DNA of 64,000 nucleotides from Gemmobacter caeni. Its GTDB lineage: Bacteria > Pseudomonadota > Alphaproteobacteria > Rhodobacterales > Rhodobacteraceae. Every line of letters begins with the position of its first letter. Within the stretch, counting starts at the first letter, position 1. The notes below the pieces were generated by a model. That model was not told where the DNA came from. It saw only the letters and a list, made by a program, of their open reading frames with translations, and did not search any database. The stretch lies in assembly GCF_003054195.1 (NCBI RefSeq), contig NZ_QBKP01000001.1, positions 248,001 through 312,000 of the forward strand, given 5' to 3'. Below, one piece after another: positions 1 to 64,000 of the stretch. The position numbers and the translations under genes were made by a program.

Positions 1-220
1 TCATGGCGTCATCAAGGTACAGTTCGAAAGTCTTGCCGTCTTTCACGGCGTAAACTTCGATCATGCCGTCTTCCATATCGACCTTGCGGACCTCGTAGCC
101 CTGCGCGGTCATGGCGGCGGTGACCTTCTCGCGGGTCGCATCGTCAATCTTGTCGCCCGAAGCGAAGACCGGAGCGGCAACGGCGAGGAAAGCGGCGGCG
201 AGGAGGGGAAGGGTTTTCAT
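1..220 (-). CDS. Small secreted PepSY-like protein (3' end outside the window)
   Basis: The gene reads leftwards from the ATG at 220 and is still open at base 1, so only the first 73 codons are present. Residues 1-20 form a signal peptide (MKTLPLLAAAFLAVAAPVFA), so the product should be periplasmic. The mature part has the KVTAAMTAQGYEVRKVDMEDG... EVYAVKDGKTFELYLD pattern of PepSY-type domains, in which a helix is followed by a beta hairpin that reads out 'G..yEV'. Such small PepSY proteins are thought to act as inhibitory or binding modules; no specific role can be inferred. It is divergent from ssb across a 245-base region. The family assignment is by pattern only. Confidence 0.7.
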   Translation of the reverse strand, partial: MKTLPLLAAAFLAVAAPVFASGDKIDDATREKVTAAMTAQGYEVRKVDMEDGMIEVYAVKDGKTFELYLDDAM

Positions 221-332
221 CTTGCGTCCTTTCGGGAGCGTTTCGGGTTGCGCCGTGCCGTTGTGGCAGGGCTGGGGCCGATTTGCCCGGTGATCTGCCG
301 GGCCGCCATCCGCAGCGGGTCGCAGGAACCGG

Positions 333-360
333 CCCTGCAACCCCGGTTGCAGGGGGTTTT
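333..360 (+). terminator. Strong stem-loop with T tail in the ssb leader
   Basis: CCCTGCAACC (333-342) pairs with GGTTGCAGGG (345-354) and is followed by GGTTTT (355-360). It has the form of an intrinsic terminator on the plus strand but lies about 105 bases upstream of the ssb start, with no plus-strand gene before it. It could end a short leader RNA or lie upstream of the true ssb promoter. Confidence 0.4.
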
Positions 361-465
361 CGCAGGCGTTGAAGCCCGCCCCCCGGCCCGTTATAGGAGA
401 GACAACGGAATGTTTACCAAAGCGGGCCAGCCTTGGCCTCGCGGACGAGAATCGAGGGAGTGCGC

Positions 466-1032
466 ATGGCGGGTTCGGTCAACAAGGTCATCATCGTGGG
501 GAACCTCGGCCGCGACCCGGAGGTGCGCAGCTTCCAGAACGGCGGCAAGGTCGTGAACCTGCGCATCGCCACCTCTGAAACCTGGCGCGACCGCAACTCG
601 GGCGAGCGCAAAGAGCGCACCGAATGGCATTCGGTCGCCATCTTCAGCGAGCCGCTGGCCAAAATCGCCGAGCAATATCTGCGCAAGGGCAGCAAGGTCT
701 ATATCGAAGGCCAGCTGGAAACCCGCAAATGGCAGGATCAGAGCGGCCAGGATCGCTACACGACCGAAATCGTGCTGCGTCCCTATCGGGGGGAGCTCAC
801 GTTGCTGGATGGGCGCGGCGAAGGCGGCGGCTCGGGCGGTGGCGGCTATGACGATCAGGGTGGCGGCTACGGCGGCGGCAATGATTACGAGGGCGGCCGG
901 GGCGGTGGCAGCTATGGCGGCAGTTCGGGTGGTGGTTACGGCGGTGGCCGTTCAGGTGGCGGCGGTGGCCAGCAGGGTGGCTTCGGCGGCGGCGGTGGCC
1001 GCAACGATATGGATGACGAAATCCCGTTCTGA
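466..1032 (+). CDS. ssb: Single-stranded DNA-binding protein
   Basis: SSB binds and protects single-stranded DNA in replication, recombination and repair, and recruits partners through its C-terminal tail. The OB-fold fills roughly residues 1-110, starting [20 protein letters not shown], with TEWHSVAIF and GQLETRKWQ further in. It is followed by about 65 residues of Gly-rich linker and the acidic tip DMDDEIPF, the standard partner-docking tail. The ATG at 466 is chosen because it follows GAGGGAG and begins the conserved MAGSVNKV; the frame is open further upstream to 433 but that part is not conserved. The product is 188 residues, normal for alphaproteobacteria. I see no LexA box in front of it. 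An acyltransferase gene follows 25 bases later. Confidence 0.97.
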
Positions 1033-1057
1033 GCCCCGGACAAGCTGACCGACCGCC

Positions 1058-1999
1058 ATGCAACGCCGCCGCACGCTTGACCTGTTGAAGCTGGCGCTGG
1101 CCGTCATGGTGGTCGGCATCCACGTCAATCCCTTTGGGATCGACAGCCGCGCCGTGGTGCTGATCACCGGTGACGGGCTGTTTCGGGTCGCCGTGCCCGC
1201 CTTCTTTGTGATCAATGGCTATTTCTTCCAGCCGCGCGTGGCTGCCGGCACCGTCGGCCCCTATCTGCGGCGGCTGGTCTGGCTGTATCTGGTTTGGATG
1301 GCGCTGTACCTGCCGGTCTGGCAAAGTGCCTTCTTCGCCTCGGACTGGCTGACCATCGGACGGGTCTGGGCGGTGGGCTGGTGGCATCTGTGGTATCTGA
1401 TCGCCGCCGCGCTGGCTGCCGCGCTTGCGACTCTGGTCGCGCACTGGTCAACCCAACGCCTGCTGGCACTGGCCGGTCTGGCCTTTCTGGCCGGAGCGGC
1501 GGTGATGTGGGGCTTTGCCTGGCAGATCTGGCCTCCGACGCCCTATTGGGTGGGCAGCCCGGTCTGGTTGCACCGGAACGGGCTGTTCCTCGGTCTGCCC
1601 TTCTTCCTGCTCGGCCTGCTGATCCGCCGTCACGACCTGCCTGCCCGGCTGGACCGGAACCATGTCGGCATTGTCGCCCTGCTGGCCTGCGCCGCGCTGC
1701 CACTGGAATCGCTGGCGCTGGAGGCCATCGCCCCGCAGGGCGTCAGCCATGACAACCTGCTGGGGCTGGCCGTCGCCGCACCTGCGCTTGTGCTCTGGGC
1801 GCTGATGGGCCGCAGCAAGACCACCCGCGATTACGGCACCATGGCCAATGCGATCTACTTTTTACATGTGTTCTTCGTGGCCTGGACGATCCGCCTGACC
1901 GACCTGCCCTACCCTCTGGTTTTCCTCTGGGCGCTCGCCGGCTCTGCCCTGCTGGGCTGGGGGATGATCCGCAGCGGGCTGGCGCGGCGGTTGCTGTAA
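1058..1999 (+). CDS. Acyltransferase family 3 membrane protein
   Basis: The 313-residue protein is mostly hydrophobic with about nine or ten membrane segments. It begins RRRTLDLLKLALAVMVVGIH, the typical Acyl_transf_3 opening in which the His of 'GIHVNPF' is the presumed catalytic residue. A second family signature is FFVINGYFFQPR at about residue 50. Members transfer acetyl or other acyl groups to sugars of surface polysaccharides, lipopolysaccharide or osmoregulated glucans at the inner membrane. No glycan genes are adjacent, so the acceptor is unknown. It lies 25 bases after ssb and may be read through from it. Confidence 0.85.
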   Translation: MQRRRTLDLLKLALAVMVVGIHVNPFGIDSRAVVLITGDGLFRVAVPAFFVINGYFFQPRVAAGTVGPYLRRLVWLYLVWMALYLPVWQSAFFASDWLTIGRVWAVGWWHLWYLIAAALAAALATLVAHWSTQRLLALAGLAFLAGAAVMWGFAWQIWPPTPYWVGSPVWLHRNGLFLGLPFFLLGLLIRRHDLPARLDRNHVGIVALLACAALPLESLALEAIAPQGVSHDNLLGLAVAAPALVLWALMGRSKTTRDYGTMANAIYFLHVFFVAWTIRLTDLPYPLVFLWALAGSALLGWGMIRSGLARRLL

Positions 2000-2062
2000 C
2001 GCCGCTCTGGACCTTCGCCCGGCAATCCCTATATATTCGGTCAACTAAATCGCGAGAGACCC

Positions 2063-2425
2063 ATGACCGAGGCTCAGGACCAGATCGAGGGCGCCCCCCT
2101 CATCAAACCCTCCACCACCGACCATCCGCTTTATGACAATGTGGTGGAGGCCTGCCGCACTGTGTTCGACCCGGAAATTCCGGTGAACATCTTCGACCTT
2201 GGCCTTGTCTATACGGTCGAGATCGGCAGCGCGAACGAGGTGGAGATCGTGATGACCCTCACCGCTCCCGGCTGCCCGGTCGCGGGTGAGATGCCGGGTT
2301 GGGTGCAGGACGCTGTGGAGGCCGTGCCGGGCGTGCAATCGGTGCGCGTGCTGATGACCTTCGATCCGCCCTGGGGCATGGAAATGATGTCCGATGAGGC
2401 GCGGCTGGAACTGGGGTTCATGTAA
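2063..2425 (+). CDS. sufT: SufT-type Fe-S cluster assembly factor (DUF59/MIP18)
   Basis: This 120-residue protein is a single DUF59 domain. It shows the family markers DPEIPVNIFDLGLVY (about residues 37-51), a run of aliphatic strands, and TAPGCPVAGEMPGWV with the conserved Cys. SufT proteins help mature cytosolic Fe-S proteins, alongside SufA-type carriers. The next gene, 70 bases on, encodes an A-type carrier, which supports the role. The rest of the suf cluster is not in the window. The ATG at 2063 is preceded by GAGAGA. Confidence 0.9.
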   Translation: MTEAQDQIEGAPLIKPSTTDHPLYDNVVEACRTVFDPEIPVNIFDLGLVYTVEIGSANEVEIVMTLTAPGCPVAGEMPGWVQDAVEAVPGVQSVRVLMTFDPPWGMEMMSDEARLELGFM

Positions 2426-2431
2426 CCCCCG

Positions 2432-2451
2432 TGCCACCCCTTGAGGTGGCA
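2432..2451 (+). terminator. Stem-loop between sufT and the A-type carrier gene
   Basis: TGCCACC (2432-2438) pairs with GGTGGCA (2445-2451) around a six-base loop just after the sufT stop. No T run follows, so it may be an attenuator or an mRNA-stabilising hairpin rather than a full terminator. Confidence 0.35.
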
Positions 2452-2495
2452 GGCGCAAAAACCTATGTTTGTGCCATAGCATAAGGACCAACCCG

Positions 2496-2855
2496 ATGTT
2501 CGGCATCCCCGGCAAGCAAGCCGTCACACTGACCCCCGCTGCGACCAGGCAGATCCTCCGTCTGATGGAAAAACAGGCGGCGCAGGGTCTGCGCATCGGC
2601 GTCAAGAAGGGTGGCTGCGCCGGGATGGAATACACCATGGATTACGTCTCCGAGGTGAATCCGCTGGACGAGGTGATCGAACAGGACGGCGCGCGGGTGC
2701 TGATTGCCCCCATGGCGCAGATGTTCCTCTTCGGAACCGAGATTGATTATCAGGTTTCGGCGCTGGAAGCAGGCTTCCGCTTCAACAATCCGAATGTGGT
2801 GGAGGCCTGCGGTTGCGGCGAATCCATCAAGTTCCGCGACGCCCCCGCAAGCTGA
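2496..2855 (+). CDS. A-type Fe-S cluster carrier (SufA/IscA/ErpA family)
   Basis: A 119-residue HesB/IscA-type protein that binds an Fe-S cluster or iron and passes it to client proteins. The three conserved cysteines are visible: one in KKGGCAGMEY (about residue 46) and the C-terminal pair in EACGCGES (about residues 111-113). The start at 2496 follows AAGGA with correct spacing and gives MFGIPGKQAVTLTP; an upstream TTG at 2469 in the same frame is not credible. It pairs with sufT immediately upstream. SufA, IscA and ErpA cannot be separated with confidence by eye. Confidence 0.92.
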   Translation: MFGIPGKQAVTLTPAATRQILRLMEKQAAQGLRIGVKKGGCAGMEYTMDYVSEVNPLDEVIEQDGARVLIAPMAQMFLFGTEIDYQVSALEAGFRFNNPNVVEACGCGESIKFRDAPAS

Positions 2856-2917
2856 ACCCTTCCCAACGGCGGACAGGTTTGGCATAACCCCTTCCGAACT
2901 TTTGGAAAGGGATGGAT

Positions 2918-3661
2918 ATGCGCAGACTGGCCGCCGGAAACTGGAAGATGAACGGCACCGCCGCCGATCTGGCCGAAGTGGTGGCGCTGACCGCCGCGCA
3001 TCCGGCCCCCGGTTGTGACATGCTGCTCTGCCCGCCCGCCACGCTGATCGACCGCATGGCCCGCGCCGCCCATGGCACTGCGCTGCGCATTGGCGGGCAG
3101 GATTGCCACGCCAGGGCCACTGGCGCCCATACCGGCGATGTTTCCGCACCGATGCTGGCCGAGGCCGGGGCGTCTTATGTCATCCTTGGCCATTCCGAAC
3201 GTCGCGCCGATCATGGCGAAACCGATGCGCAGGTCCGCGCGAAGGCCGAAGCCGCCTGGACAAGCGGCCTGATCGCCGTGATTTGCGTCGGCGAGACCGA
3301 GGCGGAACGCGATGCCGGTCAGGCGCTGGCCGTGGTCGGGCGGCAGGTCGAAGGCTCGGTGCCCGATGGCGCCACGGCAGAAAACATCGTGATCGCCTAT
3401 GAGCCGGTCTGGGCCATCGGCACGGGCCGCACCCCCACCCTGCATGAAATCGCCGAGGTCCACCGCTTCCTGCGCGCCGAACTGGTCAGCCGCTTCGGTG
3501 CGGCGGCCAAGGGTATCCGCCTGCTCTACGGTGGCTCTGTGAAACCCTCGAATGCGGCCGAAATCTTTGCCACGGCCGAGGTCAATGGCGCGCTGGTGGG
3601 CGGGGCGAGCCTCAAAGCCGCCGATTTCGGCGCCATCGTCGCGGCGCTGTCGGCAGCTTGA
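2918..3661 (+). CDS. tpiA: Triosephosphate isomerase
   Basis: Interconverts dihydroxyacetone phosphate and glyceraldehyde 3-phosphate in glycolysis and gluconeogenesis. All catalytic parts are visible: AGNWKMNG with the active-site Asn and Lys near the N-terminus, VILGHSERR with the catalytic His, [11 protein letters not shown] with the catalytic Glu and start of the lid loop, and the phosphate loop [11 protein letters not shown]. The protein is about 247 residues, the usual length. Two ATGs lie six bases apart (2912 and 2918). The second is chosen because the Shine-Dalgarno GGAAAGG ends one base before 2912 and so is well placed only for 2918, and because family members start [13 protein letters not shown]. 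Confidence 0.97.
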
Positions 3662-3727
3662 CCCTCAGCGACATCGCCGGTCGCATATGGTCGCGCGGCT
3701 GCGCGCGGCCCGCGCCAGTCTGGCGTC

Positions 3728-4636
3728 ATGCGCATCCCGATGACTCCGCTTCTGGCAAACCTTCTCTGCCTCGGCTCCATGCTGGTCTGGGCCATGGGCC
3801 TGCCCGCCGCCGAATATCTGATCGGGCCGATCCCTGCCCTTCCCCTGACTGCGATGCGCATGTCGATCGCGGCGGCGGTGCTGTTGCCGGTCTGGCTGCT
3901 GATCGAAGGCCCCGCCCGACTCCGTGCCGCACCATGGCGCCGGGGCCTTGTGCTGGGCGGGCTGAGCTTCGGGCTCAGCGGCGTGCTGCTGGTCATGGCA
4001 CAGGCGGCAACCGATCCGGTGACAGTGGCGGTGATTTCTTCCGCCATGCCGGTCATCGGCATCGCCATCGAATGCACGGCTGACGGGCGGCGGCTGACCC
4101 TGCCGCTGACCCTTGGCCTTGCCCTCTCGGTCGCGGGCGGTATCGTCAGTCTTGGTGGCACCCTCGGCGCGGTGGATCTGGGCTTCGGCGCGTTTTGCGC
4201 CGCCGCCTCGATCCTCGCCTATACGCTCGGCTCGCGGTTCAGCGTCACCGCCCTGCCAGGGCTGAGCGCATGGGGCCGAACCACCGTCACCCTGGCGGGC
4301 GCGGGGCTTGCCACCGGCATTGGCGCCGGGATTTCCGCCCTGACAGGCGGGCCAGCGGTGCAATGGGCCGCCATTGGCCCGACCGAAGTCGCGGCACTCG
4401 CGGTATTTTCGATCTGCGGCATGGCTTTGTGCCAGATCCTGTGGATCGCCTCGGTCTCGCATCTTGGCATCGGCTTCGCGGCACTGCATATGAACGCGGC
4501 GCCCTTCTATGTGATGCTGTTTCTCAGCCTGCTGGGACAGCCATGGAACTGGGTTCAGGCCTTGGGCGCGGCCATCGTGGGCACAGGCGTGCTGATCGCA
4601 CAGCACCGGCCCGCACTGGCCCGATCCCCCTCCTGA
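3728..4636 (+). CDS. DMT-superfamily transporter (EamA type)
   Basis: A 302-residue inner-membrane protein with ten predicted helices made of two EamA repeats (about residues 5-140 and 150-292). It starts NLLCLGSMLVWAMGLPAAEYLIG and shows the family's Pro/Gly-rich helix ends, such as AMRMSIAAAVLLPVWLL. Such proteins export amino acids, metabolites or drugs by proton exchange; the substrate cannot be told. It stops 10 bases before the P450 gene, so the two are probably cotranscribed, which raises the possibility that it exports a P450 product. Confidence 0.85.
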   Translation: MRIPMTPLLANLLCLGSMLVWAMGLPAAEYLIGPIPALPLTAMRMSIAAAVLLPVWLLIEGPARLRAAPWRRGLVLGGLSFGLSGVLLVMAQAATDPVTVAVISSAMPVIGIAIECTADGRRLTLPLTLGLALSVAGGIVSLGGTLGAVDLGFGAFCAAASILAYTLGSRFSVTALPGLSAWGRTTVTLAGAGLATGIGAGISALTGGPAVQWAAIGPTEVAALAVFSICGMALCQILWIASVSHLGIGFAALHMNAAPFYVMLFLSLLGQPWNWVQALGAAIVGTGVLIAQHRPALARSPS

Positions 4637-4646
4637 CGGAACCAGA

Positions 4647-5831
4647 ATGCAAAGCTTCAGCCAGTCGCCTACCGATCCCGATTTTGTGCAGAACCCCTAC
4701 CCGTTCTATGAACGCGCCCGCGCCGCGGGGCCGTTCTTCCTGTGGCAGGATTACGGGCTGATCTCGACAGGCAATTACGCCGCCGCCAATGCGATCTACC
4801 GCGACCGTCGCTTCGGCCGTGAAATCCCGCCCGGGGCGCGACAGCCGATCCCCGACCGGCTCGCCCCGTTCTACGCGGTCGAGGCGCATTCCATGCTGGA
4901 ACTGGAGCCGCCGCGCCACACCCGCCTGCGCAGTCTCGTGCTGCGCGCCTTCACCTCGCGCCGTATCGCCGCGCTGGCGCCGGAAATCACCGCGCTGTGC
5001 CACGATCTGATCGACGGGCTTCCGCAAGGTGAATTCGATCTGCTGGCGGAGTTCGGCCAGCGCCTGCCGGTCATCGTCATCGCCCGCCTGCTGGGCGTGC
5101 CCGAAGAAATGGCACCGGACCTGCTGCGCTGGTCCAATGCCATGGTCGGCATGTATCAGGCCGGACGCGACCGCGCGCGCGAGGATGCGGCGGTAGCCGC
5201 GACCCAGGATTTCGTCGCGTTCATGCGCCGCTATGTCGAAGACCGCCGCAAGACCCCGCGCGACGACCTGATCACCGCGCTGATCGCAGCCGAGGAAGCG
5301 GGCGAGAAACTGTCGACCGACGAGCTGATCACCACCTGCATCCTGCTGCTGAACGCCGGGCACGAGGCAACGGTGCACAGTATCGGCAATGGGGTGAAGC
5401 TGCTTCTTGAACACGAAACCCCGCGCAGCACCCTCTCCACAGAGGCCATCACGGGCACGGTGGAGGAAATCCTGCGCCTTGATCCGCCGCTGCACGCCTT
5501 CACCCGCTGGGCCTATAAAGAGGTCGAGGTCATGGGCACCTGCATCCCGAAAGGCGCCGAGGTGCAGATCCTGCTCGCTGCCGCCAACCGCGATCCGGCC
5601 GCCTTCGATACGCCCGCCCGTTTCGATCCTGCCCGCCCGGTGAAACCAAACCTCAGCTTTGGTGCGGGCATCCATTTCTGCGTCGGCGCCCCGCTGGCCC
5701 GGCTGGAATTGCAGATTGCGCTGCCGATCCTGTTCGACCGCCTGCCCGGCCTGCGCCTCGCCGCACCGCCGCGTTACGGCGATGTCTACCATTTCCACGG
5801 GCTCGAAGCCCTCCGCGTCACCCCGACCTGA
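4647..5831 (+). CDS. Cytochrome P450 (soluble bacterial type)
   Basis: A 394-residue haem monooxygenase with no membrane anchor, as expected for bacterial class I enzymes. The haem loop FGAGIHFCVGAPLARLE (about residues 335-351) carries the proximal Cys. The K-helix EILRLDPP with Glu and Arg, and the PPRHTRLRSLVLRAF C-helix region, are also present. In the I-helix the sequence is LNAGHEATVH, so the residue right after the acidic Glu is Ala where most P450s have the proton-relay Thr. No ferredoxin or reductase gene is adjacent, so electrons must come from elsewhere in the genome. The substrate is unknown. It follows a DMT transporter gene by 10 bases. Confidence 0.93.
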   Translation: MQSFSQSPTDPDFVQNPYPFYERARAAGPFFLWQDYGLISTGNYAAANAIYRDRRFGREIPPGARQPIPDRLAPFYAVEAHSMLELEPPRHTRLRSLVLRAFTSRRIAALAPEITALCHDLIDGLPQGEFDLLAEFGQRLPVIVIARLLGVPEEMAPDLLRWSNAMVGMYQAGRDRAREDAAVAATQDFVAFMRRYVEDRRKTPRDDLITALIAAEEAGEKLSTDELITTCILLLNAGHEATVHSIGNGVKLLLEHETPRSTLSTEAITGTVEEILRLDPPLHAFTRWAYKEVEVMGTCIPKGAEVQILLAAANRDPAAFDTPARFDPARPVKPNLSFGAGIHFCVGAPLARLELQIALPILFDRLPGLRLAAPPRYGDVYHFHGLEALRVTPT

Positions 5832-5835
5832 GCCT

Positions 5836-5866
5836 CTTGCTTCTTGCAAAAATACTCAAAATCCCC
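5836..5866 (-). repeat. Intergenic repeat, GAGTATTT class, copy 1
   Basis: On the minus strand this reads GATTTTGAGTATTTTTGCAA followed by GAAGCAAG. It lies between the convergent P450 and DUF808 genes. The same core recurs at 33320-33352 and, in a related form, at 13339-13373, 22018-22049 and 39336-39372. Confidence 0.6.
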
Positions 5867-5892
5867 GTCGCGGCACCCGCGCCGGGCCAGGG

Positions 5893-6864
5893 TTAATGCG
5901 CCGCCGGCTTGCGCCCGGTCAGCGCCGCCACCACCGGCCCGATAACCCGCGTCACCACCGGGACCAGCAGCAATCCATAAAGCAGCCCCAGCACCCCGTC
6001 GCAGAAAGCCGTTACCGCCCAAGCCACCAGCCCGGTCGCCATCGGCACGGCCCCGGCGGCGAGTTCGGCAAGATGATGGATGCTGGCATAGGGTTCGTGG
6101 AGGCCAAGCTCATGCAGCCCGTGAATCACGATATTGCCACCGACCCACAGCATCGCCAGCGTCCCGACCGAGGACAGCACCGCCAAAAGCTTCGGCATCC
6201 CCCGCACAAGCCCGCGCCCGAGGCCCCGGACCGCAGATCCGCGCGCGGTGCGGGCCAGGTGCAGGCCTACATCATCCATTTTCACGATCAGCGCGACAGC
6301 ACCATAAACCGCCGCCGTGATCATCACCCCCACCACGGCGAGGGTGATGGCCTCCATCCACGGGCCGCTGTCGGGAATGGCGGCCAGCGAGATGGTCATG
6401 ATCTCGGCGGACAGGATGAAATCGGTCTTGATGGCACCCGCGACCTTTTCTTCCTCCAGATGTGCCGGATCACGGGTATCGAAATCCTGCTCCACCGCCG
6501 CATCGGCATGGGGCGCGAACAGGTGCAGCACCTTCTCCGCCCCTTCGAAACACAAATAGCTGCCGCCCAGCATCAGAAGCGGGGTGATGAAGCCCGGTGC
6601 GAAATAATTCAGCGCCAGCAGCGCGGGCAACAGGATCAGCAGCTTGTTGCGCACCGAACCCAGCGCGATGCGTCCGATGATCGGCAATTCCCGATCCGCA
6701 GAGAAACCATGCACATAGGCAGGCGTCACCGCGGTATCGTCGATCACGACGCCAGCCGCCTTGGCCCCCGCCTTGGCCGCCGCGGCCGCCACATCATCGA
6801 CCGAAGCCGCCGCGACCTTGGCAATGGCCGCCACATCATCCAGCAGTGCCAGCAAACCGCTCAT
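5893..6864 (-). CDS. DUF808 family inner-membrane protein (YedI-like)
   Basis: A roughly 323-residue membrane protein beginning MSGLLALLDDVAAIAKVAAA, the hallmark opening of DUF808. It continues VIDDTAVTPAYVHGFSADRELPII and GGSYLCFEGAEKVLHL, both strongly conserved in the family. Several hydrophobic helices follow from about residue 80. The function of the family is not known. The ATG at 6864 is chosen because GGAGA sits six bases upstream; a GTG at 6876 in frame would place the ribosome site inside the gene. It is divergent from the first gap gene across about 200 bases and convergent with the P450 gene. Confidence 0.85.
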   Translation of the reverse strand: MSGLLALLDDVAAIAKVAAASVDDVAAAAAKAGAKAAGVVIDDTAVTPAYVHGFSADRELPIIGRIALGSVRNKLLILLPALLALNYFAPGFITPLLMLGGSYLCFEGAEKVLHLFAPHADAAVEQDFDTRDPAHLEEEKVAGAIKTDFILSAEIMTISLAAIPDSGPWMEAITLAVVGVMITAAVYGAVALIVKMDDVGLHLARTARGSAVRGLGRGLVRGMPKLLAVLSSVGTLAMLWVGGNIVIHGLHELGLHEPYASIHHLAELAAGAVPMATGLVAWAVTAFCDGVLGLLYGLLLVPVVTRVIGPVVAALTGRKPAAH

Positions 6865-6939
6865 TACATTCTCCACATCGCACGCCCCGTCAGACTAGCG
6901 AAGCTGCGGCGCGGCGAAAAGGTGCCAAAGGGCAATATT

Positions 6940-6972
6940 TGTTAGCGAAAACACCGGAAGTTTGCGCTAACA
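6940..6972 (+). promoter_or_regulatory. Paired LacI-type operator half-matches upstream of gap1
   Basis: Two sites resemble the palindrome TGTTAGCGCTAACA: TGTTAGCGAAAACA (6940-6953, two mismatches) and AGTTTGCGCTAACA (6959-6972, two mismatches). Their centres are 19 bases apart, about two helical turns. A further perfect dyad ACATTTT-G-AAAATGT (6970-6984) overlaps the second. The motif matches what I recall for the LacI-family regulator CceR in Rhodobacterales, which controls central carbon genes including gap. Confidence 0.6.
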
Positions 6973-7067
6973 TTTTGAAAATGTGTCGTTTTTCAGCTTC
7001 CCTGACTCCCCCGCATCAGTTTATAGCCTGCCGCAGTTGCGGGGCTGGAACCACGGAGACGCGAGAC

Positions 7068-8072
7068 ATGACCATCACCATCGGCATCAATGGCTTTGGC
7101 CGCATCGGGCGCTGCACCCTGGCGCATATCGCGGAATCTGCCCGCAACGATGTGCAGGTCGTGGCGATCAACGCCACCGGCCCAATCGAAACCAATGCCC
7201 ACCTGCTGAAATATGACAGCGTGCATGGCCGCTTCCCCGGCAAGGTGTCGGTCGAGGGCGATACGCTGGATCTGGGCCGCGGCCCGATCCGGGTGATGTC
7301 GACCTACAACCCTGACGAGCTGGACTGGGAAGGCATCGACGTCGTGCTGGAATGCACCGGCAAGTTCAATGACCGCGACAAGGCCGCCGTCCACCTTGGT
7401 CGTGGCGCCAAGCGCGTACTGGTGTCGGCCCCCGCCAAGAATGCCGACAAGACCATCGTCTACGGCGTGAACCATCGTTCGCTGCTGTCGGAACACCTGG
7501 TCGTCTCCAACGGTTCCTGCACCACCAACTGCCTCGCGCCGCTGGCCAAGGTGCTGAACGATGCCATCGGGATCGAAAGCGGCATCATGACCACGATCCA
7601 TTCCTACACCGGCGACCAGCCGACGCTGGACCGCCGCCACAAGGATCTGTATCGCGCCCGCGCCGCCGCCATGGCGATGATCCCTACCTCCACCGGCGCC
7701 GCCAAGGCCATCGGCGAGGTGCTGCCGGAACTGAAGGGCAAGCTGGACGGTTCTGCCATCCGTGTGCCGACGCCGAACGTCTCGGCGGTCGACCTGACCT
7801 TCGTTGCAGGCAAGGATGTGACCGTCGCCGATGTGAACGAGATCGTGCGCGAAGCCGCTGCCGGCCATATGGGTGCGGTTCTGGCCTATGATCCGGAGCC
7901 CAAGGTCTCGATCGACTTCAATCACACCAGCCATTCGTCTATCTTCGCCCCTGACCAGACCAAGGTCGTCGGCGGCCGGACCGTCCGCGTTCTGGCATGG
8001 TATGACAATGAATGGGGCTTCTCCTGCCGGATGGCCGATGTGGCCGGTGCGATGGGGCGGCTCCTCCAGTAA
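7068..8072 (+). CDS. gap: Class I glyceraldehyde-3-phosphate dehydrogenase, copy 1 (Ala at the coenzyme position)
   Basis: A 334-residue GAPDH with the Rossmann start INGFGRIGR, the catalytic Cys at residue 151 in SNGSCTTNC, the catalytic His in IHSYTGDQ, and the C-terminal [12 protein letters not shown]. At residues 34-36 it reads INA, where NAD-specific enzymes have IND and bind the adenine ribose through the Asp. This pattern is like the gluconeogenic, NADP-accepting GapB group, so this copy may run in the biosynthetic direction. It is first in a run with a 47-residue membrane protein and a second gap gene. The ATG at 7068 is preceded by GGAGACGCGAG. Confidence 0.95.
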   Translation: MTITIGINGFGRIGRCTLAHIAESARNDVQVVAINATGPIETNAHLLKYDSVHGRFPGKVSVEGDTLDLGRGPIRVMSTYNPDELDWEGIDVVLECTGKFNDRDKAAVHLGRGAKRVLVSAPAKNADKTIVYGVNHRSLLSEHLVVSNGSCTTNCLAPLAKVLNDAIGIESGIMTTIHSYTGDQPTLDRRHKDLYRARAAAMAMIPTSTGAAKAIGEVLPELKGKLDGSAIRVPTPNVSAVDLTFVAGKDVTVADVNEIVREAAAGHMGAVLAYDPEPKVSIDFNHTSHSSIFAPDQTKVVGGRTVRVLAWYDNEWGFSCRMADVAGAMGRLLQ

Positions 8073-8082
8073 CGGAGGGGTC

Positions 8083-8226
8083 GTGACCGACCGCATCGCT
8101 CTTGTTCTTGGCCTGCTGATTGTGGGTCTTGTCGGCCTCGACGTTTTCCTGAACGGCGGGGCCAGTCTTATTTTTCTGGCCCGCAAGTTGCTGAGCCTGA
8201 TGGATTACCTGCGCTTCTGGAAGTGA
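8083..8226 (+). CDS. 47-residue single-pass membrane protein between the gap genes
   Basis: A GTG at 8083, preceded by a strong GGAGGGG eight bases upstream and only 10 bases after the gap1 stop, opens a 47-codon frame. The product starts MTDRIALVLGLLIVGLVGLD, one membrane helix from about residue 5 to 22, then GGASLIFLARKLLSLMDYL, a second amphipathic or membrane segment, and ends RFWK. No enzymatic motif is present and I do not recognise a named family. The good ribosome site, codon use and tight spacing make it a real gene, probably translated from the gap1 message. Confidence 0.8.
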   Translation: MTDRIALVLGLLIVGLVGLDVFLNGGASLIFLARKLLSLMDYLRFWK

Positions 8227-8278
8227 CGCGGCCCCTGGGTCGCGGAGTTTTCGGTTGATCTTTGAGCTGTTTTCGCCA

Positions 8279-8292
8279 TGTTAGCGCTACCA
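8279..8292 (+). promoter_or_regulatory. LacI-type operator upstream of gap2
   Basis: TGTTAGCGCTACCA differs from the palindrome TGTTAGCGCTAACA at one position. It lies 49 bases before the gap2 start, where a repressor or activator would overlap the promoter. The first eleven bases are identical to the site at 9471. Confidence 0.65.
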
Positions 8293-8340
8293 GAGCTGGC
8301 CGATTCGTCGGCCGGGCCGTGCATGGACAAGGAGGCAGCC

Positions 8341-9342
8341 ATGACCGTCAAAGTTGCTATCAACGGATTCGGACGTATCGGGCGCAACGTTCTGCGCGCT
8401 ATCATCGAATCGGGCCGCACCGATATCGAGGTCGTGGCGATCAACGATCTGGGTCCGGTGGAAACCAACGCACACCTTCTGCGCTTCGATTCCGTCCATG
8501 GCCGCTTCCCGGTCGAGGTCACCACCGGAGACGACTGGATTGACGTCGGCCGTGGCCCGATGCGGGTGACAGCCCTGCGGAACCCGGCGGACCTGCCGTG
8601 GTCGGATGTCGATGTGGTGATGGAATGCACCGGCATCTTCACCAGCAAGGAAAAATGCCTCGCGCACCTGGAAAATGGCTCGAAACGCGTGCTGATCTCG
8701 GCCCCCGGCGAGGGTGCCGACAAAACCATCGTCTACGGGGTGAACCACGACACTCTGACGGCGGATGACCTGATCGTCTCAAACGCCTCCTGCACCACCA
8801 ACTGCCTCAGCCCCGTCGCCAAGGTGCTGAACGATGCCATCGGCATCGAAAAAGGCATGATGACCACGATCCACAGCTATACCGGCGACCAGCCGACGCT
8901 GGATACGATGCACAAGGATCTGTATCGCGCCCGCGCCGCCGCCCTGTCGATGATCCCCACCTCCACTGGCGCGGCCAAGGCGGTGGGTCTGGTGCTGCCC
9001 GATCTGAAGGGAAAGCTCGACGGATTCGCAATCCGGGTGCCGACGCCCAATGTCTCGGTCGTGGATCTGAAATTCCTCGCGAAGCGCGACACGACGGTGG
9101 AAGAGGTGAATGCCGCGATCAAGGCGGCTGCCGATGGCCCGCTGAAGGGCATTCTGGGCTACACGCTGTTCAAGAATGTCTCGTCCGACTTCAACCATGA
9201 CCCGCATTCCAGCATCTTCCACATGGACCAGACCAAGGTGATGGACGGCCGCTTCGTGTCAATCCTCAGCTGGTATGACAATGAATGGGGTTTCTCGAAC
9301 CGCATGGCGGACACCGCCGTGGCCATGGGCAAGCTGATCTGA
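8341..9342 (+). CDS. gap: Class I glyceraldehyde-3-phosphate dehydrogenase, copy 2 (Asp at the coenzyme position)
   Basis: A 333-residue GAPDH, clearly a paralogue of the upstream copy, with INGFGRIGR, catalytic Cys151 in [17 protein letters not shown] and [12 protein letters not shown]. At residues 34-37 it reads INDL, keeping the Asp that selects NAD, so it is the better candidate for the glycolytic enzyme. The ATG at 8341 follows AAGGAGGCAGCC; the frame is open upstream to 8278 but without conservation. It has its own LacI-type operator and a good terminator after it, so it can be expressed separately from gap1. Confidence 0.96.
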
Positions 9343-9395
9343 GCCCCGCCAGGGATTTTTCTGAAAATCCTTGCAAATTTCCTGCAAGAGATCTG

Positions 9396-9424
9396 GGGCG
9401 CTTTCGGGCGCCCTTTGTCTTTTC
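9396..9424 (+). terminator. Intrinsic terminator after gap2
   Basis: GGGCGC (9396-9401) pairs with GCGCCC (9408-9413) and is followed by TTTGTCTTTT. Two weaker hairpins precede it: GGATTTT/AAAATCC at about 9354-9371 and CTTGCA/TGCAAG just after. Confidence 0.8.
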
Positions 9425-9470
9425 CTCCAGCCATGCGGATGCTGCATTGCGGCATTGCCCGGGCTCACCT

Positions 9471-9484
9471 TGTTAGCGCTACCT
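9471..9484 (+). promoter_or_regulatory. LacI-type operator upstream of the DUF1127 gene
   Basis: TGTTAGCGCTACCT repeats the first eleven bases of the gap2 site exactly and differs from the full palindrome at two positions. It lies 75 bases before the DUF1127 start. Confidence 0.55.
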
Positions 9485-9558
9485 TTCGAGCGCATCTAGG
9501 CAGTGTGACAGGCATCCGGCCTGACACGTTGACGCCACGAGATGTGGAAGGAAAAGAT

Positions 9559-9726
9559 ATGACGAACCTCATCGCCCGCCTGAAATCTGCCGCGGAAAAA
9601 CGCGCGCGCTATATCGAAACCCGCAACGAGATCGCGCGGCTGCCGCAGGATGTGGCACTGGATCTGGGGCTGTTTCCCGGCGACGCGCATCGCATCGCGC
9701 ATCAGGCTGTTTACGGCCGGGGCTGA
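9559..9726 (+). CDS. Small DUF1127-like protein
   Basis: A 55-residue protein starting MTNLIARLKSAAEKRARYIE and continuing TRNEIARLPQDVALDLGLF. That is the YjiS/DUF1127 arrangement: a basic helix, then 'R.EIA.L....A.DLG'. Family members are short, Arg-rich and often stress- or metabolism-induced, with RNA-linked roles reported for some in alphaproteobacteria. The ATG at 9559 follows GGAAGGAAAA. A LacI-type palindrome upstream suggests coregulation with the gap genes. It stops 14 bases from the convergent coaD gene. Confidence 0.82.
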   Translation: MTNLIARLKSAAEKRARYIETRNEIARLPQDVALDLGLFPGDAHRIAHQAVYGRG

Positions 9727-9740
9727 AAAGCCCCTGCCCC

Positions 9741-10232
9741 TCAGCCGTATTTGCGGCGCAAGGCCGCCTGAACATCGGGCGTGACGAATTTAGACACGTC
9801 CCCGCCAAGCCGGGCGATTTCCTTCACCAGCTTTGAGGCAATGGCCTGACGCCGGGCATCGGCCATCAGGAAAACCGTCTCGATGCTGTTATCCAGCGCC
9901 CGGTTCATCCCGACCATCTGAAATTCGTATTCGAAATCGGCAACGGCACGCAGGCCGCGCACGATGACCTGCGCGCCGACATCGCGGGCGCAGTCGATCA
10001 GCAGATTCTCGAACGGATGCACCACGATCTCGCCGCCACAGGCTTTGGCGATTCCGGCGCATTCCGCCTCGACCATGGCGACCCGTTCCTCAAGCGAGAA
10101 CAGCGGCCCCTTGTCACGGTTGATGGCCACGCCGATGACCAGCCGGTCCACCAGTTGCATGGCGCGCTGGATGATATCGACATGGCCGAGCGTGATCGGG
10201 TCGAACGTGCCGGGATACAGGCCGATGCGCAT
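9741..10232 (-). CDS. coaD: Phosphopantetheine adenylyltransferase
   Basis: Adds AMP to 4'-phosphopantetheine, the penultimate step of coenzyme A synthesis. The 163-residue protein begins MRIGLYPGTFDPITLGHVDI, containing the T/HxGH nucleotidyltransferase signature as TLGH. It has RGLRAVADFEYEFQM for substrate binding and ends with the IASKLVKEIARLGGDVSKFV segment typical of CoaD. The start at 10232 follows GGGGAGCCC; the frame extends to 10247 without conservation. Length is normal for the hexameric bacterial enzyme. Confidence 0.97.
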   Translation of the reverse strand: MRIGLYPGTFDPITLGHVDIIQRAMQLVDRLVIGVAINRDKGPLFSLEERVAMVEAECAGIAKACGGEIVVHPFENLLIDCARDVGAQVIVRGLRAVADFEYEFQMVGMNRALDNSIETVFLMADARRQAIASKLVKEIARLGGDVSKFVTPDVQAALRRKYG

Positions 10233-10295
10233 GGGCTCCCCCCTCATTTGCTGGCGCCACGCAACAATATTGCGCGGCGCTTTGCAAGTGCGAAT

Positions 10296-10312
10296 TTGCC
10301 GCGATGCGGCAA
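10296..10312 (-). terminator. Hairpin after the CBS-domain gene
   Basis: TTGCCGC (10296-10302) pairs with GCGGCAA (10306-10312) around a three-base loop, just downstream of the CBS gene on the minus strand. The T content after the stem is low, so this is a weak terminator candidate. Confidence 0.35.
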
Positions 10313-10317
10313 GAGGC

Positions 10318-10752
10318 TCAGAAGCCCTTGATCATCCCTTCCAGCGCGTCCTTCTCGGCGGCCAGTTCCATCAGCCGCGATTGCACCACGTCACCGATGG
10401 AGATGAGGCCGATCATTTCGTCCCCTTCCATCACCGGCATGTGGCGGAAGCGGCCCGCACTCATCTTCTGCAACACGTCATGAGTCGTTTCATCCCGCGA
10501 ACAGGTGACGAGCTTCGTGGTCATCAGCCCATCCACCGCCTCGGCCAGACAGGTCGGCCCGCGCTTGCCCAGTTCGCGCACGATATCGCGTTCCGAAACG
10601 ATGCCAGCCGGGTGCTTGCCGTCGGAAGACACGATCACCGCCCCGATGCGACGCATCGAAAGAACATGCGCAACCTCGGCGACGCTGGTGCCGGGGGCGA
10701 CGGTGACAACCCCATCATCCGACTTGGTCTTGAGAATCTGCGCGACATGCAT
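10318..10752 (-). CDS. CBS-domain pair protein
   Basis: A 144-residue cytosolic protein made of two CBS motifs. The first is at about residues 8-60, ending IVSERDIVREL, and the second at about 72-130, with MPVMEGDEMIGLISIGDVVQSR. CBS pairs bind adenine nucleotides and act as energy sensors, normally by regulating a partner. Stand-alone proteins of this size are common in alphaproteobacteria and their partners are mostly unknown. The ATG at 10752 is preceded by GAGG. It is transcribed towards coaD but separated from it by a hairpin. Confidence 0.88.
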   Translation of the reverse strand: MHVAQILKTKSDDGVVTVAPGTSVAEVAHVLSMRRIGAVIVSSDGKHPAGIVSERDIVRELGKRGPTCLAEAVDGLMTTKLVTCSRDETTHDVLQKMSAGRFRHMPVMEGDEMIGLISIGDVVQSRLMELAAEKDALEGMIKGF

Positions 10753-10802
10753 GGCAACCTCCTTGGCTCATGTACAAAGCCTTGCGCCTGCGCAATTTTA
10801 TG

Positions 10803-11687
10803 TCAAGAGACAGCTTCCAGGCGTAATACTTCTTTACGAATGCCGTCTCCAAGGAGATCGGCAAAGCGGTTGAGTCGCTCTACACGCTGATCGTCGGCGT
10901 GACGGATCAGCCAGAACGCTCGGGTCAAACGCATATCCGGCAGGATGCGTTCCAGTTCCGGCGCCGCGGGGCGGGCAAAGTCATGCACCACACCGATTCC
11001 GGCGCCGTGCCGCAGCCAGTTGAGTTGCACCGAAACCGAATTGGACGCCAGCGGCACCGCATCGAGACCAAGCTGGCTGAGGTAATCCAGTTCCTTGTCG
11101 AAGATCATGTCGGGGATATAGCCAACGATCCTGTGGCCGTGTAGCGAATCGGGGCCGGTGATCGGTGGATGCTTCGCAAGGTAATCGCGCGAGGCGGCAA
11201 GGCTCAGGCGATAATCGGTCAGCTTCTGCACCGTCAGTCGCCCGGTTTCAGGCCGCGACACCGCGATAGCCATGTCTGCCTCACGTTTCGACAGGTTGAA
11301 GACGCGCGGCAGGGCGACGATCTGCACCTCCAGCCCCGGATTGGCGTCGCAGATCGCGGCCAGAACCTGCGGCAGCAGATAATTGGCGCAGCCATCCGGC
11401 GCGCCGATCCGGATCTGTCCGGTCAGACCTTGCGTCCCGCGCAACTCCTCGGTCACGCCGGTCACCGCCTGTTCGGCGCGTTCGGCATGGGCGAGGATGC
11501 GCGCGCCCTCATCCGTCAGGGCATAGCCTTGCGGGCTTTTCACGAACAGCCGCGCACCAAGCGCCTCTTCCAGCCGCGCCACACGGCGGCCGACCGTCGC
11601 CGGGTCCAGCCGCAACGCCCGCCCGGCGCCCGACAGGCTTTCACTGCGCGCCACCGCCAGAAACAGTTTCAGATCGTCCCAGTCCAT
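10803..11687 (-). CDS. LysR-family transcriptional regulator next to the valine cluster
   Basis: A 294-residue LysR protein. Residues 1-62 form the winged helix: MDWDDLKLFLAVARSESLSG followed by GRALRLDPATVGRRVARLEEALGARLF. The remainder is the inducer-binding domain, starting about residue 90 (GQIRIGAPDGCANYLLPQ). It is divergent from mmsA with 100 bases between the starts, the usual layout for a LysR activator of the neighbouring operon, so control of valine or isobutyrate degradation is likely. The start at 11687 gives the conserved opening; the frame is open further upstream. An inverted repeat lies eight bases before the start. Confidence 0.93.
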   Translation of the reverse strand: MDWDDLKLFLAVARSESLSGAGRALRLDPATVGRRVARLEEALGARLFVKSPQGYALTDEGARILAHAERAEQAVTGVTEELRGTQGLTGQIRIGAPDGCANYLLPQVLAAICDANPGLEVQIVALPRVFNLSKREADMAIAVSRPETGRLTVQKLTDYRLSLAASRDYLAKHPPITGPDSLHGHRIVGYIPDMIFDKELDYLSQLGLDAVPLASNSVSVQLNWLRHGAGIGVVHDFARPAAPELERILPDMRLTRAFWLIRHADDQRVERLNRFADLLGDGIRKEVLRLEAVS

Positions 11688-11695
11688 CGCCCGCC

Positions 11696-11711
11696 TTTGC
11701 AGAATTGCAAA
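11696..11711. promoter_or_regulatory. Candidate LysR operator in the lysR-mmsA intergenic region
   Basis: TTTGCA-GAAT-TGCAAA is a perfect six-base inverted repeat with a four-base spacer. The half-site TTTGCA occurs again at 11746-11751. Position between divergent genes fits a LysR site controlling both. Confidence 0.5.
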
Positions 11712-11787
11712 ACTGATTTGGAAACTTGCCGCTTTTGCCGTGAAATTTGCAAGCCTATTGTAGCGCCAGCAGATCGGGAGGATTCCA

Positions 11788-13287
11788 ATGCAAGAGATCG
11801 GACACTGGATCAACGGCAAGATGGTGGCGGGCAAGTCGGGCCGCTTTGCCGATGTCTTCAACCCCGCCACCGGCGAATTGCAGGCGCGCGTCGCGCTGGC
11901 CAGCGCCGATGAGCTGGCCCATGCCATCGCCGAGGCAGAAAAGGTGCAGCCCGCATGGGCCGCCACCAACCCGCAGCGCCGCGCGCGGGTGATGATGAAA
12001 TTCGGCGACCTCATCAATCAGCACATGGATGAACTGGCTGAGCTGGTCGCCCGCGAACATGGCAAGACTATCCCCGACGCCAAGGGCGATGTGCAGCGCG
12101 GGCTTGAAGTGATCGAGGTCTGCATGGGCACCCCCGCCCTGCTGAAAGGCGAATATACCGACAGCGCCGGTCCGGGCATCGACCTTTATTCGATGCGGCA
12201 GCCGCTGGGCGTGGTGGCCGCCATCACCCCCTTCAACTTCCCCGCCATGATCCCGCTGTGGAAGATGGGCCCCGCCCTGTCCTGCGGCAATGCGGTGATC
12301 CTGAAGCCGTCGGAGCGCGTGCCCTCCACCTCGCTGCGCCTGGCAGAACTGGCGAAAGAGGCTGGTATCCCTGACGGCGTGCTTCAGGTGGTGAACGGTG
12401 ACAAGGAAGCCGTGGACGGGCTGATCGACAACCCGACGGTGCAGGCCATCGGCTTTGTCGGATCGACCCCGATCGCGCAATATATCTATGGCCGCGCCGC
12501 CACCAACGGCAAGCGCGCCCAGTGCTTCGGCGGCGCCAAGAACCATATGCTCATCATGCCCGACGCCGATCTGGACAAGGCGGCGGATGCGCTGGTCGGC
12601 GCGGGCTTCGGCGCGGCGGGCGAACGCTGCATGGCGATCTCGGTCGCAGTGCCGGTGGGTGATGAAACCGCCGACCGGCTGATCGAAAAGCTGGTGCCGC
12701 GCATCGAAAAGCTGAAAGTCGGCCCCTATACCGCCGGCAATGACGTGGATTTCGGGCCGGTCATCACGAAACAGGCGCAAGAGCGCATCCTTGGCCTGAT
12801 CGGTTCAGGCGTGGATCAGGGCGCGAAGATCGTGGTCGATGGTCGTGGCCTGAAAATCCAGGGCTACGAGAACGGCTTCTACGTCGGACCGACCCTGTTC
12901 GATAACGTGACCCGCGACATGGACATCTACAAGCAGGAGATCTTCGGCCCGGTCCTGTCCACCGTGCGCGCCAAGACCTATGAGGATGCTCTGCAACTGG
13001 TGATCGACAACGATTACGGCAATGGCACCGCGATCTTTACCGCCGATGGCGACACCGCGCGCGATTTTGCGAGCCGGGTGAATGTCGGCATGGTCGGCAT
13101 CAACTTCCCGATCCCGGTGCCGCTGTCCTACTACACCTTCGGCGGCTGGAAGAAATCCGCCTTCGGCGACCTGAACCAGTATGGCCCGGATGCCTTCCGC
13201 TTCTACACCAAGACCAAGACGGTGACGGCGCGCTGGTTCTCGGGGATCAAGGAAGGCGCGGCGCTGAACTTCAAGGCGCTGGACTGA
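11788..13287 (+). CDS. mmsA: CoA-acylating methylmalonate-semialdehyde dehydrogenase
   Basis: Converts methylmalonate semialdehyde to propionyl-CoA with NAD and CoA, the last step of valine degradation, and also acts in inositol and thymine breakdown. The 499-residue aldehyde dehydrogenase starts EIGHWINGKMVAGKSGR, typical of MmsA. It has the CoA-specific features PFNFPAMIPLWKMGPAL and FGAAGERCMAISVAV, the latter with the catalytic Cys. It lacks the usual ALDH general-base Glu motif, as expected for CoA-acylating members. It is first in a run of four valine-pathway genes, with two hairpins and an intergenic repeat between it and the next gene. Confidence 0.95.
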   Translation: MQEIGHWINGKMVAGKSGRFADVFNPATGELQARVALASADELAHAIAEAEKVQPAWAATNPQRRARVMMKFGDLINQHMDELAELVAREHGKTIPDAKGDVQRGLEVIEVCMGTPALLKGEYTDSAGPGIDLYSMRQPLGVVAAITPFNFPAMIPLWKMGPALSCGNAVILKPSERVPSTSLRLAELAKEAGIPDGVLQVVNGDKEAVDGLIDNPTVQAIGFVGSTPIAQYIYGRAATNGKRAQCFGGAKNHMLIMPDADLDKAADALVGAGFGAAGERCMAISVAVPVGDETADRLIEKLVPRIEKLKVGPYTAGNDVDFGPVITKQAQERILGLIGSGVDQGAKIVVDGRGLKIQGYENGFYVGPTLFDNVTRDMDIYKQEIFGPVLSTVRAKTYEDALQLVIDNDYGNGTAIFTADGDTARDFASRVNVGMVGINFPIPVPLSYYTFGGWKKSAFGDLNQYGPDAFRFYTKTKTVTARWFSGIKEGAALNFKALD

Positions 13288-13299
13288 GTTCGACGTTGC

Positions 13300-13338
13300 G
13301 AGGGGGGCTGTCTGCCCCCCTCTGCGCCTGACGGCGCA
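13300..13338 (+). terminator. Two tandem hairpins after mmsA
   Basis: GAGGGGGGC (13300-13308) pairs with GCCCCCCTC (13314-13322); directly after it TGCGCC (13323-13328) pairs with GGCGCA (13333-13338). No T run follows the first stem. The pair probably attenuates or stabilises the mmsA message rather than ending it fully. The same two-hairpin layout occurs at 21986-22018. Confidence 0.55.
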
Positions 13339-13373
13339 TTCACCCCCCGAGGATATTTTCGGACAGAAAATGG
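13339..13373 (+). repeat. Intergenic repeat, GAGGATATTT class, copy 2
   Basis: Reads TTCACCCCCCGAGGATATTT then TCGGACAGAAAATG, directly joined to the two hairpins after mmsA. It is nearly the same as the copy at 22018-22049, which also has two hairpins in front. Confidence 0.65.
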
Positions 13374-13471
13374 GGGCGGGTCGCGTGAGGCCCGGCAAGA
13401 TCGACCCTTGCAAAACTCTCGCAACAATCCAGAAATAAACATGTGTTCAATTCCAGCGGAGGAGGCTCGGG

Positions 13472-14611
13472 ATGGATTTTGCATTGTCCGAGGAACAACA
13501 GGCCATTTTCGAAATGGCACAGGCGTTCGGGCAGGAACAGATTGCCCCCTTCGCGCGGGAATGGGAGGCGGCGGGCACCATCCCGCGTGACTTGTGGGCC
13601 AAGGTGGCCGAACTGGGTCTGGGCGGGCTTTACGTCAGCGAGGAGTTTGGCGGCACCGGCCTGGGCCGTCTGGATGCGACGCTGGTGTTCGAGGCGCTGG
13701 CCATGGCCTGCCCGGCGGTTTCGGCCTTCCTGTCGATCCACAACATGTGCGGCGGCATGATCGACAAATTCGGCAGTGCCGAGATGAAGGCCCGCTACCT
13801 GCCCGGCCTGTGCAGCATGGAAAAGGTGTTTTCCTACTGTCTGACCGAGCCCGGCTCAGGGTCCGATGCCGCAGCGCTGCGCACAAAGGCGGTGCGTGAC
13901 GATCAGGGATGGCGTCTGACCGGCACAAAGGCCTTCATCTCGGGCGGCGGCTATTCCGATGCCTATATCGTGATGGCGCGCAGTGGCGCCGAGGGGCCAA
14001 AGGGGATTTCGGCGCTGGTGATCGAAGATGGCGCGGCGGGGCTGAGCTTTGGCGGGCTGGAAGACAAGATGGGCTGGCGCGCGCAACCAACCCGTCAGGT
14101 GCAGATGGATGATTGCGCGGTGCCTGCCGCGAACCTGCTGGGCGAGGAAGGCAAAGGCTTTGCCTATGCCATGGCCGGGCTGGATGGCGGGCGGCTGAAC
14201 ATCGCTGCTTCCGCCTTGGGTGGCGCGCAGGCGGCCTTTGACGCGACGCTGGCCTATATGGCAGAGCGGCGGGCCTTCGGAAAGACGCTCGATCAGTTCC
14301 AGGCGCTGCAATTCCGTCTGGCGGAACTGGAAGTGAAGCTGCAATCGGCGCGCATCTTCCTTCGACAGGCGGCATGGAAGCTGGATACCGGCGCGCCGGA
14401 TGCCACAAAGTTCTGCGCCATGGCCAAGCTTTATGTCACCGATGCGGCTTTCGATGTGGCGAACCAGTGCCTGCAACTGCATGGCGGCTATGGCTACCTC
14501 GCCGATTACGGGGTGGAAAAGATCGTGCGCGACCTGCGGGTGCATCAGATTCTGGAAGGCACCAACGAGATCATGCGTCTGATCATCTCGCGCGCGCTGG
14601 TTTCGGCATGA
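13472..14611 (+). CDS. Isobutyryl-CoA dehydrogenase-type acyl-CoA dehydrogenase
   Basis: Oxidises isobutyryl-CoA to methacrylyl-CoA using FAD, passing electrons to ETF. The 379-residue protein has the full acyl-CoA dehydrogenase fold: MDFALSEEQQAIFEMAQAFG at the start, the FAD/substrate signature CLTEPGSGSDAAALRTKA, and the C-terminal QILEGTNEIMRLIISRAL. Its position between mmsA and the hydrolase and mmsB genes assigns it to valine degradation rather than fatty acid or leucine breakdown. It overlaps the next gene by ATGA. The ATG at 13472 follows GCGGAGGAGGCTCGGG. Confidence 0.92.
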   Translation: MDFALSEEQQAIFEMAQAFGQEQIAPFAREWEAAGTIPRDLWAKVAELGLGGLYVSEEFGGTGLGRLDATLVFEALAMACPAVSAFLSIHNMCGGMIDKFGSAEMKARYLPGLCSMEKVFSYCLTEPGSGSDAAALRTKAVRDDQGWRLTGTKAFISGGGYSDAYIVMARSGAEGPKGISALVIEDGAAGLSFGGLEDKMGWRAQPTRQVQMDDCAVPAANLLGEEGKGFAYAMAGLDGGRLNIAASALGGAQAAFDATLAYMAERRAFGKTLDQFQALQFRLAELEVKLQSARIFLRQAAWKLDTGAPDATKFCAMAKLYVTDAAFDVANQCLQLHGGYGYLADYGVEKIVRDLRVHQILEGTNEIMRLIISRALVSA

Positions 14612-15645
14612 GCGATATTTTCCTCCGCAAGGTCGGGCGTGCGGGCCGCGTGACCCTGACACGCCAGAAGGCGCTGAACGCGCTGAGCTACGAGATGTGC
14701 AAGGCGCTGGATGCGGCGCTGGTGGCCTGGGCCGATGACCCGGAAGTCGCTTTGGTCGTGATCGACGCCGAAGGCGACCGTGCCTTCTGTGCCGGGGGGG
14801 ATATTGCCGAGCTTTATGCCGAAGGCACGGCGGGTAATGTCGCATATGGGCAAGAGTTCTGGCGTGACGAATACCGGATGAACGCCCGGATCGGCGCCTA
14901 TCCCAAGCCGGTGGTCACGCTGGTGCAGGGCTTCTGCATGGGCGGCGGTGTGGGTGTAGCCTGCCACGCCAGCCACCGCATCGCCGGCGAAAGCGCACAG
15001 ATCGCCATGCCGGAATGCGCCATCGGGTTGGTGCCGGATGTCGGTGGCTCGGCGCTGTTGCGGCACGGGCCGGGGCGGCTCGGTTGCTATCTGGGGGCCA
15101 CCGGGACACGCATGGGACCGGCGGATGCGATCTATGCCGGTTTTGCCGATCATTTCGTGCCCGAAGCGGACTGGCCCGCGCTCATCGCGGCGCTGGAACG
15201 CTCCGGCGAGATTGCCGTGCTGCCACCCTTCCTGAAAGCGCCCGAGCCGGGCACCCTGCCCGGCCAGCAAGCCGACATCGACCGGCATTTTGCCAGCGCC
15301 GATCTGGCGGTGATCGAGGCGAGCCTTGCTGCCAAGGATTGCGCCTTTGCCCGCGACACGCTGAAGGCGCTGCACCGGGGGGCGCCGCTCGCCGTGGCGA
15401 CGACGCTTGCGATGCAACATCGCCTGCCCGCCGATGTGGCCCTGCCTGTGGCGCTGGAGATGGAATATCGTGTCACCCATCGCGCGCAGGAAATGACCGA
15501 CTTTCTGGAAGGCATTCGCGCCATGGTGATCGACAAGGATCGCAAGCCGCGCTGGCGCCATGGCTCGGGCGCCGAGGTGACGGCGGCCGAGGTCGATGCC
15601 CTGCTGGCGCCGCTGGGCGCCGAAACCCTGACCTTTACGGAGTAA
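14608..15645 (+). CDS. 3-hydroxyisobutyryl-CoA hydrolase (crotonase family)
   Basis: A 345-residue crotonase-fold protein. The oxyanion-hole motif FCAGGDIAELY is near residue 65 and FCMGGGVGVACHASHRIA follows. The catalytic segment AMPECAIGLVPDVGGS carries the Glu and Asp that distinguish HIBYL-CoA hydrolases from plain enoyl-CoA hydratases, as does the length (about 345 rather than 260). It would release free 3-hydroxyisobutyrate for the MmsB enzyme encoded next. The ATG at 14608 overlaps the stop of the dehydrogenase gene, so translation is coupled. No separate enoyl-CoA hydratase lies in the cluster; that step must be supplied elsewhere. Confidence 0.9.
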   Translation: MSDIFLRKVGRAGRVTLTRQKALNALSYEMCKALDAALVAWADDPEVALVVIDAEGDRAFCAGGDIAELYAEGTAGNVAYGQEFWRDEYRMNARIGAYPKPVVTLVQGFCMGGGVGVACHASHRIAGESAQIAMPECAIGLVPDVGGSALLRHGPGRLGCYLGATGTRMGPADAIYAGFADHFVPEADWPALIAALERSGEIAVLPPFLKAPEPGTLPGQQADIDRHFASADLAVIEASLAAKDCAFARDTLKALHRGAPLAVATTLAMQHRLPADVALPVALEMEYRVTHRAQEMTDFLEGIRAMVIDKDRKPRWRHGSGAEVTAAEVDALLAPLGAETLTFTE

Positions 15646-15649
15646 CAGA

Positions 15650-16522
15650 ATGAAGATCGGATTCATCGGCCTTGGCAACATGGGTGGCCCGATGGCGGCC
15701 AATCTGGTGAAGGCGGGCCATGCGGTCACGGGCTTCGACCTGACCGCCCCGATGCCGGAGGGCGTGACCAGGGCCGCAACGGCGGCCGAGGCGGCGACAG
15801 ACGCCGAAGTCGTCATCACCATGCTGCCGAATGGCGCCATCCTGCGCAGCGTGGCGGCGGAGGTGATCCCTGCGATGACGGCAGGGGCGGTGTTGTGCGA
15901 TTGCTCCACCGTGGATGTCGACAGCGCGCGCGCCGTGGCGGATCAGGCGCAGGCGGCAGGGCTGGGCGCTCTGGATGCGCCGGTATCGGGCGGGGTTGGC
16001 GGCGCCACCAATGGCACGCTGACCTTCATGGCGGGCGGCGCGGATGCGGCTTTTGCCACGGTGAAGCCGCTCTTTGACATCATGGGGCAGAAGGCGGTGC
16101 ATTGTGGCGCCTCAGGCGCCGGACAGGCCGCGAAGATCTGCAACAACATGATCCTCGGCGTGACCATGATCGCCACTTGCGAGGCCTTTGCACTGGCTGA
16201 CAAACTGGGCCTCGACCGGCAGAAGATGTTCGACGTGGTTTCCACCTCGTCAGGCTATAGCTGGACCATGAACGCCTATTGCCCGGCGCCGGGTGTTGGC
16301 CCCGCCTCGCCTGCCGACAATGGCTACAAGCCTGGTTTTGCGGCGGAACTGATGCTGAAAGACCTGAACCTCAGCCAGCAGGCAGCGGTTTCAGCTGATG
16401 CCGATACCCCTATGGGTCAGCTTGCAGCCGAGCTTTACCGCCGCTTTGTCGAAGACGAGGCCGGGCGCGGGATGGATTTCTCGGCCATGCTGCCGCGTTT
16501 TGAAAGGCGGGGTCGCGCCTGA
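15650..16522 (+). CDS. mmsB: 3-hydroxyisobutyrate dehydrogenase
   Basis: Oxidises 3-hydroxyisobutyrate to methylmalonate semialdehyde with NAD, feeding the MmsA enzyme. The 290-residue protein begins MKIGFIGLGNMGGPMAANLV (Rossmann nucleotide site). It continues with the substrate loop DAPVSGGVGGATNGTLTFM near residue 115 and GAGQAAKICNNMILG near 165, which holds the catalytic Lys. It begins four bases after the hydrolase stop (TAACAGAATG) and ends the operon, with a terminator just after. Confidence 0.96.
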   Translation: MKIGFIGLGNMGGPMAANLVKAGHAVTGFDLTAPMPEGVTRAATAAEAATDAEVVITMLPNGAILRSVAAEVIPAMTAGAVLCDCSTVDVDSARAVADQAQAAGLGALDAPVSGGVGGATNGTLTFMAGGADAAFATVKPLFDIMGQKAVHCGASGAGQAAKICNNMILGVTMIATCEAFALADKLGLDRQKMFDVVSTSSGYSWTMNAYCPAPGVGPASPADNGYKPGFAAELMLKDLNLSQQAAVSADADTPMGQLAAELYRRFVEDEAGRGMDFSAMLPRFERRGRA

Positions 16523-16530
16523 GGCGATTG

Positions 16531-16564
16531 CGCGGCGCCCGCGTCAAGGCGCCGCGTGACTTTT
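16531..16564 (+). terminator. Terminator after mmsB
   Basis: CGCGGCGCC (16531-16539) pairs with GGCGCCGCG (16548-16556), followed by TGACTTTT. It closes the valine operon and separates it from the DUF2892 gene. Confidence 0.65.
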
Positions 16565-16574
16565 GCCCCGTTTC

Positions 16575-16596
16575 ATTCCATATTATGAATATGGAA
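16575..16596 (+). promoter_or_regulatory. ATTC-N8-GAAT box and overlapping dyad upstream of the DUF2892 gene
   Basis: ATTC (16575-16578), eight bases, GAAT (16587-16590). An overlapping nine-base inverted repeat TTCCATATT-ATG-AATATGGAA spans 16576-16596. It lies 40-55 bases before the gene. ATTC-N8-GAAT is the form I recall for the sulfide-responsive ArsR-type repressor SqrR of Rhodobacter capsulatus; a second copy lies at 20349. Confidence 0.6.
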
Positions 16597-16629
16597 ATGT
16601 TCCCGCTACGGAACGAAACGGAGGTTCCC

Positions 16630-16836
16630 ATGCCCACCAATGTCGGCGGTATCGACCGCATCCTGCGCATCGTCATCGGGGCGGCGCTGCTGGTCTGGTT
16701 CTTCGTGGATCAGGGCAGCGGTTTCTGGCACTGGGCCAAGCTTATCGGCATCGTGCCGCTGCTGACCGGGCTTCTGTCGACCTGCCCGCTGTATTCGGTC
16801 CTTGGGGTAAATACCTGCCCGCTGAAACGCGGCTGA
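16630..16836 (+). CDS. DUF2892 (YgaP-like) small membrane protein
   Basis: A 68-residue inner-membrane protein starting MPTNVGGIDRILRIVIGAAL. Two membrane helices (about residues 11-27 and 34-54) flank VDQGSGFWHWAKLIGIVPLL, and it ends with the conserved STCPLYSVLGVNTCPLK, which holds two Cys. DUF2892 is the membrane part of the rhodanese YgaP and is often part of sulfide or persulfide stress operons. The palindromic box upstream fits that. The ATG at 16630 follows CGGAGG with good spacing. Confidence 0.88.
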   Translation: MPTNVGGIDRILRIVIGAALLVWFFVDQGSGFWHWAKLIGIVPLLTGLLSTCPLYSVLGVNTCPLKRG

Positions 16837-16925
16837 ACCGGCAAAGAGCCGCCAAGCGGAAAAATGCTTGTGGAACCCTGAATGCAGGTCGGGAATTTCC
16901 TCCCCGACAGCGAGAGGAGGTTCCG

Positions 16926-17330
16926 ATGCTGATGAAACAGATTTCCGTCGCGCTGGTCGCCGCAATTGCGATGGCTGGCCCTGCCCTTGCCGATGGCAAG
17001 GCCCATGGCAAGAAACACCACAAAGAGCGGCATGGTGTAATCTACACACAGTCGCATTGCCCGCCGGGCCTCGCGAAGAAATCGCCCGCCTGCGTGCCGC
17101 CCGGTCTGGCGAAGGACCGGGTGCATCGTGAGGTGGTGCGCGACGAACGGGTGGTTATCTATCGTCAGGGTGATGTGATCCGCCGCGACTACATCCTGAT
17201 CGAAGATCCGCTGCGGTATGGGCTTATGGACGGCACCTATTATCGGGCCGGTGATTATGTCTACCGCGTCGACCGCAACACCCATGAAGTTCTGGCGCTG
17301 ATGGGCGCGGTCAATGCAATCCTGAACTGA
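16926..17330 (+). CDS. RcnB-like secreted protein
   Basis: A 134-residue protein with a signal peptide (about residues 1-22, ending GPALA). A His/Lys-rich stretch, GKAHGKKHHKERHG, follows. Next comes a doubled CPPGLAKKSPACVPPGLAK segment with two Cys. The C-terminal part, from about residue 95, is GLMDGTYYRAGDYVYRVDR, which resembles the RcnB domain linked to nickel/cobalt homeostasis in E. coli. It should be periplasmic. Metal binding by the His-rich stretch is plausible but unproven. The start follows GAGGAGG. It converges on uvrA, 15 bases away. Confidence 0.72.
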   Translation: MLMKQISVALVAAIAMAGPALADGKAHGKKHHKERHGVIYTQSHCPPGLAKKSPACVPPGLAKDRVHREVVRDERVVIYRQGDVIRRDYILIEDPLRYGLMDGTYYRAGDYVYRVDRNTHEVLALMGAVNAILN

Positions 17331-17345
17331 CCGATGGGCGGCGGA

Positions 17346-20198
17346 TCACTCCGCCGCCACCTTTTTCGGCATCAACATCGGGCCGAGGTAACGGCCTGTA
17401 TGGCTTTCGGCAACCTGCGCCACCTGCTCCGGGGTGCCGGTCGCCACGATCCGCCCACCGCCATCACCGCCTTCCGGGCCGATGTCGATGAGCCAGTCGG
17501 CAGTCTTGATGACGTCGAGGTTATGTTCGATCACCACCACTGTATTGCCCTGCTCCACCAGTTCGTGCAGCACCTCCAGCAGCTTGCGCACATCCTCGAA
17601 ATGAAGACCCGTCGTGGGTTCGTCGAGGATGTAGAGCGTGCGGCCCGTCGCCCGGCGGCTCAGTTCTTTTGACAGCTTAACCCGCTGGGCCTCGCCGCCG
17701 GACAGCGTCGTGGCCTGCTGCCCGACCTTGATATAGCCAAGGCCCACCTGACACAGCGCCTCCATCTTGTCCCGGATGGCCGGAACGGCGCTGAAGAATT
17801 CGCGCGCATCCTCACATGTCATATCAAGAACATCGGCGATGCTCTTGCCTTTGAAGCGAATTTCCAAGGTCTCACGGTTATAGCGGTGACCCTTGCAGGT
17901 CTCGCAGGTGACATAGACATCGGGGAGGAAGTGCATCTCGATCTTGATGACGCCATCGCCCTGACAAGCCTCGCAGCGCCCGCCCTTCACGTTGAAGCTG
18001 AACCGTCCCGGCTGATAACCGCGCGCCTTGGATTCCGGCAGACCGGCGAACCAGTCGCGGATCGGAGTGAAGGCGCCCGTATAGGTAGCGGGATTGGATC
18101 GTGGTGTCCGGCCAATGGGCCGCTGGTCAATGTCGATCACCTTGTCCAGATGTTCGAACCCCTTGATCGTCTCGCAGGGCGCGGGCGTCTCATGCGCGCC
18201 GTTCAGCCGGGTCGCGGCGGTCTTGAACAGGGTTTCAATGGTCAGGGTCGATTTGCCGCCCCCCGACACGCCGGTCACACAGACGAATTTCCCCAGCGGG
18301 AAATCCACCGTCACATCCTTCAGGTTATTGCCCGAAGCCTTTACAACGGTGAGCTTTTTTCCGTTCCCGTCGCGCCGGTCCTTCGGCACCGCGATCTCGC
18401 GTTTGCCGGCCAGATATTGCCCGGTCAGGCTGGCGGGATCGGCGGCGATGGCCTGGGGCGTGCCATGCGCCACCACGCGGCCGCCATGCACCCCGGCGCC
18501 GGGTCCGATGTCGAAGACGTAATCCGCCTCGCGGATCGCATCCTCGTCATGCTCGACCACCAGCACGGTATTGCCCTGATCGCGCAGCCCCTTCAGCGTG
18601 CCCAGAAGCCGGTCGTTATCGCGCTGGTGCAGCCCGATGGAGGGTTCGTCCAGCACATAAAGCACGCCGGTCAGACCCGAGCCGATCTGGCTCGCCAGCC
18701 GGATACGCTGGCTTTCACCGCCCGACAACGTGCCCGCATTGCGCGAAAGCGTCAGGTAATCCAAACCGACATTCACAAGGAAACCAAGGCGTTCCCGGAT
18801 TTCCTTCAGAATGGCGCGGGCGATTTCGTTCTTCTGGTTGGTCAGGTGCTCCGGCACCGTGCCGATCCAGGCATGCGCCTCGCGGATCGACATTTGCACA
18901 ACCTCGCCGACATGCAGACCGCCGATCTTCACCGCCAGCGCCTCGGGTTTCAGCCGGTAACCGTGGCAGGTGCCGCAGGGGCGGTTGTTCTGGTAGCGCT
19001 CCATCTCCTCGCGCGACCAGGAACTGTCGGTCTCGCGGTAGCGGCGTTCCATATTGGGGATGACGCCCTCGAAGGTGCGCGTCACCTGATAGATGCGGCC
19101 ACCCTCGTCATAGCGGAACTCGATCTCCTCGCCGCCCGAGCCGTAAAGGAACACCTGCCGGACCTTCTCGGGCAGGTCTTTCCACTTCTTCTTGCGGTCG
19201 AAGTTGTAGTGCTTCGCCAGCGATTCAATGGTTTGCAGGAAATACGGGCTTTTCGATTTCGACCACGGCGCAATCGCCCCCTGCGCCAGCGTCAGGTTCT
19301 GGTCAGGCACGACCAGCCGTTCGTCGAAGAACAGCTCCACCCCCAGCCCGTCACAGGCCGGGCAGGCCCCGAAGGGCGCGTTGAAGGAAAACAGCCGCGG
19401 CTCGATCTCGGGGATGGTGAAGCCCGAAACCGGACAGGCGAAGTTTTCCGAGAATGTCTTGCGTTCCGGCGTGTCTGTCGCGGTTTCCAGCACGGCGATG
19501 CCATCCGCCAGATCCAGTGCGGTGCGGAAACTGTCAGCCAGCCGCGTCGCCAGATCGGGGCGCACCACGATGCGATCCACCACCACGTCGATGTCATGGC
19601 GGAACTTCTTGTCCAGCGTCGGCGGCTCATCCAGCTCATAGAACTGCCCGTCCACCTTCACCCGCTGAAAGCCCTGCTTGCGAAGCTCCAGAAACTCCTT
19701 GCGGTATTCGCCCTTGCGGTCGCGCACAATCGGGGCCAGCAGATAAGCGCGCGTGCCCTCTTCCATCGCCAGCACGGCATCCACCATGTCCTGCACCTGC
19801 ATCGCCTCGATCGGCAAGCCGGTGGCGGGGCTGTAGGGGGTGCCGACGCGAGCAAACAGCAGGCGCAGGTAATCATAGATCTCGGTCACCGTGCCGACGG
19901 TCGAGCGCGGGTTTTTGGAGGTGGTCTTCTGTTCAATGGAAATCGCCGGCGACAGACCCGAGATATGGTCCACATCCGGCTTGCCCATCATGTCGAGGAA
20001 CTGCCGCGCATAGGCCGACAGGCTTTCGACATAGCGGCGCTGGCCTTCGGCATAGATCGTATCGAAGGCGAGACTGGACTTGCCGGACCCCGACAGGCCA
20101 GTGATGACGACAAGCTGGTCGCGCGGGATATCCAGATCCACGCCCTTCAGATTGTGCTCGCGCGCGCCGCGCACCTCGATGAACTTCTGTTCCGCCAT
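17346..20198 (-). CDS. uvrA: Excinuclease ABC subunit A
   Basis: The damage-recognition ATPase of nucleotide excision repair, acting with UvrB and UvrC. The 950-residue protein has both ATPase halves: Walker [15 protein letters not shown] near residue 32 and [16 protein letters not shown] near 640, with [12 protein letters not shown] and [13 protein letters not shown] signatures. The zinc modules CPACDGLG and [11 protein letters not shown]...CETCKGHR are intact. The start at 20198 gives [18 protein letters not shown]; an upstream in-frame start at 20222 is less likely. A LexA-type box lies 65 bases upstream, so SOS induction is expected. Confidence 0.98.
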
Positions 20199-20262
20199 GA
20201 CCGACCTCACTGAGACGGCCAAGATTTAAGGCATCACCGGGGAATCGCCAACCGGAAAACGT

Positions 20263-20277
20263 GAACAATTGGTGAAC
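20263..20277. promoter_or_regulatory. LexA (SOS) box upstream of uvrA
   Basis: GAAC-AATTGGT-GAAC, an exact GAAC-N7-GAAC, the direct-repeat SOS box of alphaproteobacteria. It lies 65 bases from the uvrA start. A seven-base inverted repeat ACTTTTG/CAAAAGT (20276-20299) follows it. Confidence 0.85.
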
Positions 20278-20348
20278 TTTTGTGATTTTCCGCAAAAGTC
20301 ACGATTTTGTGGGCAGAGGATGATTTGATCCTCTTGCAAAGCAATCAC

Positions 20349-20364
20349 ATTCATTTATTTGAAT
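20349..20364 (+). promoter_or_regulatory. ATTC-N8-GAAT box upstream of the rhodanese gene
   Basis: ATTC-ATTTATTT-GAAT, with five-base inverted arms ATTCA/TGAAT, lies 32 bases before the rhodanese start. It has the same form as the box at 16575 before the DUF2892 gene. A stem-loop AGAGGAT/ATCCTCT (20315-20334) lies just upstream. Confidence 0.6.
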
Positions 20365-20396
20365 ACAAATTCCTCAAGCCGGAGTCGGAGCCGCGC

Positions 20397-20765
20397 ATGT
20401 TTTCCTTCCTCAAACCTTCTGCCCATCGTTGCAAACCCATCGCCCCCGCCGATGCCGTGGCGCGCGCTGCCAGGGGCGATCTGGTGCTGATCGACGTGCG
20501 CGACATTTCAGAGCTGAAATCCAGCGGCAAGGCCAGGGGCGCAGTGCATGTGCCGCTGATGGCGCTGCAAAGCCGTATGGCGCCGGGCGCGGCCGATCTG
20601 CCCAAGGGCGTGGCGCTGGACACCCCGATCTGCCTTTACTGCGCCTCGGGCGGCCGGTCGGGCATGGCCGCCGATACGCTTTTGGGCATGGGTTACACCG
20701 AGGTCTATAACCTCGGGGGCCTCGGTCACTGGCAGGCGGGTGGCGGCGCGATTGAACGGGTCTGA
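20397..20765 (+). CDS. Single-domain rhodanese
   Basis: A 122-residue thiosulfate sulfurtransferase-like protein. The fold is visible as VLIDVRDISEL near residue 35, GAVHVPLMAL near 54, and the active loop LYCASGGRSGMAADTL near 82, with the persulfide-carrying Cys and the usual C-x-S-G-x-R-S arrangement. It ends with YTEVYNLGGLGHW, typical of the PspE/GlpE group. No signal peptide is seen. It may move sulfane sulfur during sulfide or persulfide stress, which fits the box in its promoter. Its last 40 bases overlap the end of the convergent MFS gene. Confidence 0.92.
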   Translation: MFSFLKPSAHRCKPIAPADAVARAARGDLVLIDVRDISELKSSGKARGAVHVPLMALQSRMAPGAADLPKGVALDTPICLYCASGGRSGMAADTLLGMGYTEVYNLGGLGHWQAGGGAIERV

Positions 20766-21931
20766 CGCCCGCGCCGCCAGCTCTGCACAAGATGCAGGGC
20801 AATCCCGGTCGCAGAACACAGCGCCACGAAGGCGGGCACTGCCATGACTCCATGCGCAAGGATCAGCGCTGACAGAAGCGGCGTGCCCAGCGTGGTGCCG
20901 ACATTCCCCAGTTGCGCAATGGCCCCCGCCGCCAGCGTACGGTCACCTGCACTGGCATTGAGCGCGGGCACGGCGGCAAAGCTTGCCCCCTGCACCAGCC
21001 CCAGCGCCGCCCCGATCCAGAGGCTCGCGCCCAGCAGCAGCGCCTCGGACGGCCAGCCGAGCCAGAGCGCTGCGGCACCGATCACGGCCAGTGCAAAGCC
21101 CAGCATGACCACCCGCACAGCGCCAAGGCGCCCCATCAGCCAGACCCCCAGCGTCAATGACCCCGCGATGGAAACCAGAGGCAAAAGGCTTGCCATCACC
21201 GCATGCAGCCCCTCACCCGCCAGCGGCGGCAGCAGGGTCAGAAGTGCAACGTAAGTAGCTGTATAGCAGACAAAACCCGTGGCAGGCGCGGCGATGAAGG
21301 GCGAGGCATAGATCGCCAGATGCGCCCGCAGCACCCCGCCGGGAAAGCGCGGCGTGCGGGGGCGCGGCGGATCGGCGGGCAACATCCGCCAGAGCAGCGC
21401 CGCGAAAGCCGCCATCCAGCCCGCATGGGCCAGCAACAGGGCGCCCGGCCCCGCCGCATCGGCGAGCGGCCGCCCCAGCAGCGCCAGCGCGGTGAAGGTG
21501 AAGGCAAAGAAGGTGGACCACAGCGCCATGGCCAGCCCCAGCCGGGCGGGCGGCGCGGTCTGCGCGATCATCACCGGGGCGGCGATGACGATGGCCAGAT
21601 GGCTCAGCCCCTCCAGCACGCGCAGGGCAAGCATGACGGCCAGTGGCGGGAACAGGCTTTCCACCAGCGACAGCACGGCACCCGCCAGCAGCGCCACCAC
21701 CAGCACCCGCCGATAGCCCGCCCCCTGCACCAGCAGACCCGCCGTGGTGCCGAAGATCAGGCCCGGCACGCCGACGACCGAGACGAAGAGCCCCAGCGCC
21801 AGCGGCCCGGCACCGGGATAAAGCCCGGGCGCCAGATCGAAGATAACGCCGATCTTGCCGAATTGCGCGGCGGCCCCCAGCCCCGCGCCCCAAAGCGCCA
21901 GAACCAGCCAGAAAGCGGAATGGGTTTTCAT
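20726..21931 (-). CDS. MFS transporter
   Basis: A 401-residue inner-membrane protein with about 12 helices, beginning MKTHSAFWLVLALWGAGLGA. The loop between helices 2 and 3 reads GLLVQGAGYRRVLV, a degenerate form of the MFS G-x-L-a-D-r-x-G-r-k motif. The long Ala/Gly/Leu-rich helices and the PPLAGEGLHAVMASLLPL central region give no substrate clue. It follows lpdA on the same strand but is separated from it by a terminator. Its 3' end overlaps the rhodanese gene tail to tail by 40 bases. Confidence 0.82.
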   Translation of the reverse strand: MKTHSAFWLVLALWGAGLGAAAQFGKIGVIFDLAPGLYPGAGPLALGLFVSVVGVPGLIFGTTAGLLVQGAGYRRVLVVALLAGAVLSLVESLFPPLAVMLALRVLEGLSHLAIVIAAPVMIAQTAPPARLGLAMALWSTFFAFTFTALALLGRPLADAAGPGALLLAHAGWMAAFAALLWRMLPADPPRPRTPRFPGGVLRAHLAIYASPFIAAPATGFVCYTATYVALLTLLPPLAGEGLHAVMASLLPLVSIAGSLTLGVWLMGRLGAVRVVMLGFALAVIGAAALWLGWPSEALLLGASLWIGAALGLVQGASFAAVPALNASAGDRTLAAGAIAQLGNVGTTLGTPLLSALILAHGVMAVPAFVALCSATGIALHLVQSWRRGRQTRSIAPPPACQ

Positions 21932-21980
21932 GCCTCAGGCTTAGCCCGCACCTGCGTCCGAAGCCAGAGGCGACCGACAG

Positions 21981-22004
21981 GAAAAAGGGGGCTTTGCGCC
22001 CCCT
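21981..22004 (-). terminator. Terminator after lpdA
   Basis: On the minus strand AGGGGGC and GCCCCCT (21986-22004) form a seven-base stem followed by TTTTTC (21981-21985), a standard intrinsic terminator 58 bases after the lpdA stop. A second hairpin TTGCC/GGCAA (about 22006-22018) precedes it. Confidence 0.75.
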
Positions 22005-22017
22005 CTTGCCTTCGGCA

Positions 22018-22049
22018 ATTCACCCCTGAGGATATTTGTGAACAGATGA
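22018..22049 (+). repeat. Intergenic repeat, GAGGATATTT class, copy 3
   Basis: Reads ATTCACCCCTGAGGATATTT then GTGAACAGATGA. It is joined to two hairpins exactly as in the mmsA copy, although here the first hairpin serves as terminator for the opposite strand. Confidence 0.62.
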
Positions 22050-22061
22050 GCCGGCGCCGGA

Positions 22062-23459
22062 TCAGATATGCAGGGCACGACCGTAAGCGTCCAGCACGGC
22101 CTCGTGCATCATCTCGCTGAGCGTGGGATGCGGGAAGACGGTGTTCATCAGGTCTTCCTCAGTGGTTTCGAGGCTGCGGCCGACAACATAGCCCTGAATC
22201 AGTTCGGTCACTTCAGCGCCGACCATATGGGCGCCCAGCAACTCGCCGGTTTTCGCGTCGAAGACGGTCTTGATCATGCCCTCGGCCTCGCCCAGGGCGA
22301 TGGCCTTGCCATTACCGATAAAGGGGAAGCGTCCGACCTTCACGGTGTAGCCCGCGTCCTTCGCCTTCTGCTCGGTCAGGCCGACGCTGGCGACCTGCGG
22401 GTGGCAATAGGTGCAGCCGGCGATGGAATTGGGTTTGATCGCATGCGGATGCAGGCCCGCGATCAGTTCGGCCACCATGACACCTTCGTGGCTGGCCTTG
22501 TGGGCAAGCCAGGGCGCGCCCGCGATGTCGCCGATGGCATAGAGGCCCTCGACCCCGGTGCGGCAATATTCATCGGTCACCACATGGGTGCGGTCGATCT
22601 TGACGCCCAGAGCCTCAAGCCCGAGGTTTTCGACATTGCCCACGATGCCCACGGCGGAAATCACCGTGTCGAATTCAGCGGTGGTGGTGCCTTTCGCATC
22701 TTCCAGATGCGCAGTGACGCCCACGCCCGGTTTGCGGTCGAGCTTCTTCACCGTGGTCTTTTCGAGGATCTTCATGCCCTGTTTCACGAAGGCTTTCTTC
22801 GCGAAGGCACTGATTTCCGCGTCTTCAACGGGAAGCACACGGTCCATCACCTCACACACGGTCACTTCGGCGCCCAGCGTATTGAAGAAACTGGCAAATT
22901 CGATGCCGATGGCGCCCGAACCGATCACCAGCAGCTTTTTCGGCATGCGCTTGGGTTGCAGGGCGTGCTTGTAGGTCCAGACCAGATCGCCGTCCGCCTC
23001 CAGCCCCGGCAGTTCGCGGGCGCGCGCGCCGGTGGCGAGGATGATCGCGGGGGCCGTCAACTCTTCGGTGCCCTTGTCGGTCTTGACCGAGACCTTACCC
23101 CTGGCGGGCAGTGTGGCCGCGCCCATGAAGACGGTGATCTTGTTCTTCTTCATCAGGTGGCCGATGCCACCCGAGAGTTGTTTCGCCACCCCGCGCGAGC
23201 GGGCGACAACGGCATCCAGATCGTAGCCGATACCATCTGCCTTCAGGCCGAATTCCTTGGCACGGTGCATCAGGTGAAATACTTCGGCGCTGCGCAGCAG
23301 GGCCTTGGTGGGGATACAGCCCCAGTTGAGGCAGATGCCACCCAGATGTTCGCGTTCGACAATCGCGACATTCTTGCCCAGTTGCGCGGCCCGGATAGCG
23401 GCCACATACCCCCCCGGCCCGGCACCAACCACGATGACATCAAAATTTCTGGCAGCCAT
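22062..23459 (-). CDS. lpdA: Dihydrolipoyl dehydrogenase
   Basis: The flavoprotein E3 that reoxidises lipoyl groups in pyruvate, 2-oxoglutarate or branched-chain dehydrogenase complexes. The 465-residue protein has the FAD site VVGAGPGGYVAAIRAAQLG, the redox disulfide GGICLNWGCIPTKALL (two Cys near residues 43 and 48), the NAD site VIGSGAIGIEFASFF, and the catalytic VFPHPTLSEMMHEAV His-Glu pair. No E1 or E2 gene is adjacent, so its complex cannot be assigned from context. The branched-chain complex is one option given the valine cluster nearby. The start follows GGAGGGG. Confidence 0.96.
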   Translation of the reverse strand: MAARNFDVIVVGAGPGGYVAAIRAAQLGKNVAIVEREHLGGICLNWGCIPTKALLRSAEVFHLMHRAKEFGLKADGIGYDLDAVVARSRGVAKQLSGGIGHLMKKNKITVFMGAATLPARGKVSVKTDKGTEELTAPAIILATGARARELPGLEADGDLVWTYKHALQPKRMPKKLLVIGSGAIGIEFASFFNTLGAEVTVCEVMDRVLPVEDAEISAFAKKAFVKQGMKILEKTTVKKLDRKPGVGVTAHLEDAKGTTTAEFDTVISAVGIVGNVENLGLEALGVKIDRTHVVTDEYCRTGVEGLYAIGDIAGAPWLAHKASHEGVMVAELIAGLHPHAIKPNSIAGCTYCHPQVASVGLTEQKAKDAGYTVKVGRFPFIGNGKAIALGEAEGMIKTVFDAKTGELLGAHMVGAEVTELIQGYVVGRSLETTEEDLMNTVFPHPTLSEMMHEAVLDAYGRALHI

Positions 23460-23543
23460 ATTTCCCCTCCTCTGGAAAAGTAGTTTGCCATTAAACCATC
23501 ACGCATCACCCAGCAATGCAGCGCAGCGCATGGGCCGTTGCGC

Positions 23544-24125
23544 TTAGCGCATGGCTTGGCTCCGAAGATCGTTTACCATTGAAGCATATCCGCCACCTTC
23601 CATGAAGGCAGTTTCCTCGGGGCTGGATTCCCGCCCCAGCGCCGCGTTGCGGAAGGGGAAGCGGCCGAAGCGGGCGATGATCGCCTGATGGGCGCGGGCA
23701 TGCAGCAGGGTTTCATCTGCCTCGGGCAACCGGTCCGCGATCAATTCGACCGCCATCGCCTGATCAGCGGGATCTTCGCTGTGTTCGAAGGGCAGATAGA
23801 AGAACTGCCGCTCCGGCGCCGGAACCTCCAGATCCCAGCCCGCCGCCACCGCCTTGCGAGCAACCGCGCGGGCCAGCGGATCGGTAGAGAAGGCCTTGCC
23901 TTCGCCCCGGAACATGTTGCGGGAAAACTGGTCGGTCAGCACCAGAAGCGCCAGCGCCCCGGCAGGCCCTTCGGCCCAGTGATCCAGCCCGCCGTCATGG
24001 GCGGCCTGCCACAGATCCAGCCAGCGGTCCCGGATATCGGCGTCCAGCGCCTCGCCCCCGGCATACCAGCCTTCCGGGCCAACCTCGCCCAGCCAGTAAT
24101 CCAGAACCTGAACCGGATCGGACAT
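23544..24125 (-). CDS. DUF924 family protein
   Basis: A 193-residue soluble, mostly helical protein. It starts DPVQVLDYWLGEVGPEGWY and contains the conserved LTDQFSRNMFRG near residue 83 and FFYLPFEHSED near 127, both hallmarks of DUF924. The fold is TPR-like and no activity is established; the family is widespread in alphaproteobacteria and fungi. It is on the same strand as lpdA with an 84-base gap, so cotranscription is possible. Confidence 0.88.
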   Translation of the reverse strand: MSDPVQVLDYWLGEVGPEGWYAGGEALDADIRDRWLDLWQAAHDGGLDHWAEGPAGALALLVLTDQFSRNMFRGEGKAFSTDPLARAVARKAVAAGWDLEVPAPERQFFYLPFEHSEDPADQAMAVELIADRLPEADETLLHARAHQAIIARFGRFPFRNAALGRESSPEETAFMEGGGYASMVNDLRSQAMR

Positions 24126-24187
24126 CGCCGCCTCCCTTGCCTGCCTCGCGTCAAGGCAGGGTGACAGGCTTTCCGGCGGGCCGCAAG

Positions 24188-25435
24188 TCAGGGTTGCGGC
24201 AGCGACGGCTCGCCCGTGTCAGCCTCTTCCATCACCGCACCGACCGCAAGGGCCGAGGCCGTGGGCGCCACCGCCGCATAGGCGCCGGTCACACCAGGCG
24301 CCGCGCGGCGCGTCATCCGCCAGGCGGCATAAAGCGCAAGGCCCAGGAAGTTCAGCCCGATGAACAGGAAGAAGCCGCGCGGACCGATCCCCTCCATCAG
24401 CCAGCCGGTCAGCAGCGGGCCGAAGATCGCGCCCAGCCCGTTCAGGAACAGCATCCCCGAAGAAGCCGCTGCCATGTCATCCTTGGTCAGAAAGTCGTTG
24501 GTGTAAGCGATCAACAGCGAATACAGCGGGTTGGCGATGCCACCCAGCAACATGGCCACCACGATCAGCCCGATGAAATGCACGGGAAACACCGTCGCCA
24601 GCGCCATGACGACCGAGGCCGCAGCCGCCAGCCAGAGGATCAGCCCGCGCCGGTCGCGCCGGTCCGACAGCCAGCCGATCGGATATTGCAGGATCAGCCC
24701 GCCGACATACATGGCGCCCACGAAAATCGAGATCTGCTGGACGCTGAGGCCGCTTTTCGCCCCCCAGACCGAGGCCATGCCGAACATGGCCGAGAAGATG
24801 CCTCCGGTCAGAAGCATGCCGATGCAGCCAAGGGGGGAGATGCGCCAGAGCTTCGGGAAACTGAGCCGCTTGTTGGTCTCGAAGGTCGGGGTCTGCGTCA
24901 CCGTCAGCAGGATCGGCATGAAGGCAAGGCTCACCAGCACCGAGGGGATCACGAACAGCGTAAAGCTCTCGGGGCTCGCGACATTCATCAGGATCTGGGC
25001 CGAGATGATGCCGATCATCTGCACGATCATATAGGCCGACAGCGCCTGCCCCCGCGTCTCGTTGGTGGCGGTATTGTTCAGCCAGCTTTCGGCGGTGATG
25101 TAGACGCCGCAGAAGCTGAACCCGATCAGGACGCGCAGGGCAGCCCAGACGGTCCAGTCGGGCGCGACGGGATAGACCACAAGAACGGCCGAAATCGCAG
25201 AGCCGAGCGCGGCAAAGACCCGCACATGGCCAACCCGGCGGATCATGTCCGGCACCGTCAGCGACCCGAGCAGGAAGCCCGCGAAATAGGCCGACATGAC
25301 AATCGACAGCTCGAACGTGCTGAAGCCCTCGATCGTGCCGCGAATCCCCAGCAGGGTGCCCTGCATGCCATTGCCGACCATCAGCAGCATGACGCCCATC
25401 AGAAGGGGCCAGGATGAAGAGATGACATTGGGCAT
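24188..25435 (-). CDS. MFS transporter (YcaD-like)
   Basis: A 415-residue protein with 12 membrane helices. The first half includes GNGMQGTLLGIRGTIEGFST and YFAGFLLGSLTVPDMIRRVG; the ALRVLIGFSFCGVYITAESW helix 4 region with 'ESWLN' is typical of the YcaD/UMF group. The second half has YPIGWLSDRRDRRGL. The C-terminal 45 residues are Ala/Thr-rich and likely cytosolic. The substrate is not known. It lies between DUF924 and queA on the same strand. Confidence 0.85.
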   Translation of the reverse strand: MPNVISSSWPLLMGVMLLMVGNGMQGTLLGIRGTIEGFSTFELSIVMSAYFAGFLLGSLTVPDMIRRVGHVRVFAALGSAISAVLVVYPVAPDWTVWAALRVLIGFSFCGVYITAESWLNNTATNETRGQALSAYMIVQMIGIISAQILMNVASPESFTLFVIPSVLVSLAFMPILLTVTQTPTFETNKRLSFPKLWRISPLGCIGMLLTGGIFSAMFGMASVWGAKSGLSVQQISIFVGAMYVGGLILQYPIGWLSDRRDRRGLILWLAAAASVVMALATVFPVHFIGLIVVAMLLGGIANPLYSLLIAYTNDFLTKDDMAAASSGMLFLNGLGAIFGPLLTGWLMEGIGPRGFFLFIGLNFLGLALYAAWRMTRRAAPGVTGAYAAVAPTASALAVGAVMEEADTGEPSLPQP

Positions 25436-25528
25436 GGCGGACTCCGGTTCGGCAGGTTCGGCAGGCAGATCTAGCAGCGGTTCAGAAACAGCAGTGTAAC
25501 ACGGGCGACACGCGGGCGGATGTCCCCG

Positions 25529-26578
25529 TCACCCCGGCAGCAGCAGCGATGCGTCGCCGTAAGAGAAGAAGCGATATCCTTCGGAAATCGCATGATCATA
25601 GACCCGCAGGATACGGTCACGCCCCATCAGCGCCGCGACCAGCATCATCAGCGTCGACCTGGGCAGGTGAAAATTGGTCATCAACCCGTCGGCCACGCGG
25701 AAGGTGAACCCCGGATAGATGAAGATGTCAGTCTCGCCCCGCCAGGGCGCAAGTGCGCCACCCTGCGCTGCGCTTTCGATCAGCCGCAGTGCAGTGGTGC
25801 CGACCGGAATGACCCGCCCGCCCGCGGCCTTGGTGGCGGCGATCTCGGCCACGGCGGCCTCGGTCACCTCGCCCCATTCGGCATGCATCCGGTGGGTGGT
25901 CACATCTTCCACCTTCACCGGCAGGAAGGTGCCCGCGCCGACATGCAGCGTCACTTCGGTGAACTCGACCCCGCGCGCCCTGAGCGCGGCCAGCAGACCC
26001 GCGTCGAAATGCAGGCTGGCGGTGGGCGCCGCCACCGCGCCGGAATGGCGGGCAAAGACCGTCTGGTAATCCTGATGATCCTGCGCATCGGGAGCGCGCT
26101 TGGCGGCAATATAAGGCGGCAGCGGCATCTGCCCGGCAGCAGCAAGCGCTGCATCGAAATCCGGCCCGGTCAGGTTAAATTCCAGCACCAGATCGGTCTC
26201 GCCCTTCCGGCTGACCTGCGCCGAAAGCTGATCTGAAAACACGATCACTTCGCCCTGGGCAAGCTTGCGCAGGGGCTTGGCCAGCGCCCGCCAACCGCCC
26301 GAGGCCACAGGTTCCAGCAGGGTGATTTCCACCTTCGCCGAAACCCGGCCCTGCCCCGTATCGCGCCAGCGCGTGCCGTTCAGGCGGGCGGGAATGACCT
26401 TGGTATTGTTCAGCACCAGCCGGTCACCGGGGCGCAGCAACGTCACCAGATCGCGGACATGGAGATCGCGGATCGCTTCCCCCTCGGCCAGCAGGAGCCG
26501 CGCGGCGGGGCGCGGTTTCACCGGACGGGTGGCAATCAGATGCTCGGGCAGGTCGAAATCGAAATCCGCAAGTTTCAT
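25529..26578 (-). CDS. queA: S-adenosylmethionine:tRNA ribosyltransferase-isomerase
   Basis: Transfers and isomerises the ribose of SAM onto preQ1 in tRNA, giving epoxyqueuosine. The 349-residue protein starts [20 protein letters not shown]. It has [12 protein letters not shown] near residue 55, [21 protein letters not shown] near 210, and the C-terminal [17 protein letters not shown], all diagnostic of QueA. Its ATG overlaps the stop of the large AsmA-like gene (ATGA), so the two are translationally coupled although they share no obvious function. Other queuosine genes are not in the window. Confidence 0.96.
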
Positions 26579-29500
26579 TGCGCGGGCCTCAGCTTCGGCA
26601 CCGGCTGCCGGAAAATCTCGCGGAACAGGCCAGGTGTCAGGATGGACAGCGGATTGACCGAAATCTCCGGCCGGTCCGATGTGCCGCGGATCTTGTAATT
26701 GAAACCGAACAAGCCTTCGCCCTTGCGTGTCAGAACCGAACCGATACCGTTGAGCAGATAGATGGGCGAGATCACGCCTTGCAGGTTCAGCCGCTTGTTG
26801 CGGCTGTCGAACGTGCCAGCGGCAGAGACGCCCATGGATGCACCCACAGCGGCGCCCCTGCTGACCTCGACCCCCGCCGGTGTCAAGCGGAACTGCGCGT
26901 CCGCCTCGGCAAAGACCAGCCCGGCCCCGTTCAATTGTTCGAGAATGCCAACGACCGATATGGCCGACAGCAGTTCGGCCAGAACCGGGGCATTGGTCAC
27001 GCGGAAATTGCGGGCGGTCGCGATGCCGTTGTAGGTGTTGGCGCCGACGGGCACCAGTTGCAGATCCAGCGCGCCGCCCCGCGCATTGCCAAAGATCCCG
27101 GCCGAGGCGATCACCCCGCCAGCATCGTCCGAGGTGATGCGGATACCGCTGCCGCCCTTCATCGGTGCGACCGTGCCGCGCACCGCCGCCCCCCCGTTCA
27201 CCCGGCCCGTGAAGGTGCCGCCAAAGCCGCCGCGCGTGGTGAACTCGCCCCGCAGGCCGGTCAGGGCTATGCCGTCGGTGACCTGTACGCTGTCCAGCGC
27301 AGCCCGCATCGGCGCACCGTCAGAGGCCCCCCCGCTGCCGCCGCGCTCCGGCAGGCGGCGCAGGTCGATGCGCCCCCCTGTGACCTCAACCCCGACCGCC
27401 CGGCCCTTGCCGCGCCCGGTCAGCGTGACCGGCGCGTCCAGCCAGTTTCCGGCCTGCACGCGGGCAAAACGGGCACGGTCCAGCCCGCCCCCCGCGCGCA
27501 ACGAAATATCGCCCTTCGCGGTCAGGCCCGGCGCCTGCAATGACAGCGCCTGCACTTGTGGCGGCTGCCCCAGCGTCGCCGCCACCTCAAGCCGGCCGGC
27601 CGTGGCCGGTGCCTTACGCCAGCCGATTTCGGGCAAAGCCAGACCCAGCCCGCGCAGGTCCGATGTCAGCGCCAGCCGCCCCGCGCCCCCTTTGGGCAGC
27701 TCCAGCGTGAACTTCCCGCTGCCCTGCCCCGAAACCATCCGGTCCGGCAGACCCAGCGAGAATTCGGCCACCGCGCGCGGCGACAGTTCGACCGTGCCGG
27801 TGATCGTGGATTTGCCGCCCGCCGCCGGACCAAAGGGCAGCTTGTAGGTCGCATCGAACGGCACCGCACCGACCCGCCCCTTGCCGGTAATCGCCAGCCC
27901 CGATGGCCCGGCCGTCAGGTTCAGCGCGGGCGCCGACAACTCCTTGCCCGGCACCAGCACGGCAGAGCGCACATCGCTCAGCCTGCCCTCGACCTGATAG
28001 GAAACGTCGTCCAGCTTGATATGCGGTACCAGCGGCAGGCGCAGCACCGCCGAAACCTCGGCCCGGCCCTCGCCCAGTTCCACGGGGCGACCCGCTTTGG
28101 TCAGAAAGCGGAACGGCTCCTGATCCAGCAGCGACAGCGCGGCGGTCAGGCTGGATTTCGTGCGCAGCTGAATTTCGGATTGCGCGGGCTTTTGCAGGAT
28201 GTCCAGAACCGAAAAGATCGAGCCATCCATCGTGATCCGCCCCCCCACCGGCGGCGTCACCTGCCCGCGATCCAGCACCATCGTATAGCTGTTGCCCTCG
28301 ATCGTGGCATAGCCGCTGCCCTGCCGGATCGGCGGCAGGGTCTTGAGGAAACGCACATCGCCATCGGCGAAATCATATCCCAGCGAAAAGCGCGGCTCGG
28401 CCCCCGGCTCCATCCGCAGGGCGACCTTCACATTGCGCAGCAGGCCTTCCTGCACATTCTCAACCAGCCATTCGCGGGTCTTGTGAACCGCCGACACCGG
28501 CCAGAGGGCCAGCAGCCGGTCATGCCGGATCGCATCCAGCGCCAGATCCAGCGCCAGATGCCAGCCGGAAGCATCGGCGCGGGCCGAGCCTTTCGCCTCC
28601 AGCCGCCGCCCGTCCTCCAGCAGGGTCAGCTGCCCCACATCCAGCCGGAACGGATCAAGCCGCAACCGCAGATCCAGCGCACCCTGGCTGAAGGTGACAG
28701 GCTCGACGAACAGCCCTTCGGGATCGACCTTCACCTCGGAAAAGGCAATCTGCGCCAGAAACGCCGCCGGTCGGCCGCGCGTTACCCCAGGTGCATAGAC
28801 GTGGCCGCTGGCACCCAGACGCAGCGACCGGCTTTGCACCGCAATCTCGGTCAGGTCGATACGCTCCTGCGCGGGATCATAGGCCAGGGCCAGACGCGCG
28901 GAATCAAATCCCACGGGCTTGCTTTCGGGGCTGGGTTGCAGCGCGCCAGCGCCGAGGGCCAGCTCCGCCTCCAGCCCGGCCACCTGCCCCTCGGCATCGA
29001 CAGAGCCGTTCAGCCGCCCGGAAATCGGGGCGTCGAGCGCGGACAGGAAGCCCAGTACCGGCGCCTGCAAAGCCAGATCGCGCGCGGCCACCCCTTCGAC
29101 CGTGGCGCGCAGGCGGGCGCCTGCCGTGCCCCGTTCGGTCCTGACCTGAAGCTGCGCCTGCGCCACCTGCGCGCCACCGGCAAGGGTAAAGCTCAGTTCG
29201 GCGCCCAGACCTTCGGGATCATTGGCCAGAACCGCCCGCCCGTCGCCCAGTTGCCAGACCCGCCCGGCGCGGGCATCATCCAGCCGCAGCGACAGCGCCT
29301 CGACCGTCACCTCCTGCAGGGCCGCGAGCTGAGGACGCGCGAACAAGGCGTCCAGCGCCGCCATCACCTCCGCGAAACTGCCAAGTTGCGGGCCTGCCCC
29401 CGCCTCGCCCAGATCTAGGTCGAACCGCCCCGTCGCATCGCGGCGCAGCCGGATCGACGCGCCGGACAGCACGACAGAGGCGGGGCGCAGACGCAGGGCG

Positions 29501-29871
29501 GCAATGCTCAGCGGATCGAAGGCCACCCGCGCTTCGGGCAGGCGCAGCAAAGGTGCACCACCCGAACGGGTCAGCCGCAGATCTTCCAGCCGCAGGCGCG
29601 GCACCCAGTCCCGGCCCACAGCGATCTCGACACCGCCGATGGACAGGTTGTTACCTCCCATGGGCAGCGCATCGTTCAGCCGCGCCTCGGCCTCCGCCAC
29701 CGCCCAGACCGGCAGGCGGATCGGCTTTCCGGTCAGCGCCAGCAGACCGAACCCCGCCAGACCCACGACCAGCGCGAGGCTCAGCAGCATCCAGAGCCCG
29801 AACCGCATGACGCGGCGCGGCGCGCGGCTGCGCGGGCGAAGCTCCGTCTCTGGTTCTGTTTCGTCGGTCAT
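26575..29871 (-). CDS. Large AsmA-like (DUF3971) envelope protein
   Basis: A 1098-residue protein with one membrane helix near the N-terminus ([20 protein letters not shown], about residues 24-43) and a very long beta-rich periplasmic part. A DUF3971-type core lies around residues 500-700. An AsmA-C region near 900-1060 contains [19 protein letters not shown]-like and [16 protein letters not shown] segments. Such proteins are relatives of TamB and the YhdP group, which bridge inner and outer membranes and are tied to lipid transport. The start at 29871 (MTDETEPE) is preferred; the frame stays open to a TTG at 29937. It overlaps queA by ATGA and is divergent from bcp. Confidence 0.82.
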
Positions 29872-29980
29872 GCCTGCGTCTTTTCCGGCATTCGGGCTTT
29901 TTTCGCCGGGGTTGCCTTTAACTTTGCCCGAAGGCAACTAAAATCCCAAGCATCTTCACAGTATTGGCATGGAGCCGCCC

Positions 29981-30445
29981 ATGACACCTACCCCCGGAAC
30001 CCTCGCCCCCGATTTTACCCTGCCGCGCGATGGTGGTGGTGAGATCGCGCTTTCGGCCCTGAAGGGTCGCAAGGTGATCCTGTATTTCTATCCCAAGGAC
30101 GACACGCCCGGTTGCACGACAGAGGCGCTCGACTTCACCGCGCGCGCCGCGGATTTCGATGCGGCCGGGGCCATGGTGATCGGCATTTCCAAAGACAGTG
30201 TGAAGAAGCACGACAAATTCGTCGCCAAACACGGGCTGGGCATCGCACTGGCCTCTGACGAGCAAGGCACCACCTGCGAGGATTACGGCGTCTGGGTCGA
30301 GAAAAGCATGTATGGCAAGACCTACATGGGGATCGAGCGTACCACCCTCCTGATCGACGCAGAGGGCCGCGTGGCGCAGGTCTGGCCGAAGGTGAAGGTC
30401 GCGGGCCATGCCGACGAGGTGCTGGAGGCTGCACGCGCGCTATGA
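29981..30445 (+). CDS. bcp: Bcp/PrxQ-type peroxiredoxin
   Basis: A thioredoxin-dependent peroxidase that reduces hydrogen peroxide and organic hydroperoxides. The 154-residue protein has the peroxidatic Cys45 in KDDTPGCTTEALDF. The position of the E. coli resolving Cys50 is Leu, so it is either a one-Cys enzyme or uses Cys99 in GTTCEDYGVW. The ATG at 29981 is chosen because GGAG lies six bases upstream; the ATG at 29969 would place that site inside the gene. It overlaps the DUF455 gene by ATGA, pointing to a shared oxidative-stress or iron theme. Confidence 0.94.
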   Translation: MTPTPGTLAPDFTLPRDGGGEIALSALKGRKVILYFYPKDDTPGCTTEALDFTARAADFDAAGAMVIGISKDSVKKHDKFVAKHGLGIALASDEQGTTCEDYGVWVEKSMYGKTYMGIERTTLLIDAEGRVAQVWPKVKVAGHADEVLEAARAL

Positions 30446-31263
30446 CCACACTTGCCGAGATGGCGGTCGAGGTGCTGGCCACCGCCGATGGCCGTGCCAA
30501 ATGCGCCCTGTCGCAACGCCACGCCGAAAGCTGGTTCGCCGCCCGCGCGGCGGGTGTGCCGATCCCGGTCGGCACCGCCAGCCCGCCGTCGCACCCCGCG
30601 CGTCCCGCGCAACCCGAACTGCTGGACCCGCGCGACGTGCCGCGTCGCCGCCCGAGCAGCCCGCAGGGCCGCATCGCGCTGCTGCATGCGGTCGCGCATA
30701 TCGAACTGAATGCGGTCGACCTGCATTGGGATATCATCGCGCGCTTCGGCCATATCGCCATGCCCCCCGGTTTCTATGACGACTGGGTGAAATCCGCCGC
30801 CGAGGAATCCAGACATTTCAACATGATCTGCGATTGTCTTGAGGCATCGGGCAGCCATTACGGCGCGCTGCCCGCCCATGCGGGCATGTGGCGCGCGGCC
30901 TCGGACACGGCGGAAGACCTGTTCGGCCGCCTTGCCGTGGTGCCCATGGTACTGGAGGCGCGCGGCCTCGACGTCACCCCCGGCATGATCGACATTTTCC
31001 GCCGCGCCGGGGCCGATCAGGCCGTCGCCGCGCTGGAGGTGATTTACGCCGAAGAAGTGGGCCATGTTGCCTATGGCTCCAAATGGTTCAACTGGCTGTG
31101 CGGCCGGGATGGGCTGGACCCGAAAGAGGTGTTCCATACCCTTGTACGGCAGTATTTCCACGGCGCGCTGAAACCTCCGTTCAATGAAGAAAAACGCGCC
31201 GAAGCCGGGCTGCCCCCCGATTTCTACTGGCCGCTGACCGGGAAGGATGAACCCGTCGACTGA
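30442..31263 (+). CDS. DUF455 ferritin-like protein
   Basis: A 273-residue soluble protein with a four-helix ferritin-like core. Candidate di-iron ligands recur in helix pairs: VAHIELNAVDLHWDI near residue 92, AAEESRHFNMICDCLE near 125, LEARGLDVTPGMI near 175 and YAEEVGHVAYGSKWF near 204, giving E, E-xx-H, E and E-xx-H. This resembles the MiaE/ferritin-like diiron fold. No substrate is known for DUF455. It overlaps the bcp stop, so it is translated with the peroxiredoxin. Confidence 0.85.
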   Translation: MTTLAEMAVEVLATADGRAKCALSQRHAESWFAARAAGVPIPVGTASPPSHPARPAQPELLDPRDVPRRRPSSPQGRIALLHAVAHIELNAVDLHWDIIARFGHIAMPPGFYDDWVKSAAEESRHFNMICDCLEASGSHYGALPAHAGMWRAASDTAEDLFGRLAVVPMVLEARGLDVTPGMIDIFRRAGADQAVAALEVIYAEEVGHVAYGSKWFNWLCGRDGLDPKEVFHTLVRQYFHGALKPPFNEEKRAEAGLPPDFYWPLTGKDEPVD

Positions 31264-31414
31264 TCGGCGGGATATTGCCGATTTCTGCACAGCAGCAGGC
31301 GGCATTCGCCTGCATCGGTTCAAATTTGTTGCGGCAGCGGCAGGCGCGCCTTAATCACGTCGCCGGGGATCAGGTGCCAATGCGCACCGATGGCCGGGTA
31401 ACCGGGGACACGAC

Positions 31415-32794
31415 GTGACTTCCGGTTCCATTGCCGCAACAAAAATGGAAAACCGTGTGCTGACGCGTCTCGCCTACCGGATCAACGCCACGCTCGACCG
31501 CTATCTGCCCGAGCAGCGCCTGTTCCTGAAATCGGATACCGCCACCCGCTTTATCCGCCTGCGTCCCGCGACCCAGGCCATTGCCCTTGCGGGCGGCGGC
31601 CTTCTGGTGGCATGGACCTTCATCGCAACTTCGATCCTGCTGATGGACAGCATTTCAGCCGGGTCCGACCGCGACCAGTCGCTCCGCCAGCAGGCCCTGT
31701 TCGAGGAACGGCTGACCACGCTTTCCAACGACCGCGACCGCCGCGCCGAGGAAGCGGTGAATGCGCAGGACCGCTTCAATCTGGCGCTGGCCGAGGTCAG
31801 CGACATGCAGGCCCGGCTTCTGGCCTCCGAAGACCGCCGGAAGGAACTGGAAACCGGCATCGACGTGATCCAGAACACGCTGCGCCGCACCATCAAGGAA
31901 CGCGACGAGGCCCGCGCCGCCGCCGACAAGGCGCGCACGGCGCTGGCCAGCGCCGGCGGCACCCATACCGAAGCCGGTCGCGCCCGCGATGCGCTGGCCA
32001 CACTCGACATCATGGCGGGTGCGCTTGGCAATACCGCCAAAGAGCGGGACGAAATGGCGCGTGTGGCCGAGGCCGCCCGCGACGAAACCGCCGCCATCAC
32101 CCGCTCCAAAGAAGAGCTGGAACTGCGCAACGACGCCATTTTCGCCCGGCTGGAAGAGGCGGTGACCGTCTCGATGGGGCCGCTGGACAAGATGTTCCGC
32201 GCCGCGGGCATGTCGCCGGACGATCTGCTGAAACAGGTGAAACGCGGCTATTCCGGCCAGGGTGGCCCGCTGATGCCCTTCGTATCCACCAAGGGCACCA
32301 CACTCAGCCCCGACGAACAGCGCGCCAATGCGATTCTCCAGGGTCTCGACCGGATGAACCTCTACCGGCTGGCGGCGGTGAAATCGCCCTTCGCCAATCC
32401 GATTCCCTCGGGCAACTACCGCTTCACCTCGGGCTTCGGCTATCGCCGCGATCCCAAGGGCGCGGGCACCCGCATGCATGCGGGCCTCGATTTCGCGGGC
32501 TCCTATGGCACCGCGATCCGCGCCACCGCCGATGGCGTCGTGGTCCATGCAGGCTGGAGCAACGGTTACGGCCGCATGGTCAAGATCCGTCATGACTTCG
32601 GGCTGGAAACGCTTTATGGTCATATGTCGCAAATCCGCGTCAGCGTGGGCCAAAGGGTATCGCGCGGCGACCGGATCGGTGATATGGGCAATTCAGGCCG
32701 GTCCACCGGCACACATCTTCACTACGAGGTTCATGTCGGGGGCCGCCCGGTCAATCCGATGACCTTCATCAAGGCAGCGAGCGATGTTTTCTAA
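31415..32794 (+). CDS. M23 family murein endopeptidase with coiled coil
   Basis: A 459-residue envelope protein. A membrane helix lies at about residues 55-78, a long coiled coil at about 85-265 with heptad-like E/R/A runs, and an M23 (LytM) domain at about 345-455. The zinc ligands are present: HAGLDF gives H-xxx-D and STGTHLHYEVH gives the HxH pair. It would cut peptide cross-links in peptidoglycan or activate an amidase. The GTG at 31415 is used; an ATG at 31445 is the alternative. Its last 11 bases overlap the bactofilin gene, a pairing seen in other bacteria where bactofilins position M23 enzymes. Confidence 0.92.
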   Translation: MTSGSIAATKMENRVLTRLAYRINATLDRYLPEQRLFLKSDTATRFIRLRPATQAIALAGGGLLVAWTFIATSILLMDSISAGSDRDQSLRQQALFEERLTTLSNDRDRRAEEAVNAQDRFNLALAEVSDMQARLLASEDRRKELETGIDVIQNTLRRTIKERDEARAAADKARTALASAGGTHTEAGRARDALATLDIMAGALGNTAKERDEMARVAEAARDETAAITRSKEELELRNDAIFARLEEAVTVSMGPLDKMFRAAGMSPDDLLKQVKRGYSGQGGPLMPFVSTKGTTLSPDEQRANAILQGLDRMNLYRLAAVKSPFANPIPSGNYRFTSGFGYRRDPKGAGTRMHAGLDFAGSYGTAIRATADGVVVHAGWSNGYGRMVKIRHDFGLETLYGHMSQIRVSVGQRVSRGDRIGDMGNSGRSTGTHLHYEVHVGGRPVNPMTFIKAASDVF

Positions 32795-33263
32795 AAGCAG
32801 AATCAACGAACCCGGTCCGAAACAGGTGGAAGGCGAAAAAGCCAAACCCGCGGACCTGCCTGCCGCCAAGCCCGCGATGGATTTCTCGGCTTCGGCGGTG
32901 AAGGCCAAGCCCAATGCTTCGGTGCTGTCCTCCGATCTGACGGTGGTCGGCAATCTGCGCACCACCGGCGATATCCAGGTGGAAGGCACGGTCGAGGGCG
33001 ATATCCGCGCCCATTTGCTGACCGTGGGCGAAACCGCCACCATCCGGGGCGAGATCGTAGCGGATGACATCGTAGTCAACGGCCGCGTCATCGGTCGCGT
33101 GCGCGGTCTGAAGGTGCGTCTCACCTCCACCGCACGGGTCGAGGGCGACATCATCCACAAGACCATTGCCATCGAATCGGGCGCCCATTTCGAAGGCTCG
33201 GTCCAGCGTCAGGACGACCCGCTGAATGGCGTTAAGGCCATCGCCGGCCCGAAAGAAGACTGA
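32784..33263 (+). CDS. Bactofilin
   Basis: A 159-residue polymer-forming cytoskeletal protein. After a 45-residue charged, Ala/Lys-rich tail, the right-handed beta-helix core runs from about residue 50 to 150. Repeating strands read LTVVGNLRTTGDIQVEGTVE, then GDIRA and GETATIRGEIVADDIVVNG. Bactofilins assemble on the inner membrane and localise wall enzymes, shaping the cell or its appendages. The start overlaps the M23 peptidase gene by 11 bases, so the two are translationally coupled. A strong terminator follows. Confidence 0.94.
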   Translation: MFSKSRINEPGPKQVEGEKAKPADLPAAKPAMDFSASAVKAKPNASVLSSDLTVVGNLRTTGDIQVEGTVEGDIRAHLLTVGETATIRGEIVADDIVVNGRVIGRVRGLKVRLTSTARVEGDIIHKTIAIESGAHFEGSVQRQDDPLNGVKAIAGPKED

Positions 33264-33285
33264 TCGGAGCCTTTCCGATCCATCA

Positions 33286-33314
33286 GGGGCGCCCGACGGC
33301 GCCCCTTTTTCTTT
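33286..33314 (+). terminator. Intrinsic terminator after the bactofilin gene
   Basis: GGGGCGCC (33286-33293) pairs with GGCGCCCC (33298-33305) around CGAC and is followed by TTTTTCTTT. Confidence 0.9.
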
Positions 33315-33319
33315 ATGCC

Positions 33320-33352
33320 CTGCTTCTTGCCCAAATACTCAAAACGCCAGCC
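33320..33352 (-). repeat. Intergenic repeat, GAGTATTT class, copy 4
   Basis: On the minus strand this reads GGCGTTTTGAGTATTTGGGC then AAGAAGCAGG. It lies between the bactofilin terminator and the convergent DUF2189 gene and closely matches the copy at 5836-5866. Confidence 0.6.
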
Positions 33353-33370
33353 TCACCGCCCCACGCGCCG

Positions 33371-34144
33371 TCAGGTCAGTGCGCACCGATACAGATGCCA
33401 CGAGGCATGGCCCAGCACCGGCAAGGCCACCAGAAGGCCCAGAAAGGCCGGAATCATCGCGACGAACAGCGTGATGGCGATGAATGCGCCCCATGCCAGC
33501 ATGACCACCGGATTTTCCCGCACCAGCGCAAGGCTCGTCAGCATCGCCGTGACGAAATCCACCTCCCGCTCCAGCAGCAAGGGCAGGCTCACCACCGTCA
33601 GCGAAAACAGCAGAGTCGCAAAGACCGCGCCGATCGCTGTGCCCACCGCCAGCATCATCAGCCCCTGCCCGGTCAGGAACAGACCCAGCGAGCTGGAGAC
33701 ATTGGTCAGCGTCGCGGTGCCCAGGAACAACGCGAAGATCATATGCGCGAGGAAATTCCAGAACAGGAAGAACACCACGACCACCGCAGCAATCGAGGGG
33801 ATCTGCCGGTCCTTCTGACGAAAGATCACCCCGGCAATGCCCCCCCAGTCCAGCGGCTCGCCTGCCTGCAAGCGGCGCGAGATTTCATAGAAACCGCAGG
33901 CGATGAACGGACCGAGGATCGGGAAGCCGGCACTTGCGGGTAGCGTCCACCACAATTGTCCGCGCGCGGTCAGCGCCCAGGCCACCAGCCAGCCGCCCAG
34001 CACATAGACCGAGGCGAAGGCCAGCCCATAGACAGGTGCCGCGCGGAAATCGCGCCAGCCCGCGCGCAGGCTCGCGCCCAGATCAGCAAAGGTGACCTCG
34101 TTGATTTCGGGCACATGCGGTGGCCCGGTCTCGACATGCGTCAT
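33371..34144 (-). CDS. DUF2189 family membrane protein
   Basis: A 257-residue protein with about six membrane helices. It begins with a soluble stretch, PPHVPEINEVTFADLGASLR, then AGWRDFRAAPVYGLAFASVY, which is the conserved DUF2189 opening. It ends GLLVALPVLGHASWHLYRCA, also typical. The family is common in Rhodobacteraceae and sometimes annotated as cytochrome c oxidase subunit I-like without evidence. Function is unknown. It is on the same strand as prfB, 85 bases downstream of it. Confidence 0.85.
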   Translation of the reverse strand: MTHVETGPPHVPEINEVTFADLGASLRAGWRDFRAAPVYGLAFASVYVLGGWLVAWALTARGQLWWTLPASAGFPILGPFIACGFYEISRRLQAGEPLDWGGIAGVIFRQKDRQIPSIAAVVVVFFLFWNFLAHMIFALFLGTATLTNVSSSLGLFLTGQGLMMLAVGTAIGAVFATLLFSLTVVSLPLLLEREVDFVTAMLTSLALVRENPVVMLAWGAFIAITLFVAMIPAFLGLLVALPVLGHASWHLYRCALT

Positions 34145-34204
34145 AATGTCCTCCCTCTCGGGAGAACCTTAAGCGCGCGGTGTCGGGATCGAAAAGATGT
34201 AATT

Positions 34205-34224
34205 GCGCGGCGAGTTTACCGCGC
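34205..34224 (-). terminator. Weak hairpin after prfB
   Basis: GCGCGG (34205-34210) pairs with CCGCGC (34219-34224). On the minus strand it is followed by an A/T-rich stretch but no clear T run. Confidence 0.3.
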
Positions 34225-34229
34225 GCCGT

Positions 34230-35357
34230 TCAATCCTCGGCGGTGGCCTCGGCACGGCTCTTGCCGGCCACATCCATGGCCAGCGTCGCCTGCATGAAAC
34301 GGTCCAGATCACCGTTCAGAACCCCGTCGGTATCCGAGGTTTCCACCCCGGTCCGCAGATCCTTGACCATCTGATAGGGTTGCAGGACGTAAGAGCGGAT
34401 CTGGTTGCCCCAGCCCGCATCGCCCTTCGCTTCATGCGCGGCGTTGATCGCAGCGTTCCGTTTGTCCAGTTCCATCTGGTACAGCCGCGATTTCAGCGCC
34501 TTCATGGCGATGTCGCGGTTCTGGTGCTGCGATTTTTCCGAACTGGTCACCACGATGCCGGTGGCAAGGTGGGTGATCCGCACCGCCGAGTCGGTGGTGT
34601 TGACGTGCTGGCCACCCGCCCCCGACGACCGATAGGTGTCGATGCGGATTTCGTTCGGCAGCACCTCGATCTCGATATTGTCGTCCACCACCGGATAGAC
34701 CCAGACCGAAGAAAACGACGTATGCCGCCGCGCAGCCGAGTCGTAGGGCGAAATCCGCACCAGCCGGTGCACGCCACTTTCCGACTTCAGCCAGCCATAG
34801 GCATTATGGCCCGAAATCTTGTAGGCGACAGATTTGATGCCCGCTTCCTCGCCTTCCGAAATCGACTGAAGCTCGACCTTGTAGCCCTTCTTTTCCGCCC
34901 AGCGGGTATACATCCGCGCCAGCATCGAGGCCCAGTCGCAGCTTTCGGTGCCGCCAGCGCCCGCGTTGATCTCAAGGAAGGTGTCGTTGCCGTCAGCCTC
35001 ACCGTCCAGCAGCGCCTCAAGCTCCTTCTCGCGCGCGGTCTGCACCAGCGCCCTGATCCCGGCCTCGGCCTCGGTGACGATCTCGTTGTCGCCTTCCATC
35101 TCGCCCAGTTCGATCAGTTCCAGATTGTCACGCAGCCCGCTGTCGATCATCCGGTAGGTGCCGATGGCATCCATCAGCATCTGCCGCTCGCGCATCAGCT
35201 TCTGCGCCTTGGCCGGATCGTTCCAGAGGTTCGGGTCCTCGATCATGGCGTTGAATTCTTCCAGCCGGTGCGGCGCCGTCTCGTAATCCATCCGCTGCGC
35301 CAGCAGGGCCAGCGACTTGCGGATGGTTTCGGCTTGGGACTGGGTTTCGGCGCGCAT
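34230..35357 (-). CDS. prfB: Peptide chain release factor 2, no programmed frameshift
   Basis: RF2 ends translation at UGA and UAA. The 375-residue protein carries the catalytic GGQ in [17 protein letters not shown]. The stop-codon recognition segment reads [15 protein letters not shown], so the tripeptide is SPY instead of the E. coli SPF. The whole gene is in one frame from [14 protein letters not shown], with no internal UGA near codon 25, so the autoregulatory +1 frameshift of many bacteria is absent. It is 105 bases downstream of the PBP1A gene on the same strand. Confidence 0.97.
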
Positions 35358-35462
35358 GGCGGGTTCTCTCGTATCGGATGGACGGCTGCGGGGCCAGGAT
35401 GCCCGGCGCAGGGTAATAACGCCTCGCCCCCCGCCCGGCAAGGGCGGGGTGGGGACGGAAGT

Positions 35463-38015
35463 TCAGTAAAGCCCGCCGGAGGACAGGGTGCCAAAGTCGG
35501 CCTTCTTCGGAATGACCCGTGTCTTGCCGGTGGCGGTGGTGACGGTGGAGCCGCCGGTTTCCACCTCCCCCTGCGCGAACAGCGGCAGGTTCGCCCCCAT
35601 CGCAAAGCCACCATCCACCATCGCGCCGATGCCGAAGATCGGGTCTTCGCCCTCGCGGAAATATTCCGACACCACATTGTCGCCGCTGGCGCTGTCCGGC
35701 AGACGGGCGCCGGTGAAGCGGTCGATCTTAACGAAATAGCCGCCGGGCGGCACGGCAAACTTGCCACCACCGTATTTCTTGATAGCGCTGCGCATGAAGC
35801 TTTCAAAGACCGGGCCGCACAGCCCGCCGCCCGAGGCGCGACCGCCCAGGGTGCGCGGATTGTCATAGCCGATATAGCAACCCGCCGCGATGTTCGAGGT
35901 ATAGCCGATGAACCAGACATCCTTGGCGTCGTTCGTGGTGCCGGTCTTGCCTGCCACCGGAACCGGCAGGTTGATCCCGCGGGCCGTGCCGCGCTGCACC
36001 ACGCCCTGCATCATCGAAGTCAGCTGATAGGCCGTGATCGGGTCCATCACCTGATCGCGGGTCGAGCTGATATGCGGTGCCTCACCCGCCGGCAGGGCCG
36101 GCGCGCCGCAATCCTCGCATTTGCGCGGGTCGTGTTTGTAGATCGTCTTGCCATAACGGTCCTGCACGCGGTCGACCAGTGTCGGCTCCACCCTCTCGCC
36201 GCCGTTGGCGAACATGGAATAGGCGGCCACCATCTTGAACAGCGTGGTTTCCTGCGAGCCCAGGGCGTTCGACAGGAAAGGCTGCATCCGGTCATAGACG
36301 CCGAAGCGTTCGGCATAGCCCGCCACCGTCTCCATCCCGATTTCCTGCGCGATCCGCACGGTCATCAGGTTCCGAGACTGTTCGATCCCGGTGCGCAGCG
36401 GCGTCGGGCCATAGAATTTATTCGACGCGTTCTTCGGCCGCCACAGGCCCTGCGGCGTGTTCAGCTCGATCGGGGCGTCAACCACGATGGTCGCCGGGGT
36501 AAAGCCCGAATCCAGTGCGGCGGCATAGACGAAGGGCTTGAAGCTTGAGCCCGGCTGGCGCGTGGCCTGCGTGGCACGGTTGAAAACCGAGTCCTGATAC
36601 GAAAAACCGCCCTGCATCGCCAGAACGCGGCCCGAGAACACATCCATCGCCATGAAAGCGCCCTGCACCTGCGGCACCTGCCGCAGCGTCCAGCGTTTGA
36701 AGCTGCCGTCGCCATCATTGGTCATGGCACGCACCAGAACCACATCGCCCACGTCCAGCAGGTCAGATGCAACCTTCGCTTTCGGTCCCAGCTTGCCGCC
36801 TTGCAGCCGCTTGCGCGCCCAGGTCACATCTTCGGCCGGGATGAAATGGCCGTCCTCGTCTTCGTCCACGCCCTCGATGCCGATGCGGGCGGATTTCTCG
36901 CCCAGCGACAGCACGACCGCCGGATGCCAGCCCTCGATATCGCGCGGCACCTTGGCCCCGGCCAGTGCTGCGCGCCAATCGGCCTCAGAGGTCAGCTGCT
37001 CGGGCCCGATCTTCTGGCCCGTGCCACGCCATACGCCCTGCGCCCGGTCATAGCGTTCCAGACCAGTCCGCAGCGCCTTGGCCGCAACCTCCTGAAGATC
37101 GGGGTCAACCGTCGCCTTGATGGCCAGACCGCCGCCGAAGAATTCCTCATGCCCGAAGCTGCCCGAAAGCTGGCGCCGGATCTCATCGGTGAAATAGTCG
37201 CGCGGCGGCAGCGCGGTGCGGAAGGCCGGATAATCGCCGTTCTGCACCGATTTCAGCGGCATGTCCTTTTCGCGCAGATAGGTCGCTTCGTCGATATAGC
37301 CGTTCTGCCACATCTCGCGCAGCACATAGTTGCGCCGCTCGGTCACCCGCTTCTTGGCGCGGACCGGATGATATTCGCCCGGCGCTTGCGGCATCGAGGC
37401 GAGCATCGCCGCCTCATGCGGAGCCAATTCCGACAGCGACTTGTTGAAATAGGTCTGCGCCGCCGCCGCGACGCCATAAGAGTTCTGCCCGAGGAAGATC
37501 TCGTTCAGGTAAAGCTCAAGGATCTTGTCCTTCGACAGCGTCTCCTCCAGCCGGGTGGCGAGGATGATTTCCTTGATCTTGCGTTCGGCCTTGCGCTCGC
37601 CGCCCAGAAGGAAGTTCTTCATCACCTGCTGGGTGATGGTCGAGGCACCGCGCACGTTCTGGCCGCGCGATTTCACCGCCTCGATGGCAGCGGCCAGAAT
37701 GCCCCGCGCATCATAGCCCTTGTGGGTATAGAAATTCTTGTCTTCAGCCGAAATGAAAGCGTATTTCACCAGATCCGGCACATCCTCGATCGGCACGAAC
37801 AACCGCCGCTCTTCGGCAAATTCGTCGATCATCCGGCCCTCGCCGTCATAGATCCGGCTGATCGTGGGCGGCGTATATTGCGCGAGGCTCTCGTGGCTCG
37901 GCAGGTCGCGCGAATACATGTAGAAGACCGCACCGATGGACAGGGCCACGAACAACAGGCCCAGCGTCACCAGTGTGAAGATCGCACCGAAAAAGGATCC
38001 GACAAATCGCAGCAC
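35463..38015 (-). CDS. mrcA: Penicillin-binding protein 1A (transglycosylase/transpeptidase)
   Basis: A bifunctional peptidoglycan synthase of 850 residues. A membrane anchor covers about residues 8-34. The GT51 domain shows AEDKNFYTHKGYD with the catalytic Glu and RGASTITQQVMKNF. An OB-like insert follows around 330-440. The transpeptidase has the nucleophile motif PGSSFKPF, then the SxN motif in EQSRNLMTV, and KTGTT near residue 690. It belongs to a run with the upstream amidase gene and prfB downstream, a common alphaproteobacterial arrangement. Disruption of wall synthesis and hydrolysis balance would be its role with the amidase. Confidence 0.96.
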   Translation of the reverse strand: MLRFVGSFFGAIFTLVTLGLLFVALSIGAVFYMYSRDLPSHESLAQYTPPTISRIYDGEGRMIDEFAEERRLFVPIEDVPDLVKYAFISAEDKNFYTHKGYDARGILAAAIEAVKSRGQNVRGASTITQQVMKNFLLGGERKAERKIKEIILATRLEETLSKDKILELYLNEIFLGQNSYGVAAAAQTYFNKSLSELAPHEAAMLASMPQAPGEYHPVRAKKRVTERRNYVLREMWQNGYIDEATYLREKDMPLKSVQNGDYPAFRTALPPRDYFTDEIRRQLSGSFGHEEFFGGGLAIKATVDPDLQEVAAKALRTGLERYDRAQGVWRGTGQKIGPEQLTSEADWRAALAGAKVPRDIEGWHPAVVLSLGEKSARIGIEGVDEDEDGHFIPAEDVTWARKRLQGGKLGPKAKVASDLLDVGDVVLVRAMTNDGDGSFKRWTLRQVPQVQGAFMAMDVFSGRVLAMQGGFSYQDSVFNRATQATRQPGSSFKPFVYAAALDSGFTPATIVVDAPIELNTPQGLWRPKNASNKFYGPTPLRTGIEQSRNLMTVRIAQEIGMETVAGYAERFGVYDRMQPFLSNALGSQETTLFKMVAAYSMFANGGERVEPTLVDRVQDRYGKTIYKHDPRKCEDCGAPALPAGEAPHISSTRDQVMDPITAYQLTSMMQGVVQRGTARGINLPVPVAGKTGTTNDAKDVWFIGYTSNIAAGCYIGYDNPRTLGGRASGGGLCGPVFESFMRSAIKKYGGGKFAVPPGGYFVKIDRFTGARLPDSASGDNVVSEYFREGEDPIFGIGAMVDGGFAMGANLPLFAQGEVETGGSTVTTATGKTRVIPKKADFGTLSSGGLY

Positions 38016-38127
38016 GTCTTACCCCCGTCCGAGCCGTGGCCCCCATATAGGCGCTGCGCGGGTCAAGGTCAAAACCTTGCGCCGCCCGCACAGGCACAAT
38101 CTCGCCGCTGGCGGGGTCACTTCTGGC

Positions 38128-39324
38128 TTACTGACCCGCCATGCCGGACAGAACCGCATCCTTCGCCGCCCAGTCCTTCAGCCCCGCCACGATGGCCGCC
38201 GCCATTTTGGCCCGCCACGCCGCATCCTGCAACCGCGCCAGATCGCGGGCCGAGGACAGGAACCCCAGTTCCAGCAGCGCCGAGGGGATATCGGGCGATT
38301 TCAGCACCGAGAAGCCCGCCTCCTGATGCGGATGGCGATGCATCCGCAGCCCCGCCGCCTTGATTGCTGTCACCAGCGCCGCGCTTAAGCGTTCGACCCG
38401 CGGCACCGTCTCGGTGCGCGCCATATCCATCAGCACCCCCGCCACCAGATCGTCCTGTTCGGTCAGATCGACACCCGCCAGCAGGTCAGCCCGGTCATGC
38501 CGTTCGGCCAGCGTCTGCGCCGCCCGGTCCGAGGCATCGTCGGACAAGGTGTAAACGGTGGCCCCCACCGCCTCACCCTCGGCCAGCGCATCGGCATGCA
38601 GCGACAGGAACACATGCGCCCCGGCCGCCCGCGCGATGGAAATGCGGGTTTCCAGCGGCACGAAAACATCCTCCTCCCGTGTCATCACCACGGTGAAGCC
38701 CCCCTGCCGCAACAGCGCCTCTTTTAGTTCGCGTGCAAAACCCAGCACCAGTGCGGCCTCGGTCGCGCCGTCCCGCTCGGCCCCCGGATCAATACCGCCA
38801 TGGCCGGGGTCCAGCACAACGACCAGCGCCCCGCTGCCCGGTGCAGGGGGCCTGGGTACATCCGCAGGCGGCGGCAGCGCCCAGCCCGGCGGCTCCGGTG
38901 CCGCCGCCTTTTCCGCGAAGGCCGCCGCATCTGCGGGATGCAGTTCCACCTCGACCCGCGTCGCGCCTTCCGTGACCATCCCCGCTTCGGCCACCAGCAT
39001 CGGCCCCGGCAGTTCCGCGACCAGCCGCGACCAGCCAGGCCGGAACACACCCGCCCGCAGGTCCGGCAGGCCGGGATGCGCGATACCGCCGATTCCCTGC
39101 CAATCCACCTCGCGGAAATCCATCACCAGACGCGGCGGATCGGCCATGACGCGCACCCGCCATGGCACCGGCTGGCTGAGCGCCAGCGACAACCGCACCG
39201 TTCCATCCTGCGTGGCCTCGATGCGCGACTCCTGCGGCACCAGCCGGGCCAGCGCCGAAAGCTCCTGCGCCGCCGCACCGAACCCCGCCCAGATCATCGC
39301 CAGCGCCAGAATCAGCCTGCGCAT
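38128..39324 (-). CDS. amiC: N-acetylmuramoyl-L-alanine amidase (Amidase_3, AMIN domain)
   Basis: A periplasmic zinc amidase that cuts septal peptidoglycan for cell separation. The 398-residue protein has a signal peptide (MRRLILALAMIWAGFGAAAQ) and an AMIN domain at about 25-135, which binds peptidoglycan. The catalytic domain starts near 170 with VVLDPGHGGIDPG, followed by TEAALVLGF, LSLHADALA and the catalytic Glu in LLELGFLSS. The start at 39324 gives the signal peptide; the frame is open upstream to 39447. It lies 112 bases before the PBP1A gene. AmiC is the closest name, though AmiA/B/C cannot be fully separated by eye. Confidence 0.93.
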   Translation of the reverse strand: MRRLILALAMIWAGFGAAAQELSALARLVPQESRIEATQDGTVRLSLALSQPVPWRVRVMADPPRLVMDFREVDWQGIGGIAHPGLPDLRAGVFRPGWSRLVAELPGPMLVAEAGMVTEGATRVEVELHPADAAAFAEKAAAPEPPGWALPPPADVPRPPAPGSGALVVVLDPGHGGIDPGAERDGATEAALVLGFARELKEALLRQGGFTVVMTREEDVFVPLETRISIARAAGAHVFLSLHADALAEGEAVGATVYTLSDDASDRAAQTLAERHDRADLLAGVDLTEQDDLVAGVLMDMARTETVPRVERLSAALVTAIKAAGLRMHRHPHQEAGFSVLKSPDIPSALLELGFLSSARDLARLQDAAWRAKMAAAIVAGLKDWAAKDAVLSGMAGQ

Positions 39325-39335
39325 CACGCCCCCAT

Positions 39336-39372
39336 TTACCCTGGTCCAAATATCCCCGCCGGAGGCAGCCGA
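39336..39372 (-). repeat. Intergenic repeat, GGGGATATTT variant, copy 5
   Basis: On the minus strand this reads GCCTCCGGCGGGGATATTTG then GACCAGGG. It shares the GATATTTGGACCAG core with copies 2 and 3. It lies between the aminotransferase stop and the amidase start. Confidence 0.55.
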
Positions 39373-39376
39373 CGGC

Positions 39377-40522
39377 TCAGCCACGCCGCGCCATATACTC
39401 TTCAAGACGCCGCAGCCCCTCGGCAATATCCGCCGTCGCCCGCGCATAGGAAAACCGCAAGGTCTGTGCCCCGCGCACCGGATCGAAGTCCAGCCCCGGC
39501 GTCACAGCCACTCCGGCATGTTCCAGAAGCTCCGCCGCGAAAGCCAGTGAATTGTCAGTGAGATGGCTGACATCGGCATAGATATAAAACGCCCCGTCCG
39601 GCGGCGCGATGCGGTCAAACCCCGCACGCGGCAGATGCTCCAGCATCAGGCGGCGGTTTTCGGCATAAACCGCGCGGTTCGCCTCCAGTTCGTCGATGCA
39701 GTCAAGCGCGGCCAGCGCCGCAATCTGGCTCGCATGCGGCGGACAGATGAACATGTTCTGCGCCAGACGTTCCACCACCCTGACATGATCCTCGGGCACG
39801 ACCATCCAGCCGATGCGCCAGCCCGTCATGCTGAAATATTTGGAGAACGAGTTGATGACATAGATATTATCACTGACTTCCAGCGCACTGACCGCGCGGT
39901 CGCCATAATGCAGCCCATGATAGATCTCGTCCGAGACAAAGCTGATTCCACGCTGATCGCAATATCCGATCAGGGACGCCAGCGCCTCATGCGACAGCAT
40001 GGTGCCTGAAGGATTGCCGGGGCTGGCGACGATCATCCCCGCCATTTCTACCCCGTCCAGATCGGCAGCGACCGGCTGAAGCCGGTTCTCTGGCGCCGCA
40101 GGAATGCCCACCGGCGTCAGGCTCAGCGCACGCAGGATCTGGCGGTAGCTCGGATATCCCGGCTCGCCCAGCCCGACGCGGTCGCCCGCATCGAACAGCG
40201 CGGTGAAAGCCAGAAGGAAAGCGGCGGAAGAACCCGCCGTCACCACCACCCGTTCAGGATTCAGATCAATGCCATACCAGCGTTTGTACAGCCCCGCGAT
40301 CCCGGCCCGCAGTTCCGGCAGCCCCAGCGCCACGGTATAGCCAAGCGCCCCAGCCTCCATCGCCTGCGCCAGAGCGGCACGGGCCCCGGCGGGTGCGGGC
40401 GTGCCCGGCTGTCCCACCTCCATGTGAATGATGCTGCGCCCCGCCGCCTCGGCGGCGCGCGCCTTCTCCATCACGTCCATCACAATGAAGGGATCGACCA
40501 GAGCGCGTCTTGAAACCTGCAT
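39377..40522 (-). CDS. Class I/II PLP-dependent aminotransferase
   Basis: A 381-residue fold-type I aminotransferase. The N-terminal IIHMEVGQPGTPAP segment, VTAGSSAAFLLAF near residue 95, SPGNPSGTMLSHEAL near 165, and the PLP-binding Lys in INSFSKYFSMTGWRIGW near 230 are all present, as is the C-terminal Arg in LRFSYARAT. Amino-acid substrate is unclear: aspartate, aromatic or branched-chain transaminases share these features. The start at 40522 begins MQVSRRALVDPF; the frame extends further upstream across the divergent gene. Confidence 0.9.
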   Translation of the reverse strand: MQVSRRALVDPFIVMDVMEKARAAEAAGRSIIHMEVGQPGTPAPAGARAALAQAMEAGALGYTVALGLPELRAGIAGLYKRWYGIDLNPERVVVTAGSSAAFLLAFTALFDAGDRVGLGEPGYPSYRQILRALSLTPVGIPAAPENRLQPVAADLDGVEMAGMIVASPGNPSGTMLSHEALASLIGYCDQRGISFVSDEIYHGLHYGDRAVSALEVSDNIYVINSFSKYFSMTGWRIGWMVVPEDHVRVVERLAQNMFICPPHASQIAALAALDCIDELEANRAVYAENRRLMLEHLPRAGFDRIAPPDGAFYIYADVSHLTDNSLAFAAELLEHAGVAVTPGLDFDPVRGAQTLRFSYARATADIAEGLRRLEEYMARRG

Positions 40523-40625
40523 GTAAGCCCCCGTAAACTCGGGCCGACACTGGCCCGGCGGGTCGCGCGCGTCAAGCAGGGCCGGACCTGCGTTGTCATG
40601 CGTGCCCCGCCCATCGGAGAGACGC

Positions 40626-41378
40626 ATGACCAAGACCTTCCTCGCCTCCACCGCGCTTGCGCTGACGCTGGGGCTTCCCGCCGCCGCGCTGGATCTTGGC
40701 GCGATGACCGACGCCGAGCGCGCCGCCTTCGGGGAGGCCGTGCGCGCCTATCTGATCGAGAATCCCGAAGTCATCATGGAGGCCGTCTCGGTGCTGGAAC
40801 AGCGCCAGCAGCAGCAGGCCGAAGCCGATGATCTGAAACTTCTGGCAGACAATTCGGACGCCCTGTTCAACGACCAGAACTCCTGGCTGGGCGGCAACCC
40901 CGAGGGTGATATCACCGTAGTCGAATTCCTCGATTACCGCTGCGGTTATTGCCGCAAGGCCTGGGAAGAAGTCGAGGAACTTGTGAAAACGGATGGCAAC
41001 ATCCGCTTCGTCATTAAGGAATTCCCGATTCTGGGCGAGCAATCGACGATCTCGTCGAAATTCGCCATCGCCACCCGGATCGTGGCGGGCGATGATGCCT
41101 ACAAGAAGGTCCATGACGCGCTCATCACGCTGCGCGGCGACGCAACGCCTGAAAGCCTGACTGCACTCGCGGGCGATCTGGGCCTCGACGGCGCGGCCAT
41201 CGTGGCGAAGATGGAAAGCCCCGAGGTCAAGGCGATCATCGACGCCAACCACGCGCTTGGCACGAAAATGCAGATCAACGGCACGCCCAGCTTCGTGATC
41301 GACCAGACCATGGTGCGCGGCTACGTCCCGCTGGACGGCATGCGCCAGATCGTCGAGGGGCAACGTCAGGACGGGTGA
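40626..41378 (+). CDS. DsbA-family thiol:disulfide oxidoreductase
   Basis: A 250-residue periplasmic protein with a signal peptide (about 1-21), then a helical N-terminal arm at about 28-75 that is rich in Gln and Glu. The arm resembles the oligomerising N-terminus of ScsC/Com1-type proteins. The thioredoxin fold has the active site CGYC (Cys106 and Cys109) in FLDYRCGYCRKAW, and the cis-Pro loop is NGTPSFVID. It likely catalyses disulfide formation or isomerisation in the periplasm. It is divergent from the aminotransferase and ends with a strong terminator. Confidence 0.92.
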   Translation: MTKTFLASTALALTLGLPAAALDLGAMTDAERAAFGEAVRAYLIENPEVIMEAVSVLEQRQQQQAEADDLKLLADNSDALFNDQNSWLGGNPEGDITVVEFLDYRCGYCRKAWEEVEELVKTDGNIRFVIKEFPILGEQSTISSKFAIATRIVAGDDAYKKVHDALITLRGDATPESLTALAGDLGLDGAAIVAKMESPEVKAIIDANHALGTKMQINGTPSFVIDQTMVRGYVPLDGMRQIVEGQRQDG

Positions 41379-41406
41379 GTTCCGGCTGCCTTGCGCAAGA
41401 CAAGGA

Positions 41407-41432
41407 AAGGCCGCTGTCCGCAGCGGCCTTTT
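41407..41432 (+). terminator. Terminator after the DsbA-family gene
   Basis: AAGGCCGCT (41407-41415) pairs with AGCGGCCTT (41422-41430), ending in TTTT. Confidence 0.85.
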
Positions 41433-41497
41433 GCATATGTCCCGCAATGGTCAGCAAATCCGCTCTCGACCGGCAGCGACGCGGTTGCGGGGAGCCC

Positions 41498-42622
41498 CTA
41501 CTCCGCCGCCTCTGCCTTCGCCGCCTCGATCTGCGCGGCGCGGTCTTCGACCAGGCCGACGATATGGTCGATCATCTGGTCATTGGTCATCTTGTGGCTT
41601 TGTTTGCCCGCCAGATAGACCATGCCCGCGCCTGCCCCGCCGCCGGTAAAACCGATGTCGGTCATCAAGGCCTCGCCGGGGCCGTTCACCACGCAGCCGA
41701 TGATCGACAGGCTCATGCTGGTGGTCACATGGGCCAGCCGGTCCTCCAGCGCCGCCACGGTCTTGATCACGTCGAACCCCTGCCGCGCGCAGGAAGGGCA
41801 GGAGATGATGGTGACGCCGCGATGGCGCAGGCCCAGCGATTTCAGGATCTCGAACCCGACTTTCACCTCTTCCACCGGATCGGCCGACAGGCTGACGCGG
41901 ATCGTGTCGCCAATGCCCATCCACAACAGGTTGCCCAGTCCGATGGCCGATTTCACCGTGCCGGACATGAGCCCCCCGGCCTCGGTGATGCCCAGATGGA
42001 TCGGCGCATCGGTGGCCTCGGCCAGTTGCTGATAGGCGGCGGCGGCCAGGAAGACATCGGACGCTTTCACCGAAATCTTGAATTCGTGGAAATCGTTGTC
42101 CTGCAACAGTTTGATATGGTCCAGCCCGCTTTCCACCATCGCCTCGGGGCAAGGCTCGCCGTATTTGTCCAGCAGATGCTTTTCCAGAGACCCGGCGTTC
42201 ACTCCGATGCGGATGGAACAGCCGTGATCCTTGGCTGCGCGCACCACCTCGGCCACGCGCTTCGCATCGCCGATATTCCCGGGATTGATGCGCAGGCAGG
42301 CAGCGCCCGCCTCGGCGGCCTCAATGGCGCGCTTGTAGTGGAAATGGATGTCCGCCACGATCGGCACCGGGCTTTCGGCCACGATCTCGCGCAGGGCGCG
42401 GGTGCTGTCCTCGTCGGGTGTCGAAATCCGCACGATATCGGCCCCGGCCACGGCGCAGCGCTGCACCTGCTCGATCGTCGCCTTCACATCCGAAGTGATG
42501 GTGTTGGTCATGGTCTGCACCGAGATCGGCGCATCGCCCCCCACCAGCACCTTGCCCACGCGGATCTGCCGCGACTTGCGCCGGTCGATGTTGCGCCAGG
42601 GACGGACGGGATTGTGCGACAT
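41498..42622 (-). CDS. ispG: 4-hydroxy-3-methylbut-2-enyl diphosphate synthase
   Basis: The Fe-S enzyme that makes HMBPP from methylerythritol cyclodiphosphate in the MEP isoprenoid pathway. The 374-residue protein starts near [20 protein letters not shown] and has [15 protein letters not shown] and VRISTPDED. The cluster ligands are CPSCARQG (two Cys) and CVVNGPGEA (third Cys). The start at 42622 is preferred to upstream in-frame options. It lies downstream of a rodZ-like gene on the same strand, an association also found in E. coli. Confidence 0.96.
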
Positions 42623-42718
42623 GATCACGCCTTTCGGTGGTTTGAGGGCAGGCATAAAGGCAAGACGGCCCCGGGGCAATGCCGCCGGAGCCGTCTCTGG
42701 ATCACGTCTTGCCGAGGC

Positions 42719-43963
42719 TTATTCCCGCGGAGCGTCGATCTGCGTAGCCTGCGCCACATTGACTATGCGGGCCAGATCAGCGTCATCCGAAAGATCGGCC
42801 TCGGCATATTTCTGGGTCAGCGCCTCTTCCGAAAGCGCGATGTTCTTCACGACCTGCGGGCCGGGCGCGGCGGGACCAAAGGCCTTGCCACCCATGACGA
42901 AATAGACCGAGCCGGAATTGCCCGAACGCAGCACCGGCGCCGTATCAAGCTGCGGCACCTTGTAGCGTTCGCCCGCGTTCAGGATCTTTTCGAACAGAGT
43001 GGAACCATCGGCCGAGGAAACCCGGACCCAGGAAGGCCGGACCGCGAGGATTTCGACCCCGGGTTCCGCCTGCGCCACCACCTGAACCTGATCCTGCGCC
43101 GGATCAGCCGGAGTCGCCACGGCAGCAACGCCCCCCGCCTGCGGCAGGCTGGCAGCGGCCAGCGTCCCGGTCTGACGCGGATCAATCGAGGCGATGGGGC
43201 CGTCACGCGATACCAGCACCGGCACATCCAGCGCCTGCGGACGATAAAGGCGGTTCATCAGGTCCGGCGAAGCGCCTGCCACCTGCTGCGCGGCCGGGTC
43301 TTCGGTCACCCCGGTTTGTGCCTGCACCGTCGCGCGACCGGCGGAAACACCATCCAGCTGCTCCAGCGGGTCGATGTCAGCCACCACGACCGGCGCCTGA
43401 TCCACCGGCGCCAGTTGCACGCGCTGCACCTCTTGCAGCACGGACCAGCCGCCATATCCCAGCGCGCCGATCAGGGCCGCCAGCACAAGGACCGAGCCGA
43501 TGGCACCGGGTTCCACCCGGTGAATCCAGCTTTCGCTGCGCGGCACGAACAGCGCATTGGGGTTGCCCAGCGGATCGCGGGTTTCAGATTGCGTGGCTAC
43601 GCGCGAACGGGCCGCCGTGATCGTCGCGGGCGCGGCAGCGGCAGACATGCCATGCGCCACCTCGAAATTCGCCTCGGCACAGAAGCGCTTGAAGGCCCAG
43701 TCCGGGTCCATGCCCAGATACCGGGCGTAGGAGCGCACATAGCCCGCAACGAAGCCCTGCGTCTCGAAGGCCGAGACATCGCAATTCTCGATGGCGGCGA
43801 TGTAGGTCGCCTTGATCTTCAGCTCGCGCTGCACATCCAGAAGAGATTTGCCCAGCGTAGCGCGCTCTCCGCGCATCACATCGCCGAGCCGCAGTTCGAA
43901 GTCGTCAAAGCCCTTTGGCTTGTCGGCTTCCGCCGTCGAAGGTTGGTTCCTCCGCCAGATCAT
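42719..43963 (-). CDS. rodZ: RodZ-like helix-turn-helix membrane protein
   Basis: A 414-residue protein with a cytoplasmic helix-turn-helix at about residues 24-95, reading GDVMRGERATLGKSLLDVQR and then FVAGYVRSYARYLGMD. A membrane helix follows at about 150-175 (IGSVLVLAALIGALGYGGW). The periplasmic linker is rich in Ala, Val and Pro, and a DUF4115 beta domain lies at about 310-385. RodZ links MreB filaments to the wall elongation machinery. Its place before ispG matches E. coli. It is 97 bases upstream of ispG and downstream of hemA. Confidence 0.9.
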   Translation of the reverse strand: MIWRRNQPSTAEADKPKGFDDFELRLGDVMRGERATLGKSLLDVQRELKIKATYIAAIENCDVSAFETQGFVAGYVRSYARYLGMDPDWAFKRFCAEANFEVAHGMSAAAAPATITAARSRVATQSETRDPLGNPNALFVPRSESWIHRVEPGAIGSVLVLAALIGALGYGGWSVLQEVQRVQLAPVDQAPVVVADIDPLEQLDGVSAGRATVQAQTGVTEDPAAQQVAGASPDLMNRLYRPQALDVPVLVSRDGPIASIDPRQTGTLAAASLPQAGGVAAVATPADPAQDQVQVVAQAEPGVEILAVRPSWVRVSSADGSTLFEKILNAGERYKVPQLDTAPVLRSGNSGSVYFVMGGKAFGPAAPGPQVVKNIALSEEALTQKYAEADLSDDADLARIVNVAQATQIDAPRE

Positions 43964-44084
43964 ACGTCGCCTGCCCCGTTTCTGTCCCGCCTGTGCCCTG
44001 AGTCGCCCGCGGGGCGACTCGGTGCCAATCTCATTGCTCCAACCCTAGCACAGCACAAGCGGCATTTGCAGCCGCAGAACTGAT

Positions 44085-45314
44085 TCAGGCAGAAACCTCG
44101 GCACGATTTAGCGCACAGTGCTGCCAGAGGCGGTCCATCGCCTTCACAACCGCGTCAATCTGGCTTGACTCATGCACCGGAGAGGGCGTGAAGCGCAGCC
44201 GCTCGGTACCGCGCGGAACGGTGGGGAAGTTGATCGGCTGCACATAAATGCCGAACTGATCCAACAGCATGTCAGACAGCATCTTGCAATGTATCGGGTC
44301 GCCGACGTGCACAGGCACAATATGAGTGCCATGATCAATGATCGGCAGGCCCAGCCCCTTCAGCCGCATCTTCAGGATCTGCGCATGCAATTGCTGCTTG
44401 TCGCGCAGTGCCTGCCCCTCAGCGGTCTTCAAAAAGGCGATGGAGGCCGCAGCACCCGCCGCCACGACCGGAGGCAGCGACGTGGTGAAGATGAAGCCCG
44501 GCGCATACGACCGGATCGCATCCACCATCTTCGCACTTGCAGCAATATATCCGCCAAAAACGCCGAAAGCCTTACCCAGCGTGGCGTTGATAATGTCCAC
44601 CCGCGCCATCTGACCATCGCGTTCCGCCACACCGGCACCGCGCGGGCCATACATGCCCACGGCATGAACCTCGTCCAGATAGGTCAGCGCGCCGACCTCT
44701 TCGGCCAGATCACAGATTTCACGGATCGGGCCAAAATCGCCGTCCATCGAATAGATCGATTCGAAAGCGATCAGCTTGGGCGCGGCAGGATCATCTGCCG
44801 CGATCAGTTCGCGCAGATGGGCGACATCGTTGTGCCGGAAGATGCGCTTGGCGCCGCCGTTGCGGCGTACGCCCTCGATCATCGAGGCATGGTTCAGCGC
44901 ATCGGAATAGATGATCAGCCCCGGAAACAGCTTGGGCAGCGTCGAAAGCGTCGCGTCATTTGCGACATAGGCACTGGAAAACACCAGCGCCGCCTCCTTG
45001 GCGTGCAGATCGGCGATCTCGGCCTCCAGACGCCGGTGATACAGCGTGGTGCCCGAGATATTGCGCGTCCCGCCCGAGCCTGCGCCGGTGGCATCCAGCG
45101 CCTCGTGCATCGCGGACAGAACCGCCGGATGCTGGCCCATGCCCAGATAGTCATTACCGCACCAGACGGTGATATCCTTCTCCGTCCCGTCGGGCTTGCG
45201 CCAGACCGCATGGGGGAACTGGCCCTTGCGGCGCTCGATGTCGATGAAGGTGCGATAGCGCCCTTCGTCATGCAGGCGCTGGATCGCGCTGTCGAGTGCC
45301 TTGTCGTAGTCCAT
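44085..45314 (-). CDS. hemA: 5-aminolevulinate synthase
   Basis: Condenses glycine and succinyl-CoA to 5-aminolevulinate, the first step of tetrapyrrole synthesis by the C4 route of alphaproteobacteria. The 409-residue PLP enzyme has [16 protein letters not shown] near residue 50, [19 protein letters not shown] near 83, [16 protein letters not shown] near 213 and the PLP-Lys in [14 protein letters not shown] near 248. The start at 45314 gives [20 protein letters not shown]. The frame is open upstream, but that part is not conserved. An FNR-like box about 70 bases upstream points to oxygen control. Confidence 0.97.
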
Positions 45315-45383
45315 GTCCCGTCTCCTGGCTGCGGCTGGTCTGCCGTGCTGGGCCCTTTCTGAGCGGCCTTTGTGCGCGCCGCC

Positions 45384-45397
45384 TTGATATTGGTCAA
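45384..45397. promoter_or_regulatory. FNR/FnrL-like box upstream of hemA
   Basis: TTGAT-ATTG-GTCAA matches the FNR consensus TTGAT-N4-ATCAA at nine of ten positions. It lies 70 bases from the hemA start. FnrL control of hemA is established in Rhodobacter sphaeroides. Confidence 0.65.
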
Positions 45398-45410
45398 ATC
45401 CTGTATCGCA

Positions 45411-45431
45411 AAGGGGACATTTTGTCCCCCC
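45411..45431 (-). terminator. Hairpin between the secreted-protein gene and hemA
   Basis: GGGGACA (45413-45419) pairs with TGTCCCC (45423-45429). On the minus strand the stem is followed by TTTGCG. It lies just after the upstream minus-strand gene and probably ends or attenuates that transcript before hemA. Confidence 0.55.
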
Positions 45432-45453
45432 TTTGCCCAGCCCGACCTTTCGG

Positions 45454-46020
45454 TCAGTCCTGCACCGCCACGATACAATCCTTCGTACCGGCCTTTTCAT
45501 TGCAGGTCTGCACCGCAAGGTCACCCGCAGCCTCGCCCTTCGTCAATGCGAAACTGCCGGTCGAGGGCGAAATCGCCAGCGCACCGGGCGCCTTGTACTC
45601 CTTGCGCAGTGCCGCAGTGGCATCCTGCGACAGCGTCAGATCGGCGGGTTTCCAGCCCTTCGGCAGCAGATGCGCCACCACCACACAGGCCGCCTTACCC
45701 TTACGCTTTGCGTCGCAGCCCTGCCGGGCAGCGGTTTCGGCGGCCCCGATCGTGTGATGATTCACGGCGGCCACTGTGGCCTCGACCATCAGCCCCTCGT
45801 CGGGGGAAATTGCGATCGCGCCATACCAGGGCTGGCCGGTGCCGACCATGGTCAGCGCGGTCACATCCGCCTCCGGCAGGCCCGCACCGTCGAGCATCTG
45901 CACCACGGCGCCCTCGCCGCGATACATCAGCTTCGCCGCCGCCTTGCCGGTCATAGGCTCTGCCACCACGGGGGCCGCCAGCAGCGACAGGCACAAAACT
46001 GAAACCGGAACCTTCATCAT
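45454..46020 (-). CDS. Secreted protein with an internal duplication, upstream of hemA
   Basis: A 188-residue protein with a signal peptide (about 1-20, ending PVVA). Two related modules follow: [10 protein letters not shown]...[10 protein letters not shown]...ACVVVA at about 67-116, and [10 protein letters not shown]...GDLAVQTC...DCIVAV at about 146-187. Each has a Cys pair (Cys102/Cys112 and Cys173/Cys182), so two disulfides are likely. The pattern resembles DUF4189-type modules but weakly. Similar proteins next to hemA have been labelled as aminolevulinate synthase in some annotations; nothing here supports that activity. It is transcribed towards hemA with a hairpin between them. Confidence 0.72.
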
Positions 46021-46129
46021 CACACTCCCGTCAGATAGGAACGGCCCCTGAATACCCCGGCGCGGCGGCTCTGGACAGTGCAAAGCCACCTGCTAGGCTT
46101 CGCGCCAAAGTCACGAAAAGGAGATCCCC

Positions 46130-47500
46130 ATGTCGCTCGATGCCGTGCTGAAGCGGATTGATGACGAGATTCCGGCCGCGCTCGACCGCCTGTTCGATCT
46201 GCTGCGCATCCCCTCGATCTCGACCGATCCGGCCTTCAGGGCCGATTGTGCCCGCGCCGCCGACTGGCTGGTGGACGACCTGCGCAGCCTCGGTTTCGCC
46301 GCAGCCGCCCATGCGACACCCGGTCATCCGATGGTGGTGGCGCAGGGCGGCGAAGGTGGCCCGCATCTGCTGTTTTACGGGCATTATGACGTGCAGCCCG
46401 TCGATCCGCTGAGCCTGTGGGACCGCGATCCCTTCGACCCCGAGCTTCAGGACGGCGCGCGCGGCAAGGTGATCCGGGCGCGTGGCGCCTCGGATGACAA
46501 GGGGCAACTGATGACCTTCCTTGAGGCGCTGCGGGCCTGGAAGGCCGTGCATGGCACCCTGCCCTGTCGCCTGACGATCTTTTTGGAAGGCGAGGAGGAA
46601 TCGGGTTCCCCCTCGCTCATACCCTTCATGCGCGAACATGCCGATGCGCTGCGCTCCGATCTTGCGCTGATCTGCGATACCGGGCTGTTCCAGGATACCG
46701 CCCCCGCCATCGTCACCATGCTGCGCGGCCTTCTGGGCGAGGAGATCGTGATCCGGGCCGCCAGCAAGGATCTGCATTCCGGCATGTTCGGCGGGCTGGC
46801 GCGCAACCCGATCCATGTGCTGTCGAAGATCCTTGCCGACATGCACGACGAGACCGGCCGCATCACCATCCCCGGCTTCTACGATGGCGTCAGCGAATTG
46901 CCCGAGGCGATCCGCGCGCAATGGCAGAACCTTGCCTTCGACCATGCGAAATTCCTCGGCGATGTCGGCCTGTCAATCCCGGCGGGCGAGGAGGACCGCA
47001 CGCCGCTGGAAATGATCTGGTCGCGCCCGACGGCCGAGGTGAACGGCGTGACCGGCGGCTATACCGGCGACGGATTCAAGACCGTGCTGCCCGGCGAAGC
47101 GCGTGCCAAGGTCAGCTTCCGTCTGGTGGGGCAACAAGACCCTCTGGCGATCCGCGAAGCCTTCCGCGACTGGGTGCGTGCCCGCGTGCCTGCCGATTGC
47201 GAGGTGACCTTCGAGGGCCATGGCGCCTCGCCCGCCGGGACCATGGGCATCGACCACCCCGCCTTCGAGGCCGCGCGCGCCGCGCTGGCCGCTGAATGGG
47301 GGCGCCCGGCGTCTTATGTCGGCTGTGGTGGCTCCATCCCGATCGCCGGTTATTTCAAGACCGAACTGGGCATGGATGCCATGTTGCTGGGCTTCGGCCG
47401 CGATGATGACCAGATCCACAGCCCGAACGAGAAATACGATCTGGAATGCTTCCACAAGGGCATCCGCAGCTGGGCACGCCTGCTGGCACGTCTGGCGTGA
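46130..47500 (+). CDS. M20 family metallopeptidase (dipeptidase/deacylase)
   Basis: A 456-residue zinc hydrolase. The metal and catalytic residues are in LLFYGHYDVQPVDPLSLW near residue 80, RGASDDKGQLMTFLEALRAW near 120, and FLEGEEESGSPSL near 155 (the Glu-Glu pair). A dimerisation domain with KDLHSGMFGG follows near 212. A final HSPNEKYDL motif near 430 supplies the last His. This arrangement is typical of the M20 peptidase group with a lid insert, acting on dipeptides or N-acyl amino acids. Substrate is unknown. A GNAT gene follows 53 bases later. Confidence 0.92.
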   Translation: MSLDAVLKRIDDEIPAALDRLFDLLRIPSISTDPAFRADCARAADWLVDDLRSLGFAAAAHATPGHPMVVAQGGEGGPHLLFYGHYDVQPVDPLSLWDRDPFDPELQDGARGKVIRARGASDDKGQLMTFLEALRAWKAVHGTLPCRLTIFLEGEEESGSPSLIPFMREHADALRSDLALICDTGLFQDTAPAIVTMLRGLLGEEIVIRAASKDLHSGMFGGLARNPIHVLSKILADMHDETGRITIPGFYDGVSELPEAIRAQWQNLAFDHAKFLGDVGLSIPAGEEDRTPLEMIWSRPTAEVNGVTGGYTGDGFKTVLPGEARAKVSFRLVGQQDPLAIREAFRDWVRARVPADCEVTFEGHGASPAGTMGIDHPAFEAARAALAAEWGRPASYVGCGGSIPIAGYFKTELGMDAMLLGFGRDDDQIHSPNEKYDLECFHKGIRSWARLLARLA

Positions 47501-47553
47501 TGCCGCCGCCGGGGCCTCACCGCCCCGGCTGCCCCAACAGAACGGACATTCAC

Positions 47554-47997
47554 ATGACCCTGACGATCCGCGACATCGCGCCCGCCGACCGCGCGGGATG
47601 GGAGGCCCTCTGGTCTGCCTATCTCGCTTTCTACAAGGTCGATCTTTCCCCCGACATCACCGCCCATACCTGGACCCGGATGATGGACCCCGCCAGCCCG
47701 CTCAAGGGTCGTCTGGCGGTCGAGGGCGATCAGCCGCTCGGCTTTGCGCTGCATCATCATCACTGCTCAACCTGGGTGATGGGCGAGGATTGCTATCTGG
47801 AAGACCTGTTCGTCGCCCCCGAGGCGCGCGGCAAGGGGGTCGGCCGCGCCCTGATCGACGATCTGCGCGATCTGGCCAAGGCGCGCGGCTGGCACCGGCT
47901 TTACTGGCACACCGATGAAAGCAATGCCCGCGCCCGCGCGCTGTACGACAGCTACGCACCCTATGACGGCCATGTCCGCTACCGGCTGAAGCTGTAA
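47554..47997 (+). CDS. GNAT family N-acetyltransferase
   Basis: A 147-residue acetyltransferase with the acetyl-CoA loop [20 protein letters not shown] near residue 84-103 (R/Q-x-x-G-x-G/A form) and [16 protein letters not shown] near 118, the usual motif B. It starts [20 protein letters not shown]. Acceptors of such enzymes vary widely and cannot be assigned here. It sits five bases before miaA and probably shares its transcript. Confidence 0.9.
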
Positions 47998-48001
47998 GCC
48001 C

Positions 48002-48877
48002 GTGCACGATCTGCTCGCCTCGCTGCCCGCCGACCAGCCGGTGCTGATCGCCGGGCCGACCGCCAGCGGCAAATCCGCGCTGGCGCTGGAAGTCGCGCGG
48101 GTGCAGGGCGGCGTGGTGGTGAATGCTGATGCGCTTCAGGTCTATGAATGCTGGCGGTTGCTGACCGCCCGCCCCTCGCCTGAGGAAGAAGCGCAGGCGC
48201 CACATGCGCTTTACGGCCATATCGGGCGCGACACGCCCTATTCCGTCGGTCACTGGCTGCGCGAGGTGGCAGCAGTGCTGCACAGCGGCCAGCGCCCCAT
48301 CATCGTTGGCGGCACCGGGCTTTATTTCATGGCACTGACCGAAGGGCTGGCGGAAATCCCGCCGATCCCGCCCGAGGTGCGGGCCGAAGCCGATGCCCTG
48401 CGCACCACCGATCCCGCCACTATGATCGCAACACTGGACTCCGCGACCGTGGCAAAAACCGATCTGAACAACCTCGCCCGCGTCCAGCGCGCGTGGGAGG
48501 TGCTACGCACCACAGGGCGGGGGCTTGCCGACTGGCAGCGCGACACGCCGCCGCCGCTTTTGCCCCGCACCGCCTGTGCCGCCTTTGTATTTCGCCCTGA
48601 TCCCGACTGGCTGAACGCCCGCATCGACCTGCGCTTTGACCGGATGATGGCCGCAGGCGCGCTGGAGGAAGCCCGCGCCGAACTGCCGTTCTGGGACCCC
48701 GCGCGCCCTTCGGCCCGCGCCATCGGCGCCCCAGAGCTTGTGGCTCATCTGCGGGGGGAAATGCCGCTGGGACAGGCGGTTGCGGAAGCGAAGCTGGCTT
48801 CGCGCCAATATGCCAAGCGTCAGCGCACTTGGTTCCGCGCCCGGATGTCGGACTGGACGACGATCCGTCTGCCCTGA
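48002..48877 (+). CDS. miaA: tRNA dimethylallyltransferase
   Basis: Transfers the dimethylallyl group to A37 of tRNAs that read UNN codons. The 291-residue protein has the P-loop [18 protein letters not shown] near residue 14, [20 protein letters not shown] near 38, [15 protein letters not shown] near 100, and [16 protein letters not shown] near the C-terminus. A GTG start at 48002 follows directly after the GNAT stop (TAAGCCCGTG). Length is slightly short of the usual 300-315. Confidence 0.96.
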
Positions 48878-49065
48878 CACGTTAAGAACGTCGGTTATCC
48901 ACAGGGCATTGCTGACTTTTCGTCACATATAACCGGCCAGCGGCGCAAATCGGCCGCTGCTGCCATCTTTTTGCTTGGGTCTTGCGGCACAGACTGCTTA
49001 TCTGGGCCGGTCATCGAGTGTTCCGTTGCCCGTGCCTGCCACCCGAACCCGAAAGACCCTGCGGA

Positions 49066-49863
49066 ATGGACGATCTGAGCGCGCTGAAATCCCTTCGCCT
49101 TGTGGCGATTCCCCGCCTGGCCGCCGGTGGCCGCTGGCGGGTCGAGGCGATGCGCGCCTATTCCGAATCCTGCCTTCTGTGGTTCACCAAGGGCCAGGGG
49201 CGCATCACCATTGCCGGTGTGACACGCGGTTATACCGCTCATAACGCCATCTTCATTCCGCCCGGCGTCATGCATGGATTCGAGGTCGGACCGCAGGTTT
49301 TTGGCACCGCTGTGTTTTTCGGGCGCGATTGCCCGGTGCCCCTGCCGAAAGACCCACAGCACCTGCGTATCCGCGAAACCTTTGCCGCGCAGGAACTGAA
49401 CGTTACGCTGGATGCGATCCTGCGCGAAATGGATGCCGACACCCCCGCCCATGACCGGGCGACACTGGCGCATCTGGGGCTTCTGGGGGTCTGGCTGGAA
49501 CGCCAGATCGCCCGCGCAGCGCCGGAACAACAGAAACCCGATGCCGCAAAGCGGCTCGTTGCACGCTACACTGCGCTGCTGGAACGCGAGTTCCGCTCTG
49601 GCATGGGCGTTGCTGATTTCGCGGCAAAGCTGGGCGTGACGCCGACGCATCTGACGCGCTGCTGCAAGCTGGCCTGCGGCCGTCCGGCATCGGCCCTGCT
49701 GCACGACCGGCTGATCTTCGAGGCCCGGCGCCTGTTGTCGGAAACCGACCTGCCGGTGAACCTGATCGCGGGCAGCCTCGGCTTCACCTCGGCCGCCTAT
49801 TTCACCCGCGCCTTCCAGCACCAGACCGGCAAATCCCCCACCGCCTTCCGCCGCGCGGGCTGA
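49066..49863 (+). CDS. AraC-family transcriptional regulator
   Basis: A 265-residue regulator with an N-terminal cupin at about residues 15-110, including GQGRITIAGVTRGYTAHNAI and FIPPGVMHGFEV. A C-terminal pair of helix-turn-helix motifs lies at about 170-262, reading VADFAAKLGVTPTHLTRCCK and GSLGFTSAAYFTRAFQHQTG. The final KSPTAFRRA is the classic AraC end. It is immediately upstream of, and on the same strand as, the ABC importer operon, so control of that operon or of a peptide-related pathway is plausible. The ATG at 49066 fits the domain. Confidence 0.93.
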   Translation: MDDLSALKSLRLVAIPRLAAGGRWRVEAMRAYSESCLLWFTKGQGRITIAGVTRGYTAHNAIFIPPGVMHGFEVGPQVFGTAVFFGRDCPVPLPKDPQHLRIRETFAAQELNVTLDAILREMDADTPAHDRATLAHLGLLGVWLERQIARAAPEQQKPDAAKRLVARYTALLEREFRSGMGVADFAAKLGVTPTHLTRCCKLACGRPASALLHDRLIFEARRLLSETDLPVNLIAGSLGFTSAAYFTRAFQHQTGKSPTAFRRAG

Positions 49864-49887
49864 TCCTTTCCCCGGCTGGTCACAGGG

Positions 49888-49909
49888 CGATTCCGTTTTA
49901 ACGGAATCG
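49888..49909 (+). terminator. Hairpin after the AraC-family gene
   Basis: CGATTCCGTT (49888-49897) pairs with AACGGAATCG (49900-49909) in an almost uninterrupted stem, followed by TCTTGTAATTTT. It probably ends the araC transcript. Confidence 0.65.
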
Positions 49910-50056
49910 TCTTGTAATTTTAAATCGCTTTTTACGCCTATTTTCCGGGATTCCGTCCATTTCCGGTAGAATTATGTCGCAAAATTGCTTTGGCTTGCCG
50001 AAAGCGGGCGTTGACGTCCGGTCCAAAAAGGGCACGATAGTCCTTGTGAAACTCCG

Positions 50057-50097
50057 ATGTGGCCGACCGTGGCACCCGAGGGTGCGACCGGCCACAT
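50057..50097 (+). promoter_or_regulatory. Structured leader hairpin of the ABC importer operon
   Basis: ATGTGGCCG (50057-50065) pairs with CGGCCACAT (50089-50097), and inside it GCACC/GGTGC caps a CGAG loop (about 50072-50085). No T run follows, so it is not a terminator. It lies about 50 bases before the substrate-binding protein start and may influence mRNA stability or bind a regulator. Confidence 0.5.
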
Positions 50098-50145
50098 GGC
50101 TATCGCCGCATAAAGACAACCAAAATACCTGTCAGGGAGTAGAGA

Positions 50146-51786
50146 ATGATCCATACCAAACCTATCGCCGTTCACCCCGCCGCCCCGGCCTATGCGGAGG
50201 AAGTGCGCGCGGGCAGCCTGAGCCGGCGCGAATTCCTGACCCGCACCACCGCACTGGGGGTATCCGCGACTGCGGCCTATGGTCTGCTGGGTCTGGCGGC
50301 GCCGACCCCGGCGCTGGCGCAGGAAACTCCGGTCATGGGCGGCACGCTGCGCATGAACATGGAAACCCGCGCGATGAAAGACCCGCGCACCTGGGACTGG
50401 TCGGAGCTGGCGAATTTCGGGCGCGGCTGGCTGGAATATCTGGTGCAGTACAACAGCGACGGCACCTTCGAGGGGCGCCTGCTGGAAAGCTGGACCGCCA
50501 ATGACGACGCCACCGAATACACGCTGAACGTTCGCAAGGGCGTGACCTGGAATAACGGTGACGAATTCACCGCCGAGGATGTGGTTCACAATATTGACCG
50601 CTGGTGCGATGCCGGTGTCGAGGGCAATTCGATGGCCGCGCGCATGGGCGGGCTCGTCGACGAGGCCACCAAGAAGATGCGCGATGGCGCGGTGACGGCG
50701 GTCGACAGCCACACCGTCAAACTGATGCTGCCCGCACCCGACATCTCGATCATCGCGGGCTTCGCCGATTATCCGGCGGCCGTGGTTCACAAATCCTATG
50801 ACAACGGCGACCCGACCGCGAACCCGATCGGCACCGGCCCCTACAAGCCCGAGGCCAACGAGGTCGGCGTCAAGCAGATCCTCGTGAAGAACACCGATCA
50901 CAAATGGTGGGGCGAAGGCGCCTATCTGGACCGGATCGAGTATATCGACTACGGCACCGACCCGGCCGCAGTGGTGGCCGCCGCAGAGGCGGGCGAGATC
51001 GACGCGACCTACCGGACCGAGGGCGATTTCGTCGCCGTCTTCGACGGTCTGGGCTGGGAGAAATCCGAGGCGCTGACCGCCGGTACGCTGGCCGTGCGCT
51101 TCCACCACGCCGCCGCGCCCTATGACAATGTCGAAGTGCGCAAGGCGCTGCAACTCGCCGTCGACAACAATGTGGTGCTGGAGCTTGGCTATGCCGGTCT
51201 GGGTCAGGTGGCGGAAAACCACCACGTCTGCCCGATCCACCCGGAATACGCCCAGCTGCCGCCGCTGACCGTCGACCCGGCCAAGGCGAAAGAGAACCTC
51301 GCCGCCGCAGGCCATGCCGATACGGAATTCGAGCTCATCTCGCTGGATGACAACTGGCAGTCGGCCTCCTGCGACGCCGTGGCCGCGCAGCTGCGCGATG
51401 CCGGGATCAACGTCAAGCGGACCATCCTGCCCGGCTCGACCTTCTGGAACGACTGGCTGAAGTATCCGTTCTCGGCAACCGAATGGAACATGCGTCCGCT
51501 CGGCGTGCAGATCCTGCAACTCGCCTACAAGACGGGCGTGGCCTGGAACGAGACTGCCTTCTCCAACGCCGAATTCGACGAAAAGCTGAGCGAGGCGCTG
51601 GCGATCGCCGATGCCGACAAGCGGCGTGAGGTGATGAAGCGGCTGGAAGAGATCATGCAGGAACAGGGTGTGCTGATCCAGCCCTACTGGCGCTCGCTGT
51701 TCCGTCACATGACCGACAAGGTGCGCGGCTGCGAGATGCATCCGACCTTCGAGCATCATCACTACAAATGGTGGCTGGCGGCCTGA
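50146..51786 (+). CDS. ABC transporter substrate-binding protein (family 5, Tat-exported)
   Basis: A 546-residue extracytoplasmic solute-binding protein for peptides or similar solutes. The N-terminus carries a twin-arginine signal [15 protein letters not shown] at about residues 24-38, followed by a hydrophobic stretch ending TPALAQ. So the protein is folded in the cytoplasm before export by Tat. The family 5 markers are [20 protein letters not shown] and the [10 protein letters not shown] lobe helix, with the [10 protein letters not shown] and [10 protein letters not shown] segments. A GC-rich terminator-like hairpin follows before the permease genes, which would raise the yield of this protein over its partners. 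Confidence 0.93.
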
Positions 51787-51797
51787 TCGCCGGACCG

Positions 51798-51826
51798 GGG
51801 CGCGCCGCAATGGCGCGCCCTTCTTT
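51798..51826 (+). terminator. Terminator/attenuator between the binding protein and permease genes
   Basis: GGGCGCGCC (51798-51806) pairs with GGCGCGCCC (51812-51820), followed by TTCTTT. In ABC operons such a site lets the binding protein be made in excess. Confidence 0.75.
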
Positions 51827-51886
51827 CCTCATACGGGCCACCCGCCCGCGCCCTGAAGCCTGCCGCCCGGAAAGGCCCGTGCCGCC

Positions 51887-52933
51887 ATGGCCAAATTCCT
51901 GTTTCGACGCCTGTTCACGATGATCGCCACGGCCCTGTGCCTGACCTTCATTGTGTTCTACCTGACCAACCTGCCCCCAAACCTTGAGAAGATCGCCAAA
52001 TCGGAGGCCGGATCGCGGATTTCCGATGCCGAGGTGGAAAGCTGGCTGCAAAAGAACGGCTATGCGCAGCCGCTTCTGGGCCGCTACGGTGAATGGCTTG
52101 GCGTGCTGCCCGGCTGGACCGCCACCGCCGCTGATGGCAAGGTCACTGGCCGCTGCATCGCCAGAGGGGCGGACCCGGCCGCCGCGCCACGGTTCTGCGG
52201 CGTGCTGCAAGGCAACTGGGGCTGGTCCAACGTCTTCAAGGAGCCGGTATCGCAGATCATCGCCACCCGCCTGTCGCTGACCGGCTGGCTGATGCTGTCG
52301 GTCATGGCGCTGATGGTGCCGGTCGCGCTGCTGATCGGGGTGCTGGCGGGGATGCGCGAGGGATCGAAGCTTGACCGCACGCTGTCCACCTTCTCCATCG
52401 CCACCACGGCGACGCCGGAATATGTGTCGGGCGTTCTGTTCATCACCATCTTCGCGTCTTCGATGACCGGGCTGAAATGGTTCAAAGGCTCGGCCACGTC
52501 GGCGATGGACGATATCACCTTTGAAAACTTCTTTCTGCCGGTGCTGACCATCGCGCTGTACGGCATCGGCTATATCGCCCGCATGACCCGCGCCAGCATG
52601 ACCGAGGTGATGACCGCGCAATATATCCGTACTGCGCTGCTGAAGGGCGTGAGCTTCCGTCAGGTCGTGCTGCGCCACGCGCTGCGCAATGCACTGATCG
52701 CGCCCTTCACCGTCATCATGCTGCAATTCCCCTGGCTCCTGAACGGTGTCGTGATCGTGGAAACCCTGTTCAACTACAAGGGCTTCGGCTGGACGCTGGT
52801 GCAGGCTGCGGGCAACAACGACATCGACCTGCTGCTGGGCTGTTCCGTGGTCGCCGTCGCCGTCGTGCTGATCACCCAGCTTATTTCCGATATCGGCTAT
52901 GCCTGGCTCAACCCCCGCATCCGGCTGTCGTGA
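51887..52933 (+). CDS. ABC transporter permease (DppB/OppB type) with a long periplasmic loop
   Basis: A 348-residue inner-membrane permease. Helix 1 is at about residues 10-27. It is followed by a periplasmic loop of about 100 residues (30-128) with two Cys, Cys90 in VTGRCIA and Cys104 in PRFCGVL. The binding-protein-dependent transport core starts near 133, with MREGSKLDRTLSTFSIATTATPEY, an EAA-like loop IRTALLKGVSFRQVVLRHAL, and GYAWLNPRIRLS at the end. OppB proteins are usually about 310-340 residues, and the Cys-bearing loop is unusual. It is 12 bases before the second permease gene. Confidence 0.9.
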   Translation: MAKFLFRRLFTMIATALCLTFIVFYLTNLPPNLEKIAKSEAGSRISDAEVESWLQKNGYAQPLLGRYGEWLGVLPGWTATAADGKVTGRCIARGADPAAAPRFCGVLQGNWGWSNVFKEPVSQIIATRLSLTGWLMLSVMALMVPVALLIGVLAGMREGSKLDRTLSTFSIATTATPEYVSGVLFITIFASSMTGLKWFKGSATSAMDDITFENFFLPVLTIALYGIGYIARMTRASMTEVMTAQYIRTALLKGVSFRQVVLRHALRNALIAPFTVIMLQFPWLLNGVVIVETLFNYKGFGWTLVQAAGNNDIDLLLGCSVVAVAVVLITQLISDIGYAWLNPRIRLS

Positions 52934-52945
52934 GGAGCTGATCTG

Positions 52946-54136
52946 ATGGACGCACTCGGCTTCACCCAGATCCTCGTGACGATGATCGGCCGCTTCTGGC
53001 CGGTCTGGATCGCGCTGGCCCTGACCTTCGCCCTTTCGATCAGCTTCAAGCGGCGGCTTGGCCTTTACGGCCGCCTGTTCGACAGCCCCATCGGCATGAC
53101 CGGCTTCGCGCTGGTGATGTTCTGGGTCTTCACCGCTCTGTTCGCCAATATCGTCGCCACCCATGATCCGCTGGCGCAAATTTCCGGCATGAAGAACGCC
53201 CTGCCCGGCAGCCCGCTGAAAAACCCGGTCGAGGGCATCTATGCCCATTATCTGCTGGGCGGTGACAACCTCGCGCGCGATGTATTTTCACGCATGGTGG
53301 TCGGTGCGCGCTCGGTGCTGACCATCGCGCCCGCCGCCACCGCCTTCGCCTTCATGGCCGGGATCACGCTGGGCCTGCCTGCCGGATATTTCGGCGGGCG
53401 GCTCGATACCGGGCTCAGCTTCGTGGCGAACCTCGTGCTGGCCTTCCCGGTGATCCTGATGTTCTACCTGCTGGTCACCCCGGAAATCCGCGAGACCGGG
53501 CCGCTGCTGCTGGGCTGGCGCGCCTCGATCCCCAATGTGATGGCGGCAATCCTGTTCGCCTTCCCGATCCTGTTCCTCTGCATCCTGTGGAACGCGCGTT
53601 TCTTCACCACCCCCGCGCGGCGCAACCTCTATGTCGGCATCACGCTGGTGCTGGGTCTGTGGATCTATGCGGGCCTTGCCTTCCGGGCCGACCCGTTCGG
53701 TCTCTGGATCATGGAGCCGAACCTGCTGAACGTCTTCGTCTCGGTCGTGTTCGTGAACGCCCCCACCGTGTTCCGCATCGTGCGCGGCATCACCATGGAC
53801 CTGAAATCCCGCGATTACGTCGCCGCAGCCCAGACCCGCGGCGAAGGCCCTTGGTATATCATGCTGTGGGAGGTGCTGCCCAATGCGCGCGGACCGCTGA
53901 TCGTCGATTTCTGCCTGCGGATCGGCTATACCACCATCCTGCTTGGCACACTGGGCTTCTTCGGCCTTGGCGTCAGCCCGGAAAGCCCGGACTGGGGGTC
54001 CACCATCAATGCCGGGCGCAAACTGCTGTCGATCTTCCCGGTCCCCGCATTGGTCCCCGCCGTCGCCCTGATGAGCCTCGTGCTGGGTCTGAACCTGCTG
54101 GCCGACGGCCTGCGCGAAGAAAGCCTGAAGGATTGA
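52946..54136 (+). CDS. ABC transporter permease (DppC/OppC type) with extra membrane helices
   Basis: A 396-residue permease, about 100 residues longer than typical OppC. An additional membrane helix lies at about residues 18-34, before the usual GMTGFALVMFWVFTALF. A segment of about 80 residues (178-258) is inserted between AFPVILMFYLLV and NVFVSVVFVNAPTVFRIVRG, carrying two more helices (about 198-217 and 229-248). The EAA loop is VAAAQTRGEGPWYIMLWEVL and the C-terminal GLGVSPESPDWGSTINAGRK is standard. It is 12 bases after permease 1 and five bases before the ATPase gene. Confidence 0.9.
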   Translation: MDALGFTQILVTMIGRFWPVWIALALTFALSISFKRRLGLYGRLFDSPIGMTGFALVMFWVFTALFANIVATHDPLAQISGMKNALPGSPLKNPVEGIYAHYLLGGDNLARDVFSRMVVGARSVLTIAPAATAFAFMAGITLGLPAGYFGGRLDTGLSFVANLVLAFPVILMFYLLVTPEIRETGPLLLGWRASIPNVMAAILFAFPILFLCILWNARFFTTPARRNLYVGITLVLGLWIYAGLAFRADPFGLWIMEPNLLNVFVSVVFVNAPTVFRIVRGITMDLKSRDYVAAAQTRGEGPWYIMLWEVLPNARGPLIVDFCLRIGYTTILLGTLGFFGLGVSPESPDWGSTINAGRKLLSIFPVPALVPAVALMSLVLGLNLLADGLREESLKD

Positions 54137-54140
54137 TGCG

Positions 54141-56225
54141 ATGACACGTTCAGACTGGACCCCGGATCAACCCATCCTTGAAATCGAGAACCTCTCGATT
54201 TCCTTCTTCACGCGGCTGCGCGAAATCCCGGCGGTGATGGATTTCTCCTGCACCGTCCTGCCGGGCGAGGCGATGGGGCTGGTCGGCGAAAGCGGTTGCG
54301 GCAAGTCGACCGTTGCGCTCGCGGTCATGCGCTATCTGGGCAAGAACGGTCGCATCACCGGCGGCTCGATCCGCTTCAAGGGCCGCGATCTGACGCAGAT
54401 GTCGGATGACGAACTGCGCCGCATCCGTGGCTCGGAAATCGCTATGATCTATCAGGAACCGATGGCCTCGCTGAACCCCGCCATGCGGATCGGCGCACAA
54501 CTGGCCGAGGTGCCGATGATCCATCGCGGCATGGCAAAGGCCGAGGCCTGGGCGCTGGCCCGCCAGATCGTCGCCGATGTGCGCCTGCCCGACCCCGACC
54601 GCATCCTGCAAGCCTATCCGCATCAGCTTTCGGGCGGGCAGCAGCAGCGTATCGTCATTGCCATGGCGCTGATGTCGAAACCAGCGCTGCTGATCCTTGA
54701 CGAGCCGACCACGGCGCTCGATGTGACGGTAGAGGCCGGGATTGTCGATCTGGTCAAGGAACTGGCCGAAAAATACGGCACTTCCATGCTGTTCATCAGC
54801 CACAACCTTGGTCTGGTGATGGAGGTCTGCGACCGCCTGACCGTGATGTATTCCGGCGAGGCCGTGGAAACCGGCAGCGTGGCCGAGGTCTTTGACCGCA
54901 TGCGCCATCCCTATACGCAGGCGCTGTTCCGCTCGATCCCGCTGCCCGGCGCCGACAAGAACAGCCGTCCGCTGGTCGCCATCCCCGGCAACTTCCCCTT
55001 GCCGCATGAAAGACCGAAAGGCTGCAACTTCGGGCCGCGCTGCGATTACTTCGCGGAAGGCCGCTGCAATGCGGGCGACATCGCCATGGCCGAGGTTGGG
55101 CCCCGCCACGAAAGCCGGTGCCTGCGGGTGAACGAAATCGACTGGTCCGCGCCGCCGGTCGCCAAGGCAACGCAGGGCAAGGCCGAGATTGGCGAGGTGG
55201 TCTTGCGCATGGAAGATCTGCGCAAATATTACGAGGTCACCGGCGGCGGCGTCTTCGGTGGCGGCCCGGCCAAGGTGGTGAAGGCCAATGAAACGCTCAG
55301 CTTCGAGGCCCGCGCAGGCGAAACGCTGGCCATCGTGGGCGAATCCGGTTGCGGCAAATCCACCTTCGCCAAGGTGCTGATGGGGCTGGAAACCGCGACC
55401 AGCGGCAAGATCATGCTCTATGACCGCGACATCCAGAATACCCCCATCGAGAAACGCAACACCGATACCGTTTCAGGCGTGCAGATGGTGTTCCAGAACC
55501 CGTTCGACACGCTCAACCCCTCGATGACCGTCGGCCGCCAGATCATCCGCGCGCTGGAAATCTTTGGTCAGGGCGCGTCAGACGAAGACCGGCGCGAGCG
55601 CATGTTGCAGTTGCTGGATCTGGTGAAACTGCCGCGTGCCTTTGCCGACCGCATGCCGCGCCAGTTGTCGGGCGGGCAGAAACAGCGTGTCGGTATCGCC
55701 CGTGCCTTCGCGGGGGGCGCCAAGGTGGTGGTGGCGGATGAACCCGTCTCGGCGCTGGACGTATCGGTGCAGGCCGCCGTGACCGACCTTCTGATGGACA
55801 TTCAGCGCGAGAATGGAACGACGCTGCTGTTCATCAGCCACGACCTGTCGATCGTGCGTTACCTGTCGGACCGGGTGATGGTGATGTATCTCGGCCATGT
55901 GGTCGAACTGGGCACCACCGATCAGGTGTTCCAGCCGCCCTACCACCCCTATACCGAGGCGCTGCTGTCGGCCGTGCCCATTGCCGACACCCATGTGCAG
56001 AAAAAACGCATCGTGCTGGAGGGGGATATTCCTTCGGCCATGAACCCGCCGCCGGGTTGCCCGTTCCAGACGCGCTGCCGCTGGAAATCGCAGGTGCCGG
56101 GCGGGCTGTGCGAACGCGAGGTGCCGCCAGTCCGGCATCTGGCGGGCGGGCATCAGATCAAGTGCCACCTGTCGGACGAAGCCCTGACCACGATGGAGCC
56201 GGTCATCAAGATCGCCGCCGAATAG
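54141..56225 (+). CDS. Fused dual ATP-binding protein of the peptide ABC importer (DppD-DppF type)
   Basis: A 694-residue protein with two full nucleotide-binding domains. The first has Walker A GLVGESGCGKSTVALAVM near residue 50, the signature HQLSGGQQQRIVIAMALM and Walker B LLILDEPTTALD. The second has GESGCGKSTFAKVLMG near 400, RQLSGGQKQRVGIARAF, and VVADEPVSALD. Each ends with a C-terminal oligopeptide module, KGCNFGPRCDYFAEGRCN and PPGCPFQTRCRWKS, the usual Cys-rich region. The fusion replaces separate DppD and DppF subunits. It completes the importer and converges on der. Confidence 0.95.
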   Translation: MTRSDWTPDQPILEIENLSISFFTRLREIPAVMDFSCTVLPGEAMGLVGESGCGKSTVALAVMRYLGKNGRITGGSIRFKGRDLTQMSDDELRRIRGSEIAMIYQEPMASLNPAMRIGAQLAEVPMIHRGMAKAEAWALARQIVADVRLPDPDRILQAYPHQLSGGQQQRIVIAMALMSKPALLILDEPTTALDVTVEAGIVDLVKELAEKYGTSMLFISHNLGLVMEVCDRLTVMYSGEAVETGSVAEVFDRMRHPYTQALFRSIPLPGADKNSRPLVAIPGNFPLPHERPKGCNFGPRCDYFAEGRCNAGDIAMAEVGPRHESRCLRVNEIDWSAPPVAKATQGKAEIGEVVLRMEDLRKYYEVTGGGVFGGGPAKVVKANETLSFEARAGETLAIVGESGCGKSTFAKVLMGLETATSGKIMLYDRDIQNTPIEKRNTDTVSGVQMVFQNPFDTLNPSMTVGRQIIRALEIFGQGASDEDRRERMLQLLDLVKLPRAFADRMPRQLSGGQKQRVGIARAFAGGAKVVVADEPVSALDVSVQAAVTDLLMDIQRENGTTLLFISHDLSIVRYLSDRVMVMYLGHVVELGTTDQVFQPPYHPYTEALLSAVPIADTHVQKKRIVLEGDIPSAMNPPPGCPFQTRCRWKSQVPGGLCEREVPPVRHLAGGHQIKCHLSDEALTTMEPVIKIAAE

Positions 56226-56243
56226 GCGGCGATCCGGGCCGGG

Positions 56244-57713
56244 TTAGTCTTTCTTCTTGTCCAGATGCTTGCGCAGGCGCGAGGGCGTGCCCCAGTTCTT
56301 TTTGTCACGGTAGGGGTTTTTGTCACCCTGACCGCGGAACGTCACCCGGATCGGCGTGCCCGGCATATCGAAATGGTCGCGCAGACCATTGACCAGATAA
56401 CGGCGATAGCTTTCGGGCATCAGATCGGGGTGTGAACACATCACCACGAAGCCCGGCGGCCGGGTCTTCACCTGCGTCATGTAGCGCAGCTTGATGCGCT
56501 TGCCGCCCGGTGCCGGCGGCGGATGCGCCTCGGTCATCGCGCCCAGCCAAGAGTTCAGCCGCGCGGTGGTGATCCGGCGGTTCCAGACGTCATGCGCCTT
56601 CAGGATCGCGGCATGCAGCCGGTCCAGCCCGCGGCCGGTCTTGGCCGAAACCGTGACCAGCGGCGCCCCCCGCAGCTGCGGCAGCAGGCGGTCGAACATC
56701 TCTTTCAACTCGGCCAGCTTTTCCTGCTTTTCGCCTTCCAGATCCCATTTGTTGACCGCCACCACGACGGCGCGACCCTCGGTTTCCGCGAAATCGGCGA
56801 TGCGCAGATCCTGTTGCTCGAACGGGATTTCCACATCCAGCAGCACCACCACAACCTCGGCAAAGCGCACGGCGCGCAGCCCGTCGGCCACAGACAGCTT
56901 TTCGACCTTGTCAACGACCTTGGCCTTCTTGCGCATGCCCGCCGTATCGAAGATGCGCGTCGGCGTGCCCATCCACTCGCTCCGCACGGAAATCGCATCG
57001 CGGGTGATCCCGGCCTCCGGCCCGGTGAGCAGGCGGTCCTCGCCGATGATCTTGTTGATCAGCGTCGATTTGCCCGCATTCGGGCGCCCGATGACCGCGA
57101 TCTGAAGCGGGTGGCGCGCGGTCGGCTTGTGAGCGTCTTCATCTGCCTCAAGCTCTGCCTCGTCTTCCGATACATCGACATCGACGATGGGCGCATCCTG
57201 CACGGCGCGTTCTTCGAACTCTTCGCTGACCGGACGCAGGATGTGATAAAGATCTTCCATCCCCTCGCCATGCTCGGCAGAAAGCCGCACCGGCTCGCCC
57301 AGGCCAAGGCTGAACGCCTCCAGCGCGCCCGCATCGCCCGCCTTGCCCTCGGCCTTGTTCACGCCAAGGATGACGCGGGCATTCTTGCGGCGCAGGATGT
57401 CGGCAAACACCTCGTCGGACGGTGTGACCCCCACCCGCCCGTCGATCAGGAACAGGCAGACATCGGCCAGTTCCACCGCCCGTTCGGTCAGCCGCCGCAT
57501 GCGGCCTTGCAGGCTGTCATCCGTCACCTCCTCCAGACCGGCTGTGTCAATCACGGTAAAGCGCAGGTCAAACAGCCGCGCATCGCCTTCGCGCAGGTCG
57601 CGGGTGACGCCGGGCTGGTCATCGACCAGCGCCAGCTTCTTGCCGACGAGACGGTTGAACAGGGTCGATTTGCCCACATTCGGGCGGCCGACAACGGCGA
57701 GCGTAAAGGTCAT
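56244..57713 (-). CDS. der: GTPase Der (EngA)
   Basis: A ribosome-assembly GTPase with two G domains in tandem and a C-terminal KH-like domain. Its 489 residues include P-loops [18 protein letters not shown] near residue 8 and [18 protein letters not shown] near 215, with DTAGLE and [11 protein letters not shown]3 motifs and NKAE/NKWD G4 motifs. The C-terminal [19 protein letters not shown] is typical. It lies 72 bases downstream of bamB on the same strand, in the conserved order yfgM, bamB, der. Confidence 0.97.
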
Positions 57714-57785
57714 CCTGCCCTCCGGGGGCGTGTCACGGGCAAGGCCCGGTTGAAACCGAAGAGGGGCCGATACACCGGATCGGCG

Positions 57786-59132
57786 TCAACGGAAAGCGTG
57801 AAGTTGCCCGTTGCCCCCGACGACGAACAGCATTCCCCCCGCCAGCGCGGGCTGAGCCGCCGCCCCGCCGGGGATCGGTGCGGTGGCAACCAGCGTGCCG
57901 TCAGTGGGTGAAAACAGTCGCAGCAGCCCGTCGCCCGAGGCAACGGCGATGCGCCCGCCCGCCAGCACCGGCCCGTAATGCGCGGTGATGGCCTTTTGCT
58001 TGCGCGGGTTTTCCTTGTCGAAATAGGGCATCGGAACCGACCACAGGATATCCCCTGTCGCGGCGTCCAGACGCACCAGCTGCGCCTCATCATTCACGAG
58101 GAACAGCGAACCGCCCGCCACGACCACCGGCCCCAGCGCGCCCTCGGGCGCCGTCCATTTGGTTTCGCCCGAAGCGGCATCCAGCGCATAGGTCCGCCCG
58201 GCGGCATTGCCGACATAGACGGTCTGTCCCGAAATCACCGGATCGCCGGTGATGTCGGTGACGATGCCATAGGCGCGGCCAAGACGCTGGCCGACCACGG
58301 CGGCGCCCCAGGTCTTGATCCCTGCATCCTTCAGCACCGCGATCATCTCGCCCGAGACAGTCGGCACCAGAACGGTGCGGTCGGCAATGGCCGGGCCTGC
58401 GGTGCCCGTCATGCCGGTCACCCCCGGCGTGCCCGGCACTTCCCAGCGCACCTTGCCGTCGGAAACCGCCACAGCCCAGGCGGCACTGTCGCGGCCCGCC
58501 ACATAGACGGTATCGCCGTCCACAGCCGGGGCCCCCGCCACGGCGGCACCAAGGCGCTGGCGCCAGATCACATGGCCAGTGCCCGCATCAACCGAAATCA
58601 GCTCGCCATAGCTGGTGGCGATGAACACGCGGCCATTGCCATAGGCCAGACCGCCGCCCGAAATCTCGCTCGCGCGGTCGCCCTCAGGCGTCAGATCGGT
58701 GGTCCAGACCGGCGCGCCGCCCAGCGAGGTCGCCTGCAACCCCATGCGCGAATCCAGCGTATAGACCTTGCCGCCGCCAATCACCGGCGCGGCCGAGATG
58801 CGGTTGCGCCGGCTGTTGGCCTTGCCGATATTCGCCGACCACACCAGTTGCGGCGCGGCGCTCAGCGCGCCATGCGGCGCAAGGTGGCGGGCATTGCCCC
58901 CCCGGTGCGACCATTCCGCATTCGCCTGTGCAGCGGGCAGTGCGATCGGCACCGATCTGTTGGCGATCTTGCCCGAGGTATCGACCGGATTGGGCCGCTC
59001 CGCAGTCGGGATGCTGGCCTCCAGATCGGCGCGGGTGCCAAAGCGCTCGCCCGGCAGGATCACCTCTTTCTCGCAGGCGGCAAGCAGCGCAACGAGGGCA
59101 AGGCCGGAGACGGCGGGTCTGATGAAGGTCAC
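57786..59132 (-). CDS. bamB: BamB-like PQQ-repeat lipoprotein
   Basis: A 448-residue outer-membrane-assembly lipoprotein. The lipobox LALVALLAAC at about residues 11-20 gives a lipid-modified Cys. The rest is an eight-bladed beta-propeller with repeats such as VWSANIGKANSRR and VWTTDLTPEGDR, and AASGETKWTAPEGA and AATGDILWSVPMPY. BamB helps the BamA complex insert beta-barrels. The gene lies between a yfgM-like gene and der, as in E. coli. Confidence 0.9.
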   Translation of the reverse strand: MTFIRPAVSGLALVALLAACEKEVILPGERFGTRADLEASIPTAERPNPVDTSGKIANRSVPIALPAAQANAEWSHRGGNARHLAPHGALSAAPQLVWSANIGKANSRRNRISAAPVIGGGKVYTLDSRMGLQATSLGGAPVWTTDLTPEGDRASEISGGGLAYGNGRVFIATSYGELISVDAGTGHVIWRQRLGAAVAGAPAVDGDTVYVAGRDSAAWAVAVSDGKVRWEVPGTPGVTGMTGTAGPAIADRTVLVPTVSGEMIAVLKDAGIKTWGAAVVGQRLGRAYGIVTDITGDPVISGQTVYVGNAAGRTYALDAASGETKWTAPEGALGPVVVAGGSLFLVNDEAQLVRLDAATGDILWSVPMPYFDKENPRKQKAITAHYGPVLAGGRIAVASGDGLLRLFSPTDGTLVATAPIPGGAAAQPALAGGMLFVVGGNGQLHAFR

Positions 59133-59173
59133 GGAGTCTCTCCCGTTGCAACGTCTTGGCTTGCGGGCGCAGG

Positions 59174-59821
59174 TCAGCCCTGCGCCGGATCGCCCCCGAG
59201 GGCCACAATCATCTGCGAGGCGCGGTTGCGCAAGCCCCCCGGCGCCTCCTGATCCTGCGTCAGCGCGCGCAGGGCGGTGATCGCCTCATCCTTGCGGCCT
59301 TCCTCGATCAGCAGATAGGCAAGCTGTTCCGCCGCCATGGTCCGGTAAGGACGGCCCGGCTGGGCCAGCGGTTCCAGCGCGGCGCGGCGATCCGCCAGCG
59401 GTGCCTCGGCGCCTTGCAGGATCACGCGGCGCAGCACGGCGAGATCGCGCCAGACCGGCGGCAGCGTTGCATCCGCCTCGACCGCAGCCAGCGCCTGCAA
59501 TGCACCCGCCCGGTCCTTGACCGGATCGGAGGACAGCAGCAGACCCTTCAGCGCCACCTGGTCGCCCTTTGCCTCGACGGCAGAAAGCGCGGCAATCCGC
59601 GCCTCGGGCGTATCAGCATCCAGCGCGCCCAGCAGCGCATCGCCAAAGGCGCGGGCCTGCGACTGCGCGCGGGCCTTCTGCCATTCGGTCCAGGCCGCAC
59701 CGCCAACGATCAGCAAGACCAGCAGGACACCGATCCAGCCGTATTTGCGGAACATCGCGAACAGCTTGTCGCGGCGAACCTCTTCGGTCACCTCGTCAAT
59801 GAAGCTTTCGGGGTTGCTCAA
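59174..59821 (-). CDS. YfgM-like membrane-anchored TPR protein
   Basis: A 215-residue protein with a short cytosolic tail (MSNPESFIDEVTEEVRRDKL), one membrane helix at about residues 28-46 (YGWIGVLLVLLIVGGAAW), and a periplasmic alpha-helical region of tetratricopeptide repeats. That is the architecture of YfgM (tetratricopeptide_2-like), a periplasmic chaperone partner of SecYEG. Its place before bamB and der supports this. It starts within about 200 bases of the divergent RTX gene. Confidence 0.85.
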   Translation of the reverse strand: MSNPESFIDEVTEEVRRDKLFAMFRKYGWIGVLLVLLIVGGAAWTEWQKARAQSQARAFGDALLGALDADTPEARIAALSAVEAKGDQVALKGLLLSSDPVKDRAGALQALAAVEADATLPPVWRDLAVLRRVILQGAEAPLADRRAALEPLAQPGRPYRTMAAEQLAYLLIEEGRKDEAITALRALTQDQEAPGGLRNRASQMIVALGGDPAQG

Positions 59822-60025
59822 TGGGTCTCTCCCGGAATTTTCCCTGTCTTACACGCAAGGAAGCGGATTTGCCAAGCCCCGCGCCGGGATCGGTGCCCGC
59901 GGGCAGACCACCCGCCCCCCGGTTTCCGGCCTGACCCCAAACCGTGCCGGTTTCGCCAATAATTGACCACAATCCCCGGCAATTGTCGGCCCAAGTGAAA
60001 TTAGCCTGCCCAGCGGAGTGCGGCC

Positions 60026-60946
60026 ATGGACGTGTATATGGCAATGTATGTCGGTCTCTTCATGCTCTTTCTGGGCTATGAAGCCGATTGGTTTGGCAGC
60101 TCCAGCGGCTCGGATGACGAGGCGCCGGAACCCGACCCGGATACCGAAAACCCGCTGTATATCGCTGATGATTACACCGACGAGGTTCAGGGCACCGCAG
60201 AGGATGACAATCTGAGCGCGGACGAGCAGGAATCGCTCGCCTGGTTCCTGAATGCGGGCAATGACACGCTCGATGCCTCGACGGGCAATGACTATGCCAA
60301 TGCCGGTGCAGGCGACGATCATCTGATGATGCGTGAGGGCGATGACATTGCCATCGGCGGCGAGGGCAATGACACGATTGATGCCGGGATCGGACATGAC
60401 ATCGTGCTGGGCGGCCTGGGCAATGATTACATCCACGGCAACGGCGGACAGGATTCGCTGGCCGGTCAGGAAGGAGACGACACCGTTCTGGGCGGCACCG
60501 GCTCTGACGAGGTTTATGGCGGCGAAGGCAATGATTACCTGTCCGGCAAGGATTTCGACTCCAGCCAGAACGGCCATGCCACGATGATCGACGGCTTCGA
60601 TTCGCTGTTCGGCGGCGCGGGCAACGATACGCTGCTGATGGGTGCGGGTGATCAGGGCACCGGCGGCGAGGGGGATGACCTGTTCCAGCTCGACAATCGC
60701 GAGGATGGCTTCGGACAGATTTCGCAGGTGCATGACTTCGGCTCGGGTGATCAGATCGAACTGCTCTATCGCCCCGAATACGACACTGACGGCAACGAGG
60801 TCGCCCCGAACATCTCGGTCACCGCCAATGACGAGGGAACTGCGGGCATCATCCGCTTCAACGATGTGGTGGTGGCCGAGGTGATCGGTGGCCAGCATCT
60901 GACCACCGACGATCTTGTCCTGAAACCGGAATCCGAAGACGCCTGA
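60026..60946 (+). CDS. RTX-repeat calcium-binding protein with an N-terminal membrane helix
   Basis: A 306-residue protein. A hydrophobic N-terminal segment, YMAMYVGLFMLFLGYEADWF at about residues 4-23, looks like a membrane anchor and lacks a clear cleavage site. An acidic linker (DDEAPEPDPDTENP) follows. RTX nonapeptides (GGxGxDx-like, for example GGEGNDTIDA, GGLGNDYIHG, GGAGNDTLLMG) run from about 77 to 222 and would bind calcium. A beta-rich C-terminal part of about 80 residues completes it. RTX proteins usually leave by type I secretion, but no such system is adjacent and the anchor suggests surface or periplasmic retention. The function is unknown. Confidence 0.82.
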   Translation: MDVYMAMYVGLFMLFLGYEADWFGSSSGSDDEAPEPDPDTENPLYIADDYTDEVQGTAEDDNLSADEQESLAWFLNAGNDTLDASTGNDYANAGAGDDHLMMREGDDIAIGGEGNDTIDAGIGHDIVLGGLGNDYIHGNGGQDSLAGQEGDDTVLGGTGSDEVYGGEGNDYLSGKDFDSSQNGHATMIDGFDSLFGGAGNDTLLMGAGDQGTGGEGDDLFQLDNREDGFGQISQVHDFGSGDQIELLYRPEYDTDGNEVAPNISVTANDEGTAGIIRFNDVVVAEVIGGQHLTTDDLVLKPESEDA

Positions 60947-60949
60947 GCC

Positions 60950-62785
60950 TCAGGCGGCTTCGGCCTCGTCCTCGGCGGCCTGCCGCGCCCACATGGCAGC
61001 ATAGCGGCCGCCCCGCGCCAGCAGCGCCTCATGCGTGCCTTCCTCGATCACCCGGCCCGCTTCCAGCACGACGATACGGTCGCTGTCCGCGATAGTGGAC
61101 AGCCGGTGTGCGATGGTGATGACCGTGCGCCCCTGCCCCATTTCATGCAGGCTTTGCTGGATGTCGCTTTCGGTCTGGGTATCCAGCGCCGAGGTCGCCT
61201 CGTCCAGCAGCAGGATCGGCGGGTTCTTCAGCAGGGTGCGGGCAATGCCCACGCGCTGTTTTTCCCCGCCCGACAGCTTCAGCCCCCGTTCCCCCACCGT
61301 GGTGTCATAGCCATCGGGCAGCGACAGGATGAAATCGTGGATCTTCGCGGCCCGGGCGGCAGCCTCCACCTCGGCCCGGCTGGCCTCGGGGCGGCCATAG
61401 GCGATGTTGTAATAGATCGTATCGTTGAACAGCACGGTATCCTGCGGCACCACACCGATGGCGGCGTGCAGGCTGTCCTGCGTGATGTCGCGCAGGTCCT
61501 GCCCATCAATCGTTACCCGCCCGCCGGTCACGTCGTAGAAGCGGAACAGCAGCCGCCCGATGGTGGATTTACCCGACCCCGACGGCCCGACCAGTGCGAT
61601 GGTCTGCCCGGCCGGAATGTCGATATCGACGCCTTTCAGGATCGGCCGCTCGCTGTCATAGGCGAATTGAACGCCCTCAAACCTGACATGCCCGCCCGCG
61701 ACCACCAGCGGCGTCGCCTGCGGCGCATCCACGATCTCGGCCGGTTGCGCCAGCAGGCCGAACATCTGCCCCATATCGACCAGCGCCTGCCGGATCTCGC
61801 GGTAGACCGTGCCAAGGAAGTTCAGCGGCATGGTGATCTGGATCATGTAGGCGTTGACCATGACGAAATCGCCCACCGTCAGCAGCTTGGCCTGAACCCC
61901 CATCGCCGCCATCACCATCACCGCCACCAGCCCGGTGGTGATGATCAGCGACTGCCCGGCATTCAGGAAGCTGAGCGATTGCCCGGTCTTCACCGCGGCT
62001 GTTTCATACCCCTCCATCGCGCTGTCATAGCGCGCGGCCTCGCGCTTCGCGGCACCGAAATAGCGCACCGTTTCGAAGTTCAGAAGCGAGTCGATGGCCT
62101 TCTGATTGGCGTCATTGTCCTGATCATTCATCTTGCGACGGATCTGCACCCGCCATTCGGTGACCTTGAAAGTGAAAGCGACGTAAAGCGCCACGGTCAA
62201 GATAACCACGGCCATATATTGCCAGCCAAAGGCGACCCAGAAGATCACCGCCACCATGCTCAGTTCCAGGATCAGCGGCCCGATGGAAAACAGCATGAAG
62301 CGCAGCAGGAAATCGACGCCCTTCACCCCGCGCTCGATGATCCGGCTCAGACCGCCGGTCTTGCGCGTGATGTGATAGCGCAGCGACAGCGCGTGGATAT
62401 GGGTGAAGGTCTCCAGCGCCAGCTTGCGCAGCGCGCGCTGACCGACCTTGACGAATACCGCGTCGCGCAATTCGCCGAAGACCACCGCGCCGAAGCGGGC
62501 AAGGCCGTAGGCCACCGTCATCCCCACCGCCGTCAGCCCGACCAGCAGCGCGGGCGGCGGCGCGTCACCTGCCAGCGCATCCACCGCCGCCTTGTAGAAG
62601 AACGGGGTCGAGACGGAGATGATCTTGGCGACAAACAGCATCACCATGGCGATGACCACGCGCTGTTTCACCCACGGCTCGTTGTCGGGCCAAAGGTAGG
62701 GCGCTACGCGGCGCAGGGTGGTCCAGCCCGAAGTCGAGGGCGTCTCGGCATCGCTGGAGGTCAGGGAATCGGAGGGTCGGCGCAT
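60950..62785 (-). CDS. Atm1/HMT1-type ABC exporter
   Basis: A 611-residue half-transporter with an ABC membrane domain (six helices) fused to a nucleotide-binding domain. The Atm1 family signature RYHITRKTGGLSRIIERG and NDQDNDANQKAIDSLLNFE are present in the membrane part. The NBD has Walker A VGPSGSGKSTIGRLLFR, the Q-loop and LSGGEKQRVGIARTLL, and ILLLDEATSALD. Atm1-type proteins export glutathione or persulfide conjugates and metal-thiol complexes. The start at 62785 is used. It is divergent from an ArsR gene across 96 bases, suggesting that thiol-reactive metals or metalloids are its cue. Confidence 0.92.
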   Translation of the reverse strand: MRRPSDSLTSSDAETPSTSGWTTLRRVAPYLWPDNEPWVKQRVVIAMVMLFVAKIISVSTPFFYKAAVDALAGDAPPPALLVGLTAVGMTVAYGLARFGAVVFGELRDAVFVKVGQRALRKLALETFTHIHALSLRYHITRKTGGLSRIIERGVKGVDFLLRFMLFSIGPLILELSMVAVIFWVAFGWQYMAVVILTVALYVAFTFKVTEWRVQIRRKMNDQDNDANQKAIDSLLNFETVRYFGAAKREAARYDSAMEGYETAAVKTGQSLSFLNAGQSLIITTGLVAVMVMAAMGVQAKLLTVGDFVMVNAYMIQITMPLNFLGTVYREIRQALVDMGQMFGLLAQPAEIVDAPQATPLVVAGGHVRFEGVQFAYDSERPILKGVDIDIPAGQTIALVGPSGSGKSTIGRLLFRFYDVTGGRVTIDGQDLRDITQDSLHAAIGVVPQDTVLFNDTIYYNIAYGRPEASRAEVEAAARAAKIHDFILSLPDGYDTTVGERGLKLSGGEKQRVGIARTLLKNPPILLLDEATSALDTQTESDIQQSLHEMGQGRTVITIAHRLSTIADSDRIVVLEAGRVIEEGTHEALLARGGRYAAMWARQAAEDEAEAA

Positions 62786-62855
62786 CGTAAATCCTTGCCC
62801 GTGCGGCCTGCCCTGATGGTTGATCGGGCGGCCCTGACGGGCTATGCAGGGTGAA

Positions 62856-62879
62856 TTCAACGTTTCACGAGTAGTTGAA
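62856..62879. promoter_or_regulatory. Candidate ArsR operator
   Basis: TTCAAC (62856-62861) and GTTGAA (62874-62879) form an inverted repeat spaced by 12 bases, ending just before the arsR start and overlapping its ribosome site. Inverted TTCAA/TTGAA arms are common in ArsR-family operators. Confidence 0.45.
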
Positions 62880-62881
62880 GG

Positions 62882-63286
62882 ATGGAGCGAAGTAAAGTCC
62901 TCTCGGCCCTGTCAGCGCTGGCGCATGAAAGCCGGCTGGACCTCGTGCGCCTTCTGGTGCCACGCGGCGACGAGGGCATGGCGGCGGGTGACATCGCACG
63001 CACGCTGGGACTTTCGGCCTCGCGCCTGTCCTTCCATCTTTCGGCGCTGGAACAGGCCGGGCTGATCCGCTCGCGCCGGGTGTCGCGCAATGTGATCTAC
63101 AGCGCCGACCTGTCAGGGATCGGCGGGGCGATTTCCTATCTGCTGGCCGATTGCTGCATGGATCATCCGCAGGTTCTGGCCTGCTGCGGCGCCTCGGCCC
63201 GCCATGCGCTGCATCGCGTGGCCGAAGGGGACGCCGCGCCCCGGATCACTGATCCGGAATCAGGAACACCTGACCCGGATAGATGA
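62882..63286 (+). CDS. ArsR-family repressor with a C-terminal CC/CC cluster
   Basis: A 134-residue winged-helix regulator: MERSKVLSALSALAHESRLD at the start, then GDIARTLGLSASRLSFHLSA as the recognition helix and SRNVIYSADL as the wing. It lacks the ELCVCDL site of classic E. coli ArsR. Instead it has Cys91-Cys92 and Cys101-Cys102 in ADCCMDHPQVLACCG. A C-terminal Cys site of this kind resembles the arsenite site of the Acidithiobacillus-type ArsR. It is divergent from the Atm1-type exporter. Its last 41 bases overlap the convergent LysM gene. Confidence 0.88.
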   Translation: MERSKVLSALSALAHESRLDLVRLLVPRGDEGMAAGDIARTLGLSASRLSFHLSALEQAGLIRSRRVSRNVIYSADLSGIGGAISYLLADCCMDHPQVLACCGASARHALHRVAEGDAAPRITDPESGTPDPDR

Positions 63287-64000
63287 GGTCCGGGTTGCGG
63301 ATCTGATCCTTGTTGGCATCGAAGACCTTCACATACAGCACGCCGTCGCCAAAATTTTCGCGCGCGATGCGCCACAGCGTGAAGCCCGGCTGCACCGTTA
63401 CGCTGACCGGCCGCAGCGGCGCGGTCTCTGCCCCGGTCGCGGCCGGAGCCTCGGGCGTGGCAGTGGCCACGGGCTCGGGCGCGGGTTGCGGCGCGGCGGC
63501 GTCGTTCCCGGCCGGGGCCGGAGCTTCCGGCTGCGCCAGCGCGGTCACTGTCGCCGGAACCTTTGCCGGGCCCTGTGCTGCTGGCGCGGGGCTGCCTGCG
63601 CCAGGCGGGACCGTGCGCACGGCGCGCGGCTTCATCGCGGCGGCCAAAGCCTCGGGCGCCTCTCGCAGGAAGGGCGTTTCGGATCGCGCCGTCACCTTGC
63701 CGTCACCGCCAACCTGATCGGCCCGCAGGGTGTAAAGCCGGGGCGCCACGCCCTGCAACTTTGTCACCCAGCCGCCGGTCGCGCCAACCGGGGCCTCACC
63801 GGCCAGCGCATTGTCGAGGTAAAGCCGCACCAGCGCCCCCGGCGTGCCGGAGCCTGCAAGCTGCACCGCGCCATCCGGCGTATAGGTAATGGCCGCAATG
63901 GTGACGCCTGATCCGGCGCCCGCCCCCTGCAAGACCTGCGCCCCACTGTCATCCACCAGAATCGCCGTCGGCGCCACGGCGGTTGCAGTTGCCTCGCTGG
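63246..64000 (-). CDS. LysM-domain protein (5' end outside the window)
   Basis: The frame runs leftwards to 63246 and is open to base 64000, so the N-terminal part is missing. The present 251 codons include an Ig-like region with LAGSGTPGALVRLYLDNALA and a Pro/Ala-rich linker. A C-terminal LysM (about the last 50 residues, VQPGFTLWRIARENFGDGVL, then NPDLIYPGQVFLIPD) binds peptidoglycan. Such proteins are usually periplasmic or cell-surface and of uncertain role. It overlaps the arsR gene tail to tail by 41 bases. Confidence 0.85.
   Translation of the reverse strand, partial: SEATATAVAPTAILVDDSGAQVLQGAGAGSGVTIAAITYTPDGAVQLAGSGTPGALVRLYLDNALAGEAPVGATGGWVTKLQGVAPRLYTLRADQVGGDGKVTARSETPFLREAPEALAAAMKPRAVRTVPPGAGSPAPAAQGPAKVPATVTALAQPEAPAPAGNDAAAPQPAPEPVATATPEAPAATGAETAPLRPVSVTVQPGFTLWRIARENFGDGVLYVKVFDANKDQIRNPDLIYPGQVFLIPDQ

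Follow-up and report, generated by a model that had tools for sequence, protein, structure and literature searches.

The locus around uvrA

The window, a stretch of 64,000 nucleotides from Gemmobacter caeni, carries on the two flanks of uvrA a gene for a DUF2892/YgaP-like membrane protein and a gene for a rhodanese, each preceded by an exact ATTC-N8-GAAT box (Table 1). Both boxes lie where a preliminary description of this DNA had placed them and are the only two exact matches in the window. The spacing of 30-55 bases between box and gene given there holds as well, with 39 bases to the ATG at 16630 and 32 bases to the ATG at 20397, and Pfam agrees with the gene types it had named. The rhodanese contains the sequence CASGGRS, which we take to be the catalytic loop of the family. 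Its closest named relative, among 26 named loci compared, belongs to Gemmobacter lutimaris (94% identical); R. capsulatus was not among these loci.

Table 1. Features of the uvrA locus (positions are those of the window)
Feature	Position	Strand	Basis
Probable SqrR-type operator ATTCCATATTATGAAT before DUF2892	16575..16590	+	Exact match; 4/38 promoters
68-aa DUF2892/YgaP-like membrane protein	16630..16836	+	PF11127 YgaP-like_TM, E 1e-23, residues 1-65
134-aa small protein with signal-like start	16926..17330	+	Open frame
Terminator-like hairpin between the DUF2892 unit and the uvrA end	17337..17358	+	Nine-pair stem, T tail
uvrA, divergent from the rhodanese gene	17346..20198	-	Translation; start at 20198 is our reading
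Predicted SqrR-type operator ATTCATTTATTTGAAT, rhodanese promoter	20349..20364	+	Exact match and conservation
122-aa single-domain rhodanese	20397..20765	+	PF00581, E 6.2e-13; best PDB rhodanese, E 1.3e-12

The 134-aa protein matched no family in a Pfam search, and its single NCBIfam match fell under the cut-off of that model. Because the gap between the two genes is 89 bases, it is perhaps co-transcribed with DUF2892. At one other locus (L096), a similar small protein was seen by eye to adjoin DUF2892. The hairpin is weak evidence for a terminator, since the scan that found it gives 4 sites compared to 3.3 in shuffled sequence. For uvrA, a longer open frame reaches 20222.

Chance alone had been expected to yield fewer than one box per window. 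This stood as an average, with a mean of 0.88 in shuffled windows, but two or more boxes arose in 20 of 100 shuffles, and therefore the pair does not reach significance by count. Across the whole 5.1-Mb genome there are 35 exact ATTC-N8-GAAT sites, many of which fall inside long open frames. In our reading of the sequences, it is comparison among relatives and not count that decides about the boxed pair.

Conservation of the boxes among relatives

Within the genus, the box before the rhodanese gene is exact in 8/8 orthologues (the window genome included) and in none of the five rhodanese paralogues scored (L133 and L134 were left out); a close rhodanese orthologue is missing from 3 of the 11 genomes of the genus. 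For the family, we scored the best 70 rhodanese matches among the matches listed. uvrA was seen upstream of 37 of these 70, a lower bound because 40 of the matches cover only about 260 upstream bases. The 37 uvrA-linked genes, our own included, have an exact box in 28 cases and a box with one mismatch in 6, compared to an expectation of 0.255 from shuffles. The other genes among the best 70 were split at 85 bits, a threshold of our own choice. Eight at or above it have an exact box in 5 cases (0.045 expected from shuffles), and 25 below it have no exact box and 4 with one mismatch (0.085 expected).

The box varies among relatives in its eight middle bases and in its flanks. An alignment of 31 of the 33 exact rhodanese sites (the remaining two are without enough flank) has T-rich middle bases and A+T-rich letters just 3' of the box, and the best -35/-10 pair lies on either side of the box in 20 of them. 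The window's own rhodanese promoter is not one of these 20, and a generic sigma-70 scan of 16500-20420 gave no match. Matches with two mismatches are common in unrelated upstream regions. On this evidence, the proposal that the box before the rhodanese gene is a genuine SqrR-type operator is strongly supported.

The box before DUF2892 is less widely shared. It is exact in 4 of 38 promoters from three genera (the window genome, its sibling G125, G039 and G067), compared to 0.145 expected from shuffles, and the other 34 are without an exact box. The agreement between our genome and the sibling weighs little, because the two promoters are 93% identical. Among seven other congeners, one DUF2892 promoter has a box with one mismatch, two have a box with two mismatches, situated 36 to 41 bases ahead of the start, and the other four offer no better match. 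A different palindrome, GTGA-N5-TCAC, occurs in 21 of the 38 promoters (0.065 expected from shuffles), and none of the 38 has both this element and the exact box. When 15 DUF2892 loci were compared, 8 had an exact GTGA-N5-TCAC; a Crp/Fnr-type gene was read just upstream in 4 of these 8 (L117, L118, L100 and L092), and Pfam backs this assignment at L117.

These data bear on an alternative in which SqrR acts at the rhodanese box only, DUF2892 lies outside the regulon, and its box is either a chance match or part of the palindrome CCATATT-N3-AATATGG, which is intact in the DUF2892 promoters of our genome and the sibling. The scarcity of the exact box, the much more frequent GTGA-N5-TCAC and the near-identity of the two sibling promoters are all consistent with it. 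However, four exact boxes in three genera exceed the shuffled expectation, three congeners have near-matches (the two-mismatch ones weigh little), and the exact box and the exact GTGA palindrome never share a promoter. We consider this alternative possible but unlikely, and membership of DUF2892 in the SqrR regulon probable as judged from its promoters. The reading of both boxes as SqrR-type operators, put forward in the preliminary description, is strongly borne out for the rhodanese and backed by the presence of an SqrR orthologue and of the same box before trxC; for DUF2892 it goes no further than probable.

The proposed regulator and further predicted targets

A search of the genome with the PF01022 (HTH_5) profile gave 11 matches, one of which is an SqrR orthologue. 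The preliminary description had proposed looking for such a protein and had named its absence as evidence against the SqrR reading; since the genome encodes the orthologue, that objection falls away. The gene (L027:9290-9679, contig C17) is located on a contig other than that of the window. Its product matches the PDB structure of R. capsulatus SqrR (6o8k) with E 5.1e-40, shares 69 of 101 aligned residues with that protein and keeps both aligned sensing cysteines. The NCBIfam BigR model (NF040642, equivalog) scores it at 86.8 bits, under the curated cut-off of 155. The region upstream of sqrR has no ATTC-N8-GAAT box.

By eye, the two-cysteine pattern seems to be present in only one other HTH_5 match, an ArsR-type protein on contig C14 (L033) that is 64% identical to the SqrR orthologue. 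We call it SoxR because its gene adjoins open frames that read by eye as sox-like; no family model stands behind the name. Could SoxR be the main reader of the boxes, alone or together with SqrR? Its cysteines, its likeness to SqrR and its neighborhood would allow this, and the related sHdrR of Hyphomicrobium bound the four fragments known to carry SoxR sites, according to the available part of that report (PMC12423496). However, the best box matches in the stretches scanned near sox genes carry two mismatches, expression data from R. capsulatus (from papers available in part, see below) link the boxed trxC to SqrR, and a single SqrR-type match is seen in some of the genomes that carry the exact box before the rhodanese gene (G111 and G024, for example). 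We therefore regard a leading role for SoxR as improbable. The single SqrR-type protein of G024 is nearly equally similar to SqrR (63%) and SoxR (62%). A third HTH_5 protein (L022, contig C29) is a fusion of ArsR and rhodanese domains and could also read such boxes. The ArsR-type gene in the window itself, at 62882-63286, was rejected as the regulator: among the 11 solved structures that it matches, ArsR ranks first (E 2e-13), E. coli YgaV second (7.7e-9) and BigR last (6.4e-4), and R. capsulatus SqrR does not appear. Finally, that both boxes are functionless chance matches, as their frequency in shuffled windows might suggest, is scarcely credible given 28 exact boxes in 37 uvrA-linked rhodanese promoters of the best 70, and in our view is already refuted for the rhodanese box.

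The genome-wide scan that had also been proposed points to further candidates. Twelve of the 35 exact sites, picked by eye, were given close inspection, and those before trxC, an RND adaptor gene and cydA were chosen by eye as placed in promoters. Of 9 trxC orthologues in the genus, 7 carry the exact box, our own (L043) included, and the other two are without a close match. Before the RND adaptor gene (L014), 5 of 8 genus promoters have an exact box, one has one mismatch and two have two mismatches; the box is found in 0/7 of the adaptor paralogues. The cydA box (L041) is exact in 2 of 3 assessable promoters (our own and the sibling) and has one mismatch in the third; a fourth (L197), whose contig ends inside the gene, was left out. 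Agreement between our genome and the sibling is weak evidence at the boxed promoters, because these are 86 to 94% identical. Upstream of our own cydA there is also a TTGAT-N4-ATCAA element, presumably FnrL-like. The genome has an sqr gene (PDB sulfide-quinone reductase, E 7.6e-150), the classic SqrR target, with only an imperfect ATTC-N8-TTAT upstream that carries two mismatches.

Other exact sites were not retained. The box ATTCACCCCCGRGAATATTT (L003 and L009) was set aside; it resembles letters also present at 22018-22040 of the window. The box at L037 has the appearance of a ribosome-binding site, and that at L012 shares bases with the end of an acyltransferase gene and lies more than 370 bases ahead of a universal-stress gene. 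A box at L040 precedes a mutL-type gene.

A predicted persulfide regulon and its known relatives

We consider it likely that the SqrR encoded in this genome uses the boxes as operators and that they belong to a persulfide regulon, with the rhodanese firmly in it and DUF2892 a probable member. Reduced SqrR, an ArsR-family persulfide sensor, would occupy ATTC-N8-GAAT in the core promoter and block RNA polymerase. Sulfide would give rise to persulfides, which would place a sulfur bridge between the two conserved cysteines and release SqrR from the DNA; the rhodanese made from the freed promoter would then carry off sulfane sulfur. Thioredoxin-2, which resets SqrR in R. capsulatus, and the RND adaptor gene would be under the same switch. 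The sulfide-tolerant oxidase genes cydAB would probably be so too, as would DUF2892, the membrane half of YgaP, the latter being the least certain step. For Gemmobacter we infer the binding of SqrR, repression, induction and the enzyme roles, around operators, a conservation and SqrR cysteines that are there to be seen in the DNA.

Among the closest published systems is the SqrR regulon of R. capsulatus, cited here, like the other systems below, from papers available in part. The SqrR site deduced there is ATTC-N8-GAAT (PMC9774250). R. capsulatus trxC rises 22.4-fold with sulfide and 21.6-fold when sqrR is missing (PMC10044876). Reverse-complemented, the primer trxC R1 printed in the same paper places ATTC-CGCAACGC-GAAT immediately 5' of the trxC start, a box that differs from the trxC box of the window genome in a single middle base. 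The R. capsulatus trxC promoter stretch matched none of 394 family genomes. The rhodanese rcc01557 is more than tenfold up by sulfide and in an sqrR mutant, and sqr is under SqrR regulation (PMC9995734). Both organisms thus have an SqrR with both cysteines, the same box, a boxed trxC and a rhodanese target, although we liken rcc01557 and the window rhodanese as rhodaneses and not as orthologues. In contrast, Gemmobacter sqr has only the imperfect site, and the RND adaptor, cydA and DUF2892 predicted here are not named in the available parts of the R. capsulatus papers.

E. coli YgaP is a fusion of a rhodanese with a YgaP-like membrane domain, whereas in Gemmobacter PF11127 and PF00581 reside in two proteins whose genes flank uvrA. 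E. coli YgaV-YgaP is otherwise comparable in that an SqrR/BigR-type repressor acts over a rhodanese (YgaP), with a similar box and an effect on cydAB (PMC9774250). In the available text of that paper, the ygaV promoter has a site similar to the SqrR box within the area bound by YgaV, the YgaV-bound katG area has no similar site, and cydAB reads are raised in a ygaV mutant (PMC9774250). Unlike in E. coli, the Gemmobacter repressor gene lies elsewhere and has no box. The BigR operon of Xylella and Agrobacterium likewise has a repressor over the -10 region and a two-cysteine switch, as far as the accessible portion of the report goes (PMC5823870), but its targets are Blh (DUF442-ETHE1) and a TauE-type sulfite transporter, unlike the Gemmobacter locus.

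These results extend a known control circuit to further genes and a further genus; the circuit itself is not new. We found no publication naming both Gemmobacter and SqrR in a search mostly outside subscription journals, and the term DUF2892 was not seen in the literature among the matches listed. The analysis offers a testable SqrR regulon for Gemmobacter, and the conserved promoter set may serve as the basis for a firm SqrR motif. It also suggests that cydAB, the sulfide-tolerant oxidase, is controlled by sulfide sensing in Gemmobacter, in line with what has been reported for YgaV of E. coli.

The remark that uvrA joins the two units through position only understates their linkage: of 120 family genomes searched, at least 28 have DUF2892 and rhodanese matches no more than 8 kb apart. 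We tentatively suggest, as one possibility, that the halves of YgaP, which many Rhodobacteraceae encode as distinct genes flanking uvrA, form one persulfide-handling pair. The membrane half might have switched its regulator, having either an SqrR box (4/38) or an element of the GTGAC-N3-GTCAC type (21/38, partly beside a Crp/Fnr gene) and never both, while the rhodanese half might have stayed with SqrR. In two genomes where no uvrA was seen upstream of the rhodanese gene (G041 and G095), DUF2892 is nearby.

SqrR-type boxes at the cydA and RND adaptor genes

Among the loci elsewhere in the genome (see the table), the cydA promoter carries both an SqrR-type box (ATTC-N8-GAAT, the predicted SqrR operator) and TTGAT-N4-ATCAA, which we take to be an FnrL-like element. 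Because both lie in one promoter, the sequence suggests that cydA may be under combined oxygen and sulfide control. The box upstream of the RND efflux periplasmic adaptor gene is matched exactly in five of eight genus orthologues, and it is possible that export is tied to persulfide sensing through this gene. Spurious box matches can arise from text resembling AATTCACCCCTGAGGATATTT, which recurs at three places and is possibly a dispersed repeat.

Features in the window and at other loci
Feature	Position	Contig	Strand
cydA promoter, TTGAT-N4-ATCAA and SqrR-type box	L041:1430-1620	C12	minus
SqrR-type box 5' of RND adaptor gene	L014:1470-1520	C4	
AATTCACCCCTGAGGATATTT-like text	L003; L009; window 22018-22040		
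ArsR-type helix-turn-helix and rhodanese domain, single protein	L022:1414-2100	C29	
ArsR-type regulator gene (PDB comparison)	window 62882-63286		
ATATTCAAGAATACATAT, upstream of sox-like-cluster frame starting at 8943	L033:8840-8880		
GTGA-N5-TCAC palindrome	55-110 bases 5' of DUF2892 start; L115, L117, L118, L100, L092 and other relatives' DUF2892 loci		

Other regulators and a candidate SoxR site

The ArsR-rhodanese protein may be a further sulfur-responsive regulator of this genome. For the ArsR-type product encoded in the window, PDB comparison ranked ArsR closest and E. coli YgaV second. In the sox-like cluster, ATATTCAAGAATACATAT is a possible SoxR site with different spacing.

A palindrome at DUF2892 promoters of relatives

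The GTGA palindrome was present upstream of DUF2892 (YgaP-like) in 21 of the 38 promoters compared, frequently as GTGAC-N3-GTCAC, with AGAC next. A Crp/Fnr-type gene, Pfam-supported at L117, precedes it in four of eight inspected palindrome-bearing loci (genes read by eye).
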